Assembly: GCF_027257155.1 (NCBI RefSeq)
Contig: NZ_JAPWDU010000005.1
Span: 124,001 to 188,000 of the forward strand
Reading direction: 5' to 3'
DNA: 64,000 nucleotides
Source of the DNA: Cerasicoccus sp. TK19100
GTDB lineage: Bacteria > Verrucomicrobiota > Verrucomicrobiia > Opitutales > Cerasicoccaceae
Below, in pieces: positions 1 through 64,000 of this stretch. Each line of letters starts with the position of its first letter. The first letter of the stretch is position 1. The notes beneath the pieces are model-generated. The model was not told the DNA's origin, ran no database searches, and worked only from the letters and a program-made list of their open reading frames with translations. Position numbers and translations under genes: made by a program.

Positions 1-1
1 C

Positions 2-1804
2 GGCATTTTGCTGATTGCTTACCTTTTTAGTGCCGGCCGTTTCTTCATTTATAGCGCTACTCATAGTGATGATGGTGATAACAAAATCGTGCGCGTGGCG
101 CATTGGCAGCTAGAGCCAGGTTATCGTGAGGCCCTTGAGTGGGCTATGAATGAATACAATAATCTTCCGCATGTTAAGGAAGCCGGGATCACAGTGACAC
201 AAATGGCGCTGCCCACCCGGGTGTATCCCCAATTCATGAACGTGCACCTGATTAGTGGCACCGCGCCAGACATCGCAGCCGCAGGTATGTCCACCATCAT
301 TGAGGGTAGCTCGATCGCGCGCTTTTATGCGTCGCTGGGTGAGTATGTGAAGGAGCCCAATCCTTACAATTCCCGTGAGTATACAGACCCAGAGATGGAA
401 GAGGAATTGCGCGAATATCTGGCAGTTTCTCCATGGAAGGAAACCTTCCTCGATGGTATGGAAGGTGGCTGGAAAGGTGAGCTGAACGATTACTACTCGG
501 TGCCGGTTAGTAGCTTCGGCAGCGTTCGCATGTTCTACAACACCAAGCTGGTTAATGAAGCGAAGGAATACATTCTCGCCAACATCGACAAGAAACCGCA
601 GCCAGAGTGGTTGCAGCAGGTCTGGATCAATGATGTCGATGGCGAAGTGACTGGTTATTTGCCCGACAATGAGCGGTTGCGGACTTGGTTGGACAAGGCG
701 GATGTTCCCCCCGAAACCTTGGGGCAGTTCATTCTCTTCTGCTTTGCGATTGAAGAAATGGCTATCGAGAAGGACCGTAGCACCCTCACGCCAATCTCGG
801 TTGGTAACTATGCGATTGGTGACCCTATCTACCGCTATCAGATCAGCTTCTTCCGTCATCTGGGTAACAACCAGATCGAGCAAAATGGGTCGCCGGGCAT
901 CAGTGGCTTGGAGGCAATGGATGCATTGCACCGTGGTGCCTGGACCTTCCAGGACGAGCCGATTATTGAGTTCGTCAAGCTGGCCAAGCTTTTTAGCAGT
1001 TTTTACCCCGCTGGGTATATGGGCCTCGACCGCGAGCAAGTGCAGCGTCGCTTCGTTTCCGGTGATGCCGCAGTCTTTGCATCTGGTGGCTGGGATGCCG
1101 CTGGCGTTTACAAAGGCTCACAGGAAAGTGAGGACCCCAGCAAGCGCTTCCAGGTGCAGATCAAGCCAGTTCCCACGCCCGCGCCCGATGAGCGTTGGGC
1201 TGATATGCTATACTACCTGCCATCGGAGGCTAACTTTAAGGCCGGCGTACCCTTGGCGGTGAATAAGCAGTCGCGGAATTTTGATTGGTCCCTGGACTTC
1301 CTCAAGTTCCTCTCATCGCAGCCGATCAATGAGGAGTTCAACCGCCGCGCAGCTTGGCTGCCTGCTGCCCTTGGCGCGAAGCCGGTGGAATCTATGGTGG
1401 AGTTTTCTCCAATCATCGAGGGTTATCCGGGTGAAATGACCTTTAACCCCACCAATTCACGTGCCCCGATTCGCAGTAAGTGGCAGGGTGACTTTAAGCT
1501 CATGGTGACTGGTGAAATGTCTTACGAAGATTTCTCCAACGGATTCATGGAATTTTTGGAAAATCCATACCAGGGCATGCAAGGTTACTGGTATCAAGAT
1601 CGTCAAAATGCGAGAGATCGCACCCGTGCACTGGATCGCAACTTGTCGGTCGAAGAGTTTTTTGCGGCGAAGGATCATGATTCCAAAGTGGCTAACCGCT
1701 TCCAGTCTTTGTTCTATCAGAGCCTGGGTAGCGATGAAGGCGTAATGCTTGATTTGATCTGGAGCCGACTTCACCCGGGCGAACCTTTCCCGGATATTGA
1801 TTAA
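2..1804 (+). CDS. ABC sugar transporter substrate-binding protein (5' end outside window)
   Basis: Extracellular solute-binding protein of a carbohydrate ABC importer, expected to capture sugar outside the inner membrane and hand it to the two permeases encoded next. The first in-frame start is a TTG at 8, but the frame stays open to the window edge and the hydrophobic stretch LLIAYLFSAGRFFIY at the very start looks like the end of a signal or anchor segment, so the true start is probably upstream. About 600 residues is long for this family, which is usually 400-450. The tail is rich in aromatic residues and repeats family-like phrases such as FASGGWDAAG. The 20-bp gap to the permease indicates one operon. 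Ligand unknown. Confidence 0.85.
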   Translation, partial: GILLIAYLFSAGRFFIYSATHSDDGDNKIVRVAHWQLEPGYREALEWAMNEYNNLPHVKEAGITVTQMALPTRVYPQFMNVHLISGTAPDIAAAGMSTIIEGSSIARFYASLGEYVKEPNPYNSREYTDPEMEEELREYLAVSPWKETFLDGMEGGWKGELNDYYSVPVSSFGSVRMFYNTKLVNEAKEYILANIDKKPQPEWLQQVWINDVDGEVTGYLPDNERLRTWLDKADVPPETLGQFILFCFAIEEMAIEKDRSTLTPISVGNYAIGDPIYRYQISFFRHLGNNQIEQNGSPGISGLEAMDALHRGAWTFQDEPIIEFVKLAKLFSSFYPAGYMGLDREQVQRRFVSGDAAVFASGGWDAAGVYKGSQESEDPSKRFQVQIKPVPTPAPDERWADMLYYLPSEANFKAGVPLAVNKQSRNFDWSLDFLKFLSSQPINEEFNRRAAWLPAALGAKPVESMVEFSPIIEGYPGEMTFNPTNSRAPIRSKWQGDFKLMVTGEMSYEDFSNGFMEFLENPYQGMQGYWYQDRQNARDRTRALDRNLSVEEFFAAKDHDSKVANRFQSLFYQSLGSDEGVMLDLIWSRLHPGEPFPDID

Positions 1805-1824
1805 TTACTGTATTTGAATTCCCC

Positions 1825-3300
1825 GTGGCTACTAATTTAAAAGCGACCAAAGGCAGTCCATCCAAGGGACTCTTTCCGAAGGGAAAGCTTTACCTTGCGC
1901 TCTATTTGCTTTGCTTTCCAACGACGGTCTCCCTGCTGATCTTCAGTTACTACCCGAAGATTGACGTGGTTTTCATGTCGTTCTTCCGGTGGAAGCCCCC
2001 GGTGGTGCAGGAGTTCATTGGCCTGCGCAACTTCCTTGAGGCATTTTCCGACCCGCAGTTCTGGGATTCGTTTAAGCTGGTGGGTATCTTGCTGGCAGCA
2101 AACATGGTAAAGCTCTGGCCGGGCATTCTCGCCGCGATTGCCTTGCACCGCTTGATGAACGACAAGCTCCGCTACATCTTCCAAGTGTGCTTTGTGGTGC
2201 CCATGATCATTCCGGCCATGGTTTGGCTCCTGATCTGGAAAAGCTTCTACGATCCGGACTTTGGTCTGCTCAATCGCTTCCTCAACGCGACTGGCGGTAT
2301 GAGCGTTCTGAACTGGATGGATACCGCCATGCCAAAGGTGGCCTCTGTTTTGTCACCCGTGACGAACGGTTTTATCAGCCCGGTCTTCGGAGGCTTGGGC
2401 GGTGTCTTGGTTATTGGTGCCATGATCATTGCCTTTGGCACGCGCCAAGAGTTGAGCAAATCGCGTTTCACGGATTACGGTGCTCTACTGGCCGGCAGCA
2501 TTGTTTTACCGCTCGCTAGTATTCTCGGCTTGTTTGCGACACCAGCGACCTTGTTGGTCCCTTTCATCGCCCTGATTGCCTGGATGTATTGGCTCTCTAA
2601 GCGCTTGGGGAACAGCTGGATTTCCTGGCCCTTCATGATGCTTGCTGGCACGGTGGTGTTCTGGGGCGAGCTCTGGCGCCTGCCGATTGCATTGGTTATT
2701 GGCATCGCTGTCTTCGAGGCCGTGCGTTCGAAAATGGATTACTTCACTGGACGTCCGCTGCTTAATTGGATCGGCTTGGGCGTGCTGGCCGTTGGTTCAT
2801 TCTTCATTTTATTTGGCGAAATCTGGACGAACCCCATTGGTCAGTTCGATATGGGCACACCTGCCTGGATCGGTAACAAGGATCTCGTGATTCCCGCATT
2901 GCTCTTCTGGGGCTTCCCATGGGTCGGCACCGTTGGTGTGTTGATTTACCTGTCCGGTCTGCAAAATATTTCCAAGGATGTTTACGAAGCTGCTGAGCTC
3001 GATGGCGTTGGCCCACTCGGCATGATTTTCCGCATCGAACTGCCGCTGATCATGACGCAGGTCCGCATCAACATGATCTTCATGACGATCGGCACGCTCG
3101 TACAGTATGAGACCTTCCTGATCTTACTCGGCCCCGATGGCGGTCCTGGCAACAAGGGGATGGTGCCCGGATTGTATATGTTCAGCTCGGCGTTCTCAGA
3201 AGGCCGTTTCGGCTACGCTTGTGCTTTGGGCATGGTGCTGTTCGTGATCATCCTGCTCTTGACGATCGTTTACCAGAAATACGTAAAGGTGGATAAATAA
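1825..3300 (+). CDS. Sugar ABC transporter permease, MalF-like, with large internal membrane insertion
   Basis: Inner-membrane permease of the binding-protein-dependent family. GTG start at 1825. Residues 20-150 hold the usual first helix and the FVVPMIIPAMVWLLIWK region. The EAA loop that docks the ATPase is seen near residues 385-405 (YEAAELDGVGPLGMIFRIEL). The family is normally about 290-320 residues; this one has 491 because roughly residues 155-350, between the helix-3 region and the helix before the EAA loop, are an added hydrophobic block with several likely membrane spans. The reading frame is continuous and the downstream gene starts 2 bp after the stop, so it is not a frameshifted fusion. 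Confidence 0.9.
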   Translation: MATNLKATKGSPSKGLFPKGKLYLALYLLCFPTTVSLLIFSYYPKIDVVFMSFFRWKPPVVQEFIGLRNFLEAFSDPQFWDSFKLVGILLAANMVKLWPGILAAIALHRLMNDKLRYIFQVCFVVPMIIPAMVWLLIWKSFYDPDFGLLNRFLNATGGMSVLNWMDTAMPKVASVLSPVTNGFISPVFGGLGGVLVIGAMIIAFGTRQELSKSRFTDYGALLAGSIVLPLASILGLFATPATLLVPFIALIAWMYWLSKRLGNSWISWPFMMLAGTVVFWGELWRLPIALVIGIAVFEAVRSKMDYFTGRPLLNWIGLGVLAVGSFFILFGEIWTNPIGQFDMGTPAWIGNKDLVIPALLFWGFPWVGTVGVLIYLSGLQNISKDVYEAAELDGVGPLGMIFRIELPLIMTQVRINMIFMTIGTLVQYETFLILLGPDGGPGNKGMVPGLYMFSSAFSEGRFGYACALGMVLFVIILLLTIVYQKYVKVDK

Positions 3301-3302
3301 TT

Positions 3303-4139
3303 ATGTCGCAACAAAACAGCAAAATAGGCGAAGCAATTAAGGTCAGTTATCTGATCTTCGTGCTGTTCTTTGCGTTCGTGCCGCTGTTCGTGATGCTCGT
3401 TGTCAGCTTCAAAAGCAACGAACAGTATCTGGCCAATCCCTGGTTCTTCGACTCTCCCGCCGATTGGAAATGGGGTAACTGGGCCTATGCTTGGGACACC
3501 GTCAGCGGCTATATCGCCAACTCGATCTTCGTCTCCGTCAGCGGCACCGCGATCACCTTGGTTATCGTTTTGTGCGCGAGTTACGCCATCGCGCGGTATA
3601 ACTTCCCGGGGAAGAACCTTATCTTCTATCTCGTCATGGCAACGATGTTCCTGCCCGGCACGGTTGCTGCGCTGGTGACCTTGTTCGACCTGCTCCGGCA
3701 ATTGAATTTAATCAATAGCCTCTGGGCTCTGGTGGTGATGGCCGCTGTCGGTGGGCAGGTGACGGGTGTCTTCATCCTGCGTAACTTTATTGAAGACATA
3801 CCGAAGGAGCTATTTGAGTCCGCGCAGCTTGACGGGGCAGGGCACCTACAGCAAATCTGGCACATTGTGCTGCCGCTTTCGGCCTCGATTATTTCCGTTA
3901 CCTGCATCATGGACTTTCTGGCCTCGTGGAACAACGTCATCTTGCCGCTCTTGCTTCTTCGTGACAACGAGCTGCTGACGATCCCCGTTGGTCTGTATCG
4001 CCTCGACGGCGAATACGTGAAGCAATACGGTCAACTCATGGCGGGCTTTGCGATCTCCTCAGTGCCGCTACTCATTCTCTTCTTATTTTCGATGAAACTC
4101 TTTGTGAAAGGTCTCTCCGCAGGCGCGGTGAAAGGATAA
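3303..4139 (+). CDS. Sugar ABC transporter permease, MalG-like
   Basis: Second inner-membrane permease of the importer, 278 residues, the normal size for the MalG/UgpE family. Six hydrophobic segments can be followed from residue 13 to the C-terminus. The EAA-type loop is [20 protein letters not shown] near residues 165-185. The start codon lies 2 bp after the previous stop and the ATPase follows after 5 bp, so the three proteins are made from one transcript and should assemble as a heterodimeric channel with a shared nucleotide-binding protein. Substrate cannot be read from the permease sequence. Confidence 0.92.
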
Positions 4140-4144
4140 TTACC

Positions 4145-5275
4145 ATGGCAGAAGTAACCCTCAAAGATTTGGTCAAGGAATACCGCGACGACAAGCGTAC
4201 GACCTTCCGTGCCGTTAAAGGCATCAATTTGGAAATTCGCGACCGCGAGTTCATGGTGCTCGTTGGCCCCTCCGGCTGTGGCAAGTCCACCTCGCTACGC
4301 ATGATCGCTGGCCTGGAAGACATCTCCGGCGGCACGATTTCTATCGCTGACCGCGTCGTCAACGACGTGCAGCCCAAGGACCGCGACATCGCCATGGTTT
4401 TCCAAAATTACGCGCTGTATCCGCACATGACGGTGTTCGACAACATGGCCTTTGGCCTGAAATTGCTCAAATACCCGCGCGACGAAATTAAAAAGCGTGT
4501 CGATGACGCCGCTGAAATCCTCGGTCTGCACTCGATGCTCGACCGCAAGCCCAAGCAGCTCTCGGGTGGTCAGCGCCAGCGTGTGGCTGTGGGCCGCGCG
4601 ATTGTCCGCAAACCCAAGGTGTTCCTCTTCGACGAGCCGCTTTCCAACCTCGACGCCAAGATGCGCGTGCAAATGCGCACGGAGATTTCTAAGCTCCACG
4701 CACGCCTCAATGCCACGATGATCTACGTGACGCACGACCAGACCGAGGCGATGACCATGGGTGATCGTATCTGCGTCATGAAGGACGGCAACATCATGCA
4801 AGTTGATGAGCCGCTGGACCTTTACAACCACCCGGAGAACATGTTCACGGCCGGCTTCATCGGTAGCCCGCCCATGAATTTCTTCCACGGCCAACTCGTT
4901 TCCGAAGGCGGTAAGCTGATTTTCGTGGAGAACAACACCGCCGGTGCCCCGATCCGCATTACGCTCGACGACCGTCTCTCGCGCCTAGCCCAGAATTACC
5001 AGGGCAAGGGCATCGTGCTCGGTGTGCGTCCCGAGGACATCGCCGACGCCGTAACCGTGCACAATCTCGACGAGTCGCGTTGCCTCACCGCCAAGGTGGA
5101 AGTTTCCGAGCCCATGGGCGCTGAGACCTATCTTTACTTCGATACCGGAGCCCACAGCTTCATCGCGAAGGTCCACTCAGAGCACAAGTTCGACTTCGGA
5201 CAGAGCGTCAAAGTATCGCTGGATTTGGAAAAAGCCCACCTCTTCGATCCGGAAACGGAAAACGTGCTGAAGTAG
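4145..5275 (+). CDS. Sugar ABC transporter ATP-binding protein, MsmK/UgpC type
   Basis: Cytoplasmic ATPase that powers the importer. Walker [10 protein letters not shown] is at residues 41-49, the signature [14 protein letters not shown] near 139-152, Walker B VFLFDEP near 159-165, and the switch histidine in YVTHDQTEA follows. Residues from about 235 onward form the TOBE/OB regulatory domain ([24 protein letters not shown]) typical of MalK-like proteins, and the 376-residue length matches. It is the last gene of the ABC operon. No strong terminator hairpin is visible before the tRNA 78 bp downstream. Confidence 0.95.
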
Positions 5276-5353
5276 GTTTTTCTAAAAAGCGCTTGCCCCT
5301 TGCGCGGGTATCACTAAACCAGTTCAACTTTTACGGGTTATAAGACCCACTTG

Positions 5354-5429
5354 GCCACCTTAGCTCAGCTGGTAGAGCGGTTGATTTGTAATCTCCAGGT
5401 CGTCGGTTCGACTCCGACAGGTGGCTCCA
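5354..5429 (+). tRNA. tRNA-Thr (anticodon TGT)
   Basis: A 76-nt cloverleaf with encoded CCA. The acceptor stem GCCACCT pairs with AGGTGGC, the D stem GCTC with GAGC, and the T stem GTCGG with CCGAC around TTCGACT. The anticodon loop TTTGTAA gives TGT, decoding ACA and probably other Thr codons. The anticodon stem as written, GTTGA against TCTCC, has two non-Watson-Crick positions (T-C at 28-42 and T-T at 29-41). A TATAAG sequence at 5340-5345 is well placed for a -10 element, but no clear -35 box is seen. Confidence 0.93.
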
Positions 5430-5475
5430 TTTTTTGGGGAATTAGAGTGCCCTTTTGAGGGCGTGTTTCTATTGG

Positions 5476-6204
5476 CTAACTCTCGATTTCCACGGTTTCT
5501 TCCGTAGTCTTAGGCGTTTCATCGCGCAGGAGCACGAACTTCACGTCAAACGGACGCTGCGGGTCTTGAAGCAGTAGCACGAGAATGCGCATGTTGGTGT
5601 GCAGTTGGAAAATCGTCGATTTGACTGGACGCCAAGAGCCATCATTTTCCATTTTCCGAATCAGGCGCAGCGGTGCCAGATACTTGGGGGCGCTCAGCGA
5701 GGCTGGCGTGATTATGGCTTCTTGGCGCGCCGCTATTTGAAACTGCACATCGGCCAATTGTCCGGAAAATTCGTTGTCTGTGAAATTCATGAACCGGATC
5801 GATTGCGGCGGGAATTTGCCGAAGCTGTCGTCGATCACGAGTGCCCGGTAGGGGGTGCTGGGCTCGCTGTTTGGAATCAGAATCAGCAACTGCTTGGAGA
5901 CTCCCGGTTTTAGCTCGACCTTGGCAATTGCGGTTGGGGATGCGATCGCTACGCCGTCCAGGGTCGGAGTTCCAGATAGCGTGAAAAGCGCAGGCCCTTC
6001 GTAGGCAATGCGCTGCGAACGCATTTGCCTTGGGGCAATGATGGGCGATTCATCGTCGTAGCCAGGGTAGCTAAGCTGCAGTTCGCTATCCCAGCAGATG
6101 ATGCTCAGCTCGGTCTTTACCCAGGGTGTTTCTTCATCCTGTGCGCTAAGCATGGGAGCTGCCGCGAACAGGGCGGCGATTAAAATGACGATCAGCGTTC
6201 TCAT
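5476..6204 (-). CDS. Exported hypothetical protein coupled to the pilin-like protein
   Basis: Family not recognised. The 242-residue product begins with a clear signal peptide (MRTLIVILIAALFAAAPMLS, cleavage near AQD), so it should be periplasmic or surface exposed. The rest is mostly beta-type sequence without obvious catalytic motifs, and the tail is acidic and threonine-rich. Its ATG overlaps the stop of the upstream pilin-like gene by 4 bases (ATGA arrangement), which implies translational coupling and a shared role, perhaps in the same surface structure. That role is an inference from position only. Confidence 0.75.
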   Translation of the reverse strand: MRTLIVILIAALFAAAPMLSAQDEETPWVKTELSIICWDSELQLSYPGYDDESPIIAPRQMRSQRIAYEGPALFTLSGTPTLDGVAIASPTAIAKVELKPGVSKQLLILIPNSEPSTPYRALVIDDSFGKFPPQSIRFMNFTDNEFSGQLADVQFQIAARQEAIITPASLSAPKYLAPLRLIRKMENDGSWRPVKSTIFQLHTNMRILVLLLQDPQRPFDVKFVLLRDETPKTTEETVEIES

Positions 6205-9200
6205 ATTTCGTTGTCTGAGAGCCAGCGGAAAGAGGTAATCACGAAGCGGCGGCCCAACTTTCGGCTGGGAGATTCCGCTGCTAAATCCTCGAGTGCAGTC
6301 TCGGGTGGTTCATCGTTGAGAAAAATTGGCAGGCGCTGCACGTAGGCTTCGCACCATGCCCGGCCTTCGATTTCATTGGTAATGGGATTTCGCGAATCGC
6401 CATAAGCCCGAATCATGAAAGTGTCCGAGCGCGCGCTCATTGCTGGAGCGAGGGGCGTGATCAAGTCACTTTGCATGACAAAGCCGGGTGCGCCGGTAGC
6501 GCGAAGTTTTCCGCGGGCGGCGTCGGGGTTGTCGGCATTGATTAATGCCTCCTCAACGATCAGTGCCTGGTTGATGCTATTGGCCGCGATGACGCCGGGT
6601 AGCTCGTCGAGAACTGTTTTGCCGGGACTGTCGATGCTTGGGTCATCTTGGTTGACCACGTAATCGATCGCAGCTTGAACGATGCCTTTCTGGTTGCGGG
6701 GATTGGTCGCGTCGACGTTTAAGTCGCGATTCAAAAACTCCGCCAAACTGCGCGAGGGGCGTCCACGTTCTTTGATGCCCAGCACAATCTGCTCGGCAAT
6801 TTGGTAGAGCTCTTCGCCGCTCAATGTGCGATAGCCGGACCACTCATAGAGCTGGCCCTGCTGAGCGCGTGGATCGTTTGCATGCAGTCGGCGCATTCGT
6901 AAGTATGGGCGCACGTCACCATCGGTTTGGGCCGCGCCATCCGGCGCTTCGTAACCGTAATTCGTCTGTGGAATGCCCGCGAGAAAAGCCGCCCACGCAT
7001 CAACCGACGTTGAGTTCACATTGAAGGCACCATTGATCATCAAGTGAGCGGCCGCTTCATCATAGCCACGCATGCCACCTAGCCCGCTTAGATCGGATAG
7101 CGCATTGGCATCGTAAAAGACCAGTCGTGAATTGGCGAGATCGGCAGTCGTATCTTCATCAATTCCTTCCGGTAGGGATGAGAAGAAAAAGCGGTCCCAT
7201 AGGGCCTCGTTCAGCGCGTAGCTGAAGTCGCGGGAATCATGCTCATAGAAAATGGATGCATAGCTATTGCCCAATGGATAGGCGGGATGCTTGCCGCCGG
7301 TCCCCCAGTTGACATGGGCCAACTGGCCGAGGGAAACGAGCTCGTCATTCTCGCGCAGCACATTGAAAAGAATGACTTCGCTCGAGCCGTTGCCATCGTC
7401 TTCAATGCTGCCGCCCCAGAATGCGTGTTCCATGTCATAGGCAACGGGCACCTGGTAATCGGCATTCCGGTAACTGTCGAAGTGAAACAGCGGGCTGTTG
7501 TCCCATCCGGCCAAACGTTGGGAGAGGAGTGCGCGCGGGTTTGCGTCGATCAGTGAGCGCATGCCTGCCGATTCTTCTTTGGCGGTGCCCCCGGATGAAG
7601 TGCGCGCGGGGTGATCATTGGGTAATTCGTGATTGGCCGATCCAGGCTGATTTCCACTCGTTAGATAGCCGTTGCTAGGCGTGGTCAGGGTAAAGCGAAA
7701 CGTAATCAGCGACAGTGTATTTGTTGGCGCGGAGCCCTCCAGAAACTCCATGCGCGCATAAGGTTTGGTTTGTTTGCTGCCAGTCTCCTTATCGTATTTA
7801 ATGTCCATGAGGCTCGGCTCGGTTTCGACGTAGTGGATGATCTGCGACGGAACGGGAAAACTGCCCGCAGTGGCATGGCCACCGGCTAAGATGATGGATG
7901 GATGCGGTTGAGCAATTTCCTCAATCTCAATCTTTGCTTTCGAACCCTCCGCCGTCAGCAGTGGGTCTATATGAATGCCGGTATCGATCAGGATGTTACT
8001 CGCGGTATAGCCTTTTTTGAGCTCTACTACGCCACCCGTGTTGCTATCCATTCCTTGGTCCATCGGCAGAGAATACACCTTGACCTCTCCCGGTTTGAAC
8101 GAATCGGTGATGTTAAACGCAAGTTCGGCATTACCCAAATGGTTGGCGAAACTCAGCGGGCCCAGTTTTTGATTGAGGTGCGGCTGGGTGCTGTCGCTGA
8201 CATTAAATTCAACTCCAGGAGGGCTGGGGTTTTTCTTCGCGTTCGAGCGCGGCTTCAACATCACGCAATAATCCGCCTCTTCCAAGGTGACGTTATACGG
8301 ATTGCATAAAATGAGGTTTGGCTGAATGACCAGCTTGTAAGTGGAGCCGGAAATATCCACGCCGAATCGTAGCTCTATCATGGTGACGATTGGCATGACC
8401 GGATGCGTCGCGGATGGTGTCGCATTGTAGTTGTTCAGCGTGGCAAACGGCGCGAAGGCCGGAGCCATGGAGTTGTCTGAGCCAGCGCGATTATTGACAT
8501 AGGAGCGGACGAAATCCCAGGTCGGCGCTGCGGGCTCCTTCTTGTTTGTGTAGGTGCTTTGTGGGGCCACCATACCCACTGGTCCAGGGTCCGGAAGAAT
8601 ACGACGGCCATCCTGATCATAGTTGCCAAAATCAATGGCTAAGCCTTCGCCAATTTCGCTCATCGCAGGCTCTTCGGTAAAGTCAAAATTCTCGCTGAGC
8701 CCGCGGGTCAAGTCTCGCCTGAGTCCGCCCCGCAAGGTGTCGCTGAGCACGCCGATGCTGCTCTGTGCGCTAGCATTGCCCAAGAGATCGGCCACGTTTT
8801 GCGGCGTTACGCTGCCGTCGCCATCATTGAGCAAGAGCAGTTCCTCGTAGTTGGACAAGCGCGATAGCTGATCGCGAAATACGTTTTGCGCATCTTCACT
8901 TTCCTCTTTCTGTTTTTGGAAAACCGCGGATAAAGGGGAAAGCATTTCGGCATCAAATTCGGATGCGATCGTTAGCTTGCGAACTTGTTCATCGGAGCCG
9001 GAAATCGCCACCGAAGACTCATCGACCACTGCGAGTGATGCCATGATACCGACATCGCCAATCCAAAACGCATAGCGTCCGTCGTTATCGGTCCCGGAAA
9101 TCTCACTGGTCTTTACTTTTACCTGTTGCTCGGCCGCTAAGTCGGTTTGCAAAAAGGACTTTACCAGCCACACATTGTTGTTACTTGGCGAAGGCTCGGC

Positions 9201-9656
9201 AACCGGGGCTTGCGGCGAAAGTGGATCATCGGCCGTGCCACCATTGACGAGCCATGCCAGCGGTTCGTTGTCGCTGGGGGCCAATGCGTGGCTGGGGTTG
9301 TTGGTATCGGCAGGTGTGGCGTCCCACACGCCGGTCCATGCCGGGCTGCCGGTGTTAGCGGAGTTGATGTCGGCGCGCGCCGTTACGCGTTGATCATGCC
9401 CGGCAAAACGCTGGAGCTGGCCAAGTGCCTCCAGTAGGGCAAACTTCGCATTTTCACGCGCTTCGACGCGCTTAACGGCTTGGGTGGTTGAGGCGGTTTC
9501 CACCAAAGTAAGTGAGGAAAGTGAGAGGACCAGGGACACCATCAGCCCCATCAACAATAGCGCAATCACCAGCGCAAAGCCTCCGCGGCGTTTGGAATCT
9601 GGGTTGCGGTGATTGAGCTTGGTTCTCCGCAGGGGTAAATTGCTAACAAGCTGCAT
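6201..9656 (-). CDS. Large pilin-like protein, Verru_Chthon cassette protein A type
   Basis: A 1151-residue protein whose N-terminus has a short basic leader followed by GFALVIALLLMGLMVSLVL and then a helix rich in Ala, Glu and Gln. This is the layout of a type IV pilin-like or PilX-like signal, and it continues into the phrase ALGQLQRFAGHDQRVTARAD. That combination and the size match the Verru_Chthon cassette protein A family described for Verrucomicrobia. The large remainder should lie outside the inner membrane. Other cassette members are not seen here; only the coupled exported protein follows. It is divergent from the lyase gene, with a LacI-type palindrome in the 107-bp gap, so it may share regulation. 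Confidence 0.72.
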   Translation of the reverse strand: MQLVSNLPLRRTKLNHRNPDSKRRGGFALVIALLLMGLMVSLVLSLSSLTLVETASTTQAVKRVEARENAKFALLEALGQLQRFAGHDQRVTARADINSANTGSPAWTGVWDATPADTNNPSHALAPSDNEPLAWLVNGGTADDPLSPQAPVAEPSPSNNNVWLVKSFLQTDLAAEQQVKVKTSEISGTDNDGRYAFWIGDVGIMASLAVVDESSVAISGSDEQVRKLTIASEFDAEMLSPLSAVFQKQKEESEDAQNVFRDQLSRLSNYEELLLLNDGDGSVTPQNVADLLGNASAQSSIGVLSDTLRGGLRRDLTRGLSENFDFTEEPAMSEIGEGLAIDFGNYDQDGRRILPDPGPVGMVAPQSTYTNKKEPAAPTWDFVRSYVNNRAGSDNSMAPAFAPFATLNNYNATPSATHPVMPIVTMIELRFGVDISGSTYKLVIQPNLILCNPYNVTLEEADYCVMLKPRSNAKKNPSPPGVEFNVSDSTQPHLNQKLGPLSFANHLGNAELAFNITDSFKPGEVKVYSLPMDQGMDSNTGGVVELKKGYTASNILIDTGIHIDPLLTAEGSKAKIEIEEIAQPHPSIILAGGHATAGSFPVPSQIIHYVETEPSLMDIKYDKETGSKQTKPYARMEFLEGSAPTNTLSLITFRFTLTTPSNGYLTSGNQPGSANHELPNDHPARTSSGGTAKEESAGMRSLIDANPRALLSQRLAGWDNSPLFHFDSYRNADYQVPVAYDMEHAFWGGSIEDDGNGSSEVILFNVLRENDELVSLGQLAHVNWGTGGKHPAYPLGNSYASIFYEHDSRDFSYALNEALWDRFFFSSLPEGIDEDTTADLANSRLVFYDANALSDLSGLGGMRGYDEAAAHLMINGAFNVNSTSVDAWAAFLAGIPQTNYGYEAPDGAAQTDGDVRPYLRMRRLHANDPRAQQGQLYEWSGYRTLSGEELYQIAEQIVLGIKERGRPSRSLAEFLNRDLNVDATNPRNQKGIVQAAIDYVVNQDDPSIDSPGKTVLDELPGVIAANSINQALIVEEALINADNPDAARGKLRATGAPGFVMQSDLITPLAPAMSARSDTFMIRAYGDSRNPITNEIEGRAWCEAYVQRLPIFLNDEPPETALEDLAAESPSRKLGRRFVITSFRWLSDNEI

Positions 9657-9703
9657 GGGTAAAACGAAACTACATTAGAGAGATCTTTTCAATTTGGCGA
9701 TTC

Positions 9704-9717
9704 GTTTACGCGTAAAC
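9704..9717. promoter_or_regulatory. LacI-type operator, perfect palindrome
   Basis: The 14-bp sequence GTTTACGCGTAAAC is a perfect even palindrome with a central CG, the form expected for LacI/GalR-family operators. A further half-site GTTTAC lies at 9728-9733. It sits about 50 bp upstream of the lyase start and about 50 bp upstream of the divergent pilin-like gene. The same core occurs before the PEP-CTERM protein and, with one change, before the symporter, and a LacI regulator is encoded between those two genes. Confidence 0.72.
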
Positions 9718-9763
9718 ATCGGCATACGTTTACATTTGTCCCTTCGTGTTGGATGTCTTAGGA

Positions 9764-11578
9764 ATGAACCACACCCCTGTGATAAATACCGTGATCAAAA
9801 ACCTCGTCGTTTTAACTACTCTCATCATCGGGCTCTGCGCCAGTCTCTCGGCTGAAGCGCCAAACCTGATAGAGAACCCCACGTTCGCCAATGCGGCTGA
9901 TAGCGGACTACCCCCCGGCTGGAGTGCCTATCCAGGCGGTTCCGGCTTAAAGGGCTTACCCGAGGGTGGGCTGCAAATCCACGACTCAAGCAAAAGCAAA
10001 GGCCTGGGCGCGATACAATGGTTGCCCGCGCAAGCTGGTGCCACTTACACGCTGTCGGGTGATTTCACGGGTGAAGGTGGTCTGTTCGTTTACATTACTT
10101 TCACCTCGAAAATTCCGGTCAAGGCGGCCAACACCAGCGACGTAACGTTGGAAGAAAAACGCCAATGGTTTAAGCCCGTGCCTGCCGGTGGTAGCCCCAT
10201 CAGTTTCAGTGCCACTGCGCCGACGGGAACCACGAATCTGCGTATTTGGATTTACAGCCCCAGTTCTGGGACGACCAATCTCGTCGCAAAAAATATGACG
10301 CTGACTTCAAATGGTGCGGGCCAACCGAGCGCACCGTCAGCCGAATCCGCTTCTAACCATGCGCCAAACAGCGACGTTAGCGCGGTGCTGGATTACTCAA
10401 CCAATGGCTGGAGCGAAGACGAACTCAGCAGTGATTGGGTGGTGAGCGGCACGGCGCAGTCCACCAGCAGCTATGCTTCGGCAGGGCGGCGTCAACTCGT
10501 GATCCGCGACACAGATTCCAAGGGCACCGTCGCCGTGGCAAAGTGGCTACCCATCAAGCCGGGCCAACGATGCAGTGCCACAATGCTGCTCGAAGGGAGC
10601 AACGGCCTCTCGGCATACTTCCGTTTTTATCGGGAGCGTCCGGTGTCTGACGCCGACAACAAAGCACAACTGCTCACGAATAAGAGCCGCTGGGTCAAGG
10701 GCGGCGAGGAAGCCGAGATTACGGCAATTGCTCCAGGCGATGCCTCTTGGGTGCAGTTTGAGCTCTATAGCCCATCGGCCAGCACTTGTGATCTTGCCGT
10801 GAGCAAGCTGAGCTTGAAACGAGTGGACGATCCGGTTGCCGCTAAAGCCGTCGCTACCGGTCTTTACGATTGGATGAATTTCGAAGGCGGTGATTTTTCC
10901 GAGTCAGCGAATCTGGAGGGCTCCACGCGCAAGATTGTCGCCAAGTCCGAGGGGCCGGTTCGCGAAGGTGAATACTCTTACATTGCCCAGCTTAGCAAGA
11001 AGCGTGAGCGCACTGAAGTCGTTGGTCAGCGTTCGCCGGCCTACGGCGTTGCCCGCTATGGTTGGAGCATTTTCGTACCAGAAGATTTCGATGCCAATAC
11101 GATGTTTAGCATCGTTACGCAGTGGCATGACTGGGGCACGGGCAAGGAGTATCCACAAGACGGCGGTGCCCCGACGCATCTCTACATCTCCAACGGCCAA
11201 TGGCGTTTTAAGCTCCGTCATCAAGGCGAAGGGCACACCACGGATAACCACCAGTTTATGCTCGGCTCAGTGGATGAAGACCGCGGCAAATGGGTCGACT
11301 GGGTGCTTGAGATTAATTTTCAGGCCGAGGGTGACGGTGGCTGGATGAAGCTTTATAAGGATGACAAACTGGTCGCCGACTACGAAGGCACGACCTGGTA
11401 TGAAGGCAAGGACAAGGGCCCATTCTTCAAGATGGGTATCTACAAAGGTTCCAACAAATGGCAGGGCGAGGAGGCTGGCGCACAGCTACTCTTCGACGCC
11501 TATCGCATGGCCATCGGCGAGAACTCCACCTACGAGCAAGTCGCGCCATCTGCTTACACGCCACGCTCGCAAGGCTAG
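9764..11578 (+). CDS. Exported polysaccharide lyase (heparin-lyase-I-like fold) with tandem carbohydrate-binding-like domains
   Basis: Signal peptide ends near CASLSAEA. Residues about 30-195 and 200-360 are two similar beta-sandwich modules; both start with a Trp-Ser phrase and contain paired statements such as YSPSSGTTNLVAKNMTL and YSPSASTCDLAVSKLSL, so they look like an internal duplication of a carbohydrate-binding-type domain. Residues about 365-595 resemble the Polysacc_lyase jelly-roll family (FVPEDFDANTMFSIVTQWHD, GKWVDWVLEINF, KMGIYKGSNKW), which cleaves uronic-acid polymers by beta-elimination. The exact substrate cannot be assigned. ATG 9764 is used; an upstream GTG at 9746 and a GTG at 9791 are alternatives. 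A LacI-type operator precedes it. Confidence 0.75.
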   Translation: MNHTPVINTVIKNLVVLTTLIIGLCASLSAEAPNLIENPTFANAADSGLPPGWSAYPGGSGLKGLPEGGLQIHDSSKSKGLGAIQWLPAQAGATYTLSGDFTGEGGLFVYITFTSKIPVKAANTSDVTLEEKRQWFKPVPAGGSPISFSATAPTGTTNLRIWIYSPSSGTTNLVAKNMTLTSNGAGQPSAPSAESASNHAPNSDVSAVLDYSTNGWSEDELSSDWVVSGTAQSTSSYASAGRRQLVIRDTDSKGTVAVAKWLPIKPGQRCSATMLLEGSNGLSAYFRFYRERPVSDADNKAQLLTNKSRWVKGGEEAEITAIAPGDASWVQFELYSPSASTCDLAVSKLSLKRVDDPVAAKAVATGLYDWMNFEGGDFSESANLEGSTRKIVAKSEGPVREGEYSYIAQLSKKRERTEVVGQRSPAYGVARYGWSIFVPEDFDANTMFSIVTQWHDWGTGKEYPQDGGAPTHLYISNGQWRFKLRHQGEGHTTDNHQFMLGSVDEDRGKWVDWVLEINFQAEGDGGWMKLYKDDKLVADYEGTTWYEGKDKGPFFKMGIYKGSNKWQGEEAGAQLLFDAYRMAIGENSTYEQVAPSAYTPRSQG

Positions 11579-11593
11579 CCCGGTTGGCAATTG

Positions 11594-11607
11594 ATTTACG
11601 CGTAAAC
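11594..11607. promoter_or_regulatory. LacI-type operator upstream of PEP-CTERM gene
   Basis: ATTTACGCGTAAAC contains the 12-bp perfect palindrome TTTACGCGTAAA at 11595-11606, identical in core to the site before the lyase. A half-site GCGTAAAT follows at 11621-11628. It lies 16 bp after the lyase stop codon and about 130 bp before the PEP-CTERM gene start. Confidence 0.7.
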
Positions 11608-11736
11608 CAGCCAGTGCATTGCGTAAATCATTGCCGGCTGACATTGCTATTTTCAAATTTCAGAAGCCGCATTTCGTTAGCGAAACCGGCGCATTTGAGA
11701 CGTTTCAAAACAACAACACCCCACACACAAATAACC

Positions 11737-12744
11737 ATGAATATTCGCTTCGCAATTGCCTCTAGCATACTCCTGTCCAGTTCAACGTTCGCTGCGTCCG
11801 CCCTCTGGGATGGTCCAGGCTACAATGGTAGCTGGGCTATCGCTGGTGCCTCCGTTGGCTGGGTTGATGGTGGCTCCAATACGACGGTTCCTAACGGCGT
11901 AGGCGACGTCGCACAATTCGACAACAACTCCTTCTTTGGCAGTGGTGGTAGCCTCTACATGGCGACCGATACCAGTGGCAATGGCTCCGTGTTGAACGTT
12001 ACTTTGGGCGGCATGACCTTGGTAGGGCCGACCTCGGGACGCGGCTTTGATCTTCGCTCACCAACTGCCGGTACTTCCACGCTCACATTCGCTGCCTCAT
12101 CCGGTAATGCTTTCATTACCAATAGTGCTACTGGGGTTGATAATTCTGGCATCAACTTTGATGTGAATATTGCGCTGAGCGATTCTTTGGATGTTTTCGT
12201 GCAAAAGGTTTATGGTGGCAGCCGCACGGGTATCATATTCCGTGAGCAAGTCACTGGCGCAGGTGCCATTAATAAGACGGGTGCTGGTCTCATCAGTTTT
12301 CAGGGAACTGCGGGTGCCAATACTTTCTCGGGCGGATTGAATGTTAGCAACGGCTCGGTCTTTGTGGAGAAGGATGGCGCGCTCGGCACGGGCGATGTTC
12401 GTGTAGAACAGTCGGCCATCGATTCAACAGCAGCCTTGAGCATCGGCTCAAGCGTCACGGACGGTATTGATGATGCTGCTTTGCTTTTCCTCGGAAGTGA
12501 CAGCGGTAACTTCGCGACGATCTCTCTCTCGGCCGGTGTGAATGAAACGATTGGTGGGCTATACTTCGACAACGTCCTCCAGGCATCCGGCACTTGGGGT
12601 GCGACTGGCAGCGGCGCGGCCAACATTAACGATGACTGGTTCGCCGGCTCGGGAATGTTGACCGTTGTTCCAGAGCCGTCCACCTATGCGCTCGGCATTG
12701 CGTCGCTTGCACTGATCGTGGTGATGGTGCGCCGCCGGAAATAA
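11737..12744 (+). CDS. PEP-CTERM surface protein with autotransporter-associated beta-strand repeat
   Basis: 335-residue secreted protein. It starts with a signal peptide (SSILLSSSTFAASA) and ends with the PEP-CTERM sorting tail: VPEPSTYAL, a hydrophobic helix, and the basic RRRK. The middle is Gly/Ser/Thr/Asn-rich and carries the phrase INKTGAGLISFQGT followed by FSGGLNVSNG, typical of the autotransporter-associated beta-strand repeat. The tail should be recognised by an exosortase such as the one encoded at 41974-43521. ATG 11737 is chosen because the frame upstream overlaps the lyase and lacks signal-peptide character. A LacI-type operator 130 bp upstream suggests control with the lyase. 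Confidence 0.85.
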   Translation: MNIRFAIASSILLSSSTFAASALWDGPGYNGSWAIAGASVGWVDGGSNTTVPNGVGDVAQFDNNSFFGSGGSLYMATDTSGNGSVLNVTLGGMTLVGPTSGRGFDLRSPTAGTSTLTFAASSGNAFITNSATGVDNSGINFDVNIALSDSLDVFVQKVYGGSRTGIIFREQVTGAGAINKTGAGLISFQGTAGANTFSGGLNVSNGSVFVEKDGALGTGDVRVEQSAIDSTAALSIGSSVTDGIDDAALLFLGSDSGNFATISLSAGVNETIGGLYFDNVLQASGTWGATGSGAANINDDWFAGSGMLTVVPEPSTYALGIASLALIVVMVRRRK

Positions 12745-12771
12745 GCTTTTTTCTACTAACGCTCCAATGTG

Positions 12772-12808
12772 AAAGCCGTCTCTTTGGGGAGAGACGGCTT
12801 TCTTTTTT
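12772..12808 (+). terminator. Rho-independent terminator after PEP-CTERM gene
   Basis: An 11-bp perfect stem (AAAGCCGTCTC / GAGACGGCTTT) with an 8-nt loop is followed by a run of Ts at 12801-12809. It ends transcription of the plus-strand PEP-CTERM gene just before the convergent LacI gene; the minus-strand T-run is too short to serve both directions well. Confidence 0.9.
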
Positions 12809-13947
12809 TAAGAGGACTTCGTGGCCAATGGCTTTTTTCTCACGGCGCGGCCTTTTACTTTCTTCGCAGGTTGTTGCTTGGCCGGTTTGATCTTCTTGCC
12901 GACTGTTTCACCGTCTCGCCAAAGGCCTTCGGTGAGCACGACTTTGGGCGTTACCGGAAGGCCTTTTTCGTTGCGCTGTAATTGTGCAACGACGAGATCC
13001 ACCGCAGCCGCGCCAATGGCGTCATCCTGCTGATCGATCCCGCTTACCTTGACGCCCAACATGTCAAGATACTGATCGGCCCGGTTGGCGAGCGACACAT
13101 AGCCTACGTCTTCCGGAATATTGATGCCGAGCATTTCGGGCAGCCAGAGTTTAATCTCCCGGTACGGGCTGATGATTACATCCGGCTTGTGTTTCTTAAC
13201 CCAGGCTCCGAGGTGCTTCTCGATGGGGGTGTTTTCCGCCACATAATGAATGGGAAGAACGCGGCTTGGTTTTTGAAAATGTTGCCACGCCAAATAAACG
13301 GCCATCCACGAGTGGTTCACGCGAAAGTCCGTGTCCGAGGTAATCACGAAGCCGATACGCTCGTAGCCAAGTTGCTCGCATTTATGGAGCGCCACCGACA
13401 TCGCATCGGGTAGGTTTGCGGCCGCGCGGTGCAGCTTGGGCTGCGTGAAGCTGTAGCCGATCGTCGCGCTGGCAAGCTCTTCCCAGCGCAGGTCGAGCTG
13501 GGTCTCCGTATTGGGCGTCGGGGGGATGATGACGCCGTTAATGCCCCGTGCGGCGAGCACGTCGCTCAGGCGGGAGCCGCGCATTCCTTTGGAAAAAGCC
13601 CACATCGGTTCGACCCGATAGCCCAGCTCTTTGCCGCGCAGCAACGCGCCCTTAAAATAGTCCACGGAGACGCGATGCTTTTCCCAGCCAAACTCGGTAC
13701 CGAAGGTGGTAATCCATGCGATCACGGAGTGCATTTCCACAGGCCGCGTTGCGCGCAGGTTGGCCATTAGTGTTTGGACCTGCGGGTTGGGGCGGTAGTT
13801 CATCGCCGCGGCGACTTCGAGGATCATCTTCCGCTTGGCCTCAGATACACGTGGGCTGCCGCGCAATGCGAGTGATACGGCCATCTTGGACACACCCGCT
13901 TTGGCGGCTACCTCGGCCATCGTCGGGGTCTTGGCGGCACTGTCCAT
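12808..13947 (-). CDS. LacI family transcriptional regulator
   Basis: The N-terminal helix-turn-helix is TMAEVAAKAGVSKMAVSLAL, followed by the hinge region NYRPNPQVQTLMANLR. Residues from about 70 form the periplasmic-binding-like sensor domain (ISPYREIKLW, EDVGYVSLANR). The C-terminus carries a Lys/Pro-rich basic tail not usual for the family. ATG 13947 is chosen since it places the HTH at the N-terminus and has AAGG five bases upstream; a TTG at 14004 would add 19 residues. It most likely represses the surrounding lyase, PEP-CTERM and symporter genes through the TTTACGCGTAAA sites, releasing them when a sugar binds. No such site is seen before the lacI gene itself. Confidence 0.92.
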   Translation of the reverse strand: MDSAAKTPTMAEVAAKAGVSKMAVSLALRGSPRVSEAKRKMILEVAAAMNYRPNPQVQTLMANLRATRPVEMHSVIAWITTFGTEFGWEKHRVSVDYFKGALLRGKELGYRVEPMWAFSKGMRGSRLSDVLAARGINGVIIPPTPNTETQLDLRWEELASATIGYSFTQPKLHRAAANLPDAMSVALHKCEQLGYERIGFVITSDTDFRVNHSWMAVYLAWQHFQKPSRVLPIHYVAENTPIEKHLGAWVKKHKPDVIISPYREIKLWLPEMLGINIPEDVGYVSLANRADQYLDMLGVKVSGIDQQDDAIGAAAVDLVVAQLQRNEKGLPVTPKVVLTEGLWRDGETVGKKIKPAKQQPAKKVKGRAVRKKPLATKSS

Positions 13948-14138
13948 CAGCGCCTTCACATTGAGTCTTTGGTTTCCGGCTGTCAACTGGCGTTCTTTCG
14001 TCAAGGTTTATGCGCGAAGGTGGAGATTCCCTGCGTCTGCTTGTAATCGGTGACCAGGGTTTGCACTCGCCTGGATGCATTGAGCGCAGTGAGGCCAAGG
14101 GCCGGAAGGAGCTTTCTCTGGGTGACCATGTTTGCGGA

Positions 14139-15932
14139 TTACTGGTTGTTGCCCGAAGTCGCATTGGCCTGCGGCATCATGTCCGGGTTGGCTTTGTGGG
14201 CTTTGCGGAGCGCCCTGGCTTTGCGCAGATAGGCAGTCATCAGTAGACCACCGATAACGCCCATGAAGCCACTGAGGCTAAGAATGTGCAGGCGTGAATC
14301 CAAGCTGTTCGGAACCAGTAGTAGCAGGCAAACGAAGCCCGCCATGGCCAACGATGACACCCCGAGCAACTTGAGCTGGACGGCGTCATTGTCTTCGCCG
14401 ACTTCCTTAGCAAAGTCGATCGGGCGATGCATGCGCTTAAAGAACGCATCGATTCGGGTGCGCTCAGATTCCTTGACCAAGCGCCACATCGGAAGGCTCA
14501 GGAAAAAGCCGACAACGCCGAATATGTAGATCCAAAGCATGCGGTCCTGGATCGACCAGCTAACTTCGTTGACCGTTGAATCATACGTGAAGTAGATCGA
14601 GGGGATCATCGCGATGCTGATGATTACAAAGTAGCTGCCCCAATAAATTCGCTTGATCCAGAGGCCGAGCAGAATGGGCAAGCCCAGCGGGCCGCCGATG
14701 ATCGCGCCCATCATCAGAAAGGCATCGAACAGCTCTAGCTTCTCCTGCCGCGCAAAGATGCAGGCCACGCTGATGATCGCAGCGCCCAGGCCCAGCGTCG
14801 ACAATTGGCACCAGCGGACGCCTTCCTCCGACGTTAGCTCGGACATGCCGATTTTCTTCCGTGCCCACGGCATGATGTTTTTTACGATGACGCCGGTCAT
14901 GCCGTTAAGGCTGGTGTCGAGGCTACTCATCGTTGCCGCAAACATCGCCGCGAGCATCAGCCCCATGAGGCCGTTGGGGAGTAGCTGCTGAGCAATGAAT
15001 GAGTAGCTGGCGGTCGCCGGTTCCTTGATGCCCATCCCTTGGATCTCAGCCTCAAACAGAAAGCGTGCGACCATCGGCGGGACAAACCAGATGATGCTCC
15101 CCAGAAACATCAAGATCGCAGCGAGCAGCGCAGCTTTGCGCGCTGACGGGCCATCTTTCACGGATAGGAAACGCCCGGCTGTGCCGAGGTTTACATAGCC
15201 TTTGAGCTGGATGAAAAAGATGATGATGATCCACTTCAGGCTATATTTATCGCCGTGGAATTCGCCGGGCTCTTTGACGAATCGGAAGTCATCCGCAAAG
15301 CGCGGGTCACTGAAGTAGCCGATAAATGCGCTCCATCCGCCAACAGCTTTCAGCGAGAGAAAGAACACCAGAAAAGTCATGCCGAGCATGAGCACTCCCT
15401 GAATGAAGTCCGTGGTCATCACGCCCCAGCGCCCGCCCATGGTGGAGTAGGCAATGGCGATGCCGCCTAGCAAAAGGATCAACAGCGTTACCGGCAGATC
15501 GAGCGAGGACGAGGCAAAGACCGCCAGCGCATAGAGCTGAATACCCGCCGACAGCGGTGACAGGATCACGCCAAGAATCGCAGAGAATTGCTCCACTGGC
15601 ACGCCGTAGCGATCGTGTAGAACGTCGGCCCAGGTCTCGGCCCGGGTTTGCCGGAACCACGGCCCGATGATCATGCAAAGCAGAAAGCCAACTGTATTGG
15701 CCGCATAGATAACCAGAAACGTCGGGCCGGCGCTAAACGCCGCCGAGGCGTTACCCGTAAAGGTAAAGGCGCTGATGCCGCCAACGAACATACTCGATCC
15801 GACAATCCACCACGTGCCTTTGGCTCCGCCGCGCACATAGTCGTCGACGTTGGTATTCATCTTGGAAACGATGAAGCCCAAGCTGACCAGAAAGATAAAG
15901 TAAATCAGGATCGTTATGTATTCAATCGACAT
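14139..15932 (-). CDS. Sodium/solute symporter (SSS family), probable sugar or uronate uptake
   Basis: 597-residue inner-membrane transporter with about 14 hydrophobic helices. Family phrases include DDYVRGGAKGTWWIVGSSMFVGGISA near the N-terminus and AAMFAATMSSLDTSLNGM in the middle, the latter matching the sodium-site helix of SSS proteins. ATG 15932 is preferred to the upstream in-frame start because GGAG lies about 6 bases before it. The C-terminal 130 residues add extra helices and a charged cytoplasmic tail. Two LacI-type sites lie 75-120 bp upstream, and the lacI gene follows on the same strand, so it probably imports a product of the lyase. Confidence 0.9.
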   Translation of the reverse strand: MSIEYITILIYFIFLVSLGFIVSKMNTNVDDYVRGGAKGTWWIVGSSMFVGGISAFTFTGNASAAFSAGPTFLVIYAANTVGFLLCMIIGPWFRQTRAETWADVLHDRYGVPVEQFSAILGVILSPLSAGIQLYALAVFASSSLDLPVTLLILLLGGIAIAYSTMGGRWGVMTTDFIQGVLMLGMTFLVFFLSLKAVGGWSAFIGYFSDPRFADDFRFVKEPGEFHGDKYSLKWIIIIFFIQLKGYVNLGTAGRFLSVKDGPSARKAALLAAILMFLGSIIWFVPPMVARFLFEAEIQGMGIKEPATASYSFIAQQLLPNGLMGLMLAAMFAATMSSLDTSLNGMTGVIVKNIMPWARKKIGMSELTSEEGVRWCQLSTLGLGAAIISVACIFARQEKLELFDAFLMMGAIIGGPLGLPILLGLWIKRIYWGSYFVIISIAMIPSIYFTYDSTVNEVSWSIQDRMLWIYIFGVVGFFLSLPMWRLVKESERTRIDAFFKRMHRPIDFAKEVGEDNDAVQLKLLGVSSLAMAGFVCLLLLVPNSLDSRLHILSLSGFMGVIGGLLMTAYLRKARALRKAHKANPDMMPQANATSGNNQ

Positions 15933-16006
15933 GTTGTCTCCGGGGTGTTCGTCCTGCGCTTGGCCGCCCACAGGTGCTGCCAAATATTCGCATTCACCCA
16001 GAGTTA

Positions 16007-16020
16007 GTTTACGGTGAAAC
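16007..16020. promoter_or_regulatory. Imperfect LacI-type operator before symporter
   Basis: GTTTACGGTGAAAC keeps both outer halves of the operator seen at 9704, with two departures from symmetry around the centre. It lies about 75 bp upstream of the symporter start on the minus strand and 21 bp from a better copy at 16042-16053, which suggests cooperative binding by two dimers. Confidence 0.5.
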
Positions 16021-16041
16021 GTCTCTCAAGGGACCGTTAGA

Positions 16042-16053
16042 TTTACACGTAAA
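16042..16053. promoter_or_regulatory. LacI-type operator before symporter
   Basis: TTTACACGTAAA matches the 12-bp core TTTACGCGTAAA at 11 of 12 positions, losing only one base of the central symmetry. It lies 110-121 bp upstream of the symporter start. With the sites at 9704 and 11594 it defines a likely three-promoter regulon for the neighbouring LacI protein. Confidence 0.65.
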
Positions 16054-16145
16054 CGGACCGCTGCCGCTCTTCGTATGCTTCGCGTGCCGGCTGCGGTATG
16101 GTACGCGCTCGAATCCTTACATGGTTGATAAATGCTCTACGGAAT

Positions 16146-16375
16146 CGTTCTCCAAAACAACAACGGGGGTGTTGGTCCAACAATAGCGAATGTGTTGGGG
16201 CCACACATGGGGATGTGTTGGGTCCACACATCCAGTTGTGTTGAGGCAACACTACGGCATGTGTTTCCCTAAACGATGGTAATGCTTTTGGGAAAACGAT
16301 GGGTATGTGATGCGCAAAACGAACCCCATGCTTTTCTTAAAACGATGAGTATGCTTTGGGGGGCGGGGGATGCTT
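16146..16375. repeat. Degenerate tandem array with 23-bp period (about 9-10 units)
   Basis: Successive units begin at 16169, 16192, 16215, 16238, 16261, 16284, 16307, 16330 and 16353, exactly 23 bp apart. Most begin GTGTT or GCTTT and end in AT. Units 1-4 contain near-palindromes such as TGTTGGTCCAACA and TGTTGGGTCCACACA; units 5-8 share AAACGATG...TAT words. The sequence drifts gradually along the array. The period is not a multiple of three and no ORF follows it, so it is not coding. Apart from this array and the operators, the stretch 16054-16431 between the symporter and the exported-protein gene holds no gene that I can see. Confidence 0.8.
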
Positions 16376-16431
16376 TCGCTCAAACCCTGTGGGGCCTTGC
16401 TCCGGTCGGTGTGATTCGCCGAGGCTCTTAA

Positions 16432-16881
16432 TTACATGCGCGACTGAATGATCAGCAGATAGGTGCCGGTGTTATTGGGTCCCTGGGGGCCACCGATAAT
16501 CGTCGGGGTATTGGCGTTGAGGCGGATCATCGTGCGCAGCAGCTTTTCCTTGCCGCGTCGCCAGTCGAGGTTGACCGGGAGCTTGCCATCGGAGACGGCT
16601 TGCAAGCCGAGCTGCAAATCCGTGCCGCCGTAGAGGTTTACATTGCGCGCGCCGGGAACGCTGATGGTCATCGTTTTTTTGTCGCGCTGCTGGTAGGTGT
16701 TAAAGCGGAACAATCGCTCAAGATTGGCGGCGTAGGGCTGGAGCGCGGGGTCGACGCCTTGGCCGGTGTTGGAGGCGAGGACGAGGATGACTTCCATTTG
16801 CACGGCTTCCTCGGCGTGGGCGAGGCCCGGGGCGATGGCTAAGATGAGCAGGAGAAGGATAGAGCGGAGGCTGGTTTTCAT
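16432..16881 (-). CDS. Exported hypothetical protein coupled to the ECF sigma factor
   Basis: 149 residues with a signal peptide (LLLLILAIAPGLAHAEE). Family not recognised; the mature part is a small mixed alpha/beta protein containing GGPQGPNNTGTYLLIIQ at the end. The ATG at 16881 overlaps the sigma factor stop codon by 4 bases (ATGA), so translation is coupled. It lacks a membrane helix after the signal peptide and has no zinc-binding HxxxCxxC, so it is not an obvious anti-sigma factor; it may be a target or periplasmic sensor of the sigma factor pathway. Confidence 0.75.
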   Translation of the reverse strand: MKTSLRSILLLLILAIAPGLAHAEEAVQMEVILVLASNTGQGVDPALQPYAANLERLFRFNTYQQRDKKTMTISVPGARNVNLYGGTDLQLGLQAVSDGKLPVNLDWRRGKEKLLRTMIRLNANTPTIIGGPQGPNNTGTYLLIIQSRM

Positions 16882-17438
16882 GATCGGTTTTTCCAAATGG
16901 TGGCGAGCTTCTGGCGGGCGGCGTGCAGGCGAGACATGACGGTGCCGGTCTTCACGTGGGTGGCATCGGCGATTTCCTGATAACTATACCCGTTTAATTC
17001 GCGTAAAACAAGCGCGCTTCGCTGCTCTTCTGGAAGCTGGTCGAGGGCGCTTAACAGCTCGCGCCAACGTTCGTTGATCTGGAGCCGGCGGTCGGGGGTG
17101 GCGTCGGTGGATGGCTTTTGCTCGATCTCTTCGACGCTGCCCGTGCGCTGCTGCTCGCGCTGGCGCTTGCGCAGGGCATCGAGTGCGGTGTTCACGGTGA
17201 TGCGGTGCATCCAGGTGCTGAAGGCGGCTTCGAAGTTATAGCGGTCAATCTTTTGCCAGGCTTTGACCCATGCCTGTTGCGCGACATCGCGTGCCTCGGC
17301 CTCGCTGCCCATCATGGCGAGCAGGGTGCGGACGGTGCGCTCGTGGTAACGGCGAAACAGGTAGCCGAAGGCGTCGGCGTCGCCGTTTTGGGCGCTGCGC
17401 AGCCAGGCGTCTTCTTCGGCGCGTTGCTTGTCTTCCAT
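16878..17438 (-). CDS. ECF-type RNA polymerase sigma factor
   Basis: 186 residues, the usual size of an extracytoplasmic-function sigma factor. Region 2 is visible as FGYLFRRYHERTVRTL and EARDVAQQAWVKAWQKI, followed by FSTWMHRITVNTALDALRKR; region 4 as LDQLPEEQRSALVLRELNGY and SYQEIADATHVKTGTVMSRL, the promoter -35-reading helix-turn-helix. It directs RNA polymerase to a set of stress or envelope promoters. It is the first gene of a two-gene unit with an exported protein instead of a standard anti-sigma factor. Confidence 0.95.
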   Translation of the reverse strand: MEDKQRAEEDAWLRSAQNGDADAFGYLFRRYHERTVRTLLAMMGSEAEARDVAQQAWVKAWQKIDRYNFEAAFSTWMHRITVNTALDALRKRQREQQRTGSVEEIEQKPSTDATPDRRLQINERWRELLSALDQLPEEQRSALVLRELNGYSYQEIADATHVKTGTVMSRLHAARQKLATIWKNRS

Positions 17439-17540
17439 ACCAAATTGCCGCCACGATAGCCACTCTGCGGCAAGGCGCGACCGTAAAGCGCAAGAAAGTC
17501 CATAAAGCCCGGCGGGCGAAGAATTTTGTTTTCGGCATGG

Positions 17541-17560
17541 ATTATTTTTGCCAAAATAAT
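17541..17560. promoter_or_regulatory. AT-rich palindrome upstream of isomerase gene
   Basis: ATTATTTT and AAAATAAT form a perfect 8-bp inverted repeat around TGCC, 54 bp before the isomerase start. It stands out in GC-rich surroundings and lies in the divergent gap with the sigma factor gene. It could be an operator; no T-run follows, so it is not a terminator. Confidence 0.4.
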
Positions 17561-17614
17561 TTCCATAATTACCGCTCCGTGAGCGTTGTTTGCCAAACTT
17601 AAACCCTGAAGATT

Positions 17615-19240
17615 ATGCCCAAGAAAAAGACCGTCTATCTTGTCGCCAACGGCGACTTACGCCTCTCCGCCAATCAAAACTGTTGGGCAGAGCAGGAAAA
17701 AATGGAAGCCGAGCTCGCGGCTGTGCTGAAGACTTTTGGCGCGACCGTAAAGCGTGCCCATAAGTATAAGCCGGAAGAAAAACACGGCTTCATTGCCAGC
17801 CAACGTGAGGGCATGGATATTTTTGCCAAGATTGACCGCAAGGCTCCGCTGATCGTTGCCGAGGCAGTTTGGCAGTATTCGCACCACCTGCTGGCGGGCT
17901 TGATTTCGCACGAAGGCCCGATTTTGACCGTTGCGAACTGGAGCGGCACCTGGCCGGGCCTCGTGGGCATGCTCAACCTGAACGGCTCGCTGACCAAGGC
18001 CGGCGTGACGTATTCCACGCTGTGGAGCGAAGACTTCAGCACGGACAAGGCGTTTCAGAAAAACCTCGAAGGCTGGCTGCAGACCGGCGAGGTGAAGCAC
18101 CCGACCGCGCACGTGAAGAAGTTTACCGGCAAGCAGGCTACGGGGCGCTTGAAGAAGATTGCCGAAAAGATCGCGAAGGACCTCGACACGAACAAGGCCA
18201 TTATGGGCGTGTTCGACGAATACTGCATGGGTATGTATAACGCGATGATCCCGGATGAGCTGCTCTTCCCGCTGGGTGTTTACAAGGAGCAGCTCAGCCA
18301 GAGCGCGCTCTTTGCCGAGATGCAAACCGTGACGAACAAGGAGGCGCAGGAGGTCTTTGACTTCATCGAGGGCCGCGGTTTCAACTTCCACTTTGGTAAA
18401 AACGGCAAGACCGAGCTGACCAAAAAGCAGGTGCTCGATCAGTGCAAAATGTACATCGCCGCTTGCCGCATTGGTGACCGCTTCGGCTGCGAGGCGATCG
18501 GCATCCAGTATCAGCAGGGGCTCAAGGACATTTGCCCGGCGTCCGACCTGGTCGAAGGCATGCTCAACAGCACGGACCGCCCGCCGGTTAAAAACGACAA
18601 GGGCGAGATCATCAAAGCCGGCGAAACCTACCCGCACTTCAACGAAGTCGACGAATGCTGCGGCCTCGACGCGATGATGACCAAGCGCGTGCACACCGCG
18701 CTCAAGCAGCCGACGGAGACCACGCTGCACGACCTGCGCTGGGGCGATTGGGACCAGTCCGGCACGACCGACGAGTATGTGTGGGTGTTCCTCATCAGTG
18801 GCTCGGCCCCGGTTGAGCACCACGTGGGCGGCTGGAAGGGCAGCCACGGCTATCGCCAACCCGACATGTATTTTCCGCTCGGTGGCAGCACGCTGCACGG
18901 CATTGCCAAGCCGGGTGAGATCGTCTGGAGTCGGATTTTCATCGAAGACGGCAAGCTCAAGATGGACCTCGGCCGCGCCAAGGCAATCGAGCTGCCCGAG
19001 GCCGAAACCCAGCGCCGTCTGGACGAAACCACGCCACAGTGGCCGATCATGCACGCCGTCACTTATGGCGTCAGCCGCGACCAGATGATGGCCCGCCACA
19101 AGGCAAACCACATCAACGTCGCCTACGCCGAGACCGCCAAGCAGGCCGATAACTGCCTCTACGCGAAGGCTGAGCTCGCACGCCAACTGGGCATCGAGGT
19201 GTCGCTCTGCGGCACGGACGCCAAGGGTAAGAAGCTATAG
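17615..19240 (+). CDS. L-fucose/L-arabinose isomerase-like protein
   Basis: 541 residues, near the 590 of E. coli FucI. The N-terminal half holds a Rossmann-like region ([32 protein letters not shown]) and the phrase [19 protein letters not shown]; the second half has [14 protein letters not shown] and [12 protein letters not shown], where acidic residues and the late histidine match the places of the metal ligands of the fucose isomerase family. Members interconvert aldoses and ketoses in the cytoplasm using manganese. The sugar cannot be fixed from sequence. It is monocistronic as far as visible, with an AT-rich palindrome in its promoter region. Confidence 0.8.
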
Positions 19241-19275
19241 GCCTGGCTGCCAGGGCTGGTCGCGCATGTATCGCT

Positions 19276-19310
19276 GCCCGGGATTTTCGCATTGCGAAAT
19301 TTCTCCGGGC
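19276..19310. other. Strong intergenic hairpin without T-run
   Basis: GCCCGG and CCGGGC flank an inner perfect inverted repeat TTTCGCA / TGCGAAA, giving a long two-part stem between the isomerase and the LptF/G gene. There is no U-tract, so it is more likely an mRNA-stabilising hairpin or a Rho-dependent end than an intrinsic terminator. Confidence 0.45.
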
Positions 19311-19328
19311 GGCGGAACCTTGCGCTGA

Positions 19329-20438
19329 ATGAGGCTCCTCGACCGATACATTTTCTTTGAATGGCTAAAGGCGTTTATTATGGCCCTGGCGGCGATGATC
19401 GGCGTGCTGCTGCTGGAGGATGTGCAGGACGACATGCAGGACTACCTGGAGTGGGGCGCCTCCTCCACGGATATACTGCTCTATTATCTGAATCTACTGC
19501 CCAGCTTTTTGCCGCTGATCCTGCCGATTGCGCTGTTGATCTCGATTCTGTTTACGCTGGGCAACCTGCACCGCAACAGCGAGATCACCGCCATGCGCGC
19601 GGGCGGGCTGCACTTGTTTACCATCACGCGGTCGCTTTGGCTATCGGGGGGGCTGCTAGCGCTGTTGCTGCTGGCACTGAATGCACGCGTGGTGCCGGAG
19701 TCGGTCGAGCGCTCGCTCCTCATGCGCAATAATTGGCAAATGACTCACTTTGCCGAGGTGTATGGCTCGAAGAATACCGGCAACGTGTATCACATGTCTT
19801 TCGATAATCAGCGCGAGAATCGCATCTGGTTCATGAACCGGTTCAGCGACTTCACTTACGATGGTTTTGGCGTCAATGTTTACGAGCGCGATGACGAAGG
19901 TCGCGAAGTGCGCCGCCTAGTGGGCGATGAGGCTTTCTATGACGAAGTCGCCGGGCATTGGACTTTTGTGAACGGTCGCGAAATGTTGTTCGATCCGGAG
20001 ACCGGTGAGTCCTACAACTCGATTGGCTTTGAGGAGCGGGAGTTTCCGGAGCTGACTGAAGACCCCTGGCTGATGCAGGCGCTGAATGACGAGCCAGACA
20101 ATCTGTCGCTCAACGAAATTCAGCGGCTGCTCGATCTTTCCAGTTCGGAGAACCCGAAGCTGCCGATGTATGAGCTCCGGCAGCAGCGGATACTCTCGCA
20201 GCCTTTAGTGTGCTTGGTCATGGTGGGCATTGCGGTGCCGTTTGCCGTGGCTGGCGTGCGCGTGAACCCCGTGGTCGGCGTCGCGAAGGCGCTGGGCCTG
20301 TTCGCCGTGTTTTTCGCGTTGGAGGAAGTTTTTCGCCTGCTGGGCTCGCAAGGAGTCATGCCGCTGAGCTTGGCCGTGTGGTTGCCCTTTGCGCTAATGC
20401 TGCTGGTGTCGGCCCACTATTTCCGCAAGGTGGTTTAA
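19329..20438 (+). CDS. LptF/LptG family permease (YjgP/YjgQ)
   Basis: 369 residues. The start MRLLDRYIFFEWLKAF and the following four-helix layout (two N-terminal and three C-terminal membrane helices around a soluble middle) are those of the LptF/LptG lipopolysaccharide-export permeases. These proteins take LPS from the outer leaflet of the inner membrane into the Lpt bridge with LptB2. The central part (about 125-270) is the periplasmic jelly-roll domain. Which of the two paralogues it is cannot be decided; no second copy or lptB is in the window. Confidence 0.88.
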   Translation: MRLLDRYIFFEWLKAFIMALAAMIGVLLLEDVQDDMQDYLEWGASSTDILLYYLNLLPSFLPLILPIALLISILFTLGNLHRNSEITAMRAGGLHLFTITRSLWLSGGLLALLLLALNARVVPESVERSLLMRNNWQMTHFAEVYGSKNTGNVYHMSFDNQRENRIWFMNRFSDFTYDGFGVNVYERDDEGREVRRLVGDEAFYDEVAGHWTFVNGREMLFDPETGESYNSIGFEEREFPELTEDPWLMQALNDEPDNLSLNEIQRLLDLSSSENPKLPMYELRQQRILSQPLVCLVMVGIAVPFAVAGVRVNPVVGVAKALGLFAVFFALEEVFRLLGSQGVMPLSLAVWLPFALMLLVSAHYFRKVV

Positions 20439-20523
20439 GCGATTTGTAGGACCGAAGTTCGAAAAGGACGCAAAGCCGAAGTATTGAACGACTCCTGGGA
20501 ACTTGTTTAAGTCTGCTAACAGT

Positions 20524-20931
20524 ATGGATGAACTCTTCGAATCGGTAAAACTAATCCTGGTGTTCTTAGCTTTTGCGGTGACGGCATTCACGTTGTATAC
20601 AGGTTGGAGAACGATGCGTAACATCAAGACGATGGACCGTAAATCGAACGAGCAACTGAAGGAAATTATCAGCGATCGAAGCAAGCAGTTCACTTTTGGG
20701 GCTGCGATTGAAGAGTTAAAGAAAAGGAATGAAGACTTTTCAGAAGTTTTACCCCATCTGCTTGCCATGAGCACATCTAAAAATAAGGCGGATAGGTTAC
20801 TTGGGTGGGGCATGCTTGAGACGAACTTCCCTGAGGTCACAAAGGAGATTGAATATGACCCAATGCAGCCAACAGAGGATGCCTTGAAGTTTCTAAACTC
20901 ACTAAAAGCTAAACTGGCTGAACAGGCGTGA
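20524..20931 (+). CDS. Small hypothetical membrane-anchored protein
   Basis: 135 residues, family not recognised. One N-terminal transmembrane helix (ILVFLAFAVTAFTLYTGW) is followed by a charged, helical cytoplasmic domain rich in Lys, Glu and Asp, with the phrase LLAMSTSKNKADRLLGWGMLE. ATG 20524 is used; a TTG at 20503 is in frame. The gene is noticeably more AT-rich than its neighbours lptF/G and gatB, which hints at later arrival. The gap to gatB (124 bp) shows nothing else. Confidence 0.65.
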   Translation: MDELFESVKLILVFLAFAVTAFTLYTGWRTMRNIKTMDRKSNEQLKEIISDRSKQFTFGAAIEELKKRNEDFSEVLPHLLAMSTSKNKADRLLGWGMLETNFPEVTKEIEYDPMQPTEDALKFLNSLKAKLAEQA

Positions 20932-21055
20932 TCCCCAACGCATAGACTCGACTTTACCTATCGGAGTTTGCTTTGTAGATGTGGACGTTTTGTCAACATG
21001 GCTATTTTGTCTCTTTATCTTTGCCTTTTGCGGAGAACGTTCTGAATTTACGCCC

Positions 21056-22537
21056 ATGGAATTTGAACCGGTAATCGGACTGGAAGTTCACGTGCAGCTA
21101 AAAACGCGCTCGAAGATGTTTACGCGCGTTGCCTATGAGTATGGCCACGAGCCCAACACCCTCACGAATCCCGTCGTGATGGGCCTGCCGGGTGCCTTGC
21201 CCGTCATGAACAAGGAAGCCGTTTACAAGACGGTGCAGATGGGCCTGATTCTCGGCTGCAAGATCGCCGAAACCTGCAAGTGGGACCGCAAAAACTACTT
21301 CTACCCGGACAGCCCGAAGAATTACCAGCTCACCCAGGCCGATCAGCCAATCTGCATTGGCGGCGAGGTGGAGATCGAGATGCTTGGCTCGTCGCGCAAC
21401 GTCATGGGCGAGCATCGCAAGGTGGTGCTCAATCGCATTCACTTGGAGGAAGACGTGGGTAAGCTGACCCACACGACGAACGACAGCCTCGTGGACTACA
21501 ACCGGGCGGGCGCTGCGCTCTGTGAAATCGTCACCGAGCCGAACCTATATTCGGCGGATGAAGTTTTTGCATTCATGACTGCGCTGCGCAACATGATCGT
21601 CACCGCCGGCCTCTCCGATTGCGACATGGAGAAGGGCCAAATGCGCTGCGACGCCAATATTTCCATCCGTAAGAAGGGCGAGAAAACGTTGGGCACCAAG
21701 GTCGAGCTCAAGAACATGAACACGATCTCGGGCGTCCGCAATGCGGTTAACTACGAGATCAAGCGCCAAATCCGCGCCAAGACGACTGGCTTTGAAGAGA
21801 TTGTCCAAGAGACACGCCGCTGGGATCCGGACAAGCAGGAAACTGAGTCCATGCGGATGAAGGAGGAAAGCCATGACTACCGTTATTTCCCCGATCCTGA
21901 CCTGATGCCGGTGACGATTCCCGCCGAGCAGGTGGAGAAGATTCGCGCCGAGCTGCCGGAAATGCCGTTTGACCGCCAGCGTCGCTACATGGATGAGATG
22001 GGCCTGCCTTACACAATCACGTCCGTGCTTTGCCCGGACCGCGAACTGGCCGAATTTTTCGAAGAATCCCTGGCGTTGACCAAGGGCAAAGGCGAAGCCA
22101 AGGCCGTCGCCAATCTCGTGGCCAATGAGCTGATTCGCGACTTGTCCGCCGCCGAAGGCGAGGGCCGCCAGCCGCTGAGCGCGGTGAAGATTACCCCCGC
22201 GCACGTCGCGGAGCTGGTCATCTTGACCGAAGATGGCGTCATCACCAAGCAGATTGCCAACAAGGAAGTGTGGCCGGAGATGGCCGAGACCGGCAAAATG
22301 CCGTCTGCCATCGTCGAAGAAAAAGGCCTCAAGGCGGACAACGACAGCGGCGAGCTGGAAAAAATCGTTGCCGAAATCGTTGCCGACCCGAAGCACGAAA
22401 AGGCGATCAACCAGTTTAAGGATGGCAACGACAAGGCGCTGAACTCCCTGATCGGTCCCGTAATGAAGGCGACTCAGGGTAAGGCGAATCCGGCCGAGGT
22501 GCAGAAGCTCATGCGCGCAGCCGTGGCGAAGATGTAG
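21056..22537 (+). CDS. gatB: Asp-tRNA(Asn)/Glu-tRNA(Gln) amidotransferase subunit B
   Basis: 493 residues, the normal size for GatB. The N-terminal cradle is seen as FEPVIGLEVHVQLKTRSKMF, DSPKNYQLTQADQPI and VDYNRAGAALCEIVTEPNL, and the magnesium/ATP phrase DCDMEKGQMRCDANIS. The C-terminal YqeY-like helical domain starts near residue 340. With GatA and GatC it converts Glu-tRNA(Gln) and/or Asp-tRNA(Asn) to the amidated forms. gatA and gatC are not in the window. ATG 21056 is chosen as the conserved N-terminus; an in-frame upstream start would add an unrelated hydrophobic leader. Its last 29 bases overlap the convergent ferritin-like gene. Confidence 0.97.
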   Translation: MEFEPVIGLEVHVQLKTRSKMFTRVAYEYGHEPNTLTNPVVMGLPGALPVMNKEAVYKTVQMGLILGCKIAETCKWDRKNYFYPDSPKNYQLTQADQPICIGGEVEIEMLGSSRNVMGEHRKVVLNRIHLEEDVGKLTHTTNDSLVDYNRAGAALCEIVTEPNLYSADEVFAFMTALRNMIVTAGLSDCDMEKGQMRCDANISIRKKGEKTLGTKVELKNMNTISGVRNAVNYEIKRQIRAKTTGFEEIVQETRRWDPDKQETESMRMKEESHDYRYFPDPDLMPVTIPAEQVEKIRAELPEMPFDRQRRYMDEMGLPYTITSVLCPDRELAEFFEESLALTKGKGEAKAVANLVANELIRDLSAAEGEGRQPLSAVKITPAHVAELVILTEDGVITKQIANKEVWPEMAETGKMPSAIVEEKGLKADNDSGELEKIVAEIVADPKHEKAINQFKDGNDKALNSLIGPVMKATQGKANPAEVQKLMRAAVAKM

Positions 22538-23315
22538 CGTCAGCGGGCGTCGATGAATTTGTCATGGCGTTGATCCAGCGAGTGCGCGTTTGCTCTACCT
22601 GCAGACGGGCGCTGGTGTATCGTTGGTAGCATTGACCCACGTAGCGGAAGAAGCCCAAGTTTGCTCGTCGAAACACCTTTCGATGATTGGCCCAGACGAC
22701 GCCAGTGGCACCCGTCATCAGGACGGCGTGCATTATGCCCATGGACTTTCGGGCCATCCAACTGCGGGCTAGGGCAAACAGCGCGAGCCGCTCCATTTGA
22801 AAGCGTATGTGGTGTACTTCGTCCTCAATGATTTGCTCGCAGATATCGCGCAGAAGTGGTGAATCGGTGGCATCGCGCAAAGCCGGGTAGTAGACCTGTG
22901 CAATGAACTCCGCCGTAACCAACACCATGATGCAGCCTTCCATGCCACCCAGAGTGCGCAGCCAGCGGAAGATGGAATCGGCATGGGTCGATTCGACGAT
23001 GGTTTGTTCTTCATGGGCTAAGAAACGCGCCAGCATATCGCCATGACGATTCTCCTCGGCTATGAACAGCTCTGTCGCGCGCAGGTATTCAGGATCGTTC
23101 ACGGCTTTGGCGAATTCCGCCGAAACGTGCATGAAGTACCGGCCTTCGGAGCTTTCTCCGCGCTGAAATTCTGCGATGGATGTGGCAATGTCTTTGATGG
23201 CGTCGGCGGGCAGTCGGTGGCGGGTCTGCCAGTCGAATGTCCGGGTGTGTGCGCCGTTTTGTTTGAAATGATCAATCCAGGCGCTTGAGTTGTGAAGGTT
23301 ATTTAAGCTTTGCAT
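22509..23315 (-). CDS. Ferritin-like di-iron protein
   Basis: 268 residues with the four-helix di-iron carboxylate layout: a glutamate in SSEGRYF, E88-x2-H91 in EENRH, a glutamate in VTAEFIAQ, and E166-x2-H169 in DEVHH. This is the ligand set of rubrerythrin/ferritin-like proteins and di-iron oxidases. Two hydrophobic stretches around 125-145 and 185-210 could touch a membrane. The precise reaction is not known to me. The start codon lies inside a paired operator, so it is probably tightly repressed. Its 3' end overlaps that of gatB by 29 bp on opposite strands. Confidence 0.7.
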   Translation of the reverse strand: MQSLNNLHNSSAWIDHFKQNGAHTRTFDWQTRHRLPADAIKDIATSIAEFQRGESSEGRYFMHVSAEFAKAVNDPEYLRATELFIAEENRHGDMLARFLAHEEQTIVESTHADSIFRWLRTLGGMEGCIMVLVTAEFIAQVYYPALRDATDSPLLRDICEQIIEDEVHHIRFQMERLALFALARSWMARKSMGIMHAVLMTGATGVVWANHRKVFRRANLGFFRYVGQCYQRYTSARLQVEQTRTRWINAMTNSSTPADATSSPRLRA

Positions 23316-23342
23316 GGCAAAGTAACTTTGTAATGCAAAGTT
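23308..23342. promoter_or_regulatory. Two tandem CTTTG-N5-CAAAG operators over the start codon of the di-iron gene
   Basis: CTTTG-CATGG-CAAAG at 23308-23322 and CTTTG-TAATG-CAAAG at 23326-23340 have identical arms, the second extending to AACTTTG/CAAAGTT. They are 18 bp apart, about 1.7 helical turns. The first contains the ATG of the minus-strand gene (23313-23315). The arrangement suits a dimeric repressor of the TetR, MarR or PadR kind. No regulator gene of that kind lies nearby. Confidence 0.6.
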
Positions 23343-23564
23343 AATTGCGGTTCCATTAAGTTTGGATTTAACCTTTGGGTCGCGGATCGTGACTTGTCAT
23401 TGATTGATAACGTATTCCCGAATCGTGGACCTTTTTTGGGGGCGCTGGCACTGATCCGGAATGTTGCTGTTTTACGGGTTGCCGTGTTACATTTGCTGAA
23501 GAGGGTAAATTGTCTGCACCTCGGAGTTGCTATGGGCCGTATTTTCTCCTAATCTTACCGGCCT

Positions 23565-25001
23565 ATGTACTTTTTCCTCGGCTTGTTGCTTGGCGGCTTC
23601 GGTGGTTTCTTGTTTTACCGCCTGTCCGCGCGTAAGCAGCGGGAGAAGCTGGAAGAAGACATTCAGATGCTCCAGCAGGAAAAGCAGATCGTGGTGGAGT
23701 TCATGCACAACCTGGTCGAGGCGATTGGCGACGGCGTCAACCGCGACGAGCTTTTCCAGCGCATTGTGCATGCGGCGATTCTCAGCACCGGGGCCCTCAG
23801 CGCGTGCGTTTTTGAGCGTAAGGACAACAAACTTCATGGCGTGGCGGTGGAGGGGCTCTTTCCGCCGCAGCGACCTCTGCCGGAAAGTTCGCGGGAGAAA
23901 TTATCCACGCGGGCCAAGTTCATTGAGGGCATTTTACGCTCGGAAGTGTTTGATATTGGCGAGGGCGTGATCGGTTCGGTGGCTAAGTCTGGCAAGGCGA
24001 TCCTGATCGAAGACGCCACCAGCGATCCGCGCGTGGTGCAGCATGGTGACGCCTCGCTGCAGGTGCGTTCGCTGGTCGTGGCCCCAATCCCGTTTCGCAC
24101 GGAGGTGCTGGGCGTGCTGGCTGTGGCGAATCCCGCCGACGGGCTGGCCTTTAACGAAACTGATTTTTCCCTGATTGAGTCCCTCGCCGAGCAGGCGGGC
24201 TTGGCGATTCACAACTCCGACCTCATGCAGGTGCAGATGGAAAAGCAGAAACTGGACTTCGATATTTCGATGGCGAGCAGCATCCAAGGGATGATTTTGC
24301 CAAGCGTATACCCGCAACTGGAGGGCTTGGATATCGATGCGTTTTACCGCCCGGCGCAGAAGATCGGCGGCGACCTTTACGACGTGTTTTCAGTGGGTGA
24401 GAAGCGTGTGGCTTTTGCCATTGCCGACGTTTCCGGCAAAGGCGTGCCAGCATCGCTGCTCATGGCGATCTGCCAGACGAACCTTCGCCACTTTGCCAAG
24501 CGCTACGACTCGCCGGCGGAAATTCTGCGCCAAATGAACCGCGAGATGACGCCGGAAATGCGCCAGGATATGTTTATCACGCTCATTTTTGCCGTGATCG
24601 ACATGGAAAAGGACACTCTCACCATGGCGCGCGCGGGGCATGAGCTGCTCTTGTTGGTGCATGGCGAAAGTGGCAATGGCACCGCGAAAGCCGAGATGGT
24701 CGGCTCCGAAGGGATGGCCATTGGCATGGTGCCCAGTGAAATCTTTGACATGATCATCGAAGACCGCACCGTGCCCTTTGAAAAGGGCGATTCGGCGGTA
24801 TTTTACACGGACGGTGTCACCGAGGCCAGCAACCGCGATGGCGCGGAGTTCTCCGGTAATCGCCTGGAGGAGGTCGCCCTGTCTTTGCGTGATCGCAGTG
24901 CAAGCGGGCTCAATGAGGGCATCGTTTCCACGGTGGAGCGCTTCACCGGCGGCAGCATGTTTATGGATGACCTGACCCTGATCGCGGTCAAGCATACGTA
25001 G
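23565..25001 (+). CDS. GAF-domain PP2C phosphatase (RsbU/SpoIIE type)
   Basis: 478 residues. An N-terminal membrane helix (MYFFLGLLLGGFGGFLFY) is followed by a short coiled coil (EKLEEDIQMLQQEKQ), a GAF sensor domain at about 45-220 and a SpoIIE phosphatase domain at about 240-475. The phosphatase metal-site motifs are visible: KIGGDLYDVF, IADVSGKGVPASLLMA and FYTDGVTEASN, with MDDLTLIAVK at the end. Such proteins dephosphorylate an anti-anti-sigma factor in response to a signal, releasing a sigma factor. No anti-sigma partner is adjacent. Upstream, 23343-23564, no gene is seen. Confidence 0.93.
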   Translation: MYFFLGLLLGGFGGFLFYRLSARKQREKLEEDIQMLQQEKQIVVEFMHNLVEAIGDGVNRDELFQRIVHAAILSTGALSACVFERKDNKLHGVAVEGLFPPQRPLPESSREKLSTRAKFIEGILRSEVFDIGEGVIGSVAKSGKAILIEDATSDPRVVQHGDASLQVRSLVVAPIPFRTEVLGVLAVANPADGLAFNETDFSLIESLAEQAGLAIHNSDLMQVQMEKQKLDFDISMASSIQGMILPSVYPQLEGLDIDAFYRPAQKIGGDLYDVFSVGEKRVAFAIADVSGKGVPASLLMAICQTNLRHFAKRYDSPAEILRQMNREMTPEMRQDMFITLIFAVIDMEKDTLTMARAGHELLLLVHGESGNGTAKAEMVGSEGMAIGMVPSEIFDMIIEDRTVPFEKGDSAVFYTDGVTEASNRDGAEFSGNRLEEVALSLRDRSASGLNEGIVSTVERFTGGSMFMDDLTLIAVKHT

Positions 25002-25005
25002 AGCA

Positions 25006-25857
25006 CTAGATCGAGCCGTCCAGCTGGTCGCTTTCGATCCAGAAATTATGGCTACGGTAGCGGGCTCGGGTATAGCGGCCTTCGTTGCGCAGGATTTCGA
25101 TGAAATCTCCGGCTGGCACAATGATCGCGCCGTTATCGACTGGGATTTCCAACTCGGAAATCAGCACGACTTCGGCCGGGTAGCGAAATGGCTGAAGTTG
25201 TATGTCACTTGGGCTGTAGTGGGCCACCGCTGGCTTGTGTGTCGGTTGATTAATGGATTCGGGCTTACCATTGATAATTTGCACGCTGGTGGCATATAGG
25301 ATTTCGCAAGCGCCCGCCCCGGTGTCAGATCTCCGCATGGAGGTTATCCAATACCGGCCATACTCATCGGTTACGGTGACCAGCTTACCTTTCATCGAGA
25401 CCAGATCGTCCTTTTTCAGCGTGCTTAATATCGCCTCAACCTCAGCGTTGGCTGGTATGACGTGCACATTGGCAATGCATTCTTGGTAATCTTCGTGGGG
25501 CAGGTCGGTATACTGTGTTGACCATTTGAGAAAGCGTGCGTTGTGGTGAAAGTTAAACTTAGCCGCTGTATCTTTTGAGCTCATTGGCCCCCAGCCGATG
25601 CCCACATCGAAGGGAGAAAGTCTGTCGAATTTACCATGTGGTTCGTATTGCTTGAATGCCAGCACGAGACCATCCACCTCAAACGAGGCCAGTGGATACA
25701 CGGTAAAGCCCTTGAGCTCGAAGGGCATGCCGGGGCGGAGTGTTTGCTTGGGCTCTTTCTCAAGCAGTGAGCCGGGATCGGACAAGCGGGGCTCCAGCAG
25801 GAACCAGGCACCGGCCAGAGCACCGATGATCAAAAACGACTTGAGTAACTTCTTCAT
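25006..25857 (-). CDS. Hypothetical membrane-anchored protein
   Basis: 283 residues; family not recognised. An N-terminal hydrophobic segment (LLKSFLIIGALAGAWFLL) anchors or exports it. The rest is a soluble beta-rich region with the phrase PHEDYQECIANVHVIPANAEV and a late segment AIIVPAGDFIEILRNEGRYTRARY that looks like a small SH3-like barrel. The mid-part holds a DDLVSMKGKLVTV segment. It converges with the SpoIIE gene, 4 bp separating the stops, and shares no operon. Confidence 0.65.
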   Translation of the reverse strand: MKKLLKSFLIIGALAGAWFLLEPRLSDPGSLLEKEPKQTLRPGMPFELKGFTVYPLASFEVDGLVLAFKQYEPHGKFDRLSPFDVGIGWGPMSSKDTAAKFNFHHNARFLKWSTQYTDLPHEDYQECIANVHVIPANAEVEAILSTLKKDDLVSMKGKLVTVTDEYGRYWITSMRRSDTGAGACEILYATSVQIINGKPESINQPTHKPAVAHYSPSDIQLQPFRYPAEVVLISELEIPVDNGAIIVPAGDFIEILRNEGRYTRARYRSHNFWIESDQLDGSI

Positions 25858-26021
25858 GCGAGTGTTGCCTTGCAGGTGAGTCCCGGTGATGAAATACGAG
25901 TATTTCTCATTAGGGAAATGGCTATGCTTGGCCGATTGGCGGGGATAACAAGCATTTATCCGCGGCGTTTACGTTTGGTTTTCTTGTTGCGAAACGGGAA
26001 TTCCAAGACTTGCTTGGAGGG

Positions 26022-27248
26022 ATGAGTTCCCCGAGCACCTTGAGCCCGATTGACCGCTATTCGCTGCCCGACGAAAAGGGCCACTTCGGCATCTATGGAG
26101 GCATGTATGTGCCTGAGACTTTGATGACGCCGCTCTTTGAGCTGGCGCAGGCCTACGAGGAAGCCAAGGCGGACCCGAAATTTCGCGAAGAGCTGGCCTT
26201 CATGCTCAAGCAATACGCCGGCCGCCCAACGGAGCTGTATTTCGCCGAGCGTTTGACCGAGCATTGCGGCGGCGCGAAGATCTACTTGAAACGTGAAGAC
26301 GGCCTGCACACCGGCGCGCATAAGGTAAACAACTGCATTGGCCAGGCAATCTTGGCCAAGCGCATGGGCAAAAAGCGTATCATCGCCGAAACCGGTGCGG
26401 GTCAGCATGGCGTGGCGACGGCAGCCGTTTGTGCGAAGTTTGGCTTCGAGTGCGTGGTTTACATGGGCGCAGTGGACATGGAGCGTCAGGCGCTGAACGT
26501 GTTCCGTATGCGGCTGATGGGGGCCGAGGTGATCGGCGTTGAAGCTGGCCAAAAGACGCTCAAGGACGCGGTCAACGAGGCCATGCGCGACTGGGTGACG
26601 AACTGCCGCGACACGCACTACATCCTTGGGTCGGCGCTGGGTTCGCATCCTTACCCCATGATGGTCAGGGACTTCCATAAGGTGATTGGCGAAGAGGCCA
26701 AGCGTCAGATTCTGGAAGCCGAAGGACGCCTGCCGGACGAGATGGTCGCTTGCGTCGGCGGTGGCTCGAACTGCATCGGCCTGTTTTTCGACTTTTTGGA
26801 AGACACCGATGTCAAGCTGGTCGGCGTTGAAGCTGGTGGCCGTGGCATCAAACAGGGCGAGCACGCCGCACGCTTCGAAGGCGGTAAGGTCGGTGTGCTG
26901 CAGGGCTCAAAGACCTTTATTTTGCAGAATCCGGATGGCCAGATCGAGCTGACGCACTCCGTGTCCGCCGGCTTGGACTATGCCGCGATCGGCCCGGAGC
27001 ACGCGTTTTACCACGATCGCGGTCGCATCAATTACGCCTACGCGACGGATGAGGACGTGATGGAAGCCTTCCAAGTGCTAAGCCGTGTCGAGGGCATTAT
27101 CCCGGCGCTGGAATCGACCCACGCCTTGGCCTATGCGCTCAAGCGTGCGCCGCAGATGGACAAAGATCAGGTGCTGGTCGTCAACCTCTCCGGCCGTGGG
27201 GACAAGGATGTGCAGCAGGCGATGAAGATTCTCGGCGTCGAGCAATGA
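26022..27248 (+). CDS. trpB: Tryptophan synthase beta chain
   Basis: About 408 residues, the normal size of TrpB. The PLP lysine is K101 in HTGAHKVNN, and the phosphate-binding loop is GGGSNCIG. The N-terminal [15 protein letters not shown] is the family hallmark. It condenses indole with serine to make tryptophan. ATG 26022 is adjacent to a GGAGG at 26016-26020, a tight spacing; a TTG at 26010 or the TTG at 26040 are alternatives. The gene ends overlapping the next by ATGA. trpA is not near, which is unusual for beta chains of this class. Confidence 0.97.
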
Positions 27249-27841
27249 GTCTCATCGTAAAGACCTTTACCGGGCCGGGCATGGCCCAATACAAGGACGA
27301 CTTGGCGCGTCTGCGGATCACGGTCTTTCGCGATTTTCCCTACCTTTACGAAGGCACAATGGCGTACGAGGCCTCCTACTTGCAGCGCTATGTCGACTGC
27401 CCGGAGTGCCTCTTTGTACTGGTCTTTGACGGCGAAAAGGTGGTCGGTGCATCTACGGCACTGCCCATGGATTACGAGGCGGACGAATTTAAGAAGCCCT
27501 TTATAGACAATGGCTTCGATGTGCGCGATGTGTTTTACTTCGGCGAATCCGTGCTGCTGCCGGAATACCGGGGGCAGGGGATCGGGCACCGGTTTTTCGA
27601 CGAGCGTGAGGCGTTTGCGCGCAGCTTTGGCCGGTTTGAGCTGACGACATTTTGTGCGGTTGAGCGGCCGACCGATCACCCGCTACGCCCGGCGAAATAC
27701 CGCCCGCACGATGAGTTTTGGCGCAAGCGCGGCTACGAAAAGCGCCCTGAGCTTGCCACGACTTTTGATTGGCAAGACGTTGACCAGCCTGCGGAAACCG
27801 CGCACCCAATGGTGTTTTGGACGCGAGCGTTAGGGGCTTGA
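27245..27841 (+). CDS. GNAT family N-acetyltransferase
   Basis: 198 residues of the Gcn5-related fold. The acetyl-CoA loop is visible as [11 protein letters not shown] near 108-118, preceded by the beta strand [12 protein letters not shown] and followed by [11 protein letters not shown]. The N-terminal part (residues 1-60) is the usual substrate-side region. The start codon overlaps the trpB stop, so the two are co-translated, though the link to tryptophan biosynthesis is unclear. Its substrate cannot be predicted. Confidence 0.88.
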
Positions 27842-27846
27842 TCCGC

Positions 27847-28485
27847 CTAACGCTGGCTTGCTTTTTCCCGGTGATTCAGCACGCGTTCGCGCTCGTGAAG
27901 TTCCTCGCGAAGCTGCTCGAGCTCGGTCTGGAGGACCTCCTGTTTCTGCGCTTTGTCGAAGAGTGAATTCTCGCTGATTTCGAGGAATTTCTCACGTTCT
28001 TCCAGAACCTGATGCGCTTCCATAATTGGCTTCTTCAACTCGTTGGCGAGTGCCTTGAGTGATTCGACCTCTTGTTTGAGAGCATCAACTTCTTCCTGAA
28101 GGGCGATAAACTCTTCGCTGGAAGCAACGTTGCCGGATGTCTTGGGTTCGAGGATGACAGGGTCTTCCTCTTCTTCAAGCTCTTCGGCATCAACTACATC
28201 GGGAATGCTGGTCGGGGTGTTAGGGATTTTGAGGCTGCCGCCTTTTTTATCCTTAGCCAGCTTGAATTCGGAGGGGTCGCGTTCGAATATGATCCATTCG
28301 GCGTCCTCATCGTCTGCATTACTGATGTGCAGGACGGATATCTGGGATGCGGGGAATTGTTCCTTAACTTTGCTGACGTCCGGGAGGGAGGCCAGATTGT
28401 CTTGAACTTCACCGTCTACGGCAACCCACCAGGAGTCTTCCTCGTCGTGGTTGAGCATCCACTGCTGAAGTTCTTTTAATGTCAT
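27847..28485 (-). CDS. Hypothetical protein with GYF-like N-terminus and coiled coil
   Basis: 212 residues. Residues 1-75 contain WWVAVDGEVQDNL and VLHISNADDEDAEWIIF, a small alpha/beta domain with a Trp pair reminiscent of GYF-2/DUF4339-type modules, here without certainty. Residues about 85-110 are a Glu/Asp-rich linker and 120-212 a long coiled coil (LQEEVDALKQEVESLKALAN, EELHERERVLNHREK). It is likely cytoplasmic and oligomeric, perhaps a structural or scaffold protein. It converges on the GNAT gene, with 5 bp between the stops. Confidence 0.7.
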   Translation of the reverse strand: MTLKELQQWMLNHDEEDSWWVAVDGEVQDNLASLPDVSKVKEQFPASQISVLHISNADDEDAEWIIFERDPSEFKLAKDKKGGSLKIPNTPTSIPDVVDAEELEEEEDPVILEPKTSGNVASSEEFIALQEEVDALKQEVESLKALANELKKPIMEAHQVLEEREKFLEISENSLFDKAQKQEVLQTELEQLREELHERERVLNHREKASQR

Positions 28486-28587
28486 TGGGGAGAGAAATAT
28501 TTATGCGTCTACGAGTTTAACGCTTTGATTCTAACGGCAATTTAAAGTTTAGCTTTAGTGAAAGCGACAAAAAATGCCTTGTAAAGA

Positions 28588-29676
28588 CTAAGAATAAAAC
28601 CCACCCCCCAAAAGCATATCACCTTGGTAGATAGCACAGACTTGACCCGTGGCTAAAGCGCGCTGTGACTCCTTAAAGTGGATGCTTGCGCAGCCGTTTT
28701 CAGCGGGGCGGAATTCCACCGGAGTCGGCGGGTCACGGTAGCGGGCGCGGGCCTGCAATTCGCGTGCCTCGGAGACGGGCTGGTTGATCCAGCTAAGGCG
28801 CTCCAGCGCGAAGTCCTGCCCCCAAAGGCCAGGACTGTCCCGGTGATCAAAGGCAATGAGTAACTGGTTGGTATCGAAGTCTTTACCGACGACTACGAAG
28901 TGCTCGTTGTCGGTGTTACTGGGCACGCCAATGCCCTGGCGCTGGCCGAGGGTGAAGTGGTGCAGGCCCTGGTGTTCGCCGAGCACTTTTTTATCACTGG
29001 CGCGGACGATTTCACCCGGACGATCGGGGATGAAATGCCGCAAAAACTCGTTAATGTTCACTTTGCCGAGGAAGCAAATTCCCTGGCTGTCTTTGCGGGC
29101 GGCGTTAGGCAGCTGATGTTTGCGGGCCAGTTCACGGACTTCCGGCTTGAGCAACTCGCCAATGGGGAAAAGCGCATCGCGCAGTTGTTCCTGGCGAACG
29201 AGGGCGAGGAAATACGATTGGTCCTTGTTCGGATCGAGGCCGGAAAGGAGGTCGCAGGAACCGTCGTCGTTCACGGCGCGGCGGCAATAGTGGCCGGTCG
29301 CGACGGCGTCGAAGCCGTTGTCCCGCGCGTAGTTACGGAACACGCCAAACTTCATCTCGCGGTTGCACATGATGTCGGGGTTCGGCGTGATGCCACGGCG
29401 GTAGCCCTCGACGAGGTATTCCACGACGCGGTCGCGGTAGTCCTGAATCAGGTTGACGACTTCAAAATCGATGCCCAGGTGCGCGGCGACGGCCTTGGCC
29501 TGGCGGATGTCTTCCTCCCACGGGCAGTCAGCGAGGATGTCGCTGCCTTCCTCGTTCATCCAGGTGCGCATGTAGGCGGCCGACACCGCGTAGCCCTGCT
29601 CTTTGAGTAGGAGGGCGGCGACTGCGCTATCCACGCCGCCGGAAAGGGCGACCAGTATTCTCTTGGGCTGTGTCAT
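28588..29676 (-). CDS. mnmA: tRNA-specific 2-thiouridylase
   Basis: 362 residues, standard MnmA length. The P-loop is [13 protein letters not shown] near residue 11, the first catalytic cysteine lies in [13 protein letters not shown] and the second in SQGICFLG. MnmA transfers sulfur to uridine 34 of Lys, Glu and Gln tRNAs. The C-terminal OB-like domain (about 290-362) ends with [14 protein letters not shown]. It is transcribed on the minus strand; the pqiB gene upstream is 53 bp away, so a shared transcript is possible but not shown. Confidence 0.97.
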
Positions 29677-29729
29677 GGAAAAGGCGGAACCATAGCAAGC
29701 TTCGCCGCCGAATCAAGCGCAGGGCTGCG

Positions 29730-30761
29730 TTAGCGATGGTGCCCAGGCGGGCTGACCGGCATTTTGACCTCTGGCTGGTTCTCGTCTTTAACTGCCTCGG
29801 TACCCGCCGGTTGGGCGACCGTGTCGGCGTTGGCCGGGGTGAGGTCGGCAGCGCCGGAAGCCTTCGCGAGGGAAGATATTTTCTCGGAAATCTGAATGTC
29901 GGGCGACCATTTCGTCCACTCGTCCTCTGGTTCATCGTAGAGCTTAAACACGGTGTTGTCGCTAACGGCGGCACCCATCTCGTCGTTGGGGGGCGTGGCG
30001 AGGGAGACGCCGCCCTTCAGGATTGCGGCGAGGGACTCGGTTTGCACCTTGGCACCAAACAGGCCGAGGCTCATGCCGATGCCCGAGGCGTTCCAGAAGC
30101 GGGTGTTTTCGCGAATGAGCGGCGTGTATTCCTCCTTGATGTGAACGTGGGCGTGGACGGTGCGCGAGTCACTGGCGAGGTAAACCTGGTCGACTTCGCC
30201 AATCTGGAATTCGCGGTAATAAACAGGATCGCCCGTGGTGAGGGAGCCCAGCTTCTCCGCCTGCAAAATGATGTTTAGCCCGGGCTCGCGGGGGCCGGCG
30301 GGCGGTTGCTCGGGCAGGCCGACGTATTCCTTGACCAGCTGGCCGCCTTTGCCCGGAGCCACGCCGATGTAGTTGCCACTGATCAGCGTGTCCAAGCCGC
30401 GCACGCCGCCAATGCCGATCTGCGGGCTTACGACCCAGAACGCCGCGCCCTCGGTGGCCAGACCGGCCGCGCTCTTGTCCAGGCGGGCCTTGACGACGAC
30501 CTTGGAGAGCTTTTCGTCGAGGCGAACTTTCTCCACTAGGCCGACTTTGACGCCGAGGTATTGAATCTCGGTTTTTCCCGCGACGAGGCCGGAACCGTCC
30601 GTGAAGGTGATCTCGATTTCCGGTCCGCGCGAGGCATAGCTGTGATAGGCCAGCCAACCGGCGATCAGCAGCGCAGCGATGGGCACGATCCACACGATCG
30701 AGAACCGGTGGTGCTCGGTGATGACCACATCGGGCAGGGAGTCTTTGTCTTTCTTATCCAT
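29730..30761 (-). CDS. MCE/PqiB-like lipid transport protein (two MCE domains)
   Basis: 343 residues: a short cytoplasmic leader, one membrane helix (IVWIVPIAALLIAGWLAYH) at about 23-42, then two MCE domains. The first is EIEITFTDGSGLVAGKTEIQ with KVGLVEKV; the second LNIILQAEKLGSLTTGDPV with FQIGEVDQV. The C-terminal 70 residues are a Pro/Ala-rich tail. MCE proteins form hexameric tunnels for lipids between the membranes. E. coli PqiB has three MCE domains, so this is a shorter version. It follows two PqiA-like genes on the same strand. No pqiC-like lipoprotein is seen. Confidence 0.85.
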   Translation of the reverse strand: MDKKDKDSLPDVVITEHHRFSIVWIVPIAALLIAGWLAYHSYASRGPEIEITFTDGSGLVAGKTEIQYLGVKVGLVEKVRLDEKLSKVVVKARLDKSAAGLATEGAAFWVVSPQIGIGGVRGLDTLISGNYIGVAPGKGGQLVKEYVGLPEQPPAGPREPGLNIILQAEKLGSLTTGDPVYYREFQIGEVDQVYLASDSRTVHAHVHIKEEYTPLIRENTRFWNASGIGMSLGLFGAKVQTESLAAILKGGVSLATPPNDEMGAAVSDNTVFKLYDEPEDEWTKWSPDIQISEKISSLAKASGAADLTPANADTVAQPAGTEAVKDENQPEVKMPVSPPGHHR

Positions 30762-30776
30762 AGTAGAAACAGTGAG

Positions 30777-31400
30777 TTAGCGTTCCGCGCGATCCCAGAT
30801 CAGGCGCGGGTCAAAGGTTTGGGCAGCGAACATGGTGACAATCACCACGGAGGCGAAAAACACGGCCCCGATATCCGGGCTGATCGTTGCGACCTGGCCG
30901 AGGTTAACGACCGCGATCAGGATCGACACCAGGAACACATCTAGCATCGACCAGCGGCCAATTAGCTCAATGATGCGGTAAAGCCGCGTGCGATCCTTGG
31001 TGCGGGTGTGGTGGCCGCGCTGCACGGTGAAGAGCAGGTAAGCCAGGCCAATGAGCTTGGCCAGCGGCACCGTGATGCTGGCGCAGAGGACCAGCAGGCC
31101 GATCGCCCACATGCCGCTTTGGAACAGCTCGACAACGCCCGACATGATGGTGTCGGATTCGGCATTGCCCACCATGTTAAAGGTCATGACGGGGTAGAGG
31201 TTCGCCGGGATGTAGAGCACGAAGCCCGCGATAACGAGCGCCCAGGTGCGGGAAATCATGCGGTCTTTGCGGCTCTCTATCTTGCCCCCGCAGGTGGGGC
31301 AGGCCATCTTGCCCCGGTGCTCGGCGGGCGGTTGCGAGAGCTGGCCGCAGGTTTCGCAGGCGATAAGGCCATGGCTGCGGGCGGTTTGGCGCGCGCTCAT
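30777..31400 (-). CDS. PqiA-like membrane protein, half-size (second copy)
   Basis: 207 residues with a zinc-ribbon at the N-terminus (C15, C18, C34, C37: ACETC and ACPTC) followed by four membrane helices containing the PqiA phrase IPANLYPVMTF and GRWSMLDVFLVSIL. Full-length PqiA joins two such modules in about 420 residues; here each is a separate gene. The ATG at 31400 overlaps the upstream stop by 4 bases (ATGA), so the two halves are co-translated and probably pair. The longer upstream ORF reading is rejected because it lies over the neighbour. Confidence 0.87.
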   Translation of the reverse strand: MSARQTARSHGLIACETCGQLSQPPAEHRGKMACPTCGGKIESRKDRMISRTWALVIAGFVLYIPANLYPVMTFNMVGNAESDTIMSGVVELFQSGMWAIGLLVLCASITVPLAKLIGLAYLLFTVQRGHHTRTKDRTRLYRIIELIGRWSMLDVFLVSILIAVVNLGQVATISPDIGAVFFASVVIVTMFAAQTFDPRLIWDRAER

Positions 31401-32038
31401 TGGCGGCCTCCTTGCTTGTGCCGGGCGTAGCGGTCCCAGAGCAGGGTGGGGTCGAAGCTGATGCTCGCCATCACCGTGAAAATTAACACCCCGCCCAAGC
31501 AATACAAACCGACGCCAGGATCGACTTCGGCCAAGTCTGCCAGCTTCACGAAAGTCACCAGGCAGGCCAGCAGGTAAACATCGATCATGGCCCAGCGGTT
31601 GAGCATCTGTGTGAGCCGCAGGCGCTTGGGGAACCACGCCGGGTAGCGCCCCATGAGCGAGCTACCAGTCACCGCGGCCATGCCGAGCATAAATACCAGC
31701 GGGAAGACCACGCTCGTTAAAAACACCAACAGTGCAATACCGGGCATGTGGTAGTGGAGCAAGTCAAAGGGGCCGGAGATCAAGTCGTTTTGGTTCTTAA
31801 TCCCGTAGCTGCTCACGGCGACCAGTGGGTAAATATTGGCCGGGATGAAGAGCACCAGTCCGCCAAGCGAGAACGCCAGCGTGCGTTGCAGGGAGTTCGG
31901 GTTGTGCGCAAACAGCTTATGCCCGCACGCGCCGCAGAGGCCGTCCGCCTGGTGTGGGTTATCCGGCCGCTGGTGTAGTGCGTCACAGCTTGGGCAAGCC
32001 AGCCATTCGCGCCCCGTCTGTAGCCCCCGCTCGTTCAT
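31397..32038 (-). CDS. PqiA-like membrane protein, half-size (first copy)
   Basis: 213 residues with the same plan as its partner: zinc ribbon (C15, C18, C35, C38) and four helices with IPANIYPLVAV and NRWAMIDVYLLACL. It is the first gene of a pqiA-pqiA-pqiB unit that should build an inner-membrane complex moving lipids with the MCE protein. Expression is expected under envelope stress or paraquat-like conditions in relatives; this is family knowledge, not seen here. Confidence 0.87.
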   Translation of the reverse strand: MNERGLQTGREWLACPSCDALHQRPDNPHQADGLCGACGHKLFAHNPNSLQRTLAFSLGGLVLFIPANIYPLVAVSSYGIKNQNDLISGPFDLLHYHMPGIALLVFLTSVVFPLVFMLGMAAVTGSSLMGRYPAWFPKRLRLTQMLNRWAMIDVYLLACLVTFVKLADLAEVDPGVGLYCLGGVLIFTVMASISFDPTLLWDRYARHKQGGRQ

Positions 32039-32094
32039 GGAGGCTACTAAAAATAATCACGGGGCGTCGCGCAATCCGTTATTTCTGCGCGGGC

Positions 32095-33132
32095 TTACTT
32101 CTCCTTGTCGAAGGCGGCGTCGAAGGCGACGTCGCTGGTGGGGAAGTCGACGCTGCGGACGAACTCTGCGGCTTCGGCGGCGCCGTGGAAGCGGTCCATG
32201 CGGATGTCTTCCCATTCTACCGAAAGCGGGCCGACGTAGCCGATGTCGTTCAGGGCGACGATAATGTCCTCAAACATGATGTCGCCATGGCCGAGCGAGC
32301 GGAAGTCCCAGTAGCGGCGTGGGTCGCCGAAATCGGTGTGGCCGCCGAATACGCCGACGTCGCCATTGCCGTGGTCCCACCAGACGTCCTTCATGTGGCA
32401 GTGGTAGATGCGGTCCTTGAAGGTGCGGATAAACTTCACGTAGTCCACGCCCTGGTAGCCCAGGTGGGACGGGTCGTAGTTGAAGCCAAAGCGCTTGTGG
32501 CCCTTGAGCGCCTTGATCGCGCGCTCGGCGCTGGCGATGTCGAAGGCGATTTCCGTCGGGTGAACTTCCAGAGCGAAGTTGACGTTTACCTTGTCGAAGG
32601 CGTCGAGGATGGGCTTCCAGCGAGTGGCGAAATCCTTAAAGCCGTCTTCGATCATCTTCGGCGTGATGGGTGGGAAGGAGTAGAGCAGGTGCCAGATGCT
32701 GGAGCCGGTGAAGCCGTTGACGACGGCGGGCAGCTTGCTCTTGTCGACGCCCTTGGGCTTGGCGTCCATGAACTTGCGGCAGGCCTTGGCGGTGGCGATC
32801 ATTTCCTTGGCCGCGCGCTTGCGGACGCCTTCGGGCTTGCCGTCGCCCCAGACGTAGTCGGGGATGATGCTCTTGTGGCGCTCGTCAATCAGGTCGCACA
32901 CGGCCTGGCCGACGAGGTGGTTGGAAATGGCGTAGCAGGACAGGCCGTGATCGGCGAGCAGCTCCCATTTTTCCTTTAAATACGTTTTCTTGCCGGCCTG
33001 GGAGACGTCGAAATGGTCGCCCCAGCAGGCGAGCTCGACGCCATCGTAGCCCATGTCTTTGATCTTGGGCGCAAGCGTTTCCAGGGATAAATCGGCCCAC
33101 TGGCCGGTGAAGAGAGTGACGGGTCGGGACAT
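32095..33132 (-). CDS. Sugar phosphate isomerase/epimerase (AP-endonuclease-2-like TIM barrel)
   Basis: 345 residues of the xylose-isomerase-like TIM-barrel superfamily. Metal ligands are suggested by E in [10 protein letters not shown] in [12 protein letters not shown] in IYHCHMKDV and E in SVEWEDIR. The N-terminal [18 protein letters not shown] is typical of the subgroup found in sugar-acid or myo-inositol-type catabolism. ATG 33132 fits the conserved start; an upstream TTG-type extension is unsupported. Monocistronic here. A 23-bp-period repeat array lies 155 bp upstream of its start. Confidence 0.85.
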
Positions 33133-33287
33133 GACAGCAGGGGGTTGCGTGTTATAATGTGCGGGTTTGCTTAACCAACCTCGTTTCAACGCCTTTCCTG
33201 CGTTTAATCAACTTCAAAGACGGAAAAATGATCCCCAGCGCGAGTTTCTCGGTCGCCCGGCGGGTGCGTTGGGGAAGTGCTCCGGCA

Positions 33288-33448
33288 GCGGCCCGGAGTT
33301 TCCCTATGGGCAAACTGTCAGTTTGCCCATAGGTTTCGCGACAGTTTGCCTAGGTGTTTCGTGCCAGTTTGCCCCTAGGCTTCGTGCCTCGAAACCTAGG
33401 TGTTTCGCGACACAATACCTCTAGGTTTCGTGTCACGAAAGGTATGGG
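33288..33448. repeat. Degenerate tandem array with 23-bp period and a perfect 15-bp hairpin
   Basis: Units start at 33311, 33334, 33357, 33380, 33403 and 33426, exactly 23 bp apart, and share TTTCG(C/T)G at the start, CAGTTTGCC in the centre of several, and CTAGG or TAGG(TG) at the end. At 33303-33333 the two arms CCTATGGGCAAACTG and CAGTTTGCCCATAGG pair perfectly around one base. The period matches the array at 16146, though the sequence differs. The rest of 33133-33702 (about 570 bp) holds no gene I can support; a short inverted repeat GTGTTAT/ATAACAC lies at 33614-33630. Confidence 0.8.
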
Positions 33449-33702
33449 GGAACTGGCGGGGGAGGCTATGTGGCAATAACATGAAAGATGAAATAGCAAG
33501 CACTGCTAAAATTAATCTATCCCCGATATGCTGGAACCATGGCGAACTAACCCTTTGTGGCCATTTTGTGCATACGGAATGCAGCGATTTTTTTCTCAGT
33601 TCGTAAGTTTTAGGTGTTATCAAATAACACTGTGAGGCGAAAAAAACAAACTAATGTCACGTTTAACTTGACGTGTTGTTTTTAACATTTCAAGTCTAGA
33701 GC

Positions 33703-34215
33703 ATGATCACAGAAAAACGCATCACATCAGTCATCAATACCGCGATGGAGAAAATCTCTATCGCTGCCTCCAATCGGGACACATCGGAAATCACAAAATT
33801 CACAAGAATAGCAGAAGACGCGGAGAAACTAAAAAGTAAGCTCAGCAACATGCTACTGAGCCTTGAAGTTCTGGAATCAGAAGTGTCTTCGAAAAAGAAA
33901 ATCACACACGAGACCCCTAGTGAAAATCTTCGAAACTTCCGAATTAGAGTCTCGCAAGGAATGATTAATCAGAATTTACTCACATTCACTCAACAGGTGA
34001 AATTTGGAGAAATAAAAGTAGGAGAAGTCTTACGCGTTAAGACATCAGAAGGAGGCCTGTTTAAATCAGAGATCTTGTCCCAAGGAAATAAATTAAGGGA
34101 AAGAGGACAAGTAGGGGAATTCTACAAGAAAGCTGGAATCAAAGCAGACGACTTCGTAGAATTGATAGAACAAAAGCCATCAGAATGGTATTTGAGACCA
34201 CACGTAAAAAACTAA
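33703..34215 (+). CDS. Hypothetical protein, candidate integron cassette gene
   Basis: 170 residues, not recognised. The first half is helical and charged (AAS repeats, ESEVSSKKKI); the second half has VKFGEIKVGEVLRVKT and YKKAGIKADDFVELIEQ, giving a small beta-rich domain that resembles a DNA-binding or restriction-associated fold, but this is only an impression. Codon use and base composition are clearly more AT-rich than the chromosome around it. The stop codon is followed after 2 bases by an attC-like site (34218-34272), the layout of an integron gene cassette. Confidence 0.6.
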   Translation: MITEKRITSVINTAMEKISIAASNRDTSEITKFTRIAEDAEKLKSKLSNMLLSLEVLESEVSSKKKITHETPSENLRNFRIRVSQGMINQNLLTFTQQVKFGEIKVGEVLRVKTSEGGLFKSEILSQGNKLRERGQVGEFYKKAGIKADDFVELIEQKPSEWYLRPHVKN

Positions 34216-34217
34216 AG

Positions 34218-34272
34218 GCCTAACCAGGCGTGAGAGGCAAGGCCTGTGGCGCGCCTTCACTCGACGTTGTAT
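34218..34272 (+). other. Integron attC-like recombination site
   Basis: Parts in order: R'' core GCCTAAC (34218-34224); 5-base spacer CAGGC; L'' GTGAGAGGC (34230-34238); 14-base loop; L' GCCTTCAC (34253-34260); 5-base spacer TCGAC; R' core GTTGTAT (34266-34272). L'' pairs with L' except for one extra G (34234), as in the extrahelical base that sets strand polarity in attC. R'' fits RYYYAAC exactly; R' keeps the essential GTT but departs from RRRY. It lies 2 bases after a stop codon. No integrase is in the window. Confidence 0.55.
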
Positions 34273-34321
34273 GAAAAGTTAAGATTGAGAAATTTTGGGG
34301 CTTAGCTAGTGTGGAGTTATT

Positions 34322-34504
34322 ATGAACGCTCGATACATTACGTCTGAAGACGGCAGCAGGACTGATGTGGTGATCTCTCTTGCTGATTATGAGGCTCTTA
34401 TGGAGGACCTTCAGGATTTGGCGGTCATCGCAGAGCGCAGAAATGAGCCGTCTGTTCCGCTCGAAGAAGTCGTAACGAAACTGAAAGAGGATGGGCTCTT
34501 ATAG
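34322..34504 (+). CDS. Antitoxin of a RelBE/ParDE-type toxin-antitoxin pair
   Basis: 60 residues with the Phd/YefM-like opening (YITSEDGSRTDVVISLADYE ALMEDLQDL, a beta strand then helix) and an acidic C-terminal tail that would wrap the toxin. It is expected to bind its promoter and neutralise the toxin. The gene ends 14 bases inside the toxin gene, the classical coupling. Just upstream lies the attC-like site, so the pair may have arrived as a cassette, but no second attC is found after it. Confidence 0.8.
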   Translation: MNARYITSEDGSRTDVVISLADYEALMEDLQDLAVIAERRNEPSVPLEEVVTKLKEDGLL

Positions 34505-34751
34505 CGTCCGGCTTAAACGATCGGCGGAAAAGGATTTACGTCGAATTGAGAAGTCGAGAGTTCCAAGCATTATCGTCGCGATACAAGGTCTTGGACAGAA
34601 CCCGAGGCCCGAGGGTAGCCGCAAGTTGGTCGGCTCAGAAAGCTCATATCGAATTCGGATTGGCGATTATCGGGTCGTATATCTGATTGAAGATACCATC
34701 TGCATCGTTGAGGTCGAACGGGTGCGTCATCGGAAGGATGTTTACCGATAA
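34491..34751 (+). CDS. RelE/ParE superfamily toxin
   Basis: 86 residues. The family fold is visible: SYSVRLKRSAEKDLRRIEK at the start, the middle PRPEGSRKLVG, the strand YRIRIGDYRVVYLIED and the C-terminal VERVRHRKDVYR with the basic active-site residues. RelE toxins cut mRNA on the ribosome; ParE toxins act on gyrase, so the activity needs testing, though the RHRKDVYR ending favours RelE. It overlaps the antitoxin by 14 bases. Downstream 34752-34896 shows no gene. Confidence 0.87.
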   Translation: MGSYSVRLKRSAEKDLRRIEKSRVPSIIVAIQGLGQNPRPEGSRKLVGSESSYRIRIGDYRVVYLIEDTICIVEVERVRHRKDVYR

Positions 34752-34896
34752 GTTCGATGCAGTTGCTGGAGGATGGATTTTAGTGCTGAAAAGGGGTTCG
34801 GATATCCGCATGGACCGCGCTGGGCGGGCATCTGCAATTTTAAACTGGCCAATTCCGGCTGTGGGCACTTTAGTGCGCGGCTTTGCTTGAGTAAAT

Positions 34897-35310
34897 ATGA
34901 GTCTGCATATCGATATTGACAACGTAGTTGCCGTGGCGTCCGAGAACGCTGAACAGCGCCAAGCCGCCTTCGATGCGGTGAAGCAGATTGCCGAAGAAGC
35001 CGGTGACAAGGTGCAGACCAGCGATGACCGCATTTTCTTTCACTGTGAGTGGGAGCCGCCCTTCAAGGCGCTGAAAAAGCTCTCCAAGGAGATGCCCGAC
35101 GTGGTTTTCACGCTCTGGGCAGACGCCTTTAAGGAGCATCACTGGATCTGCAAAGTCCAGTATGTCGCCGGCAAGGGGGACGAGCAGACGCTGTCCCGCA
35201 TCGATGACGAGTTTCCGGGCGTGTTCCAGGAAATCTTCGGCTGCGACGAAGGCACCTGGGAAAAAGACAACAAAGCACCATTCTTGCCTTGGTTTCCAGA
35301 TGCTCGGTAA
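34897..35310 (+). CDS. Hypothetical protein with YubB/Api92-like features
   Basis: 137 residues, not firmly assigned. The stretch FHCEWEPPFKALKKLSKEMPDVVFTLWA resembles the ferredoxin-like YubB/Api92 domain found on plasmids and phages. No signal peptide or membrane helix; the fold appears alpha/beta with many acidic residues. It sits after the toxin gene and before the direct repeats at 35372, so it may belong to the same acquired patch. Function unknown. Confidence 0.6.
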   Translation: MSLHIDIDNVVAVASENAEQRQAAFDAVKQIAEEAGDKVQTSDDRIFFHCEWEPPFKALKKLSKEMPDVVFTLWADAFKEHHWICKVQYVAGKGDEQTLSRIDDEFPGVFQEIFGCDEGTWEKDNKAPFLPWFPDAR

Positions 35311-35371
35311 GTGAGCAGTGAGCAAATTAAAAATTAAAGAGAAGAGGGCGCTTAGGCTCCTCATCTATCGC

Positions 35372-35443
35372 GGTGGCTTGCCTGTAGTCTGCGCCCTACC
35401 TTTTCGGAACAGAGGTGGCTTGCCTGTAGTCAGCGCCCTACCT
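35372..35443. repeat. Pair of direct 30-bp repeats, 42 bp apart
   Basis: Two copies of a 30-base sequence starting GGTGGCTTGCCTGTAGTC and ending GCGCCCTACCT lie at 35372-35401 and 35414-35443, differing at one position. They sit between the orphan gene and the adenylate cyclase gene. They resemble members of a short dispersed intergenic family; only two copies are visible here. Confidence 0.7.
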
Positions 35444-35491
35444 GTGAATATCGGGCGCTTTAATTTGTTCACTTCAATTTGCTAACTCCCA

Positions 35492-36454
35492 TCACCTCGT
35501 CCTGACGCGCCAGACGGGGTAGCGGCCGAAGGACTTGATGTGCACGGAGATGTCGTCCTTGGGGACGGAGGGGTCGATACCGGGGACGGATTTATCGATG
35601 ATGATTTCCGAGCCGCTGCACACGCTGCAAAGGCGGCTGGCGACATTGATCGGGCGGCCAATGTAGTCCTCTGCGCCCGGAATTTGGCTCGCCAGGCCGA
35701 AGGAGAGGCCGGCGGCGACTTCTTCCGGGGCACCGTGGCTAAACTGCGGTGCGCGGCGAACGATGTCCCACTGGTCCTGTAGCTCGCGCAGGCCGTTAAT
35801 GCAGACCTCCAGCGCGGCGGGGCGGTCCTCGTAAGTCGTTTCCCAGAGGGTGAGCACGCCGTCACCCAGGTATTTAATGAGGTCTGGGCGGTATTTGTTA
35901 AAGCGCTGCTCGACGCTTTGGTAAAAGGCATACATGAGGCCGCAGGTGTAGGGGCTCTCAATGTGGGGCTGCTCGCAAAAGACGGAGAAGCCGCGCAGGT
36001 CGATGATCGCGGTCAGCACCTCGCAGGGGATGCCGAATTCGATGCGGGGCTCGTTGTCGCTGTCGAGCTGGTATTTCTCCAGCAGCACGCCTTCGAATTC
36101 GAAGGTATTGAGGCGGGAAATGTCGGGCGTCTGGACGGTTAGTCCCATCGGCGTCGCCTTGGTGTGCCCTTCCTCGGTAACGTAGTCGAGCGAGGCGCAG
36201 GGGCCGCTGTCGATACTGCCATTATACAAGGTGGCGTGAAAGCGGCAAACGGACGTGGCTTTGTCGTGCAGGATTCGGAGAATCAGCGAGATGTCGTGCT
36301 CGTCCTCGACGATGGGGCCTTCCTCGGAGTAGATGCTGTAGCGCACCTTGGGGAACTGCGGCTGCACGCGCAGCAGGTAGCCACAGATATCCCAGAAATC
36401 CGTAAAGTCCAGGTAGGGGATCGCGTAGTGCCGGTTTAAACTCTTGTTAGGCAT
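35492..36454 (-). CDS. Class III adenylate cyclase
   Basis: 320 residues. The catalytic domain covers about 145-320: metal-binding aspartates D152 (IDLRGF) and D198 (YLGDGVL), adenine-specifying K194 and D263 (EDYIG), transition-state N270 and R274 (PINVASRL). All six key residues fit the adenylate-cyclase pattern, so it should make cAMP from ATP as a homodimer. The N-terminal 140 residues contain no recognised sensor domain; they may be a new one. No membrane helix, so it is cytoplasmic. Monocistronic here. Confidence 0.92.
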   Translation of the reverse strand: MPNKSLNRHYAIPYLDFTDFWDICGYLLRVQPQFPKVRYSIYSEEGPIVEDEHDISLILRILHDKATSVCRFHATLYNGSIDSGPCASLDYVTEEGHTKATPMGLTVQTPDISRLNTFEFEGVLLEKYQLDSDNEPRIEFGIPCEVLTAIIDLRGFSVFCEQPHIESPYTCGLMYAFYQSVEQRFNKYRPDLIKYLGDGVLTLWETTYEDRPAALEVCINGLRELQDQWDIVRRAPQFSHGAPEEVAAGLSFGLASQIPGAEDYIGRPINVASRLCSVCSGSEIIIDKSVPGIDPSVPKDDISVHIKSFGRYPVWRVRTR

Positions 36455-36540
36455 GGGGAAAAACCGGCAGCAAACATCTGGATAATCTCACCCATTGGCA
36501 AGATTGAAGTCGGCGGATGCGCCAGTTGGTGGTTAAACGC

Positions 36541-36568
36541 AAAAAACCGCCACCAGCTGGTGACGGTT
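36541..36568 (-). terminator. Terminator of rpmB
   Basis: An inverted repeat around CACCAGCTGGTG, flanked by AACCG and CGGTT with one mismatch, is followed on the minus strand by TTTTTT. It lies 27 bp after the rpmB stop codon and ends that transcript. Confidence 0.85.
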
Positions 36569-36594
36569 TTGAAAGTGCTTGGTGTGCGGTAGGG

Positions 36595-36825
36595 TTAGGC
36601 CTTGACGACCTTGCCAGCCTTGATGGCCTTGGCGGAAACCCACATGCGCTTCACCTGGCCGCTCGGGAGCTTGACACGGATGTGCTGCAGGTTCGGGCGG
36701 AATGTGCGCTTGACGCACTTGGTCACGTGTGTGCCAATGCCGCCGCTCTTCTTAGTAAGACCGGAGCGGTGAATACGACGGCCCTTGACGGGGCGCTTGC
36801 CTGTTACGGAACAAATTCTGGACAT
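36595..36825 (-). CDS. rpmB: 50S ribosomal protein L28
   Basis: 76 residues, standard L28. MSRICSVTGKRPVKGRR is the conserved opening and KRMWVSAKAIK the usual ending. Only two cysteines (C5 and C37) are present, so it lacks the four-cysteine zinc ribbon of some L28 proteins. ATG 36825 is chosen; the longer upstream reading has no conserved residues. It is divergent from rpmJ with a 169-bp gap. Confidence 0.95.
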   Translation of the reverse strand: MSRICSVTGKRPVKGRRIHRSGLTKKSGGIGTHVTKCVKRTFRPNLQHIRVKLPSGQVKRMWVSAKAIKAGKVVKA

Positions 36826-36994
36826 GGTTTGCCAAATGGTTGAGATTTGTCTTCTTGAAAAACGGAGGAAATTGCCGCGAGGCCCAAGTCTTGGCAAGAT
36901 CATTTTTTAGAAAAGTTTGCACATCGGTTAAAAAGCCATTGACAGAATGTTGCGGAAAAGCTTTTTTCTCCCCTTTTCCAAATTTTGACAACTC

Positions 36995-37120
36995 ATGAAA
37001 GTAGTATCTTCCATTAAGTCGCTGAAGCACCGTCACCCGGACTGCCAGGTAGTCCGCCGCCGCGGTCGCATCTACGTCATTAACAAGACCAACCCGCGCT
37101 TCAAGGCGCGCCAAGGTTAA
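36995..37120 (+). CDS. rpmJ: 50S ribosomal protein L36, zinc-independent type
   Basis: A 41-residue gene, [16 protein letters not shown] with the [17 protein letters not shown] core and the ARQG end. The canonical L36 has three Cys and one His binding zinc; here only one Cys remains, as in the YkgO-type C-minus paralogues used when zinc is scarce. The gene is followed 19 bp later by L31 type B, the usual companion of such paralogues. Confidence 0.93.
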
Positions 37121-37139
37121 TCAGCCCCCTTTACTTACC

Positions 37140-37388
37140 GTGAAATCCGAAATACATCCCACCTATAATCCGGTATGCTTCGTCGACGTTTCCAGCGGCA
37201 AGAAGTTCCTGTCCAATTCGACTCTCAAGTCCAAGCAAAAGGAAACCATCGACGGCGTTGAATACAGCGTTATGGTTTGCGATGTGACGATGGACTCTCA
37301 CCCGGCATACACTGGCGAAAAGCGCTTTGTGGACACCGCCGGCCGCGTCGAAAAGTTCGAGAACAAGTTCCGCCGCCGTCGCCGCTAA
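37140..37388 (+). CDS. rpmE2: 50S ribosomal protein L31 type B
   Basis: 82 residues, MKSEIHPTYNPVCFVD...SGKKFLSNSTLKS and GEKRFVDTAGRVEKF, matching L31 type B (YkgM-like) without the CxxC zinc motif. GTG start at 37140. It shares an operon with the L36 paralogue, and both are typical Zur-controlled spare ribosomal proteins, though I see no Zur box in the divergent gap. A strong terminator follows. Confidence 0.95.
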   Translation: MKSEIHPTYNPVCFVDVSSGKKFLSNSTLKSKQKETIDGVEYSVMVCDVTMDSHPAYTGEKRFVDTAGRVEKFENKFRRRRR

Positions 37389-37410
37389 GGCATCGAACCG
37401 TATTTTTCCA

Positions 37411-37443
37411 ACAAAGCCCCCGGTTGTTTTCAACTGGGGGTTT
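37411..37443 (+). terminator. Terminator of the L36-L31B operon
   Basis: A 10-bp stem CCCCCGGTTG / CAACTGGGGG (one G-T pair) with a 4-base loop, followed by TTTTT, 27 bp after the rpmE2 stop codon. Confidence 0.92.
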
Positions 37444-37607
37444 TTAATTGAGTTATTTTCGGCTATTGATCGGAGAATCTCATTCATGGAAAGCGGGTGC
37501 CTTCCCATAATTTCACTCATCGTGCGCCGTAGGGTATGTCAAATATTTCTGCTCGCGCTATTCGATTTTAGTTCCGTTAATAGACTTTACAGTCAAGAGC
37601 CCACGCA

Positions 37608-38675
37608 ATGTTGAAAACAACACCCAAGCCAGCACGGCGGATATCCGGAAACCTTCTGGTAGTGGATGATGCGCCAAGCATCCTGATCATCCTGAAGAGC
37701 TTTCTTGAGGACGACCGGTGCCGCCTGTTCCCCGCGGAGAATGGTGCCAAGGCTCTGGAGATCCTTGAAGAGCAGCCGATCGACCTCGTGCTTCTCGACG
37801 TGATGATGCCGGAAATGGGCGGCTATGAAGTGTGCCGCAAGATGCGCGAGAACCCACGTTTTCGCGATATCCCGGTGATCTTCCTGACCGGCCTGGGCCG
37901 AAAGGAGGAGATCGTTCGCGGGCTGGATGTCGGTGGCTCGGATTACCTGATCAAGCCGTTCGACAAGGAAGAGCTAATCCTGCGCGTGCGCCAGCACTTG
38001 CAGGCTCATGCGAATCAGAAGCGCCTGAAGCGTCTCGCGCAGGAGCAGAAGATTTTCAGCCAAGCGCTCAACGAAGAGCTGAAGCGCCAGGTCGAGCGCT
38101 GGGAGCCGGTTCAGCAAAAGCTGGCCGAGCTGTCTGATTCCAGCGCCAAGTACTTCGGCGAAGAATTCGCTGCGTTGCAGACCTTTTTCCACAACGTGCG
38201 GCAGTGGGGTGACCTCTTGGCGGGGAACGACACCACGATGCGCTCAATGCTCACGCTCGGGCAGGAGATTGACTGGGCGCAGTGGGACAACCTGCTCGCT
38301 GTCAAAGGGACTCGTTTGACCCTCACGGCAGACGCTGGTGCGGAGATTTTTGCCGATGTGCGCATGGTCAACCTGATGATGGGGCAGATTCTGCCGTGGC
38401 TGGTGGAGCTTACTGAGCCTGGTGCTGAGATCACCGTGGGTGCGACCAAAGCAGAAGATGCGATGCAGCTGGAAATCAATTGGCAGGCCCCGGCGGATCG
38501 CTTGGACGCGGTGCCGGACCTGCTCGACCTCAGCCAGAAATCCACCAGTGGCGACGCAGCCGACATGCCGCTTCGCCTCAGCACGAACATTATGAAGCGC
38601 CACTTTGGCGACGTATCGTTGGTCCGTGAAGCCCCAGACAAGGCTCGCCTCAGCTTTTTCTTTCCGAATACCTAG
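37608..38675 (+). CDS. Response regulator with helical linker and ATPase-like C-terminal domain
   Basis: 355 residues. The receiver domain (1-125) has D20-D21, phospho-acceptor D64 in LLLDVMMPEMGG, T94 and K116 (YLIKPFD), all intact. It continues into a long coiled helix (about 130-175) and an alpha/beta region that resembles a histidine-kinase dimer and ATPase core (MVNLMMGQILPWLVEL, ITVGATKAEDAMQLEINW, LSTNIMKRHFGDVSLV) but lacks clear N and G boxes for ATP binding. It may act by protein contact rather than by phosphorylating others. No partner kinase is adjacent. Confidence 0.82.
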   Translation: MLKTTPKPARRISGNLLVVDDAPSILIILKSFLEDDRCRLFPAENGAKALEILEEQPIDLVLLDVMMPEMGGYEVCRKMRENPRFRDIPVIFLTGLGRKEEIVRGLDVGGSDYLIKPFDKEELILRVRQHLQAHANQKRLKRLAQEQKIFSQALNEELKRQVERWEPVQQKLAELSDSSAKYFGEEFAALQTFFHNVRQWGDLLAGNDTTMRSMLTLGQEIDWAQWDNLLAVKGTRLTLTADAGAEIFADVRMVNLMMGQILPWLVELTEPGAEITVGATKAEDAMQLEINWQAPADRLDAVPDLLDLSQKSTSGDAADMPLRLSTNIMKRHFGDVSLVREAPDKARLSFFFPNT

Positions 38676-38681
38676 AGGGGG

Positions 38682-41600
38682 TCAGCGCTTTTCGTAGATC
38701 AGGTGATGTTCGCCGGGGCTTAGTGATAGCTCAAGGCTATCCTTAAAGCTCGCGGGCGCTCCGGGAGTTTTGACGCCCGACCAGGTTCCAGGAGCCGTTA
38801 GGCGCAGATCGCCGCCAAGGGCATTTGTCGGCACCTTGATCACGAGCCGGCCTTCGGAGATGGACACGGCGGCGGGGAACTCCGCTTCGAGCTCCAATTT
38901 CCCGATTGATGCTGTGCCCGCCGCGCCGAGCGACAAGTGATGGTCATTCCCACGTTGCTTGATGCTGCCAGCGGTGCCGTAAAATTGCGCCTCGTTGAGA
39001 CTGGCGCGAGTGAGTTGGTCGTTCAGGAAAATGAAATCACTGCCGTGCTCGTCGTCGACATGGATGACGTTCTGATCGCGGTTGGTGCTAAACTGCGGTG
39101 CCTGATCTTTTCGCGTGTGCGGGTAGAGGGCGATGAAATACGCGCCATCTTTGGGGCGCTGCAAGTGAAGAAGGTCCTGCCACTGGGTTTGGTCGCGGAA
39201 GGTGTCGTTGTTGCCGCCGTAGCGCAGGGTGTAGCGCGGCGTATCGCTGGGGGCGGCAATGAAGTATTCCATGTCGATACCGTATTGGCCCTTGGCTGTG
39301 TAGCGGTCGCTGTCGGCGAGTTTGGTTGCGGGTGCTTTCTGATCCTGGGCGAGCTCGTAGGATGCCGGATCATCGCTTGCGTGCAGGCCGTTCGTCAGTG
39401 TCCAGAACTGCCAAGCCGTGGGTTGCCCGCCTGAGGCGGTATCGCGGATGACGAGGTAGGCTGGACCGCTGGAGTCGCCTTCCTCGCGCATGAAAACTAC
39501 TTGCCGGTCGACGGTTAATGTGTCGCCTTGCGCTGCCTTCATTGGTGGGTAGTCGGGCAGGGCGCGCGGCATCCAATTGCGATTGTCGGGCTTGGTGTTG
39601 GTTTTCACGGTGCGGGCGTAGTCCATGCCGGGGAGCGTGGCGAAGTGGGTGAAATCCGTCGTTGAATAATAGCCGAAGGGCAGGCCGCTCTCGCCGCGTT
39701 GGTAATTGCGGGCGAGCTGGACGCCTTCGCTCAGCAATTCGTGCCGGTCGCTGGTTCCGTTGGTAAGGGTGAAGCAGCTGCTGATCGGCTTGCCCAGCGC
39801 GTACCATTGGGCGATGTCCGTGACGGACGGCGTCCAGATGTCGAGGTTGCGCTCGGACTGAACACCTGCGAGAAAATTGACAAAGCTCTCGGTTTCCGAG
39901 CCGAAGCCTGCACGAAAGACCGCGCCAAACTCGGGGAACTGCTCGCTGGTCCATTCGGGCTTTTTCTGGGGGAGGCCGGGGTCCAGGTAGAGGAAGCGAA
40001 AGCCTCCGAGGCGGTAGTCACCCAGTCCCATGTCGAAGCCGGTTTGCGCCCAGGCCCATTGCATTTGGGCGGAGAACTCCGGATCGCTGTGCTGGGTCAT
40101 CCGTGCGGCCAGCCCTAGGGTGGAGAGGCGCTCGCTGGAGACGCCGCGGCCGTAGTTTCCTGTTACGCGCGCGTTGTTGTTTGTCGGGGAAGGTGGCGTG
40201 TATTGCTGGGCAAAGAAATGGAGCAGCTTTTTCAAGCGCGGATCATTGGTAAAGTCCCGGTGGCCTGCGCGCTGGGCAGCAATAGCATAGGCCACGAGCG
40301 CTTCCAGGCTGACGTTGCCATAGTGGGAGCCCTCGGGAATCCAAGCACCGTTCGCGTCGACCTCATGATCCAGCCAGTGGTCCATCCATTTGCTCGCGTA
40401 GTCGGCCCATTGGGCGGACATCGGGTGGTCGCGCAGCACGCAGGCAGCGATGCCCAACGACAGGATATACGAGCAGTGCATGTTGGGGTTGCCCGAGCCG
40501 TAGCCGCGCTCGCTGGACCAGCATTTGGGGTCCGCAAGCAGGTAGGCGAGGTAGGCCATTTGCGCGCGGAAGCGCTGGCGCTGCTCGGGGCTCAGCCAAG
40601 GGGAGTCGACCAGCGCGTCATAGAGGCCCGCCGTGCCAATGGCTTTGCGCATGACGTCGAACTCGCCCAACAGCTCAAGCTGTTTGCTGAGTTGGTCAAT
40701 GGCAGGCGCGGCTTCGGCAAGGGGCGCATTGGTTTGGACTGGCAGCACTTTGGCCGCCCAGTCGGCACCCCGGGGGATGTTTGCAATGCGAGGCTTGGCG
40801 CGGTCAATCGCCTCCTGATCCATGAAAAGTAAGGGGTGCTGGTCGTCCTCGGGCCACTCCAGAGTCATTGCCAGCACGGCCTCCAGCTCACGGCCGATGC
40901 GCGGTTCGCCGAACGAGATTGCCCATTCACGAACACCGCGCGAGCAGGGGGCAATCAGCTCGATGCCGCCATCGCGATGGTAGTTGACGGGCATGCCGCA
41001 GGCGCGCCAGCCGGCCCACATGCTTTCAATCATGGGCAGGCTCCACTTCTCCTGCCCGTAGTAGGTCTGTTCGGCAATCGGTGTCACCCAGTCACCCGGC
41101 GCTCGCGAGAACAGGCGCATATCGCGTTGACCGTTGTCGAATTGGATTTGCCACGGGTTGTTGGGAAACAGCGCGAGCAGGCTGGTCTGGGGGCTGAGTT
41201 GGTAAGTTTCGTTGACCAGGCTTGCGGCCGGTACCTTGCGGTCTTGCTTCGCCCATTGGCCATAGCCTTTGGGGAGCTGGACCGTTTGCACGCCGGGGAG
41301 GGCGGGCAGGTTGAAAACCGCTTTTGCCTCGGGGTGATCGCCGCTGGAGGCCATGCGCCAGTAGATCGCGGAATCACCGGCAATGATCGTTGCGATGAAG
41401 CTAGCGAAGGTGTCGTCCTTGAAGGTGTAGCTGATGCGCACTTTCGCGAAAACCGGACCGGACTCCTGAAGCTGCGTCGACCAGCCCGCGATGCTGGGCG
41501 GGGTTTGCCAAGTGCCTTGCTCGCTCCACGGGCCCTCGCCAATGCGGAGATTGAGCAGAGGCGGGGGTGGGTTGCCCTTGCCTTCGCCCAGCGGAAAGCG

Positions 41601-41957
41601 TGCGCTGAGCAGGCCGGTGGAAATCTCCAGGGAATCCTTGTTTTGCTTGATCCTTAACGTGTCCTTGGTCGCTGCTTCCGTTGGGGCCACCAACTCGTAT
41701 TGAAACGAGCCATAGCGCTCAACCGGATCGGCGATAAACCACATGGAATTGCCGGATCGCTGATGGGGAACGACTCCATTTGCCCCCTTGATTGCGAATT
41801 CTTTCGGCGCGCCGCTGGGGACGTCAAATTGCACCAGCTCGCGACCATAGCTCTGCCCCAGGAGCTCTTCGAAGTGGATGCTTTCATTGGCGCTCAGGGC
41901 TGATCCCGCAGCCCAAAGTATTCCAAGAAGTAGGAGGATTTTGGCGTGCATGATCAT
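38682..41957 (-). CDS. Large exported polysaccharide lyase-like protein (exo-rhamnogalacturonan-lyase-like plus heparinase-like toroid)
   Basis: 1091 residues with a signal peptide (ILLLLGILWAAGSALSA). The N-terminal third (about 30-370) resembles the PcRGLX-type exo-rhamnogalacturonan lyase beta domain. The middle (about 380-650) is a helical toroid with GSGNPNMHCSYILSLGIAA and ANGAWIPEGSHYGNVSLEALV, where His/Tyr pairs of heparinase II/III-like enzymes lie. The last third is a super-beta-sandwich ending in ELSLSPGEHHLIYEKR. It follows the exosortase gene by 16 bp on the same strand, so it is probably co-expressed and may trim or modify the secreted polysaccharide. ATG 41957 is used; 41951 is an alternative. 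Confidence 0.72.
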   Translation of the reverse strand: MIMHAKILLLLGILWAAGSALSANESIHFEELLGQSYGRELVQFDVPSGAPKEFAIKGANGVVPHQRSGNSMWFIADPVERYGSFQYELVAPTEAATKDTLRIKQNKDSLEISTGLLSARFPLGEGKGNPPPPLLNLRIGEGPWSEQGTWQTPPSIAGWSTQLQESGPVFAKVRISYTFKDDTFASFIATIIAGDSAIYWRMASSGDHPEAKAVFNLPALPGVQTVQLPKGYGQWAKQDRKVPAASLVNETYQLSPQTSLLALFPNNPWQIQFDNGQRDMRLFSRAPGDWVTPIAEQTYYGQEKWSLPMIESMWAGWRACGMPVNYHRDGGIELIAPCSRGVREWAISFGEPRIGRELEAVLAMTLEWPEDDQHPLLFMDQEAIDRAKPRIANIPRGADWAAKVLPVQTNAPLAEAAPAIDQLSKQLELLGEFDVMRKAIGTAGLYDALVDSPWLSPEQRQRFRAQMAYLAYLLADPKCWSSERGYGSGNPNMHCSYILSLGIAACVLRDHPMSAQWADYASKWMDHWLDHEVDANGAWIPEGSHYGNVSLEALVAYAIAAQRAGHRDFTNDPRLKKLLHFFAQQYTPPSPTNNNARVTGNYGRGVSSERLSTLGLAARMTQHSDPEFSAQMQWAWAQTGFDMGLGDYRLGGFRFLYLDPGLPQKKPEWTSEQFPEFGAVFRAGFGSETESFVNFLAGVQSERNLDIWTPSVTDIAQWYALGKPISSCFTLTNGTSDRHELLSEGVQLARNYQRGESGLPFGYYSTTDFTHFATLPGMDYARTVKTNTKPDNRNWMPRALPDYPPMKAAQGDTLTVDRQVVFMREEGDSSGPAYLVIRDTASGGQPTAWQFWTLTNGLHASDDPASYELAQDQKAPATKLADSDRYTAKGQYGIDMEYFIAAPSDTPRYTLRYGGNNDTFRDQTQWQDLLHLQRPKDGAYFIALYPHTRKDQAPQFSTNRDQNVIHVDDEHGSDFIFLNDQLTRASLNEAQFYGTAGSIKQRGNDHHLSLGAAGTASIGKLELEAEFPAAVSISEGRLVIKVPTNALGGDLRLTAPGTWSGVKTPGAPASFKDSLELSLSPGEHHLIYEKR

Positions 41958-41973
41958 TGCTGGAAACGGGGCG

Positions 41974-43521
41974 CTATAAAGGCTTTTCAATGATGGCCTC
42001 GTTGAGGAAATGATACAGCGCCGCGTCTTCTTGGCCCGGGGTGGGCGAGGTCACGCCGACCAGTAGTAACTGCCGGGTGAGCATGCTGTTTTCGTCAACG
42101 CGGTCCCAAAAGTTATGGTAGGCCATTTTCCATTTGTCCCACCAACTGCCGGACGCTTGCTGATAAAACTGATAGTAATTTTGGGTGCTGACTGGCAGCA
42201 TCAGGCTGCGGAAAATGGTGATTTTCTCCGCGCTGATGGTGTGGCGGAATTCGAAGACCTCGCATTCGATGCCATCCCAATTGCCAGTCATCATCTGGGC
42301 TTCCAGAGGCTTCGTTTGCTCGAGGCCCTGGACAGAGCCCATGCAATACTCGGGGTTGTGCGCGTTGACGCGCATGACGGAGTAGCCCTCCGGCCAGGAG
42401 ACGAAATTGTAGTTTACCAGGCTGTCGTTGTAGAGGAATTGGCCGGCTTGAATGTCTTCTGTTTCCAGGACATTATTCACGACCTCATCCACCTTGATGC
42501 TGCGGTGCCAAGGCAGTTTGTTCAGTGCCTCCTCGTTCAACTGCCAGGCTTTGGCTTCGTGCATGGTCGGCATGTCATACCACTTGTAGCGGAAGAGCTC
42601 GACGCCGCCATAGGCAATCAGCACCAGCGCGGTGAGTGCCAGGCAAATGCCGGGAATCGGATACGCGGACTCTGTCTTCTTCGGGGTGGCTTTATTGTTG
42701 TCCTTAGGCTCGATAATCAGGAACGCGATCAGCACCATGGACAAGCCTACCACGAAGGTAATGGCACCGGCGTTGTCATGCCAGCGGTCATAGGCTTCCT
42801 GCCCCTCAATGCCCGTGATCCATCCCAGGGCCAACGCACGAATCGCATTCTGGATAAAGGACGCCACTATGCCGCAGGCGAGCAGCGTAATCCGGCGGGG
42901 CATGGAAAATTTACCGTATTCACCCAAAAAGAGCGTGGCCACCAGCAGAAACTGCAGTGACCGGATGCCGCTGCATGCTTCGGCGACTTCCACCTTGGCG
43001 TCGCCGATGGAAATCTGAATGCCCTGTAGCATGGCCGGGATGCCCAGCATTTGCAGGGAAAAGGTGACGATGTTGGCAATGTGGCCGGTGAGCCAATCGC
43101 TGACGCCCAGCTCAAGCCGTCCGGGCCAGGGAATGGACGCCAGAAAGAACAACAGGGGAAAGGCGTAGTGCCACGACCAGCGGAATCCGCCCCAGGCAGT
43201 GCCCCAGGTTATGCAAAACGCAGCCAGGCAAGCCCCCTGCGCCCAGCTCAGCATGTGCCAGGAGCTCATGGTTTCCCACAGCACACGCATGCCGGCGAAC
43301 ATCAGGAAAAAGACCAATGCCGGGACCAAAAGCAGCATCCAGGGAGCGTCGCGTTCGGGCTCGTCCTCACTGCGGGTCCAGAACAGAAACAGGCTCAAAA
43401 ATGGAATGCCCCAGCCATAGAAATAATGCGAATCGGGATCCCAGAAGCCGGAAATCTGGTAGTAAAATGCGAACTGCAACGCCAGTGGCAGCAGCCAAAT
43501 CTTGAGCGTGGTGTGGTTCAT
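41974..43521 (-). CDS. Exosortase with C-terminal EpsI-like extension
   Basis: 515 residues. The membrane part (1-310, about 9 helices) has the exosortase catalytic set: C183 in EACSGIRS, R228 in NAIRAL and H248 in RWHDNAG. Exosortases cut the PEP-CTERM tail of secreted proteins. Residues about 330-515 form a soluble domain containing EYCMGSVQG and ITIFRSLMLPV, in the position of the EpsI domain often fused to these enzymes. It should serve the three PEP-CTERM proteins in the window. It is the first gene of a unit with the lyase-like protein. Confidence 0.9.
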   Translation of the reverse strand: MNHTTLKIWLLPLALQFAFYYQISGFWDPDSHYFYGWGIPFLSLFLFWTRSEDEPERDAPWMLLLVPALVFFLMFAGMRVLWETMSSWHMLSWAQGACLAAFCITWGTAWGGFRWSWHYAFPLLFFLASIPWPGRLELGVSDWLTGHIANIVTFSLQMLGIPAMLQGIQISIGDAKVEVAEACSGIRSLQFLLVATLFLGEYGKFSMPRRITLLACGIVASFIQNAIRALALGWITGIEGQEAYDRWHDNAGAITFVVGLSMVLIAFLIIEPKDNNKATPKKTESAYPIPGICLALTALVLIAYGGVELFRYKWYDMPTMHEAKAWQLNEEALNKLPWHRSIKVDEVVNNVLETEDIQAGQFLYNDSLVNYNFVSWPEGYSVMRVNAHNPEYCMGSVQGLEQTKPLEAQMMTGNWDGIECEVFEFRHTISAEKITIFRSLMLPVSTQNYYQFYQQASGSWWDKWKMAYHNFWDRVDENSMLTRQLLLVGVTSPTPGQEDAALYHFLNEAIIEKPL

Positions 43522-43620
43522 TCTGATTGACGTAGCGTTGGCATCAGCTGCCCAATAAGGCTCACTTGGAAGTATTTATCAAGACCCCTCTGCCGGTTTG
43601 CTTCAGGGTGGCGACTGCCC

Positions 43621-45735
43621 TCACAACGCAGGGCGTTCGCTGGCAAGTTTCCGCCACATCTCCTGCTCAATTTTTAACGGCAGTTCCTCCAGTTCGGGAA
43701 GCAGTGAAGGGTCATCCATGATGTAGGCACACATGAGCTGGTCGCGGATGCTGGACTCATCACTGATGGGCGGCAGCTCGCTGTTGATCGAGCGCGCCAG
43801 CATGCGTTCGCCGCTCATGGCGTATACGAAGGCCAGGTTGCGATAGAGCGGGACGCTTTTCGGGTATTGGCCAATGAGCTTTTCCAAGCGCTGCCGGGTG
43901 TAGGTGAGGTTGCGCTGATGAATGGCGTTTAAATACATCAGAAAGCTCAGAATGTCAGGCCGGCTGGCAAAGCGCTCAGGTTGAATCTGACGCAGCAGGA
44001 TTTGGAGCTCTTCCTCGTAGCCGAGCTGATAACTGAGGATCAGGTAGCGCTCGGCAGAGAGTAGCGGGCTTTCCGGGCGGCCAAACAGCTCACGATAAAA
44101 TGCGTGCTGATGGCGCGATTCCGTGTGCTTGACGAGCAGGTAATGCATGTAGTTCCAGTCTGACGTGGTGGAGTTTTCCAGGGACTGGAGCAGCCGGACG
44201 GAGAATTCCTTTTCATCGCCGCGGACGTTGGCGATCATTGCCTGCCAAAAGCGCTTTTGGGAATTGTTTATGGGCAGCGCTCTTTCAGCCTCACCGGTGA
44301 GGAGGGCTTCGGCCTCGGGGATGTTGCCATCTTCGGCCAGCACCAGCCACTCGATGTAGGACAGTGCGTAGTTCGAGTCGGTGAAAATCTTTTCCTCGGG
44401 GATCAGTTGGTTGCGGCCGTAGTAGACGTCGAACCGGCTGAGGCTTTCCAACGCATCGGCGATTTCATCGTCCTCGTATTCCGCCAGGATCGCTTCGTAG
44501 GCCTCCTTTTGTGAGATTTCCCCAAGGAAGCTCGCCAGTCCGTTGGCTTCAATGCGGTCCTCGCTGGTGGCCAGCGGATGGTTGACGACGATATCGCGCA
44601 ACGCGCGGGTATCAAAGGGGATGTTTTTACGGAACTCCGGAGGCAGGCGAAGCCCCAGTTTGGCCAGTTCCAGGCCGACGCCGTCTTTGCGCTCAATTTG
44701 CTGGGACAGGATGTTGAGCGCGGTCTGGTGCAGTTCCGAATCGCCTGCGAACATACCGTGCTCCACGAACACGCGGTGGGCGAGAGGGCTGTTGCTCTGA
44801 TTCAGGACCATGCGCATGGACTTGGAGATGGCATCTTCCCGCCGCTCCTGGCGCAGCAGCAGCTCCAACTCCATGTCCGCGGAACTCTGGCTCTCCGGAT
44901 ACCGTGACCGCATGATGGAAAGGTATTTGTTGCCGATGCCCAACTGACCATAATCGATGGAGTGCTCCACGATGTTTGCCAGGGATTCGGAATCGAAATT
45001 CCGCGAGTGGGCCACGCGCTCAGCCCACCAAATGGTGTGCGGGTGCCGCAGTCGGTCTGCGATGTCGAGCGTTTGCTCCAGTGATTCTTTTTGATCGGGT
45101 TCGAGCAGTGAGGCTGTGCGTGACTTTTCGTAGGCGAGCTGGACTTGCTCACGCTCCAGGAGGGAGCTGGCTTCCTGGTGAAGGGTATTGGCCCGCCAAT
45201 GCTTTGCCTGCCTGATGATCAGTGGGCTGGTGATCATGACGAGGATGAAGCCCACGATCCCGGCGTGCATCGAGTAGCGGAGCCAGGCGCTTTTCCGCTT
45301 GGCCCATTTGAGATAGTTGCGCGGAATGATGATCAGGTAGGCGATCAGACCCAGGTACCCCTGCCAGAGCTCACCCGCCAACTCGCGGAGCGTCATTTTG
45401 CGCGCCTTTTTGATCCAACTGCGTGCCGATTTGATGGTTTCGCCAGGTAAGCCGAATACCCACTTTCTGAAGTCGCCGATTCCTTCTTTGGCTTTCTTGG
45501 GGGCCTTGGCGACTGATCGGTTAAATTTCTCTGCGCTCTTTTTCCGCTCCTGCTCGCGGATCTTTTTCTCGATGGGGCGGCTTAGCTTCCATTTACGAAA
45601 TGAGCTCTGGCGAAGTTTCCACCATTGCCTCAGCTTCTTGCGACGATTGGATAGGCCGTGAGTGCGAAAGTAGTGGTAGTCATCAAGAAAATTTTTAAGC
45701 CATGAACGGCTCTTCTGGTTGCGACGCTTTTTCAT
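43621..45735 (-). CDS. Large TPR-like membrane protein
   Basis: 704 residues. The first 140 are very basic (RKKLRQWWKLRQSSFRKWK), followed by a membrane region (LGLIAYLIIIPRNYL and SAWLRYSMHAGIVGFILVMI) and a long helical part, about 190-690, made of short helix pairs in the manner of tetratricopeptide repeats, although canonical TPR consensus is weak. It sits 99 bp upstream of the exosortase on the same strand and may act as a scaffold in the exopolysaccharide/exosortase apparatus. Family not assigned. Confidence 0.7.
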   Translation of the reverse strand: MKKRRNQKSRSWLKNFLDDYHYFRTHGLSNRRKKLRQWWKLRQSSFRKWKLSRPIEKKIREQERKKSAEKFNRSVAKAPKKAKEGIGDFRKWVFGLPGETIKSARSWIKKARKMTLRELAGELWQGYLGLIAYLIIIPRNYLKWAKRKSAWLRYSMHAGIVGFILVMITSPLIIRQAKHWRANTLHQEASSLLEREQVQLAYEKSRTASLLEPDQKESLEQTLDIADRLRHPHTIWWAERVAHSRNFDSESLANIVEHSIDYGQLGIGNKYLSIMRSRYPESQSSADMELELLLRQERREDAISKSMRMVLNQSNSPLAHRVFVEHGMFAGDSELHQTALNILSQQIERKDGVGLELAKLGLRLPPEFRKNIPFDTRALRDIVVNHPLATSEDRIEANGLASFLGEISQKEAYEAILAEYEDDEIADALESLSRFDVYYGRNQLIPEEKIFTDSNYALSYIEWLVLAEDGNIPEAEALLTGEAERALPINNSQKRFWQAMIANVRGDEKEFSVRLLQSLENSTTSDWNYMHYLLVKHTESRHQHAFYRELFGRPESPLLSAERYLILSYQLGYEEELQILLRQIQPERFASRPDILSFLMYLNAIHQRNLTYTRQRLEKLIGQYPKSVPLYRNLAFVYAMSGERMLARSINSELPPISDESSIRDQLMCAYIMDDPSLLPELEELPLKIEQEMWRKLASERPAL

Positions 45736-45805
45736 GCAGTAGGCCCTAATAGGATGCTGAAAATCACCCTAATGACAAGGCCATGTTGCAGGTAGCGCTG
45801 GCTAA

Positions 45806-46546
45806 TTATTTGATGCGAGATCGGAGGAATTTTCGTTTTTCGCAGTCGGTGAAAAATCGCAAAAACTGTTCGCCACGAGCAGTTTCCGGAAGTGAATTCA
45901 GGGCATCGGCTGCTTTCTTGGTCGGGGAGCCGTGGGGCTTGCTCAGATAGACGGCGCGGAAGCAGCGCTTCAGGTCTGCAATCTCGTCCGCCGAAAAATT
46001 GCGCCGCTTGAGCCCGACGAGGTTCAACCCGACGACATCGTTTTCATAGCCGGTCATGACAAACGGAGGCACGTCCATTGAGATGCGCGCGAGGCCGGCG
46101 ACCATCGCCCCTTCGCCAATGCGGGTAAACTGCTGCACGGCTGTGTTGCCGCCGAAAAACACGTTGTCGCCTACGGTGACGTGGCCTGCCAGCAGCACGC
46201 CATTGGCCAGGATGACGTTGTTGCCCAGCGCGCAATCGTGGGCCACGTGGCTGTTGGCCATGAGGAAGCATTTCTCGCCAATGGTCGTGAATTCGCCTTC
46301 GTGGGTGGAGCGGTTGATCGTGACGCCTTCGCGGATCACGCTCCCTGTGCCGATTTTGACGCCAGTGCTCAGGGACTCATCAAAGCCGAGAAATTGCGGG
46401 TTGCCGCCTACGACGGCAAAGTGGTCCACCTGCACGCGGTCGCCGAGGATGCTGCCACCCTTCACGATCGCAAAGGGCGCGATGCGCACGCCTTCGCCCA
46501 GCTCGACATTGTTCTCTACGCCCTGAAATTCTTGGCCACTATTCAT
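45806..46546 (-). CDS. lpxA: Acyl-ACP--UDP-N-acetylglucosamine O-acyltransferase
   Basis: 246 residues (E. coli 262) of the left-handed beta-helix fold, read from hexapeptides such as IAPFAIVKG and LANGVLLAGHVTVGDNVFFGG. The catalytic histidine is H103 in SHVAHDCALGNNV. The C-terminal helical part begins at SADEIADLKRCF. It carries out the first step of lipid A synthesis. ATG 46546 is used; a TTG at 46585 would add 13 residues. Its presence indicates an LPS-bearing outer membrane. lpxD or fabZ are not adjacent. Confidence 0.93.
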   Translation of the reverse strand: MNSGQEFQGVENNVELGEGVRIAPFAIVKGGSILGDRVQVDHFAVVGGNPQFLGFDESLSTGVKIGTGSVIREGVTINRSTHEGEFTTIGEKCFLMANSHVAHDCALGNNVILANGVLLAGHVTVGDNVFFGGNTAVQQFTRIGEGAMVAGLARISMDVPPFVMTGYENDVVGLNLVGLKRRNFSADEIADLKRCFRAVYLSKPHGSPTKKAADALNSLPETARGEQFLRFFTDCEKRKFLRSRIK

Positions 46547-46630
46547 TTTTGAACTATCGTTAAACTCCGTTTTGCCGGCATTCAAGCGAGCAATGCAACG
46601 CCGACATCGACGGGTTTCGGTCTGCCCCGG

Positions 46631-47236
46631 TTAGGATTTGAAAAGATCCATTTGTGGGCTCTTGACCATGTCGTAGTTTTTGAGGATGCGGAGTGTTTGC
46701 AGGAAGTCGTCCTTGGAGTAGTTGTGGTTGGTTTCGATTTTGCCCACAATGTCCTGCAGCATGGAGCGGAAGGAGATGATGGCGTCGAGGCCAACGTCCT
46801 GCAGCAGTTTGATGGACTCGCTCTTGTGCGGCTCGTGCGTGGGCAGGCCGGGCAGGACCAGGATTTTCATGAAGTTGCCGAGGTCGCCCACTTGCTCACG
46901 CTCGATGGCAAACAACTCCTCCGCGCGCTTGTAAACATCCTTCTCCAGGAATTTGAAAATGTCTGCGCTTCCCCGCAGGGTGGCCGGAGTGAATTTCTGG
47001 CTGTGCCAGCCTTTGACGAAGACCACTGCCCGCTGAATCAGCGGCAGTTCGTTGGAAAACAGCATGAAATTCGGCTTGCGCGTCTGCTGGCGATAGCCGG
47101 GGTTGAGGACGATTAAATCAATCTCTTCCTCGCTCCGTTTGGCGCGACTCTGGACCTGATACTTGCGCATTTGGCGGACCAGAAAGCCGTTCAGCTCGAA
47201 GTATTCGCGGACTATGGTTTCGTCGATTCCGGCCAT
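46631..47236 (-). CDS. Conserved hypothetical protein
   Basis: 201 residues, family not recognised. It starts MAGIDETIVREYFELNGFLV and carries SEEEIDLIVLNPG, whose acidic pair and hydrophobic strand recall a nuclease-like fold, but the other catalytic residues are not obvious. The C-terminus is helical. It lies between lpxA and aroB on the minus strand, with a gap of about 100 bp before it, and is more than likely a cytoplasmic protein. Confidence 0.65.
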   Translation of the reverse strand: MAGIDETIVREYFELNGFLVRQMRKYQVQSRAKRSEEEIDLIVLNPGYRQQTRKPNFMLFSNELPLIQRAVVFVKGWHSQKFTPATLRGSADIFKFLEKDVYKRAEELFAIEREQVGDLGNFMKILVLPGLPTHEPHKSESIKLLQDVGLDAIISFRSMLQDIVGKIETNHNYSKDDFLQTLRILKNYDMVKSPQMDLFKS

Positions 47237-47338
47237 TTGCGTGTTAAATTCTCAGGGACAAGCGTTTCACTGAAATAATTACTATTGAGCTTCGTCTGAT
47301 TTAGCAAGTCGTTAAATGTGAAGCCTTTGCAGGCTCTA

Positions 47339-48547
47339 TTAGCTGGTGGCTCCCGCTTCCAGCCAAAGCTCTCTCACCAGTGACTCGTCGACTTCGTTCA
47401 CAGTGACGGCCTGGCCAAGGGTCTCCATGGCAACGAATCGCAGTTTGCCGGCTTTCACTTTTTTATCGCGTTTCATGGCGTCGAGCAGGCGATCGACGGG
47501 CAAGGCCTGCGGCTCGATGTCGGCTGGGCAGTCCTCGGCAGTCGCTGGCTGCGAATCGCGCTGGTGCCATTGGTAGTCGGCCACGCGGCTGCGCCGCTTG
47601 AGTGGTGTGCGCAAATCGGTCGGCAAGTGATAGCGGCTGATCATGGCGGAAACCGCTGACACATCTGCCGCGTCAATGTCGAAGCCATCCAGCTTTTCGG
47701 AGAGGCGCGCCGCCAGGACGAGCCCGATCGCTACAGCCTCGCCATGCAGGTAGGCTCCATAACCGGCTACATTCTCGATGGCATGCGCGAAGGTGTGGCC
47801 AAGATTTAGCAGGGCGCGGCCGCCGCTGGCGGCGGTTTCCTTTTCGTCGGCCTTGACGATCTCTGCCTTGATCGCGCAACAGCGGTGAATGATGCCGGGC
47901 AAAGCCGGGTGGTCCCAGGTTAACGGCTGCTCGAGTGCGTTGAGTTGATCAAACAGCGCCCGGTCGTAGAGCATGCCGTATTTGATGACTTCTGCCATGC
48001 CCGCAGAAAACTCCCAGGCGGGCAGGGTGGACAAAATACTGGTGGATATATACACCGCTTTAGGCTGCCAGAAGGCTCCGACCAAATTTTTGCCGGCGGC
48101 GATGTTGATGCCCGTTTTTCCGCCGACGCTGCTGTCGACCATCGCGAGCAGGGTGGTGGGGACCTGATAAAAGTCGATACCGCGCAAGTAGCTGGCGGCC
48201 GCAAATCCCCCAAGGTCGCCGGTCACGCCTCCGCCGATGGCTACGAGGCAACCATCGCGCGCGACCTTTTGCTCGGCCAGTGAGTCGTAGATGGCACCAA
48301 GCATGGTCAGGGACTTGGCCGTCTCTCCCTTTGGATGTTGGGGAATGACGAAGCCCGCTTGCTCAATTTCGGGCAGGCTTCCCAGCAGTGCTTCATCGAT
48401 CAGACTGGCGGTAGCGCCTTTGCGCACGCGCAGATCGCTGGCCAGTTGATGGCTGGCGTCCCCGGTAATCCAAATGGGATAACTGCGGTCGCCGAGATCG
48501 ACGGTTAGCTTTTGGGTGCTTGCGGAGGAGGTGGAAGATTCGCTCAT
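47339..48547 (-). CDS. aroB: 3-dehydroquinate synthase
   Basis: 402 residues. NAD-binding GGGVTGDLGGFAA, the phosphate loop TTLLAMVDSSVGGKTG, and the metal region GHTFAHAIE and GEAVAIG are all visible. It closes DAHP to dehydroquinate in the shikimate pathway. ATG 48547 is used; the upstream extension has no conserved residues. A stretch around residues 290-350 (KRRSRVADYQWHQRDSQ) is an insertion relative to typical 360-residue AroB. Confidence 0.95.
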   Translation of the reverse strand: MSESSTSSASTQKLTVDLGDRSYPIWITGDASHQLASDLRVRKGATASLIDEALLGSLPEIEQAGFVIPQHPKGETAKSLTMLGAIYDSLAEQKVARDGCLVAIGGGVTGDLGGFAAASYLRGIDFYQVPTTLLAMVDSSVGGKTGINIAAGKNLVGAFWQPKAVYISTSILSTLPAWEFSAGMAEVIKYGMLYDRALFDQLNALEQPLTWDHPALPGIIHRCCAIKAEIVKADEKETAASGGRALLNLGHTFAHAIENVAGYGAYLHGEAVAIGLVLAARLSEKLDGFDIDAADVSAVSAMISRYHLPTDLRTPLKRRSRVADYQWHQRDSQPATAEDCPADIEPQALPVDRLLDAMKRDKKVKAGKLRFVAMETLGQAVTVNEVDESLVRELWLEAGATS

Positions 48548-48590
48548 AGTCGGCAAGAGGGCAGCAAAATCCAATTTACGAAATCAGGAA

Positions 48591-48624
48591 AGAAAAAACC
48601 CGCGCTGGAATTCCAGCGCGGGTT
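48591..48624 (-). terminator. Terminator of the porin gene
   Basis: A perfect 12-bp inverted repeat AACCCGCGCTGG / CCAGCGCGGGTT around AATT, followed on the minus strand by TTTTTTCT. It ends the porin transcript before the aroB promoter. Confidence 0.92.
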
Positions 48625-48655
48625 GAAAGTGATTTTAGTGTTTGCTCAACTAAGC

Positions 48656-49456
48656 TTAGTAAGCGAAGCCGAGGGTAGCACCGAACCAGATTTGGGACTC
48701 AGCACCAGCCAAGTTAGCTGGGCCAACGCCGTAGAAGTTACCAGTTGCGGGGTTAACACCACCGGTCTGGGAATCGCCGTCGTTGTTAACGGACCAGCGA
48801 ACACCAACGGAGCTCGATACGTTTTCGTTGAACGCGTATACGAGGTCAGCAGTGATACCACCGTAAGTGTAGCCGTTGCCGAGCTTAGGTGCGTTCATTC
48901 CTGCATTGTAGGAATTGGCATTCAGGATACCGAGGTATGCGCCGGTGTCGAAGGACAGGCCTTCGGTGCCAACGTATTCGCCAAGGTCGAGGCTGTAGCC
49001 GATGGAGAATTCTACTACGGTCTGCTCCAGATCGAAGTCATAGTAGACGTAAACTGCAGGGCTCAGGAGAACGTCAGCGGATGCACCGATGAAGATTTCA
49101 CGAGTCTGGTTGATTGCGCCAGCACCGAATGCTTCCGGGTACCAGTAGTAGGTGAAACCAGCGTCAACGGTGAAGATGTCAGTTACCGGGTATGCATAGC
49201 CGGTGTAGAAATCGATTTCGTTGGCACCGCCGGAGATCGGCTGGTTGGTCCATACGCCTGCGTAGAGGTCACCGCCCAGAACGGAGTAACCGAAGTCAAC
49301 CGAAGGCTGGAAGGATGCTTGTGCGAGCTTGGCACCACGATAGATGTAGGAAGACTCATAGTCGAAGGTACCTGCGATGGACAGGTCGCTGAGGAAATCA
49401 GCGGAAGCTGCCGTTGCGGCACCTGCGATAGCGATAGTCGCGATTGCTTTTTTCAT
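48656..49456 (-). CDS. Outer-membrane porin-like protein (TorF/Gcw_chp family)
   Basis: 266 residues. Signal peptide MKKAIATIAIAGAATAASA, then a beta barrel of alternating strands starting SIAGTFDYESSYIYRG, the family hallmark, and ending with an aromatic residue after GATLGFAY, as outer-membrane proteins do. Codon use is strongly biased, suggesting high expression. It probably forms a small pore or surface protein. It is divergent from the DUF423 gene, with about 200 bp between. Confidence 0.8.
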   Translation of the reverse strand: MKKAIATIAIAGAATAASADFLSDLSIAGTFDYESSYIYRGAKLAQASFQPSVDFGYSVLGGDLYAGVWTNQPISGGANEIDFYTGYAYPVTDIFTVDAGFTYYWYPEAFGAGAINQTREIFIGASADVLLSPAVYVYYDFDLEQTVVEFSIGYSLDLGEYVGTEGLSFDTGAYLGILNANSYNAGMNAPKLGNGYTYGGITADLVYAFNENVSSSVGVRWSVNNDGDSQTGGVNPATGNFYGVGPANLAGAESQIWFGATLGFAY

Positions 49457-49664
49457 GATGTGTGTCAGTTAGGTTTGTTTGCTAGGTTTTATGAGCTGGT
49501 TAGGCTCAACAGGACATAGATTTTCAAAATTTGTTCAAAAAAACAAGATTTTTTTCTGAATTTGTTTAAGCATGTCATGTGCCGGATTTTGGGCAGTTGT
49601 TGCAAAAACCCTAGTATGCGATCAAATACGCTCAATTAAATTCTTTAACCAAGGTATTTTCTGT

Positions 49665-50072
49665 ATGAGTGATCACAATCGAACAGCTTATTTTTCTCAT
49701 CCGTGTATGGTAGCTGTGGCCGCCGTAATGGCATTCCTGGCCGTCGCGCTGGGTGCATTTGGGGCTCATGGGCTCAAGGAAACGCTGGAGGCCAGTGCAA
49801 AAGCTGGCACTTGGCAGACGGCGGCAGACTACCAATTCTGGCATGCGCTGGCGCTCTTTGCCCTCGGCTTGGCACCAGCCAAGGGGCGAGCGATTGCGAC
49901 TGTGGCCTGGTTTTGGACGGTCGGTGTTCTGGTCTTTAGCGGTTCGCTATATTTTTTGGCGTTGAGTGATATGCGGTGGTTGGGGCCGGTGACGCCACTG
50001 GGTGGAACCTGCTTTCTGATTGGCTGGGGGATATTGGCAGTAATTGCCGTGAAATCTGCGCTAAAAGATTGA
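49665..50072 (+). CDS. DUF423 (YgdD-like) small membrane protein
   Basis: 135 residues with four hydrophobic helices. The phrases VALGAFGAHGLK and FWHALALFALGL, then GSLYFLAL and TPLGGTCFLIGW, are the family hallmark. The role is unknown in all bacteria. ATG 49665 is used since the upstream frame is not conserved. It is probably monocistronic, 100 bp before tal. Confidence 0.88.
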   Translation: MSDHNRTAYFSHPCMVAVAAVMAFLAVALGAFGAHGLKETLEASAKAGTWQTAADYQFWHALALFALGLAPAKGRAIATVAWFWTVGVLVFSGSLYFLALSDMRWLGPVTPLGGTCFLIGWGILAVIAVKSALKD

Positions 50073-50172
50073 AGTCACCCACGCATTGGCGCCATATTCA
50101 GGGGCAGCGTTGGCTAACATCCATTTCAAAAACTAACACCCGGCCACACTGCCAAATCTATAATACCACACC

Positions 50173-51144
50173 ATGAGCACTCAAACAGCCACGAACCAAC
50201 TCGAATCCCTGAAGCAATACACCAAGGTGGTTGCGGATACCGGCGACTTCGAGTCCATGAAGGAATACCAGCCGCAGGACGCGACGACCAACCCGACGCT
50301 GATTTACACTGCGGTCGAAATGCCCGAGTATGCGGCGATTTTTGACAAAGCCATCGCCGACAACAAAGGCTCCAGCCTCACTGGCGACGCCCTCAGCCGC
50401 CAGGTGATGATTGACCTGCTGGTCGCCTTCGGCAGCGAAATTTTAAAAATCGTTCCCGGTCGCGTTTCCACCGAGGTGGACGCCCGTTTGTCCTTCGATG
50501 TCGACGGTAGCGTCGCTCTGGCCAAGGACATTATCAATCTCTACGAAAAGAACGGCATTTCCCGTGAGCGCATCCTGATTAAGCTCGCTACGACCTGGGA
50601 AGGCATCAAGGCCGCAGAAATTCTGAAGAAAGACGGCATTAATTGCAACATGACGCTGCTCTTCTCCATGGCTCAAGCCATTGGCGCGGCGGAAGTCGGC
50701 GCGCAGTTGATCTCGCCGTTTGTTGGCCGCATCCTTGATTGGTATAAAGCCTCCACGGGTAAGGACTACGTAGGTGCGGAAGACCCGGGTGTGCAATCCG
50801 TCCAGCAAATCTACACCTACTATAAGAAGTTTGGCTACACGACCGAGGTCATGGGCGCGAGCTTCCGCAACACCGGTGAGATCATCGAGTTGGCAGGCTG
50901 CGATCTGCTCACCATCAGCCCGAAGCTCCTGGGTGAGCTCGCCGCGACCGAAGGTACGCTCGATAAGAAGCTCGACGCCGAGGCCTCCAAGGAAGCCGAC
51001 ATTGAAAAGATCTCAATGGACGAAAACACCTTCCGCTGGATGCTGAACGAAGACCAGATGGCGACGGAAAAGCTCTCCGATGGCATTCGTCGCTTCGGGG
51101 CCGACATCGTAAAGCTCGAGAAGAAGATCGTCGAAGCGCTTTAA
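50173..51144 (+). CDS. tal: Transaldolase
   Basis: 323 residues of the TalB type. The Schiff-base lysine is K137 in [12 protein letters not shown], and D in VDARLSF and N in TTNPTLIY complete the active site. It transfers a dihydroxyacetone unit between sugar phosphates in the pentose phosphate pathway. ATG 50173 is supported by the conserved N-terminus. A strong terminator follows. The gap 51218-51391 before the PEP-CTERM gene holds no gene. Confidence 0.97.
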
Positions 51145-51184
51145 TGCTAGGTCGCCCACAGTGGCGCTCTGGATGAAGTTTTCC

Positions 51185-51217
51185 AACCCGGGTCGATGCG
51201 GCCCGGGTTTTTCTTTA
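51185..51217 (+). terminator. Terminator of tal
   Basis: AACCCGGG and CCCGGGTT pair over 8 bp with a 9-base loop, followed by TTTTTCTTT, 40 bp after the tal stop codon. Confidence 0.9.
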
Positions 51218-51391
51218 TGTCGCCCTGTCTGGCACTGGCGGAAAATCGGCGTCGGTGTCGGGCGTATCCATCTGCGAAAGGTCAATTGCCACCAATCATG
51301 ACTAGGGGGTATCCGGTAGGGTAGGCTCTCGACTTGAGATCGCAATTTGGTAAGATCACACTGTTCTTACGGCAACCCAACTACTACGGCT

Positions 51392-52060
51392 ATGGCAAAT
51401 CTTACTACGAATCGTTCAATCGCGGCAGTGTGTCTGTCGCTGGTCTTTGGCGGCGCGAGTGCGCACGCTATTCTGTTTTTCGATGATTTCAACGCGGGTG
51501 CCAACCCATTGTGGGAGAATAATCAAGGCTCCTGGGCTGCCAGTGGCGGTGTTTACAGCGCGGCGAGCCCGTCGTCTTTTCCGAATGCGTTGTCCGCGCT
51601 TCCGTTTGAGCTGACGGACTTCGAAGTGGAGTTCGATATTGAAAATGTGCAAGACGGCGGCATCTGGTTGCGCAGTGCGGATGTGCCCAGTACGGCGGTT
51701 GGCCGGAGCGGCGTGTTGCTGGTGGCGGGCCCGAGCGGTGGGGACCTTTATTGGCATATTGTGACCGACGGCACGGGCTATGGCTCCATTCTGAATACTG
51801 CCAATGGCGTTTTCACGCCAGGTGTGAGTGATCCCCACTTGCGGGTGACCGTTGTGGGCGACACGTATTCGGTATTCGTGGATGGCTCCCCGACAGCTGC
51901 GACAACGCTAACGACGACACAATTCTCATCCGGCCAAGTTGCGCTCTATGATTTTTCCGCCCAAACCTTTGATAATTTCGCACTCGTGCCGGAGCCCAGT
52001 GCATTGGGTTTGGTGGTTCTGGCGGGAGGTGCCGCTTGTTGGCTGCGGCGTCGGCGCTAG
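51392..52060 (+). CDS. PEP-CTERM protein with concanavalin-like domain
   Basis: 222 residues. Signal peptide ends near GGASAHA. The middle (FFDDFNAGANPLWENNQGSW, FEVEFDIENVQDGGIWLRS, LRVTVVGDTYSVFVDG) has the shape of a jelly-roll or LamG-like carbohydrate-binding module. The tail VPEPSALGL, hydrophobic helix and RRRR is the PEP-CTERM sorting signal. ATG 51392 is chosen as the start of the signal peptide. Confidence 0.87.
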   Translation: MANLTTNRSIAAVCLSLVFGGASAHAILFFDDFNAGANPLWENNQGSWAASGGVYSAASPSSFPNALSALPFELTDFEVEFDIENVQDGGIWLRSADVPSTAVGRSGVLLVAGPSGGDLYWHIVTDGTGYGSILNTANGVFTPGVSDPHLRVTVVGDTYSVFVDGSPTAATTLTTTQFSSGQVALYDFSAQTFDNFALVPEPSALGLVVLAGGAACWLRRRR

Positions 52061-52086
52061 AGTTTAGTAAGGGTTTCCGCTTTGCG

Positions 52087-52230
52087 CTAAAATTTTCCCG
52101 CGTGCTCGATCAGGGCGACAAAAGCCGCAAAGAAGGCGAGGCACGCAAGGCCAGTGATTCCGATGCTGTCGCAGAAGCGGCGAGGAGTTTGGGACTGTTG
52201 ATCGATGTTGGGCTGTTGTTTGGTGTTCAT
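52087..52230 (-). CDS. Possible small single-helix membrane protein (47 aa)
   Basis: An open frame on the minus strand encodes a polar N-terminus (MNTKQQPNIDQQSQTPRR) and one clear hydrophobic helix (ITGLACLAFFAAFVALI) ending EHAGKF. Small proteins of this shape are common but no family is recognised, and no ribosome-binding site is evident upstream. It is the only coding candidate in the 320-bp gap between the PEP-CTERM protein and the sigma-54 activator; otherwise 52061-52381 shows nothing definite. Confidence 0.35.
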   Translation of the reverse strand: MNTKQQPNIDQQSQTPRRFCDSIGITGLACLAFFAAFVALIEHAGKF

Positions 52231-52381
52231 GCGCTATGAGTTGCGCGCAGCATGCCAATTTGAGTTAATGCTGTATAAGTTGTTGTGTATCAGTGTTATG
52301 CTGATTGTTTTGTGGAAAAGGATGTTGCGTGGCTTTCCGGCGATTGACATCAGATGTTTACGTGCCTACATAATTTGCACA

Positions 52382-53881
52382 ATGGGCACCCGATTATTTT
52401 CCCCTGAAGAGCGGCCGCTGGCACAGAGCCTGGCGCGGCTGGTATGGATGAATCCGTTTGAAGACGTACGCAAAGTACTTGAGCGTGAAATCCTGGATGG
52501 GCAAGGGGGGCGCGGCGAAGAGAAGTCCGATCTGGCGGCTATTCTTGCCCTTTTGGAGCGGACCATTAACTCCGGCCGCAGTAATTGGGATTTGAGCCGG
52601 GCTCCGAATGACCGGGATGCCTACCTTTATCAGGAGTTGGTCTTCTTCCATATCTTCCACCAGTTTCGTCGTGATTTCGACAAAGTGATCGAGGCGGCTC
52701 ATGTGCGGGGAAGCGCCGCGCAGCGTATTCCGTTTTACGACCGCTTTTGCCAGGAGGTGCGCCACTGGTTGCCGCAGGGCTTTGTCGGGGCCTACGCGAT
52801 GATCGATGAAACGCGGCTCTTCGGGGTGTTTTTTCAGGTGCGCCGGGCGTTCCAGCACATTTTTCAATACATCGTAGGGACCAGTCCGGCGGCCACGAAA
52901 TTACGGGCGCGCATCTGGCAGTCGATTTTTACGCACGATATGGACCGCTACCAGCGAGTGTTGGCCGACCGCATGGGGGACATCATTACGCTGATCACCG
53001 GTCCTTCGGGGACGGGTAAAGAGCTGGTTGCCCGGGCAATTGGGCTGAGCCGGTTCATTCCGTTTAACCCAAACACGCGCGAGTTCGAGGAGGACTTCAT
53101 TAAAGCATTTTACCCGATCAATTTGTCGGCCTTGTCCTCGAATTTGATCGAAAGCGAACTGTTTGGGCACCGTAAAGGGGCGTTTACCGGCGCGCTGAAC
53201 GACCGCAAGGGCTACCTTTCGGTTTGCGGTCAGCATGGCACCGTTTTTCTCGATGAGATTGGCGAGACCGAGCCGGCTATTCAGGTGAAGCTCCTTCGTT
53301 TGTTGCAGACCCGCTCGTTTTCACCCATTGGGGATACCGAGCAGCATGCTTTTCAGGGAAAAATTATGGCTGCCACCAACCGGGACCTCCTAGCCGAAAT
53401 TGAGGCCGGGCGCTTTCGGGAGGACTTCTATTTCCGGCTCAACGCCGACCATGTGCGCACGCCATCTTTGCGGGAGATTTTACGCGAATCACCCGGGGAG
53501 CTGGAGAACCTGGTGTCGCACATTGCGCGGAAATTGGTAGGCGCGGATGAGGCACCGGTGTTGACGGATGAGGTCATGGCAGTGGTGGAGCGTGACTTGG
53601 ACGCCGATTACCCCTGGCCAGGAAATTTCCGTGAGCTGGAGCAATGTGTGCGCAATATTCTCGTGCACGGTGAGTATGCGCCGCAGCCCTTGGGCAAGCC
53701 CGATGCCAACAGCCCGGCCAGCGAACTGGCGCTGGAAATCCAAATGGGCAACCTGACCGCCAATGATCTGCTTTCGCGCTACGTGAGCCTACTCTATGAA
53801 AAAACGCCCAACTACGAAGAGCTTGGGCGTCGTTTGGAATTAGACCGCCGGACCGTTAAAAAATACCTCAGCGGCAGTTAG
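52382..53881 (+). CDS. Sigma-54-dependent activator lacking a receiver domain
   Basis: 499 residues. The AAA+ domain has Walker A GPSGTGKE at about 206-213, the sigma-54 contact GAFTGA near 265, Walker B TVFLDEIGE near 285-293 and the AATNRD sensor. The N-terminal 200 residues are not a receiver, GAF or PAS domain I can recognise. The C-terminus has a Fis-like helix-turn-helix (YEELGRRLELDRRTVKKYL). It drives open-complex formation at -24/-12 promoters, perhaps those of the exopolysaccharide/PEP-CTERM genes next to it. ATG 52382 is chosen as the upstream extension is unlike the family. Confidence 0.88.
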   Translation: MGTRLFSPEERPLAQSLARLVWMNPFEDVRKVLEREILDGQGGRGEEKSDLAAILALLERTINSGRSNWDLSRAPNDRDAYLYQELVFFHIFHQFRRDFDKVIEAAHVRGSAAQRIPFYDRFCQEVRHWLPQGFVGAYAMIDETRLFGVFFQVRRAFQHIFQYIVGTSPAATKLRARIWQSIFTHDMDRYQRVLADRMGDIITLITGPSGTGKELVARAIGLSRFIPFNPNTREFEEDFIKAFYPINLSALSSNLIESELFGHRKGAFTGALNDRKGYLSVCGQHGTVFLDEIGETEPAIQVKLLRLLQTRSFSPIGDTEQHAFQGKIMAATNRDLLAEIEAGRFREDFYFRLNADHVRTPSLREILRESPGELENLVSHIARKLVGADEAPVLTDEVMAVVERDLDADYPWPGNFRELEQCVRNILVHGEYAPQPLGKPDANSPASELALEIQMGNLTANDLLSRYVSLLYEKTPNYEELGRRLELDRRTVKKYLSGS

Positions 53882-53884
53882 CCA

Positions 53885-55381
53885 TTACGGGCTAATTGGC
53901 GGCGGTGGCGCGGGTGAGGGGACTGGCGGTGCCAGAATCTGGGTTGGCGGCGGTGCCAGGTCCAACGAGCCGGAGCCGGGGTTGAACATGCTGAAGGCCT
54001 CGACGCGCTCGACGGGTGGGTCGTCGGTGTCTGCAATAATGTCACCCATCAGGCTGACCTCATAGACGCGCATGGTGGAACCGCTGCCGGGCTCTGGAGT
54101 AAACCGGATGATCAGGAAACGGCCCGTCAAGTTTGAGAAATCAATGCGGAAGCGCTCGTCTGAGCCATTGACCGTTTGTTTAACGGTGGGTGAGATCGAA
54201 GAGAAAAAGGTGCCTGGCAGTGAGACCGTGGAGAAGATGGCGTCACCGGCGAATCCGATGAGGGAGCCGAGCGCGTCGCCGGCGCTGTTCTGGGCAAGCA
54301 GCAGGGGTTCCCATTGGCCGTTGTTAAAGATCATGGCCATGTCGTCCTCGCCCTTGTCGGGCTTGCCTTTCATGGCTTCGGTTTTGGCGCGGTTTTGTTT
54401 TTCCTGCTCGTCAATTACTTGTTGCACATCGTCTGGGAGCGTATTGACGACGTAGAAGTCGAATTCGCCAGGGCCGGATTCAAATAGCATGGATACGCTG
54501 TTGACCTCGCGCTGGTCGCTGAGGTCGACAATGACGATATTTTCCTCATCGCCTTCATCAAAGTCGTAGAATGTTTCCACGTCATCATCGATCATGGAGA
54601 TCGCGTTGTTGGCTTGGCCGGAGCTCACGTAGGTGACGCGGGAGTCGGAGTGGGCGCTGGCGTAATTGTATTTCACTGGCTTGGAGTCAGATGCCCGGGC
54701 AGTGTTGGCGGCCAGGTTTTCGTCGCGCTCATTCTTATTCATCCGGATTTCCGCGACGGAGAGATCGCCGAACGCGCCCATGTTGCCAATGAGTCCTGCC
54801 TGGGTGATATTCAGGTGGACCATGATGTAGCGGGCGTTGAAGGGCTGGAACTTTGGGCTCACCACCTGGTTTTTAGTGAATTCGTCAGGCGCGGCGACCT
54901 TCGTCCACGTATTGGCGTCTGGTGCATCCAGAGAGCGCGAGTAGTAAAGCTGGACGGAGCCTTTGGCGGTGAAGTTCTTAAAATTGAAACGGGTGACGTT
55001 GAAGAAATCCGTCAAATCGATCACGAACCGATATTCGCCGGGCTTGACCTCAAAGGCACCGGTCGGGTCATCGAGCATGAGCACGCCCATGGTTTCGGTG
55101 CTATCGGCTTCCTGCCAGGTGATGGGATTCAGGAAGTCCTCGGATGCGTCATAAAGCGTTGCCCCCATGTGCCAACGGGCTAAATTCTTCTGCTTGTCGA
55201 GCAAGTCTTCCTGGCTGATCTCAGGCACTTGGAGCAGGCTAATGGGTGTTTCTTGAGCTGCTGCACTCTTGGCTGGGGCCGATTGGACAGGCGGACTGCC
55301 TGCTTGGGCATGCGCGCCTAGGGCACTCACAGCATATGCCATGAGGCCGATGAACATTTTCGCTTTCGGAAGAAATTTCAT
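53885..55381 (-). CDS. Exported protein with discoidin-like modules and proline-rich tail
   Basis: 498 residues. Signal peptide ends at GAHAQ. Two beta-sandwich modules are suggested: one at about 90-230 (RFVIDLTDFFNVTRFNFKNF, GSVQLYYSRSLDAPD, RYIMVHLNI) and one at about 235-440 (NIVIVDLSDQREVNSVSML, GRFLIIRFTPEPG), of the F5/8 type C-like kind that binds sugar or lipid surfaces. The last 60 residues are rich in proline (LAPPPTQILAPPVP). It is convergent with the activator (3 bp between stops) and divergent from the exopolysaccharide operon, so it may be a surface partner of that system. Confidence 0.7.
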   Translation of the reverse strand: MKFLPKAKMFIGLMAYAVSALGAHAQAGSPPVQSAPAKSAAAQETPISLLQVPEISQEDLLDKQKNLARWHMGATLYDASEDFLNPITWQEADSTETMGVLMLDDPTGAFEVKPGEYRFVIDLTDFFNVTRFNFKNFTAKGSVQLYYSRSLDAPDANTWTKVAAPDEFTKNQVVSPKFQPFNARYIMVHLNITQAGLIGNMGAFGDLSVAEIRMNKNERDENLAANTARASDSKPVKYNYASAHSDSRVTYVSSGQANNAISMIDDDVETFYDFDEGDEENIVIVDLSDQREVNSVSMLFESGPGEFDFYVVNTLPDDVQQVIDEQEKQNRAKTEAMKGKPDKGEDDMAMIFNNGQWEPLLLAQNSAGDALGSLIGFAGDAIFSTVSLPGTFFSSISPTVKQTVNGSDERFRIDFSNLTGRFLIIRFTPEPGSGSTMRVYEVSLMGDIIADTDDPPVERVEAFSMFNPGSGSLDLAPPPTQILAPPVPSPAPPPPISP

Positions 55382-55561
55382 TGAATTGCGTGTTAATGCT
55401 ACGATCTTATTACTAAATTAACAGCAAATTAAGCCGTTGGAAGCTTGGACACTGCTATTTTATCGGTCAAAACGCTATTTTTTTAAAGAAATCTTGAATT
55501 AAATGCGATTGCATTCATAGACAGGACTCAATCTTTTCTCTTTATATATCTAGGGGTAATA

Positions 55562-56809
55562 ATGCTTCTTAACTGCAAAGTCCACTTTAAACGACGCTGG
55601 GGCCTATTGGCCGTGTGTATTGGCTGCCTTATGTCCAATGCGCAGGCGCAGAACGAAAATTTCAAAATTGGCGGGTTCCTATTCGATCTGGCGGCGACTT
55701 TTGATATTACATACAACGACAATATCAATTACGCGGAGTATAACCCCATCTGGGACGTTATTCTCCAGCCGGGTATCTTTTTGAACGGCCGGTATCAAGT
55801 ATCGGAGTTGAATACGCTCAGCGTCACGGTGGGCGCAGGCTACCAGAAGTATATTCGTAATCCGGAGCTGGATTCCATCAATAACTTCCTCACGCTCACG
55901 CCGAATACCGAGCTTGCTTTCACGGTCTTTGTGGATGACGTGACGTTTGAAATTTACGATCGCCTGTCTTACACGGTGGATGCCGCGGACGCCTTTGCGC
56001 TCAACGGCAATTCGGTGTCGAACAACCCGCTCGATTATGGCCGCTTCTATAACGTAGCGGGCGTGGATGCGGACTGGGAACTCAATGATGTCATTCTTTT
56101 TGCCGGGTTTAGCCGTGCTGACGTCATCCCCACATCATCTATTTTTGACTACACACAGCGCCATGAGTATCAGCTTACCGGTGGCCCCCGTTTCATCGTG
56201 GAGGACAATCTCACGGTCGGCGTGACAGCTACCGGATCGCGCAACGTTTACGAAGAGGGGGTCAATAATAACAGCTGGAGCTGGTCGATTGGTCCCATGG
56301 CGATTTGGCAGGCGACGGAAAGCCTCAGCTTCGCGGCGAACGCAGCTTACCAGCAGTTCTACTTCGATACCGGAGGAACGATCAACGACTCCAGCCAGCC
56401 ACAGGGTATTATCGGCTCGGCAACCGTGAGCCACCGTATTTCCAGCGTTTACGAGCATTCGTTGACCGTCGGTCACAGCTTTAATTACGGTTACTTATCG
56501 AACATCGACTCCGTTTTTTCGGTGGTTTATGCCTTTAATTGGCGAATGAACAGCCGTTTAAATCCTCGTGGACAAATATTTTACGAACTTGGTGCCGACT
56601 CTGGCGGTTCGGGCCTCAACGCCGCCGGCATGCCGGTATCCACTGCAGAAGATTATGGTCGCTATGGCATTGGGGTTGGTCTTGACTACACTTTGTCCAG
56701 CAAGTTGACGGCGAGCCTCGATTATGCTTTTTCGCACAAAGATTCCAATTTGTTTAACCGGTCGTATACATCCAATATTGTTACGCTGGGTCTGCGGTAT
56801 GACTTTTAG
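55562..56809 (+). CDS. Outer-membrane beta-barrel protein of the exopolysaccharide operon
   Basis: 415 residues. Signal peptide ends SNAQAQN. The rest alternates polar and hydrophobic residues in long strands (NTLSVTVGAGYQKYI, ELAFTVFVDDVTFEIYDRL), ending with the aromatic TLGLRYDF, as outer-membrane barrels do. It is of the BBP2/DUF560 type seen next to Wza/Wzc genes, where it may form the export pore or a partner of it. It is the first gene of a four-gene operon: its stop overlaps the next start by 11 bases. Confidence 0.85.
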   Translation: MLLNCKVHFKRRWGLLAVCIGCLMSNAQAQNENFKIGGFLFDLAATFDITYNDNINYAEYNPIWDVILQPGIFLNGRYQVSELNTLSVTVGAGYQKYIRNPELDSINNFLTLTPNTELAFTVFVDDVTFEIYDRLSYTVDAADAFALNGNSVSNNPLDYGRFYNVAGVDADWELNDVILFAGFSRADVIPTSSIFDYTQRHEYQLTGGPRFIVEDNLTVGVTATGSRNVYEEGVNNNSWSWSIGPMAIWQATESLSFAANAAYQQFYFDTGGTINDSSQPQGIIGSATVSHRISSVYEHSLTVGHSFNYGYLSNIDSVFSVVYAFNWRMNSRLNPRGQIFYELGADSGGSGLNAAGMPVSTAEDYGRYGIGVGLDYTLSSKLTASLDYAFSHKDSNLFNRSYTSNIVTLGLRYDF

Positions 56810-57821
56810 GCTGTTCGCATTGGTGGCGCTGGCCATGATGGGAACCGCTTTCGGGCAAGTGGATACAACTCCGGTCAATCCCGTGCCCGGAGCCGGTAGC
56901 CAAGCTAGCGTTGGGCAGTCAGCGGTGGATGATGCCGATGACGAACTCTCGCCGAATTATCGGGCCCCGGCACCTCCCATTGACCAAGACGATTCCAACG
57001 TGGCCATGAGCGAGTTGGATGACTCGAAGGCCATCAAGGTAGGTGATCGCCTGGAGTACACCGTGCTTGAAGACCGCGAGCCACCCGAGGTCTTGTTGGT
57101 TGATGAGGATGGCAATGTGGATGTGCCTCTGCTGGGAGATGTCTCTGCCGTGGGTCAAACAGCCCGTCAGTTTGCCCGCAAGGTTAGCGATGCGCTTAAG
57201 CAGGACTTCTATTACCAGGCCACCGTTCTGGTCTCCGAGCATGAGGGGAATGCCCGCCGTGGTATGGTCATTGTCATGGGCGAGGTGAACAAGGAAGGGA
57301 TGGTGGAAATTCCATCCGGCGATATTTTGCGCGTGAGTGACGCCATCATGCGGGCAGGCGGGTTTACCGTTTACGCTGATTCCTCGCGCGTATCGTTAAT
57401 TCGGCCTAACCCTAAAAATCCCGAGGCGTCGGAGCGATTCGATGTCAACGTTGCCCAGATTCTGGAAACCGGGCGGCTTGATCAGGATATCATTGTGCGC
57501 GCTAACGACCGTATTTTTGTAGCGCGCCGCGGGGATACCAGCGGCCAATACACTATTAGCGGCGCGGTGAACCGGCCCGGGGTTTATCCGATCTCGATTG
57601 GGCAGAAGATTCGGCTCAGTGAGGCGATCCTCACGGCGGGCGGTTTTACTCAGTTTGGTGACGGTTCGGATGTAAAGCTGATCCGTTTTGATGAAGAGGG
57701 TAATCGCGACGAGCAGGAGATTGATGTGGAGGAAATCCTGGAAAAAGGGCGTATGGACACTGATGTGTTGCTGAAACCAAGTGACCGCATCATTGTCGGC
57801 GAGAAGTGGATTAAATTCTAA
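56799..57821 (+). CDS. Polysaccharide export protein (Wza-like, SLBB domains)
   Basis: 340 residues. Signal peptide ends AFGQ. The Poly_export region (KVGDRLEYTVLEDREPPEV, VDEDGNVDVPLLGDVSAVG) is at about 80-160. Two SLBB domains follow (VNKEGMVEIPSGDILRVSDA near 190 and INRPGVYPISIGQKIRLSEA-like near 265). No lipobox cysteine is visible at the mature N-terminus, unlike E. coli Wza, so anchoring may differ. ATG 56799 lies within the previous gene, a coupling that fits the operon. It forms the periplasmic or outer-membrane channel for exopolysaccharide. Confidence 0.92.
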   Translation: MTFRLFALVALAMMGTAFGQVDTTPVNPVPGAGSQASVGQSAVDDADDELSPNYRAPAPPIDQDDSNVAMSELDDSKAIKVGDRLEYTVLEDREPPEVLLVDEDGNVDVPLLGDVSAVGQTARQFARKVSDALKQDFYYQATVLVSEHEGNARRGMVIVMGEVNKEGMVEIPSGDILRVSDAIMRAGGFTVYADSSRVSLIRPNPKNPEASERFDVNVAQILETGRLDQDIIVRANDRIFVARRGDTSGQYTISGAVNRPGVYPISIGQKIRLSEAILTAGGFTQFGDGSDVKLIRFDEEGNRDEQEIDVEEILEKGRMDTDVLLKPSDRIIVGEKWIKF

Positions 57822-57827
57822 GACACG

Positions 57828-59921
57828 ATGGCGATATCCGGATTCAACAGCCAGGACAGCGATTTCGAGTGGTCGGAGGCGCTTCGGTCATTTTACTTCC
57901 GCGCGCGGATGTCGCTTTCGCGGCTCTGGTGGGTCGTGGTTATTTGCGTGGCTATTGGCGTAAGCGTTAAGTGGTATCAGCAGTCGCAGCGCCGCCCGGA
58001 GTATCGCTCGTATGCATTGATGGTGATCGACGGGCAGGTGAGCATTCCAGAAGGGGCCCGATACCAGGAGGTATTTCTCAATTTCTTCGGCACACAGATC
58101 AAGCTGATGAACAGCCAGCAGGTTCGCCAAATGGCCGAACAACGAGTCGCCGCGCTTTACCCGGAGCTGAAGAAGGTGCCGGTCTATGTCAGTATTCAGC
58201 AATCGGCTGATGCGAGTGCCTTTGACCTATCGGCGGTAGGCTCTGAGCCGAAATATACGCAGCAATACCTGGATGCCCTGATGCATGAGTTTCTCGCCTA
58301 CAAGGAAGAGCGCCGCAATCAGACCACGGAAAAAGTCTTCCTGACCGTCATGGAGAAGGTGCTCGAAAAGCAGGAGGAGATTGAGGCGCTGGAGGAGGAA
58401 AAACTGAATTTCCAACGGACCAATAACATCGTATTCATTACGGAGCAGGGCAGCAATGCCGGCACCTATCTGGCCGAGCTGAATAACCGTCGCGCCGAGC
58501 TGCGCACGGAAATCCGTATCCTCAATAATATGGGGCGCAATGATGGCCAGGAGTTGGATGCGCTCACGGAGTCCAAGCTGAGTTCATTGGATATTGGCTA
58601 CGAAAAGGCCAAGCGCCAAGTGGAGCAACTGAAGGCGGAGCGCGACGAGTTCTCCATCTACATGAAGCCGGCGCACCCCAAGATTCGCCGCCTGAACCAG
58701 GAGATCGAACGTCAGGCCAACTTGCTGAATATTTACCGCCGCCAAACTTTGGGACAACTCGACGACCGTCGCAAGCAACTGGAAGCCGAGCTTACGAACT
58801 TGGATGAGATCATTGCAGAGTGGGAAGTGAAGGCCTTGAAATACAGCACCTTGCTGGCGGAGTTTGACCGATTGAATTCGCGCCTCGATAGTGCCAAGAC
58901 CGTGCATGCCCGGTTACTGTCCTCGATTGAGTCCATCGATATCACGCAGAACACGCACCAGGAAACCATCTCGGTTTTGCAACATGCCAGCCAGGCTCAA
59001 GAGGTGCCGATGGATACGAATAAGCAGATCGTTTTGGGCGGCGTGATGGGGCTGCTCGTTGGCTGCGGTATCCTGGCGTTGCTCTCGATGCTTGATACAC
59101 GCGTGGTTTCCGCGGAAGATATTGGGGCTCGCTTTAGCCCGCCGGTACTTGGTGTGATCCCGCTACAGGTTAGCAAAAAGGGCTCACGCCTGCAGCTTTT
59201 GCAGCCGGGCGATGACCGCGTGATGTTCGCGGAATCCTGCCGCAATATTCGCTCGTCGCTGTTGTTTATGGACCTCGATGGGCAGCGTCCACAGGTGATT
59301 CTGTTGACCAGCGCGGTTCCCGCCGAGGGCAAGTCCACCCTGGCCAGTAACCTGAGCATTACGCTGGCTTTCGCGCATTCCAAGACCTTGCTGGTCGATG
59401 CGGACCTGCGCCGTGGCCGCGTGCACACGGAGTTCGATATCGATAGCAAGCCGGGCTTGGCGGAGCTGATCGAAGATCCGACCATGAATATGGAGGACGT
59501 GACGATCCATACGGACACCGAAAATTTGGACGTGATTCCCTGTGGTGATTATCCTGAGCGTCCGGGCGAGCTCCTGCTTAGCCAACGTTTCCAGCAGCTG
59601 CTGCAGGAAATGCGCGATAAATACGACTATGTCATTTTCGACTGCCCGCCGGTGCTTGCCACAGATGATACGCCGACCTTCGCCACCAAGGCAGACGCGG
59701 TTTTGTTCATGGTGCGCTCGAATTCGACCCGTTCCGGCCAGATCAAATCATCGCTCGACATCCTGGAATTGCGTGGAGTCGCGGTCGATGGCTTTGTGCT
59801 GAACTTTGTCGATACACGCCAGCCGAGCCATTACTACTACTACAATCGTTACAACGATTATTACAATTACCGGGCCAAGGGCAAAGATCCCAAAGCAAAG
59901 GCGAAGCTGAACGCCTCGTAG
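57828..59921 (+). CDS. Polysaccharide co-polymerase with bacterial tyrosine kinase domain (Wzc-like)
   Basis: 697 residues. Two membrane helices near 30-50 and 405-425 flank a periplasmic coiled coil (EKVLEKQEEIEALEEEKLNF). The cytoplasmic kinase has Walker A AVPAEGKST near 496-504, Walker A' TLLVDADLRRG and Walker B YVIFDCPPVLA. The C-terminal cluster SHYYYYNRYNDYYNY gives about eight tyrosines for autophosphorylation, which in the family controls chain length and export. It lies 6 bp after the Wza-like gene. Confidence 0.94.
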   Translation: MAISGFNSQDSDFEWSEALRSFYFRARMSLSRLWWVVVICVAIGVSVKWYQQSQRRPEYRSYALMVIDGQVSIPEGARYQEVFLNFFGTQIKLMNSQQVRQMAEQRVAALYPELKKVPVYVSIQQSADASAFDLSAVGSEPKYTQQYLDALMHEFLAYKEERRNQTTEKVFLTVMEKVLEKQEEIEALEEEKLNFQRTNNIVFITEQGSNAGTYLAELNNRRAELRTEIRILNNMGRNDGQELDALTESKLSSLDIGYEKAKRQVEQLKAERDEFSIYMKPAHPKIRRLNQEIERQANLLNIYRRQTLGQLDDRRKQLEAELTNLDEIIAEWEVKALKYSTLLAEFDRLNSRLDSAKTVHARLLSSIESIDITQNTHQETISVLQHASQAQEVPMDTNKQIVLGGVMGLLVGCGILALLSMLDTRVVSAEDIGARFSPPVLGVIPLQVSKKGSRLQLLQPGDDRVMFAESCRNIRSSLLFMDLDGQRPQVILLTSAVPAEGKSTLASNLSITLAFAHSKTLLVDADLRRGRVHTEFDIDSKPGLAELIEDPTMNMEDVTIHTDTENLDVIPCGDYPERPGELLLSQRFQQLLQEMRDKYDYVIFDCPPVLATDDTPTFATKADAVLFMVRSNSTRSGQIKSSLDILELRGVAVDGFVLNFVDTRQPSHYYYYNRYNDYYNYRAKGKDPKAKAKLNAS

Positions 59922-60005
59922 TGCGGATTCCGGGCTCCTGGATTGCCTTACGGCAATAACTTTGTGTTGCCATGCCTGCGGGCAGATAAATACCTTGCCC
60001 TCTTT

Positions 60006-62567
60006 ATGGGATCGAAACCCAAACGTAGGAAATACGCTGCCATCCACACCAGTAAGGGGTCGCTTCCGGATAAGCCGGTGGGGTCGGATCTTGCGGCAGC
60101 GCAGCCTGCACCGGCGACTCCGCTGAAGCACTTTCTGACCGTTATTGGCCTGTTTGCCTTGGTGCTGCTAAGTGGTGGCCGCTACCTATGGGTGGAGGGA
60201 AGCTTCGTGGCGCTGATTGGGCTATTGCTGGTGGCTTGTCCGCCCTTGGTCAGCCTGGACAAGAAGATGGATTGGATTGTCCTGGGTATCGTCGCGGTGG
60301 CCTGCTTTTCCTTCGTCCCGTCCGGTATTTTGACTTTCTTGCCGGATCTCTTTTTCGGCCGCGCTTCGTGGTGGAAGGAAATCAACCAGTCAGGGGCGGA
60401 GTTGCCGGTAACGATGTCCACCCAGCCGCTAAAGTCGCTGGAGGCGTTACTGTTGCTCATTGCCGTGCTGAGTTATGTTTATCTGCTGGCCAATGCGCGT
60501 TTTCAAATCCAGGACCGCACGCGACTGTTGCTGACCTTTGTCATCATGGGCGGCGTTCTGGCCGGCGTGGTGGTTTACGGCGACAGCACTGGGCTGCAAT
60601 ATTTTAACACTGATCGTGCGGCGAGCTTTAGCTTCTTTGATAATCGTAACCAGACCTCGATTCTGATGGTGATGATCGGCGTGATCTCGCTTGGGCTGGC
60701 CTACTATTGCTTTGCCCAAAATAAGATCGTGGGGCTGATTTGCGGGTTGGCTTTCCTGAGCGCGACGCTGGCGATATCGGTCAGCCTCTCACGTGCGGGC
60801 ATGCTGCTGTTCGTTCTGGGCTGCGGGGTGTGGGTCATCCTTCGGTTTACCGTGTTCGGCGGGCAGGGTGCGGTGAAGTTTGTCGTCCCGCTGGTGGCTT
60901 TTAGCTTCAGCATGATGTTGATCACCGGTCAGCAGACGCTGTCGCGTTTTAATACCTGGTTGGGTGAAGAAAACAGCATGTTCGAAGACTTTCGCTGGGG
61001 CATTTACCGAGATAGCTTGGCGATGGTGGCGAATCAACCGGCAACGGGTGTCGGCTTGGGTAATTTCGCCGCCGTTTTCCCTCATTACCGAAATGAATCG
61101 CTGTCTCCCGAGCCGATCATTCACCCTGAAAGTGACTGGATGTGGTTGGCCTCAGAGATGGGGGTGCTCGGATTCTCGCTCTTTGCGATGTTGATCGTCT
61201 TCATGTATTGGATGTTGCTGGAGTTCGGGGAAGACCGCTTGGCCTCAGTGCGAACGGCTGCGGTAGTGGCCGCTTCGGTATTTTTGGTCCACACATTTTT
61301 TGATGTCTCCGGGCACCAGTTGGGCGTCGTGCTGATCGCGATCTGGCTGTTCCGAATGGGGTTCCCTTATCTGCTCAAAAGCCCGAGCTGCCTGATCCCT
61401 GTATGGGTATGGCGTGGAGTGGGTGTGGTGCTGGTCTTGTCGGGGTCGGTTTGGATTACGGCAGATTTGACCGGGCTCATGTTGCATTCCTCCGTGGTTA
61501 AGCGGGAGTTGCCTGACCGGGTTACCGCCGCGATGGAGGCCGGGAGCAGCGCCGAGATCGGTGAGGACATTGAGACGGGGCTGACCTTCCTGCCGATGGA
61601 CTGGGAGCTCTACCTCCAGCGTGGACAATACAACCTCTACCTGCAAAACGACACGGCCGCTGCGCGCAAGGACTTCCAGATCGCGCGAACTATCGAGCCA
61701 AACCTCGTGGCACCCTCGTTTTATGAAGGGCAGGTGTGGCTGCCACGCAGCACCCATTACGCTTATGAGGCTTGGAAAGACGCGCTAACCCGGCAGTCGC
61801 AGAATCCTGGTGAGCTGCACCATCGCATCATCCTGGCCTCGCGCCAGAACCCGCGTTTTTCGCGTGATCTTGACCGGCTTAGCCAGCTAGATCCGATGTT
61901 CCGGACGAATTACCTGCTCAGCCTCATGCCAGACGAATTCTTGCTGACGCTGAGCGCGGAGCTAAAGCGTGACCCTAAGTTGTCATTTTATACTCCCGCC
62001 CAGCGCGCTTCGATCATGAACATGTGGCTGGAGCGTGGTGACGCCGGGCAGCTGATCCGCTTTTTGGAAGCCAACCCCGATGCCGCGCCTAACTCTTGGT
62101 ATTATCGGGCCAGCGCTTTGGGCCGCATGGGGAATTATCCAGCCGCAATTGAGCTGGCCAAGCAATTTGCCCCGGTGCCTCAGATCCCGGCCATGGAGTC
62201 GCTGACCGTGCGTGACGTAGGTGAGCAGCGGGCGATATTCGCCTCGCGCCCCAATGATGTCGTGCGCGGCGGCATTCTTCTGCAAACGCAGTTGAATCAA
62301 AATGACACCGATGGCGCGCGATGGACCATTGAACAGCTCCTGAAGATGGAGAAGCCGCCGCCCTATGCCTACTACTACCAGGGTGAGCTAAGCCGCCTGA
62401 ACAAGGATTACAAGGAAGCCTGGGCTGGCTGGAAGCGATACCTGGAAGAGGTCATCGAGCGCAAAATCAAGCTGAAGTCCTCAGAGGCTTCCATGTTTGA
62501 AGGAATCGATGATACCGACGAAAACCCGCTCTTGCGAGAACTCGCGGACCCATTTCAGCGCAAATAG
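60006..62567 (+). CDS. O-antigen ligase/Wzy-like polysaccharide polymerase with TPR tail
   Basis: 853 residues. Residues 45-500 are about 12 membrane helices with the Wzy_C phrases NRNQTSILMVMIGVISLG, SLSRAGMLLFVLGCGVW and the long loop PATGVGLGNFAAVFPHYRNE. The last 330 residues are soluble helix pairs like TPR (YLQNDTAAARKDFQIARTIE, NYPAAIELAKQFAPV). It should polymerise or ligate repeat units at the periplasmic face. ATG 60006 is chosen, 84 bp after the kinase; the upstream start is not conserved. Confidence 0.85.
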   Translation: MGSKPKRRKYAAIHTSKGSLPDKPVGSDLAAAQPAPATPLKHFLTVIGLFALVLLSGGRYLWVEGSFVALIGLLLVACPPLVSLDKKMDWIVLGIVAVACFSFVPSGILTFLPDLFFGRASWWKEINQSGAELPVTMSTQPLKSLEALLLLIAVLSYVYLLANARFQIQDRTRLLLTFVIMGGVLAGVVVYGDSTGLQYFNTDRAASFSFFDNRNQTSILMVMIGVISLGLAYYCFAQNKIVGLICGLAFLSATLAISVSLSRAGMLLFVLGCGVWVILRFTVFGGQGAVKFVVPLVAFSFSMMLITGQQTLSRFNTWLGEENSMFEDFRWGIYRDSLAMVANQPATGVGLGNFAAVFPHYRNESLSPEPIIHPESDWMWLASEMGVLGFSLFAMLIVFMYWMLLEFGEDRLASVRTAAVVAASVFLVHTFFDVSGHQLGVVLIAIWLFRMGFPYLLKSPSCLIPVWVWRGVGVVLVLSGSVWITADLTGLMLHSSVVKRELPDRVTAAMEAGSSAEIGEDIETGLTFLPMDWELYLQRGQYNLYLQNDTAAARKDFQIARTIEPNLVAPSFYEGQVWLPRSTHYAYEAWKDALTRQSQNPGELHHRIILASRQNPRFSRDLDRLSQLDPMFRTNYLLSLMPDEFLLTLSAELKRDPKLSFYTPAQRASIMNMWLERGDAGQLIRFLEANPDAAPNSWYYRASALGRMGNYPAAIELAKQFAPVPQIPAMESLTVRDVGEQRAIFASRPNDVVRGGILLQTQLNQNDTDGARWTIEQLLKMEKPPPYAYYYQGELSRLNKDYKEAWAGWKRYLEEVIERKIKLKSSEASMFEGIDDTDENPLLRELADPFQRK

Positions 62568-62760
62568 GCTGTTTTCGAGTAGGGAAGGGACGCTGATGAA
62601 GCGCTGCTGACTCATTTCAAGCGCTCAGGGCTGTCTTATCGCGGATGAATGCAATCTGATGCCATGCGCATTGTTACAAGGGGAAAAGGAATCGACGGCT
62701 TAAAGACTGGGCGGATGTCCTGCCGCCCAACGGCGTCCTCGGGTAGCTTTCCGGGCAAAT

Positions 62761-62791
62761 AAAAAACCCGACTCTCATCGAGAGCCGGGTT
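62761..62791 (-). terminator. Terminator of the third PEP-CTERM gene
   Basis: AACCCG(A)CTCTC pairs with GAGAG(C)CGGGTT with one mismatch and a 3-base loop, followed on the minus strand by TTTTTT. It ends the PEP-CTERM transcript 27 bp after the stop codon. The gap 62568-62760 holds no gene. Confidence 0.85.
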
Positions 62792-62817
62792 CTGCGTAGT
62801 GGTATGGTAAAAAGTGC

Positions 62818-63486
62818 TTACTTACGGCGGCGGTAAACGGCCAAACCGAGAACCATCAGGCCTGCGATTGCGGCGTAGGTTTGCGGTTCGGGAACGGCGG
62901 TGAAGGTGCCGAAAGGAACGGCAGCGCCTTGCTGGGAAGCGTCGAGATCATTGAGCGCGCTAGCCCCTGCGTAGGTAAAGTCATTGACGTCGAATGCGCC
63001 CGTGTCGGTGTTGTTGCTGATGCGGTATGCGTAAGAATCGACGAAATCCCATGCAGTGCCTGTTCCATCCACACCTAATTCGCCGTAGCTGCTCAATACT
63101 GTGGATAGGCCATCAACAAGCTGATATGTGTCGTCTCCATTGCTGTTTACAGCGCTAAATTCTGCGGTATTCGCAAAATCACCTGAAGTGCCGAACAGTG
63201 ACTGGAATTCGGGAGTGTCGCCAGTTCCTAGCAGGTAGAAAAATCCACCAGCTGGGATGGTGCCGGAGAGTGCCGAAGAAGTGGTAATGGTTGTAGAACT
63301 GTTTGCATAGAACTCCAAAGTAAGAGCCGACAGGTCAAAGGAACTCGCGCCGGTGTTGTAAAGCTCAATAGCTTTGGGTTCGCCGCCGGTGAGATCGCCG
63401 TCCATTACGCCAGTAATGATGATGGCCGCGTTAGCGTTAAGCGCCAGCAGTGCGCCAGCGGAGAGAATGAGTGCAGTCTTTTTCAT
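62818..63486 (-). CDS. PEP-CTERM protein with lamin-tail-like domain
   Basis: 222 residues. Signal peptide LILSAGALLALNANA. The mature part (IIITGVMDGDLTGGEPKAIE LYNTGASSFDLS, then FFYLLGTGD) matches the lamin-tail domain seen in secreted bacterial proteins, where it may bind nucleic acid or other partners. The tail VPEPQTYAAI, hydrophobic helix and RRRK is the exosortase signal. Third PEP-CTERM protein in the window. Confidence 0.88.
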   Translation of the reverse strand: MKKTALILSAGALLALNANAAIIITGVMDGDLTGGEPKAIELYNTGASSFDLSALTLEFYANSSTTITTSSALSGTIPAGGFFYLLGTGDTPEFQSLFGTSGDFANTAEFSAVNSNGDDTYQLVDGLSTVLSSYGELGVDGTGTAWDFVDSYAYRISNNTDTGAFDVNDFTYAGASALNDLDASQQGAAVPFGTFTAVPEPQTYAAIAGLMVLGLAVYRRRK

Positions 63487-63576
63487 GATTGAGTCGTGGT
63501 TTTGAGGAATTCTTAGAATAGAGCCTATAGTAACCACGTCCTGTTCCAAAATCACCGCGCTGGGGCGACAAAATGG

Positions 63577-64000
63577 TTACAAACTCAATTTTTTAGCGAG
63601 ATGGACTGCATTCTCGAAGCTTTTGGCGCTGGCCAGGCCTTTTCCCGCGATAGAATAGGCGGTTCCGTGGTCGGGACTGGTGCGAATGAAGGGCAGGCCT
63701 AAAGTAATATTCACGGCCTGATCAAAATCGACCGTCTTTAGGGGAGCTAGGCCCTGATCATGATACATGGCGATGACCACATCGAAATCTCCCTTTAATT
63801 GCCGCCAGAACACGGTGTCGCCAGGCAGGGTGGGGGACAAACCGGGATACTGATCGCGGAGTTGATCCAGTATCGGGTCGATCACCCCCTGTTCTTCGAA
63901 GCCAAGCAGGCCACCTTCGCCAGCGTGAGGGTTCAGGCCGCATACTGCGATCTTTGGTTCACGCGCACCCATTCGCTCTGCCAAAAAGGCGGCATTTTTC
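63577..64000 (-). CDS. pdxA: 4-hydroxythreonine-4-phosphate dehydrogenase, C-terminal part
   Basis: The last about 141 residues of PdxA; the frame is open to the window edge, so the N-terminal half lies outside (family length is about 330). Visible features are CGLNPHAGEGG, the metal site AMYHDQGLAPLK and RTSPDHGTAYSIAGKG. PdxA oxidises 4-phospho-hydroxy-threonine in vitamin B6 synthesis. It ends before the PEP-CTERM gene on the same strand, with about 90 bp between, so they may or may not be co-transcribed. Confidence 0.95.
   Translation of the reverse strand, partial: KNAAFLAERMGAREPKIAVCGLNPHAGEGGLLGFEEQGVIDPILDQLRDQYPGLSPTLPGDTVFWRQLKGDFDVVIAMYHDQGLAPLKTVDFDQAVNITLGLPFIRTSPDHGTAYSIAGKGLASAKSFENAVHLAKKLSL

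Follow-up and report, generated by a model that had tools for sequence, protein, structure and literature searches.

Bacterial intergenic repeats such as REPs are recognised by a conserved sequence or a hairpin, and MITEs, to which the arrays described here bear a likeness, are short non-coding dispersed copies with inverted-repeat ends. Iterons of plasmid origins are, like the arrays, tandem sites about two helical turns apart, and tyrosine-recombinase core sites combine inverted 7-bp arms with an asymmetric 8-bp centre, as the array units do. We analysed arrays of this kind in Cerasicoccus sp. TK19100, starting from one array in a window, which denotes the whole 64,000-nucleotide stretch of DNA under analysis. 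BIMEs are regularly spaced REPs in alternating orientation with preserved palindromes (PMC2817692). Like BIMEs and the REPs associated with RAYTs (PMC2817692 and PMC3116915), the arrays are intergenic, dispersed and genome-specific, consist of spaced alternating words and presumably move non-autonomously. Unlike in REPs and BIMEs, the units are non-palindromic, with cores that shun symmetry, the pitch is fixed at 23 bp and the words are replaced family by family; unlike the REPs that delimit RAYT genes, no array was seen bracketing a transposase gene around the 16 matches to Y1 transposases. The layout of alternating, regularly spaced words thus agrees with that of BIMEs, but palindromes preserved by complementary changes were not found in the arrays, which we therefore call BIME-like rather than BIMEs.

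The arrays resemble REPINs (PMC3116915) in being short non-coding dispersed copies with inverted-repeat-like ends in some cases. As for MITEs and REPINs, dispersed homologous copies are absent at counterpart sites; unlike in either, the array body is made of tandem units and no target duplication was recognised by eye at family A ends, the empty site of A2 being too diverged to be decisive. Searches for Y1 transposases and for arrays found no autonomous relative or parent transposon. Unlike iterons, the arrays are inverted word pairs found at about 50 places on eleven contigs, and unlike tyrosine-recombinase core sites they are tandem and their arms are mixed. CRISPR was rejected, as the units differ and the words occur in both orientations, which does not correspond to near-identical direct repeats with unique spacers. 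No earlier description of such arrays was found in the literature searched.

Anatomy of the 23-bp arrays

The exact 23-bp spacing reported in the preliminary description holds over seven units of the window array and lies above all shuffles, and the unit positions given there share the phase of the seven units at 33296-33456. Over 115 bp, lag-23 identity is 0.61 at this array and 0.63 at 16.17 kb, compared with a maximum of 0.45 among 20 second-order Markov shuffles of the complete window and 0.39 at the next-highest real place in the window. The array is genuine and far above chance. Within it, TRF reported periods of 23 (score 80) and 46 (score 114). The perfect 15-bp hairpin noted earlier is also present, with arms flanking T33318; its interpretation as one unit duplicated in inverted form is not supported, since only 1 of 62 junctions in family A, namely this hairpin, is identical over 11 bp, against 1.3 expected, and the hairpin is thus at chance level.

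Each 23-bp unit consists of two 11-bp words, inverted to each other, and one free base. The 77 complete units from 13 family A arrays follow the order 7-bp head, 4-bp tail, 4-bp tail, 7-bp head and free base, with words of the same set, reverse-complemented, making up the second half. Heads are mostly CAGTTTG, CACGAAA/CGCGAAA and CACAATA, tails are CCTA, CCCA, CACC, GGTA and CCCC, and the free base carries 0.05 bits of information. The geometry of family A recurs with other words in families B (83 units in 10 arrays), C (112 in 12) and D (54 in 7), family D having AA/TT symmetry around the free base, and further word sets occur in single arrays, E in L219 and F in L151 and L096. A word-blind phase finder, run without the two family A arrays carrying an indel, found one phase in 33/33 usable arrays of families A, B and C. 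The spacing is kept through most of the 273 units in these families, and indels, judged by eye rather than counted systematically, are few: two in family A arrays and a few shifted end units in family C. In family C, a few units at array ends are out of phase, as is most of the short array L070, and the first units of the family D array L211 are out of phase or ragged. The earlier proposal that something measures 23 bp across word families is supported by the four families analysed and the single arrays of E and F. The two window arrays had also been called unrelated, which is right for their words but not for their geometry, as both follow 11 bp + 11 bp inverted + 1.

Array bodies comprise about 3-13 tandem units, and the element measures roughly 70-300 bp. 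Among the 13 family A arrays, 8 start with a GAG word and 4 finish with AAACTC, and some copies have inverted-repeat-like ends (GAGTTTG...CAAACTC). In family B, an end resembling GTGTGACAAAAAGGC recurs in L013, L014 (a variant), L073, L075 and L076. The word CAGTTTGCCCC is common to family A and family C (L048), and the two may therefore be related vocabularies.

Table 1. Positions of arrays, array parts, neighbouring genes and judged sites (window coordinates unless a contig or site is named; G001, Cerasicoccus frondis; G003, C. maritimus; own, TK19100)
Feature	Position	Strand	Remarks
Family A array	33296..33456	.	seven 23-bp units, 7/7 in one phase
Family A array, unit starts	33296, 33319, 33342, 33365, 33388, 33411, 33434		in window
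15-bp inverted repeat	33303..33333	.	matching words of units 1 + 2; arms 33303-33317 and 33319-33333; centre = free base T33318
Outer left word of window array	33296..33306	+	GAG-type (GAGTTTCCCTA)
Family B array	16154..16360	.	nine 23-bp units; geometry as family A, other words
Left neighbour, xylose-isomerase-like TIM barrel (AP_endonuc_2)	32095..33132	-	context only
Right neighbour ORF	33703..34215	+	170 aa, GC3 0.42; not called by codon-usage script; context only
22-bp arrays	own L096:1247, L151:2310, L153:8696, L102:16038; G004 L114:10078, L117:7862; G001 L194:688
Gene pair kept without 23-bp array	A2 (G003); A10 (G001, G003); A11 (G001); B9 (G001, G002); D1 (G001, G003)
Array sites at synteny breaks	A3, A4, A5, A7, A9, B1w, B3

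The 8-bp core of the unit avoids palindromy in families A, B and C, the opposite of REPs and BIMEs. Perfectly palindromic cores occur in 3/77 units of family A (11.2 expected), 0/83 of family B (11.7 expected) and 7/112 of family C (24.6 expected), the expectation being obtained by permuting right halves among units with related copies treated as independent; the deficit stands after removal of identical units. Family D has 1/54 against 4.0 expected (P 0.07), and word set E, counter to this rule, contains symmetric cores. G.U wobble as a cause of the asymmetric cores was rejected, as the family B cores, inspected by eye, do not fit it. Across the free base, the match of heads (of 7 positions) is at chance in family A (3.47 vs 3.57 expected), slightly above it in family B (4.22 vs 3.78, P 0.003) and slightly below it in family C (3.63 vs 3.90, P(<=) 0.009).

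Distribution in the genome and the genus

A genome-wide listing of 23-bp arrays with a comparison of unit families, as envisaged in the preliminary description, gave 51 places matched by families A, B and D in the TK19100 genome (G000, 5.07 Mb): 14 for A (one just 23 bp long), 10 for B and 27 for D. This count excludes contig-end matches to a shared non-array repeat, two family D places, one overlap among weak B/D matches and a D match of 38 bp. In this genome, the reading of individual units covered 13 A, 10 B and 5 D places; the remaining D places are blastn matches. The congeners compared were C. frondis NBRC 105381 (G001), C. maritimus NBRC 105382 (G003) and a fourth congener (G002). Family C, searched like family B in 10 genomes, occupies 8 places in C. 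frondis and 4 in C. maritimus. Family D, searched in 6 genomes, occupies 17 and 10 places, respectively, some of them matches of 30-60 bp, and none in G002, G004 or G006. No match to A, B, C or D was found in G002. A family A blastn search of 54 relatives, with at most 7 candidates scored per genome, matched three genomes: TK19100 itself, C. frondis (a family C array) and G017 (no tandem repeat). The family A unit pattern matched 0 loci in a genome contig database that possibly does not include TK19100, and the family C pattern matched 7 (six in C. frondis and one in C. maritimus). De novo lag-23 scans of random stretches found 2 arrays in 400 kb of TK19100, 1 in 240 kb of C. frondis and 0 in 154 kb of C. 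maritimus. In G002 (268 kb), neither lag 22 nor lag 23 gave an array; G004 (200 kb) had two at lag 22 but none at lag 23, and 400 kb of G004, G005, G040 and G043 together contained one T-rich lag-23 match without unit structure. The lag detector scores 24/27 TK19100 arrays at 0.55 and 25/27 at 0.45, some of these arrays having been found by it. The element type has so far been found only in part of the genus Cerasicoccus. A phage or plasmid origin was rejected: one A and one B pattern had no match in IMG/VR, and the window array had none in phage or plasmid records.

The closest pairs of copies, aligned without gaps, reach a similarity of 89% in A, 82% in B and 92% in C; between the window array and the array at C1:493172, taken in inverted orientation, it is 77% across the full seven units. 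When copies are compared by half-slot, their differences are overdispersed (variance 3.80 vs 1.96 in A, 4.02 vs 1.85 in C and 2.78 vs 2.13 in B), from which we infer that words were exchanged between slots; position-specific constraint could also produce this pattern.

Gene context and counterpart sites

The window array lies upstream of a xylose-isomerase-like TIM-barrel gene and the 16.1-kb array upstream of a Na+/solute symporter gene. A position upstream of carbohydrate genes, as claimed earlier, is not supported as a rule: by a home-made codon-usage gene caller, 26 arrays (copies such as A3, A4 and A5 not being independent, and one array at a contig end left aside) comprise 11 in convergent, 11 in co-directional and only 4 in divergent gaps, the window array among the last. 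Upstream regulation as a general role was rejected on this gene-pair context. Convergent gaps are more frequent among arrays (11/26) than in a background of gaps of at least 200 bp in random TK19100 stretches (9/85; Fisher p 0.0007), the background for any gap size being 32/269.

The block to the left of the window array is conserved in G001, G002 and G003 up to about 33140. To its right, no counterpart was found in the three congeners, and the ORFs at 33703-34215 and 35492-36454 had no match in Pfam, NCBIfam or PHROGs; of the acquired DNA previously placed near the arrays, this right side is plausible.

The flanks of ten arrays were searched in the three congeners and, with A3, A4, A5 and B1w added, twelve sites were judged (A8 and A12 lie outside these). 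Five of the twelve keep the gene pair without a 23-bp array in at least one congener and seven are synteny breaks (Table 1). The D1 counterpart gap in G001 and G003 measures about 1 kb, where another gene may be present, the A11 counterpart may involve paralogues, and the breaks at A7 and B3 were called in G001 alone, A7 on a partial 160-bp match. None of 20 counterpart stretches fetched in the congeners reaches a lag-23 identity of 0.45 over 69 bp, and A2 is an empty site in C. maritimus. The convergent gene pair of B9 encloses a family B 23-bp array in TK19100 (L103:2230-2425), a 22-bp array of other words in C. frondis (L194:688) and no array in G002. Presence and absence are compared here between species, one genome each, and absence in relatives could also reflect loss.

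Some of the breaks are linked. The left flank of A3 and the right flank of A4 are 51 bp apart in C. frondis, the left flank of A5 adjoins the right flank of A3 in C. frondis and C. maritimus (by eye), and A3, A4 and A5 are close copies at these linked breaks. The association of arrays with rearrangement breaks is suggestive only, because the region is broken elsewhere too without arrays. Between 14600 and 34500 of the window, gene order is heavily rearranged relative to the three congeners, with several breaks that carry no array.

Candidate enzymes and rival explanations

Y1_Tnp matches number 8 in TK19100, 3 in C. frondis, 2 in C. maritimus, 0 in G002 and 3 in G004, which had no family D match. 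Around the 16 matches (130 kb), four lag-23 arrays lie within 4 kb, at distances of 0.5-3.2 kb, and A2, just under the lag-23 threshold, lies 1.75 kb from another Y1 match. For three of the eight TK19100 Y1 genes, an array is found no more than 4 kb away, where 0.63 genes would be expected (P 0.02, for a distance chosen post hoc). One TK19100 Y1 protein scores above the REP_Tyr_transpos cut-off and one C. frondis protein below it, and two TK19100 Y1 proteins resemble IS200 below the cut-off. A Y1 (IS200/RAYT-like) transposase is thus the leading, albeit weakly supported, candidate enzyme.

On balance, we favour the view that the arrays are non-autonomous mobile intergenic elements of BIME-like layout, with a spacing set by a putative oligomeric DNA-binding protein. 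Both the protein-set spacing and the enzymatic mobility are inferences. A dimeric or oligomeric DNA-binding protein, probably a mobilising enzyme acting in trans, would contact a word about every 11.5 bp, with the orientation alternating from word to word, and would thereby fix the 23-bp spacing. The words would drift or swap slots by recombination, so that each lineage would come to have its own vocabulary, and the copies would then promote rearrangements, as any dispersed repeat does. More tentatively, the arrays may represent an undescribed class of bacterial mobile or chromosomal element defined by geometry instead of sequence: a protein lattice would read the 11-bp word of each half-unit, the orientation alternating and the pitch being fixed at 23 bp, with unit words that preferably differ at the centre, a replaceable vocabulary and several families per genome under one rule. 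In these arrays, spacing and the symmetry rule are conserved, while the vocabulary varies by family and by species. Should a single protein read all families, this would be a mode of DNA binding that ranks spacing above sequence; should several related proteins read them, the families would form a natural record of the co-evolution of repeats and enzymes.

The conserved 23-bp spacing could also be a sign of host function. The arrays would then be operators, pseudo-palindromic and in tandem, to which a dimeric nucleoid protein or repressor binds and which the host selects as chromosome-organisation or regulatory sites; this would account for the pitch retained through most of the A, B and C units with few indels and for the AA/TT symmetry in family D. 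We regard this as rather unlikely given that the vocabulary varies between families of one genome and between species, that G002 has no match for families A to D, that counterpart stretches carry no 23-bp arrays and that few arrays stand in divergent gene pairs. Less likely still are true REP/BIME elements, palindromic units recognised as hairpins and moved by RAYTs. Alternating orientation, regular spacing, intergenic position and species-specific sequence agree with such elements, as do the Y1 transposases in the three array-bearing genomes (8, 3 and 2) and their lack in G002, the protein above the REP_Tyr_transpos cut-off and the slight excess of matching neighbouring heads in family B. Against them, the agreement of neighbouring words is at chance level in A and a little under it in C, symmetric cores are avoided, word order gives no gain in folding, and the arrays closest to Y1 genes are 0.5-3.2 kb away, none having been seen to bracket one.

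Site-specific recombination at core-type sites of a tyrosine recombinase, with inverted 7-bp arms and an asymmetric 8-bp overlap, would shuffle words and segments. The 7-8-7 geometry, the avoidance of symmetric cores in A, B and C (family D pointing the same way, P 0.07) and the arrays at linked breaks fit this explanation, which is nonetheless improbable: a unit often has a different word in each arm, and PF00589 matches are most numerous in the array-free G002 (19, versus 11 in TK19100, 15 in C. frondis and 9 in C. maritimus). A structured RNA or bidirectional terminator selected for folding appears highly improbable. Array strands do fold better than mononucleotide shuffles (mean z -5.5 in A, -3.6 in B and -7.8 in C; 30 arrays), and convergent gaps are preferred. 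Compared with word-order shuffles of the same 30 arrays, however, folding is about equal (family means -0.2 to -0.7, single arrays -2.6 to +2.6), and a tRNA is the sole Rfam match that the window gives at gathering scores. The strands fold well because words and their complements coexist; selection for a hairpin or structured RNA was rejected, as neither pairing permutations nor word-order shuffles support it.

Several further observations concern other repeated sequences. At L146:1398 and 1962, inverted GCCCTAGG...CCTAGGGC words flank a Y1 match, as expected for REP/RAYT pairs, and words like these are present in intergenic DNA elsewhere. Another class of arrays has a 22-bp period and uses GTCGCCGAC-type, TTGGGCGGTTCCCAA-type or CAGTTCCTCGG-type words, and its members on L096 and L151 directly adjoin a 23-bp array. 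Finally, a common stretch like GTGTATTGTCAGCGAAGTT is found at several contig ends: the end of L023 (end of C7), the start of L043 (C11), and the start of L044 and end of L041 (C6). At C7 this stretch abuts a family A array, and an insertion sequence may therefore target or cut arrays.
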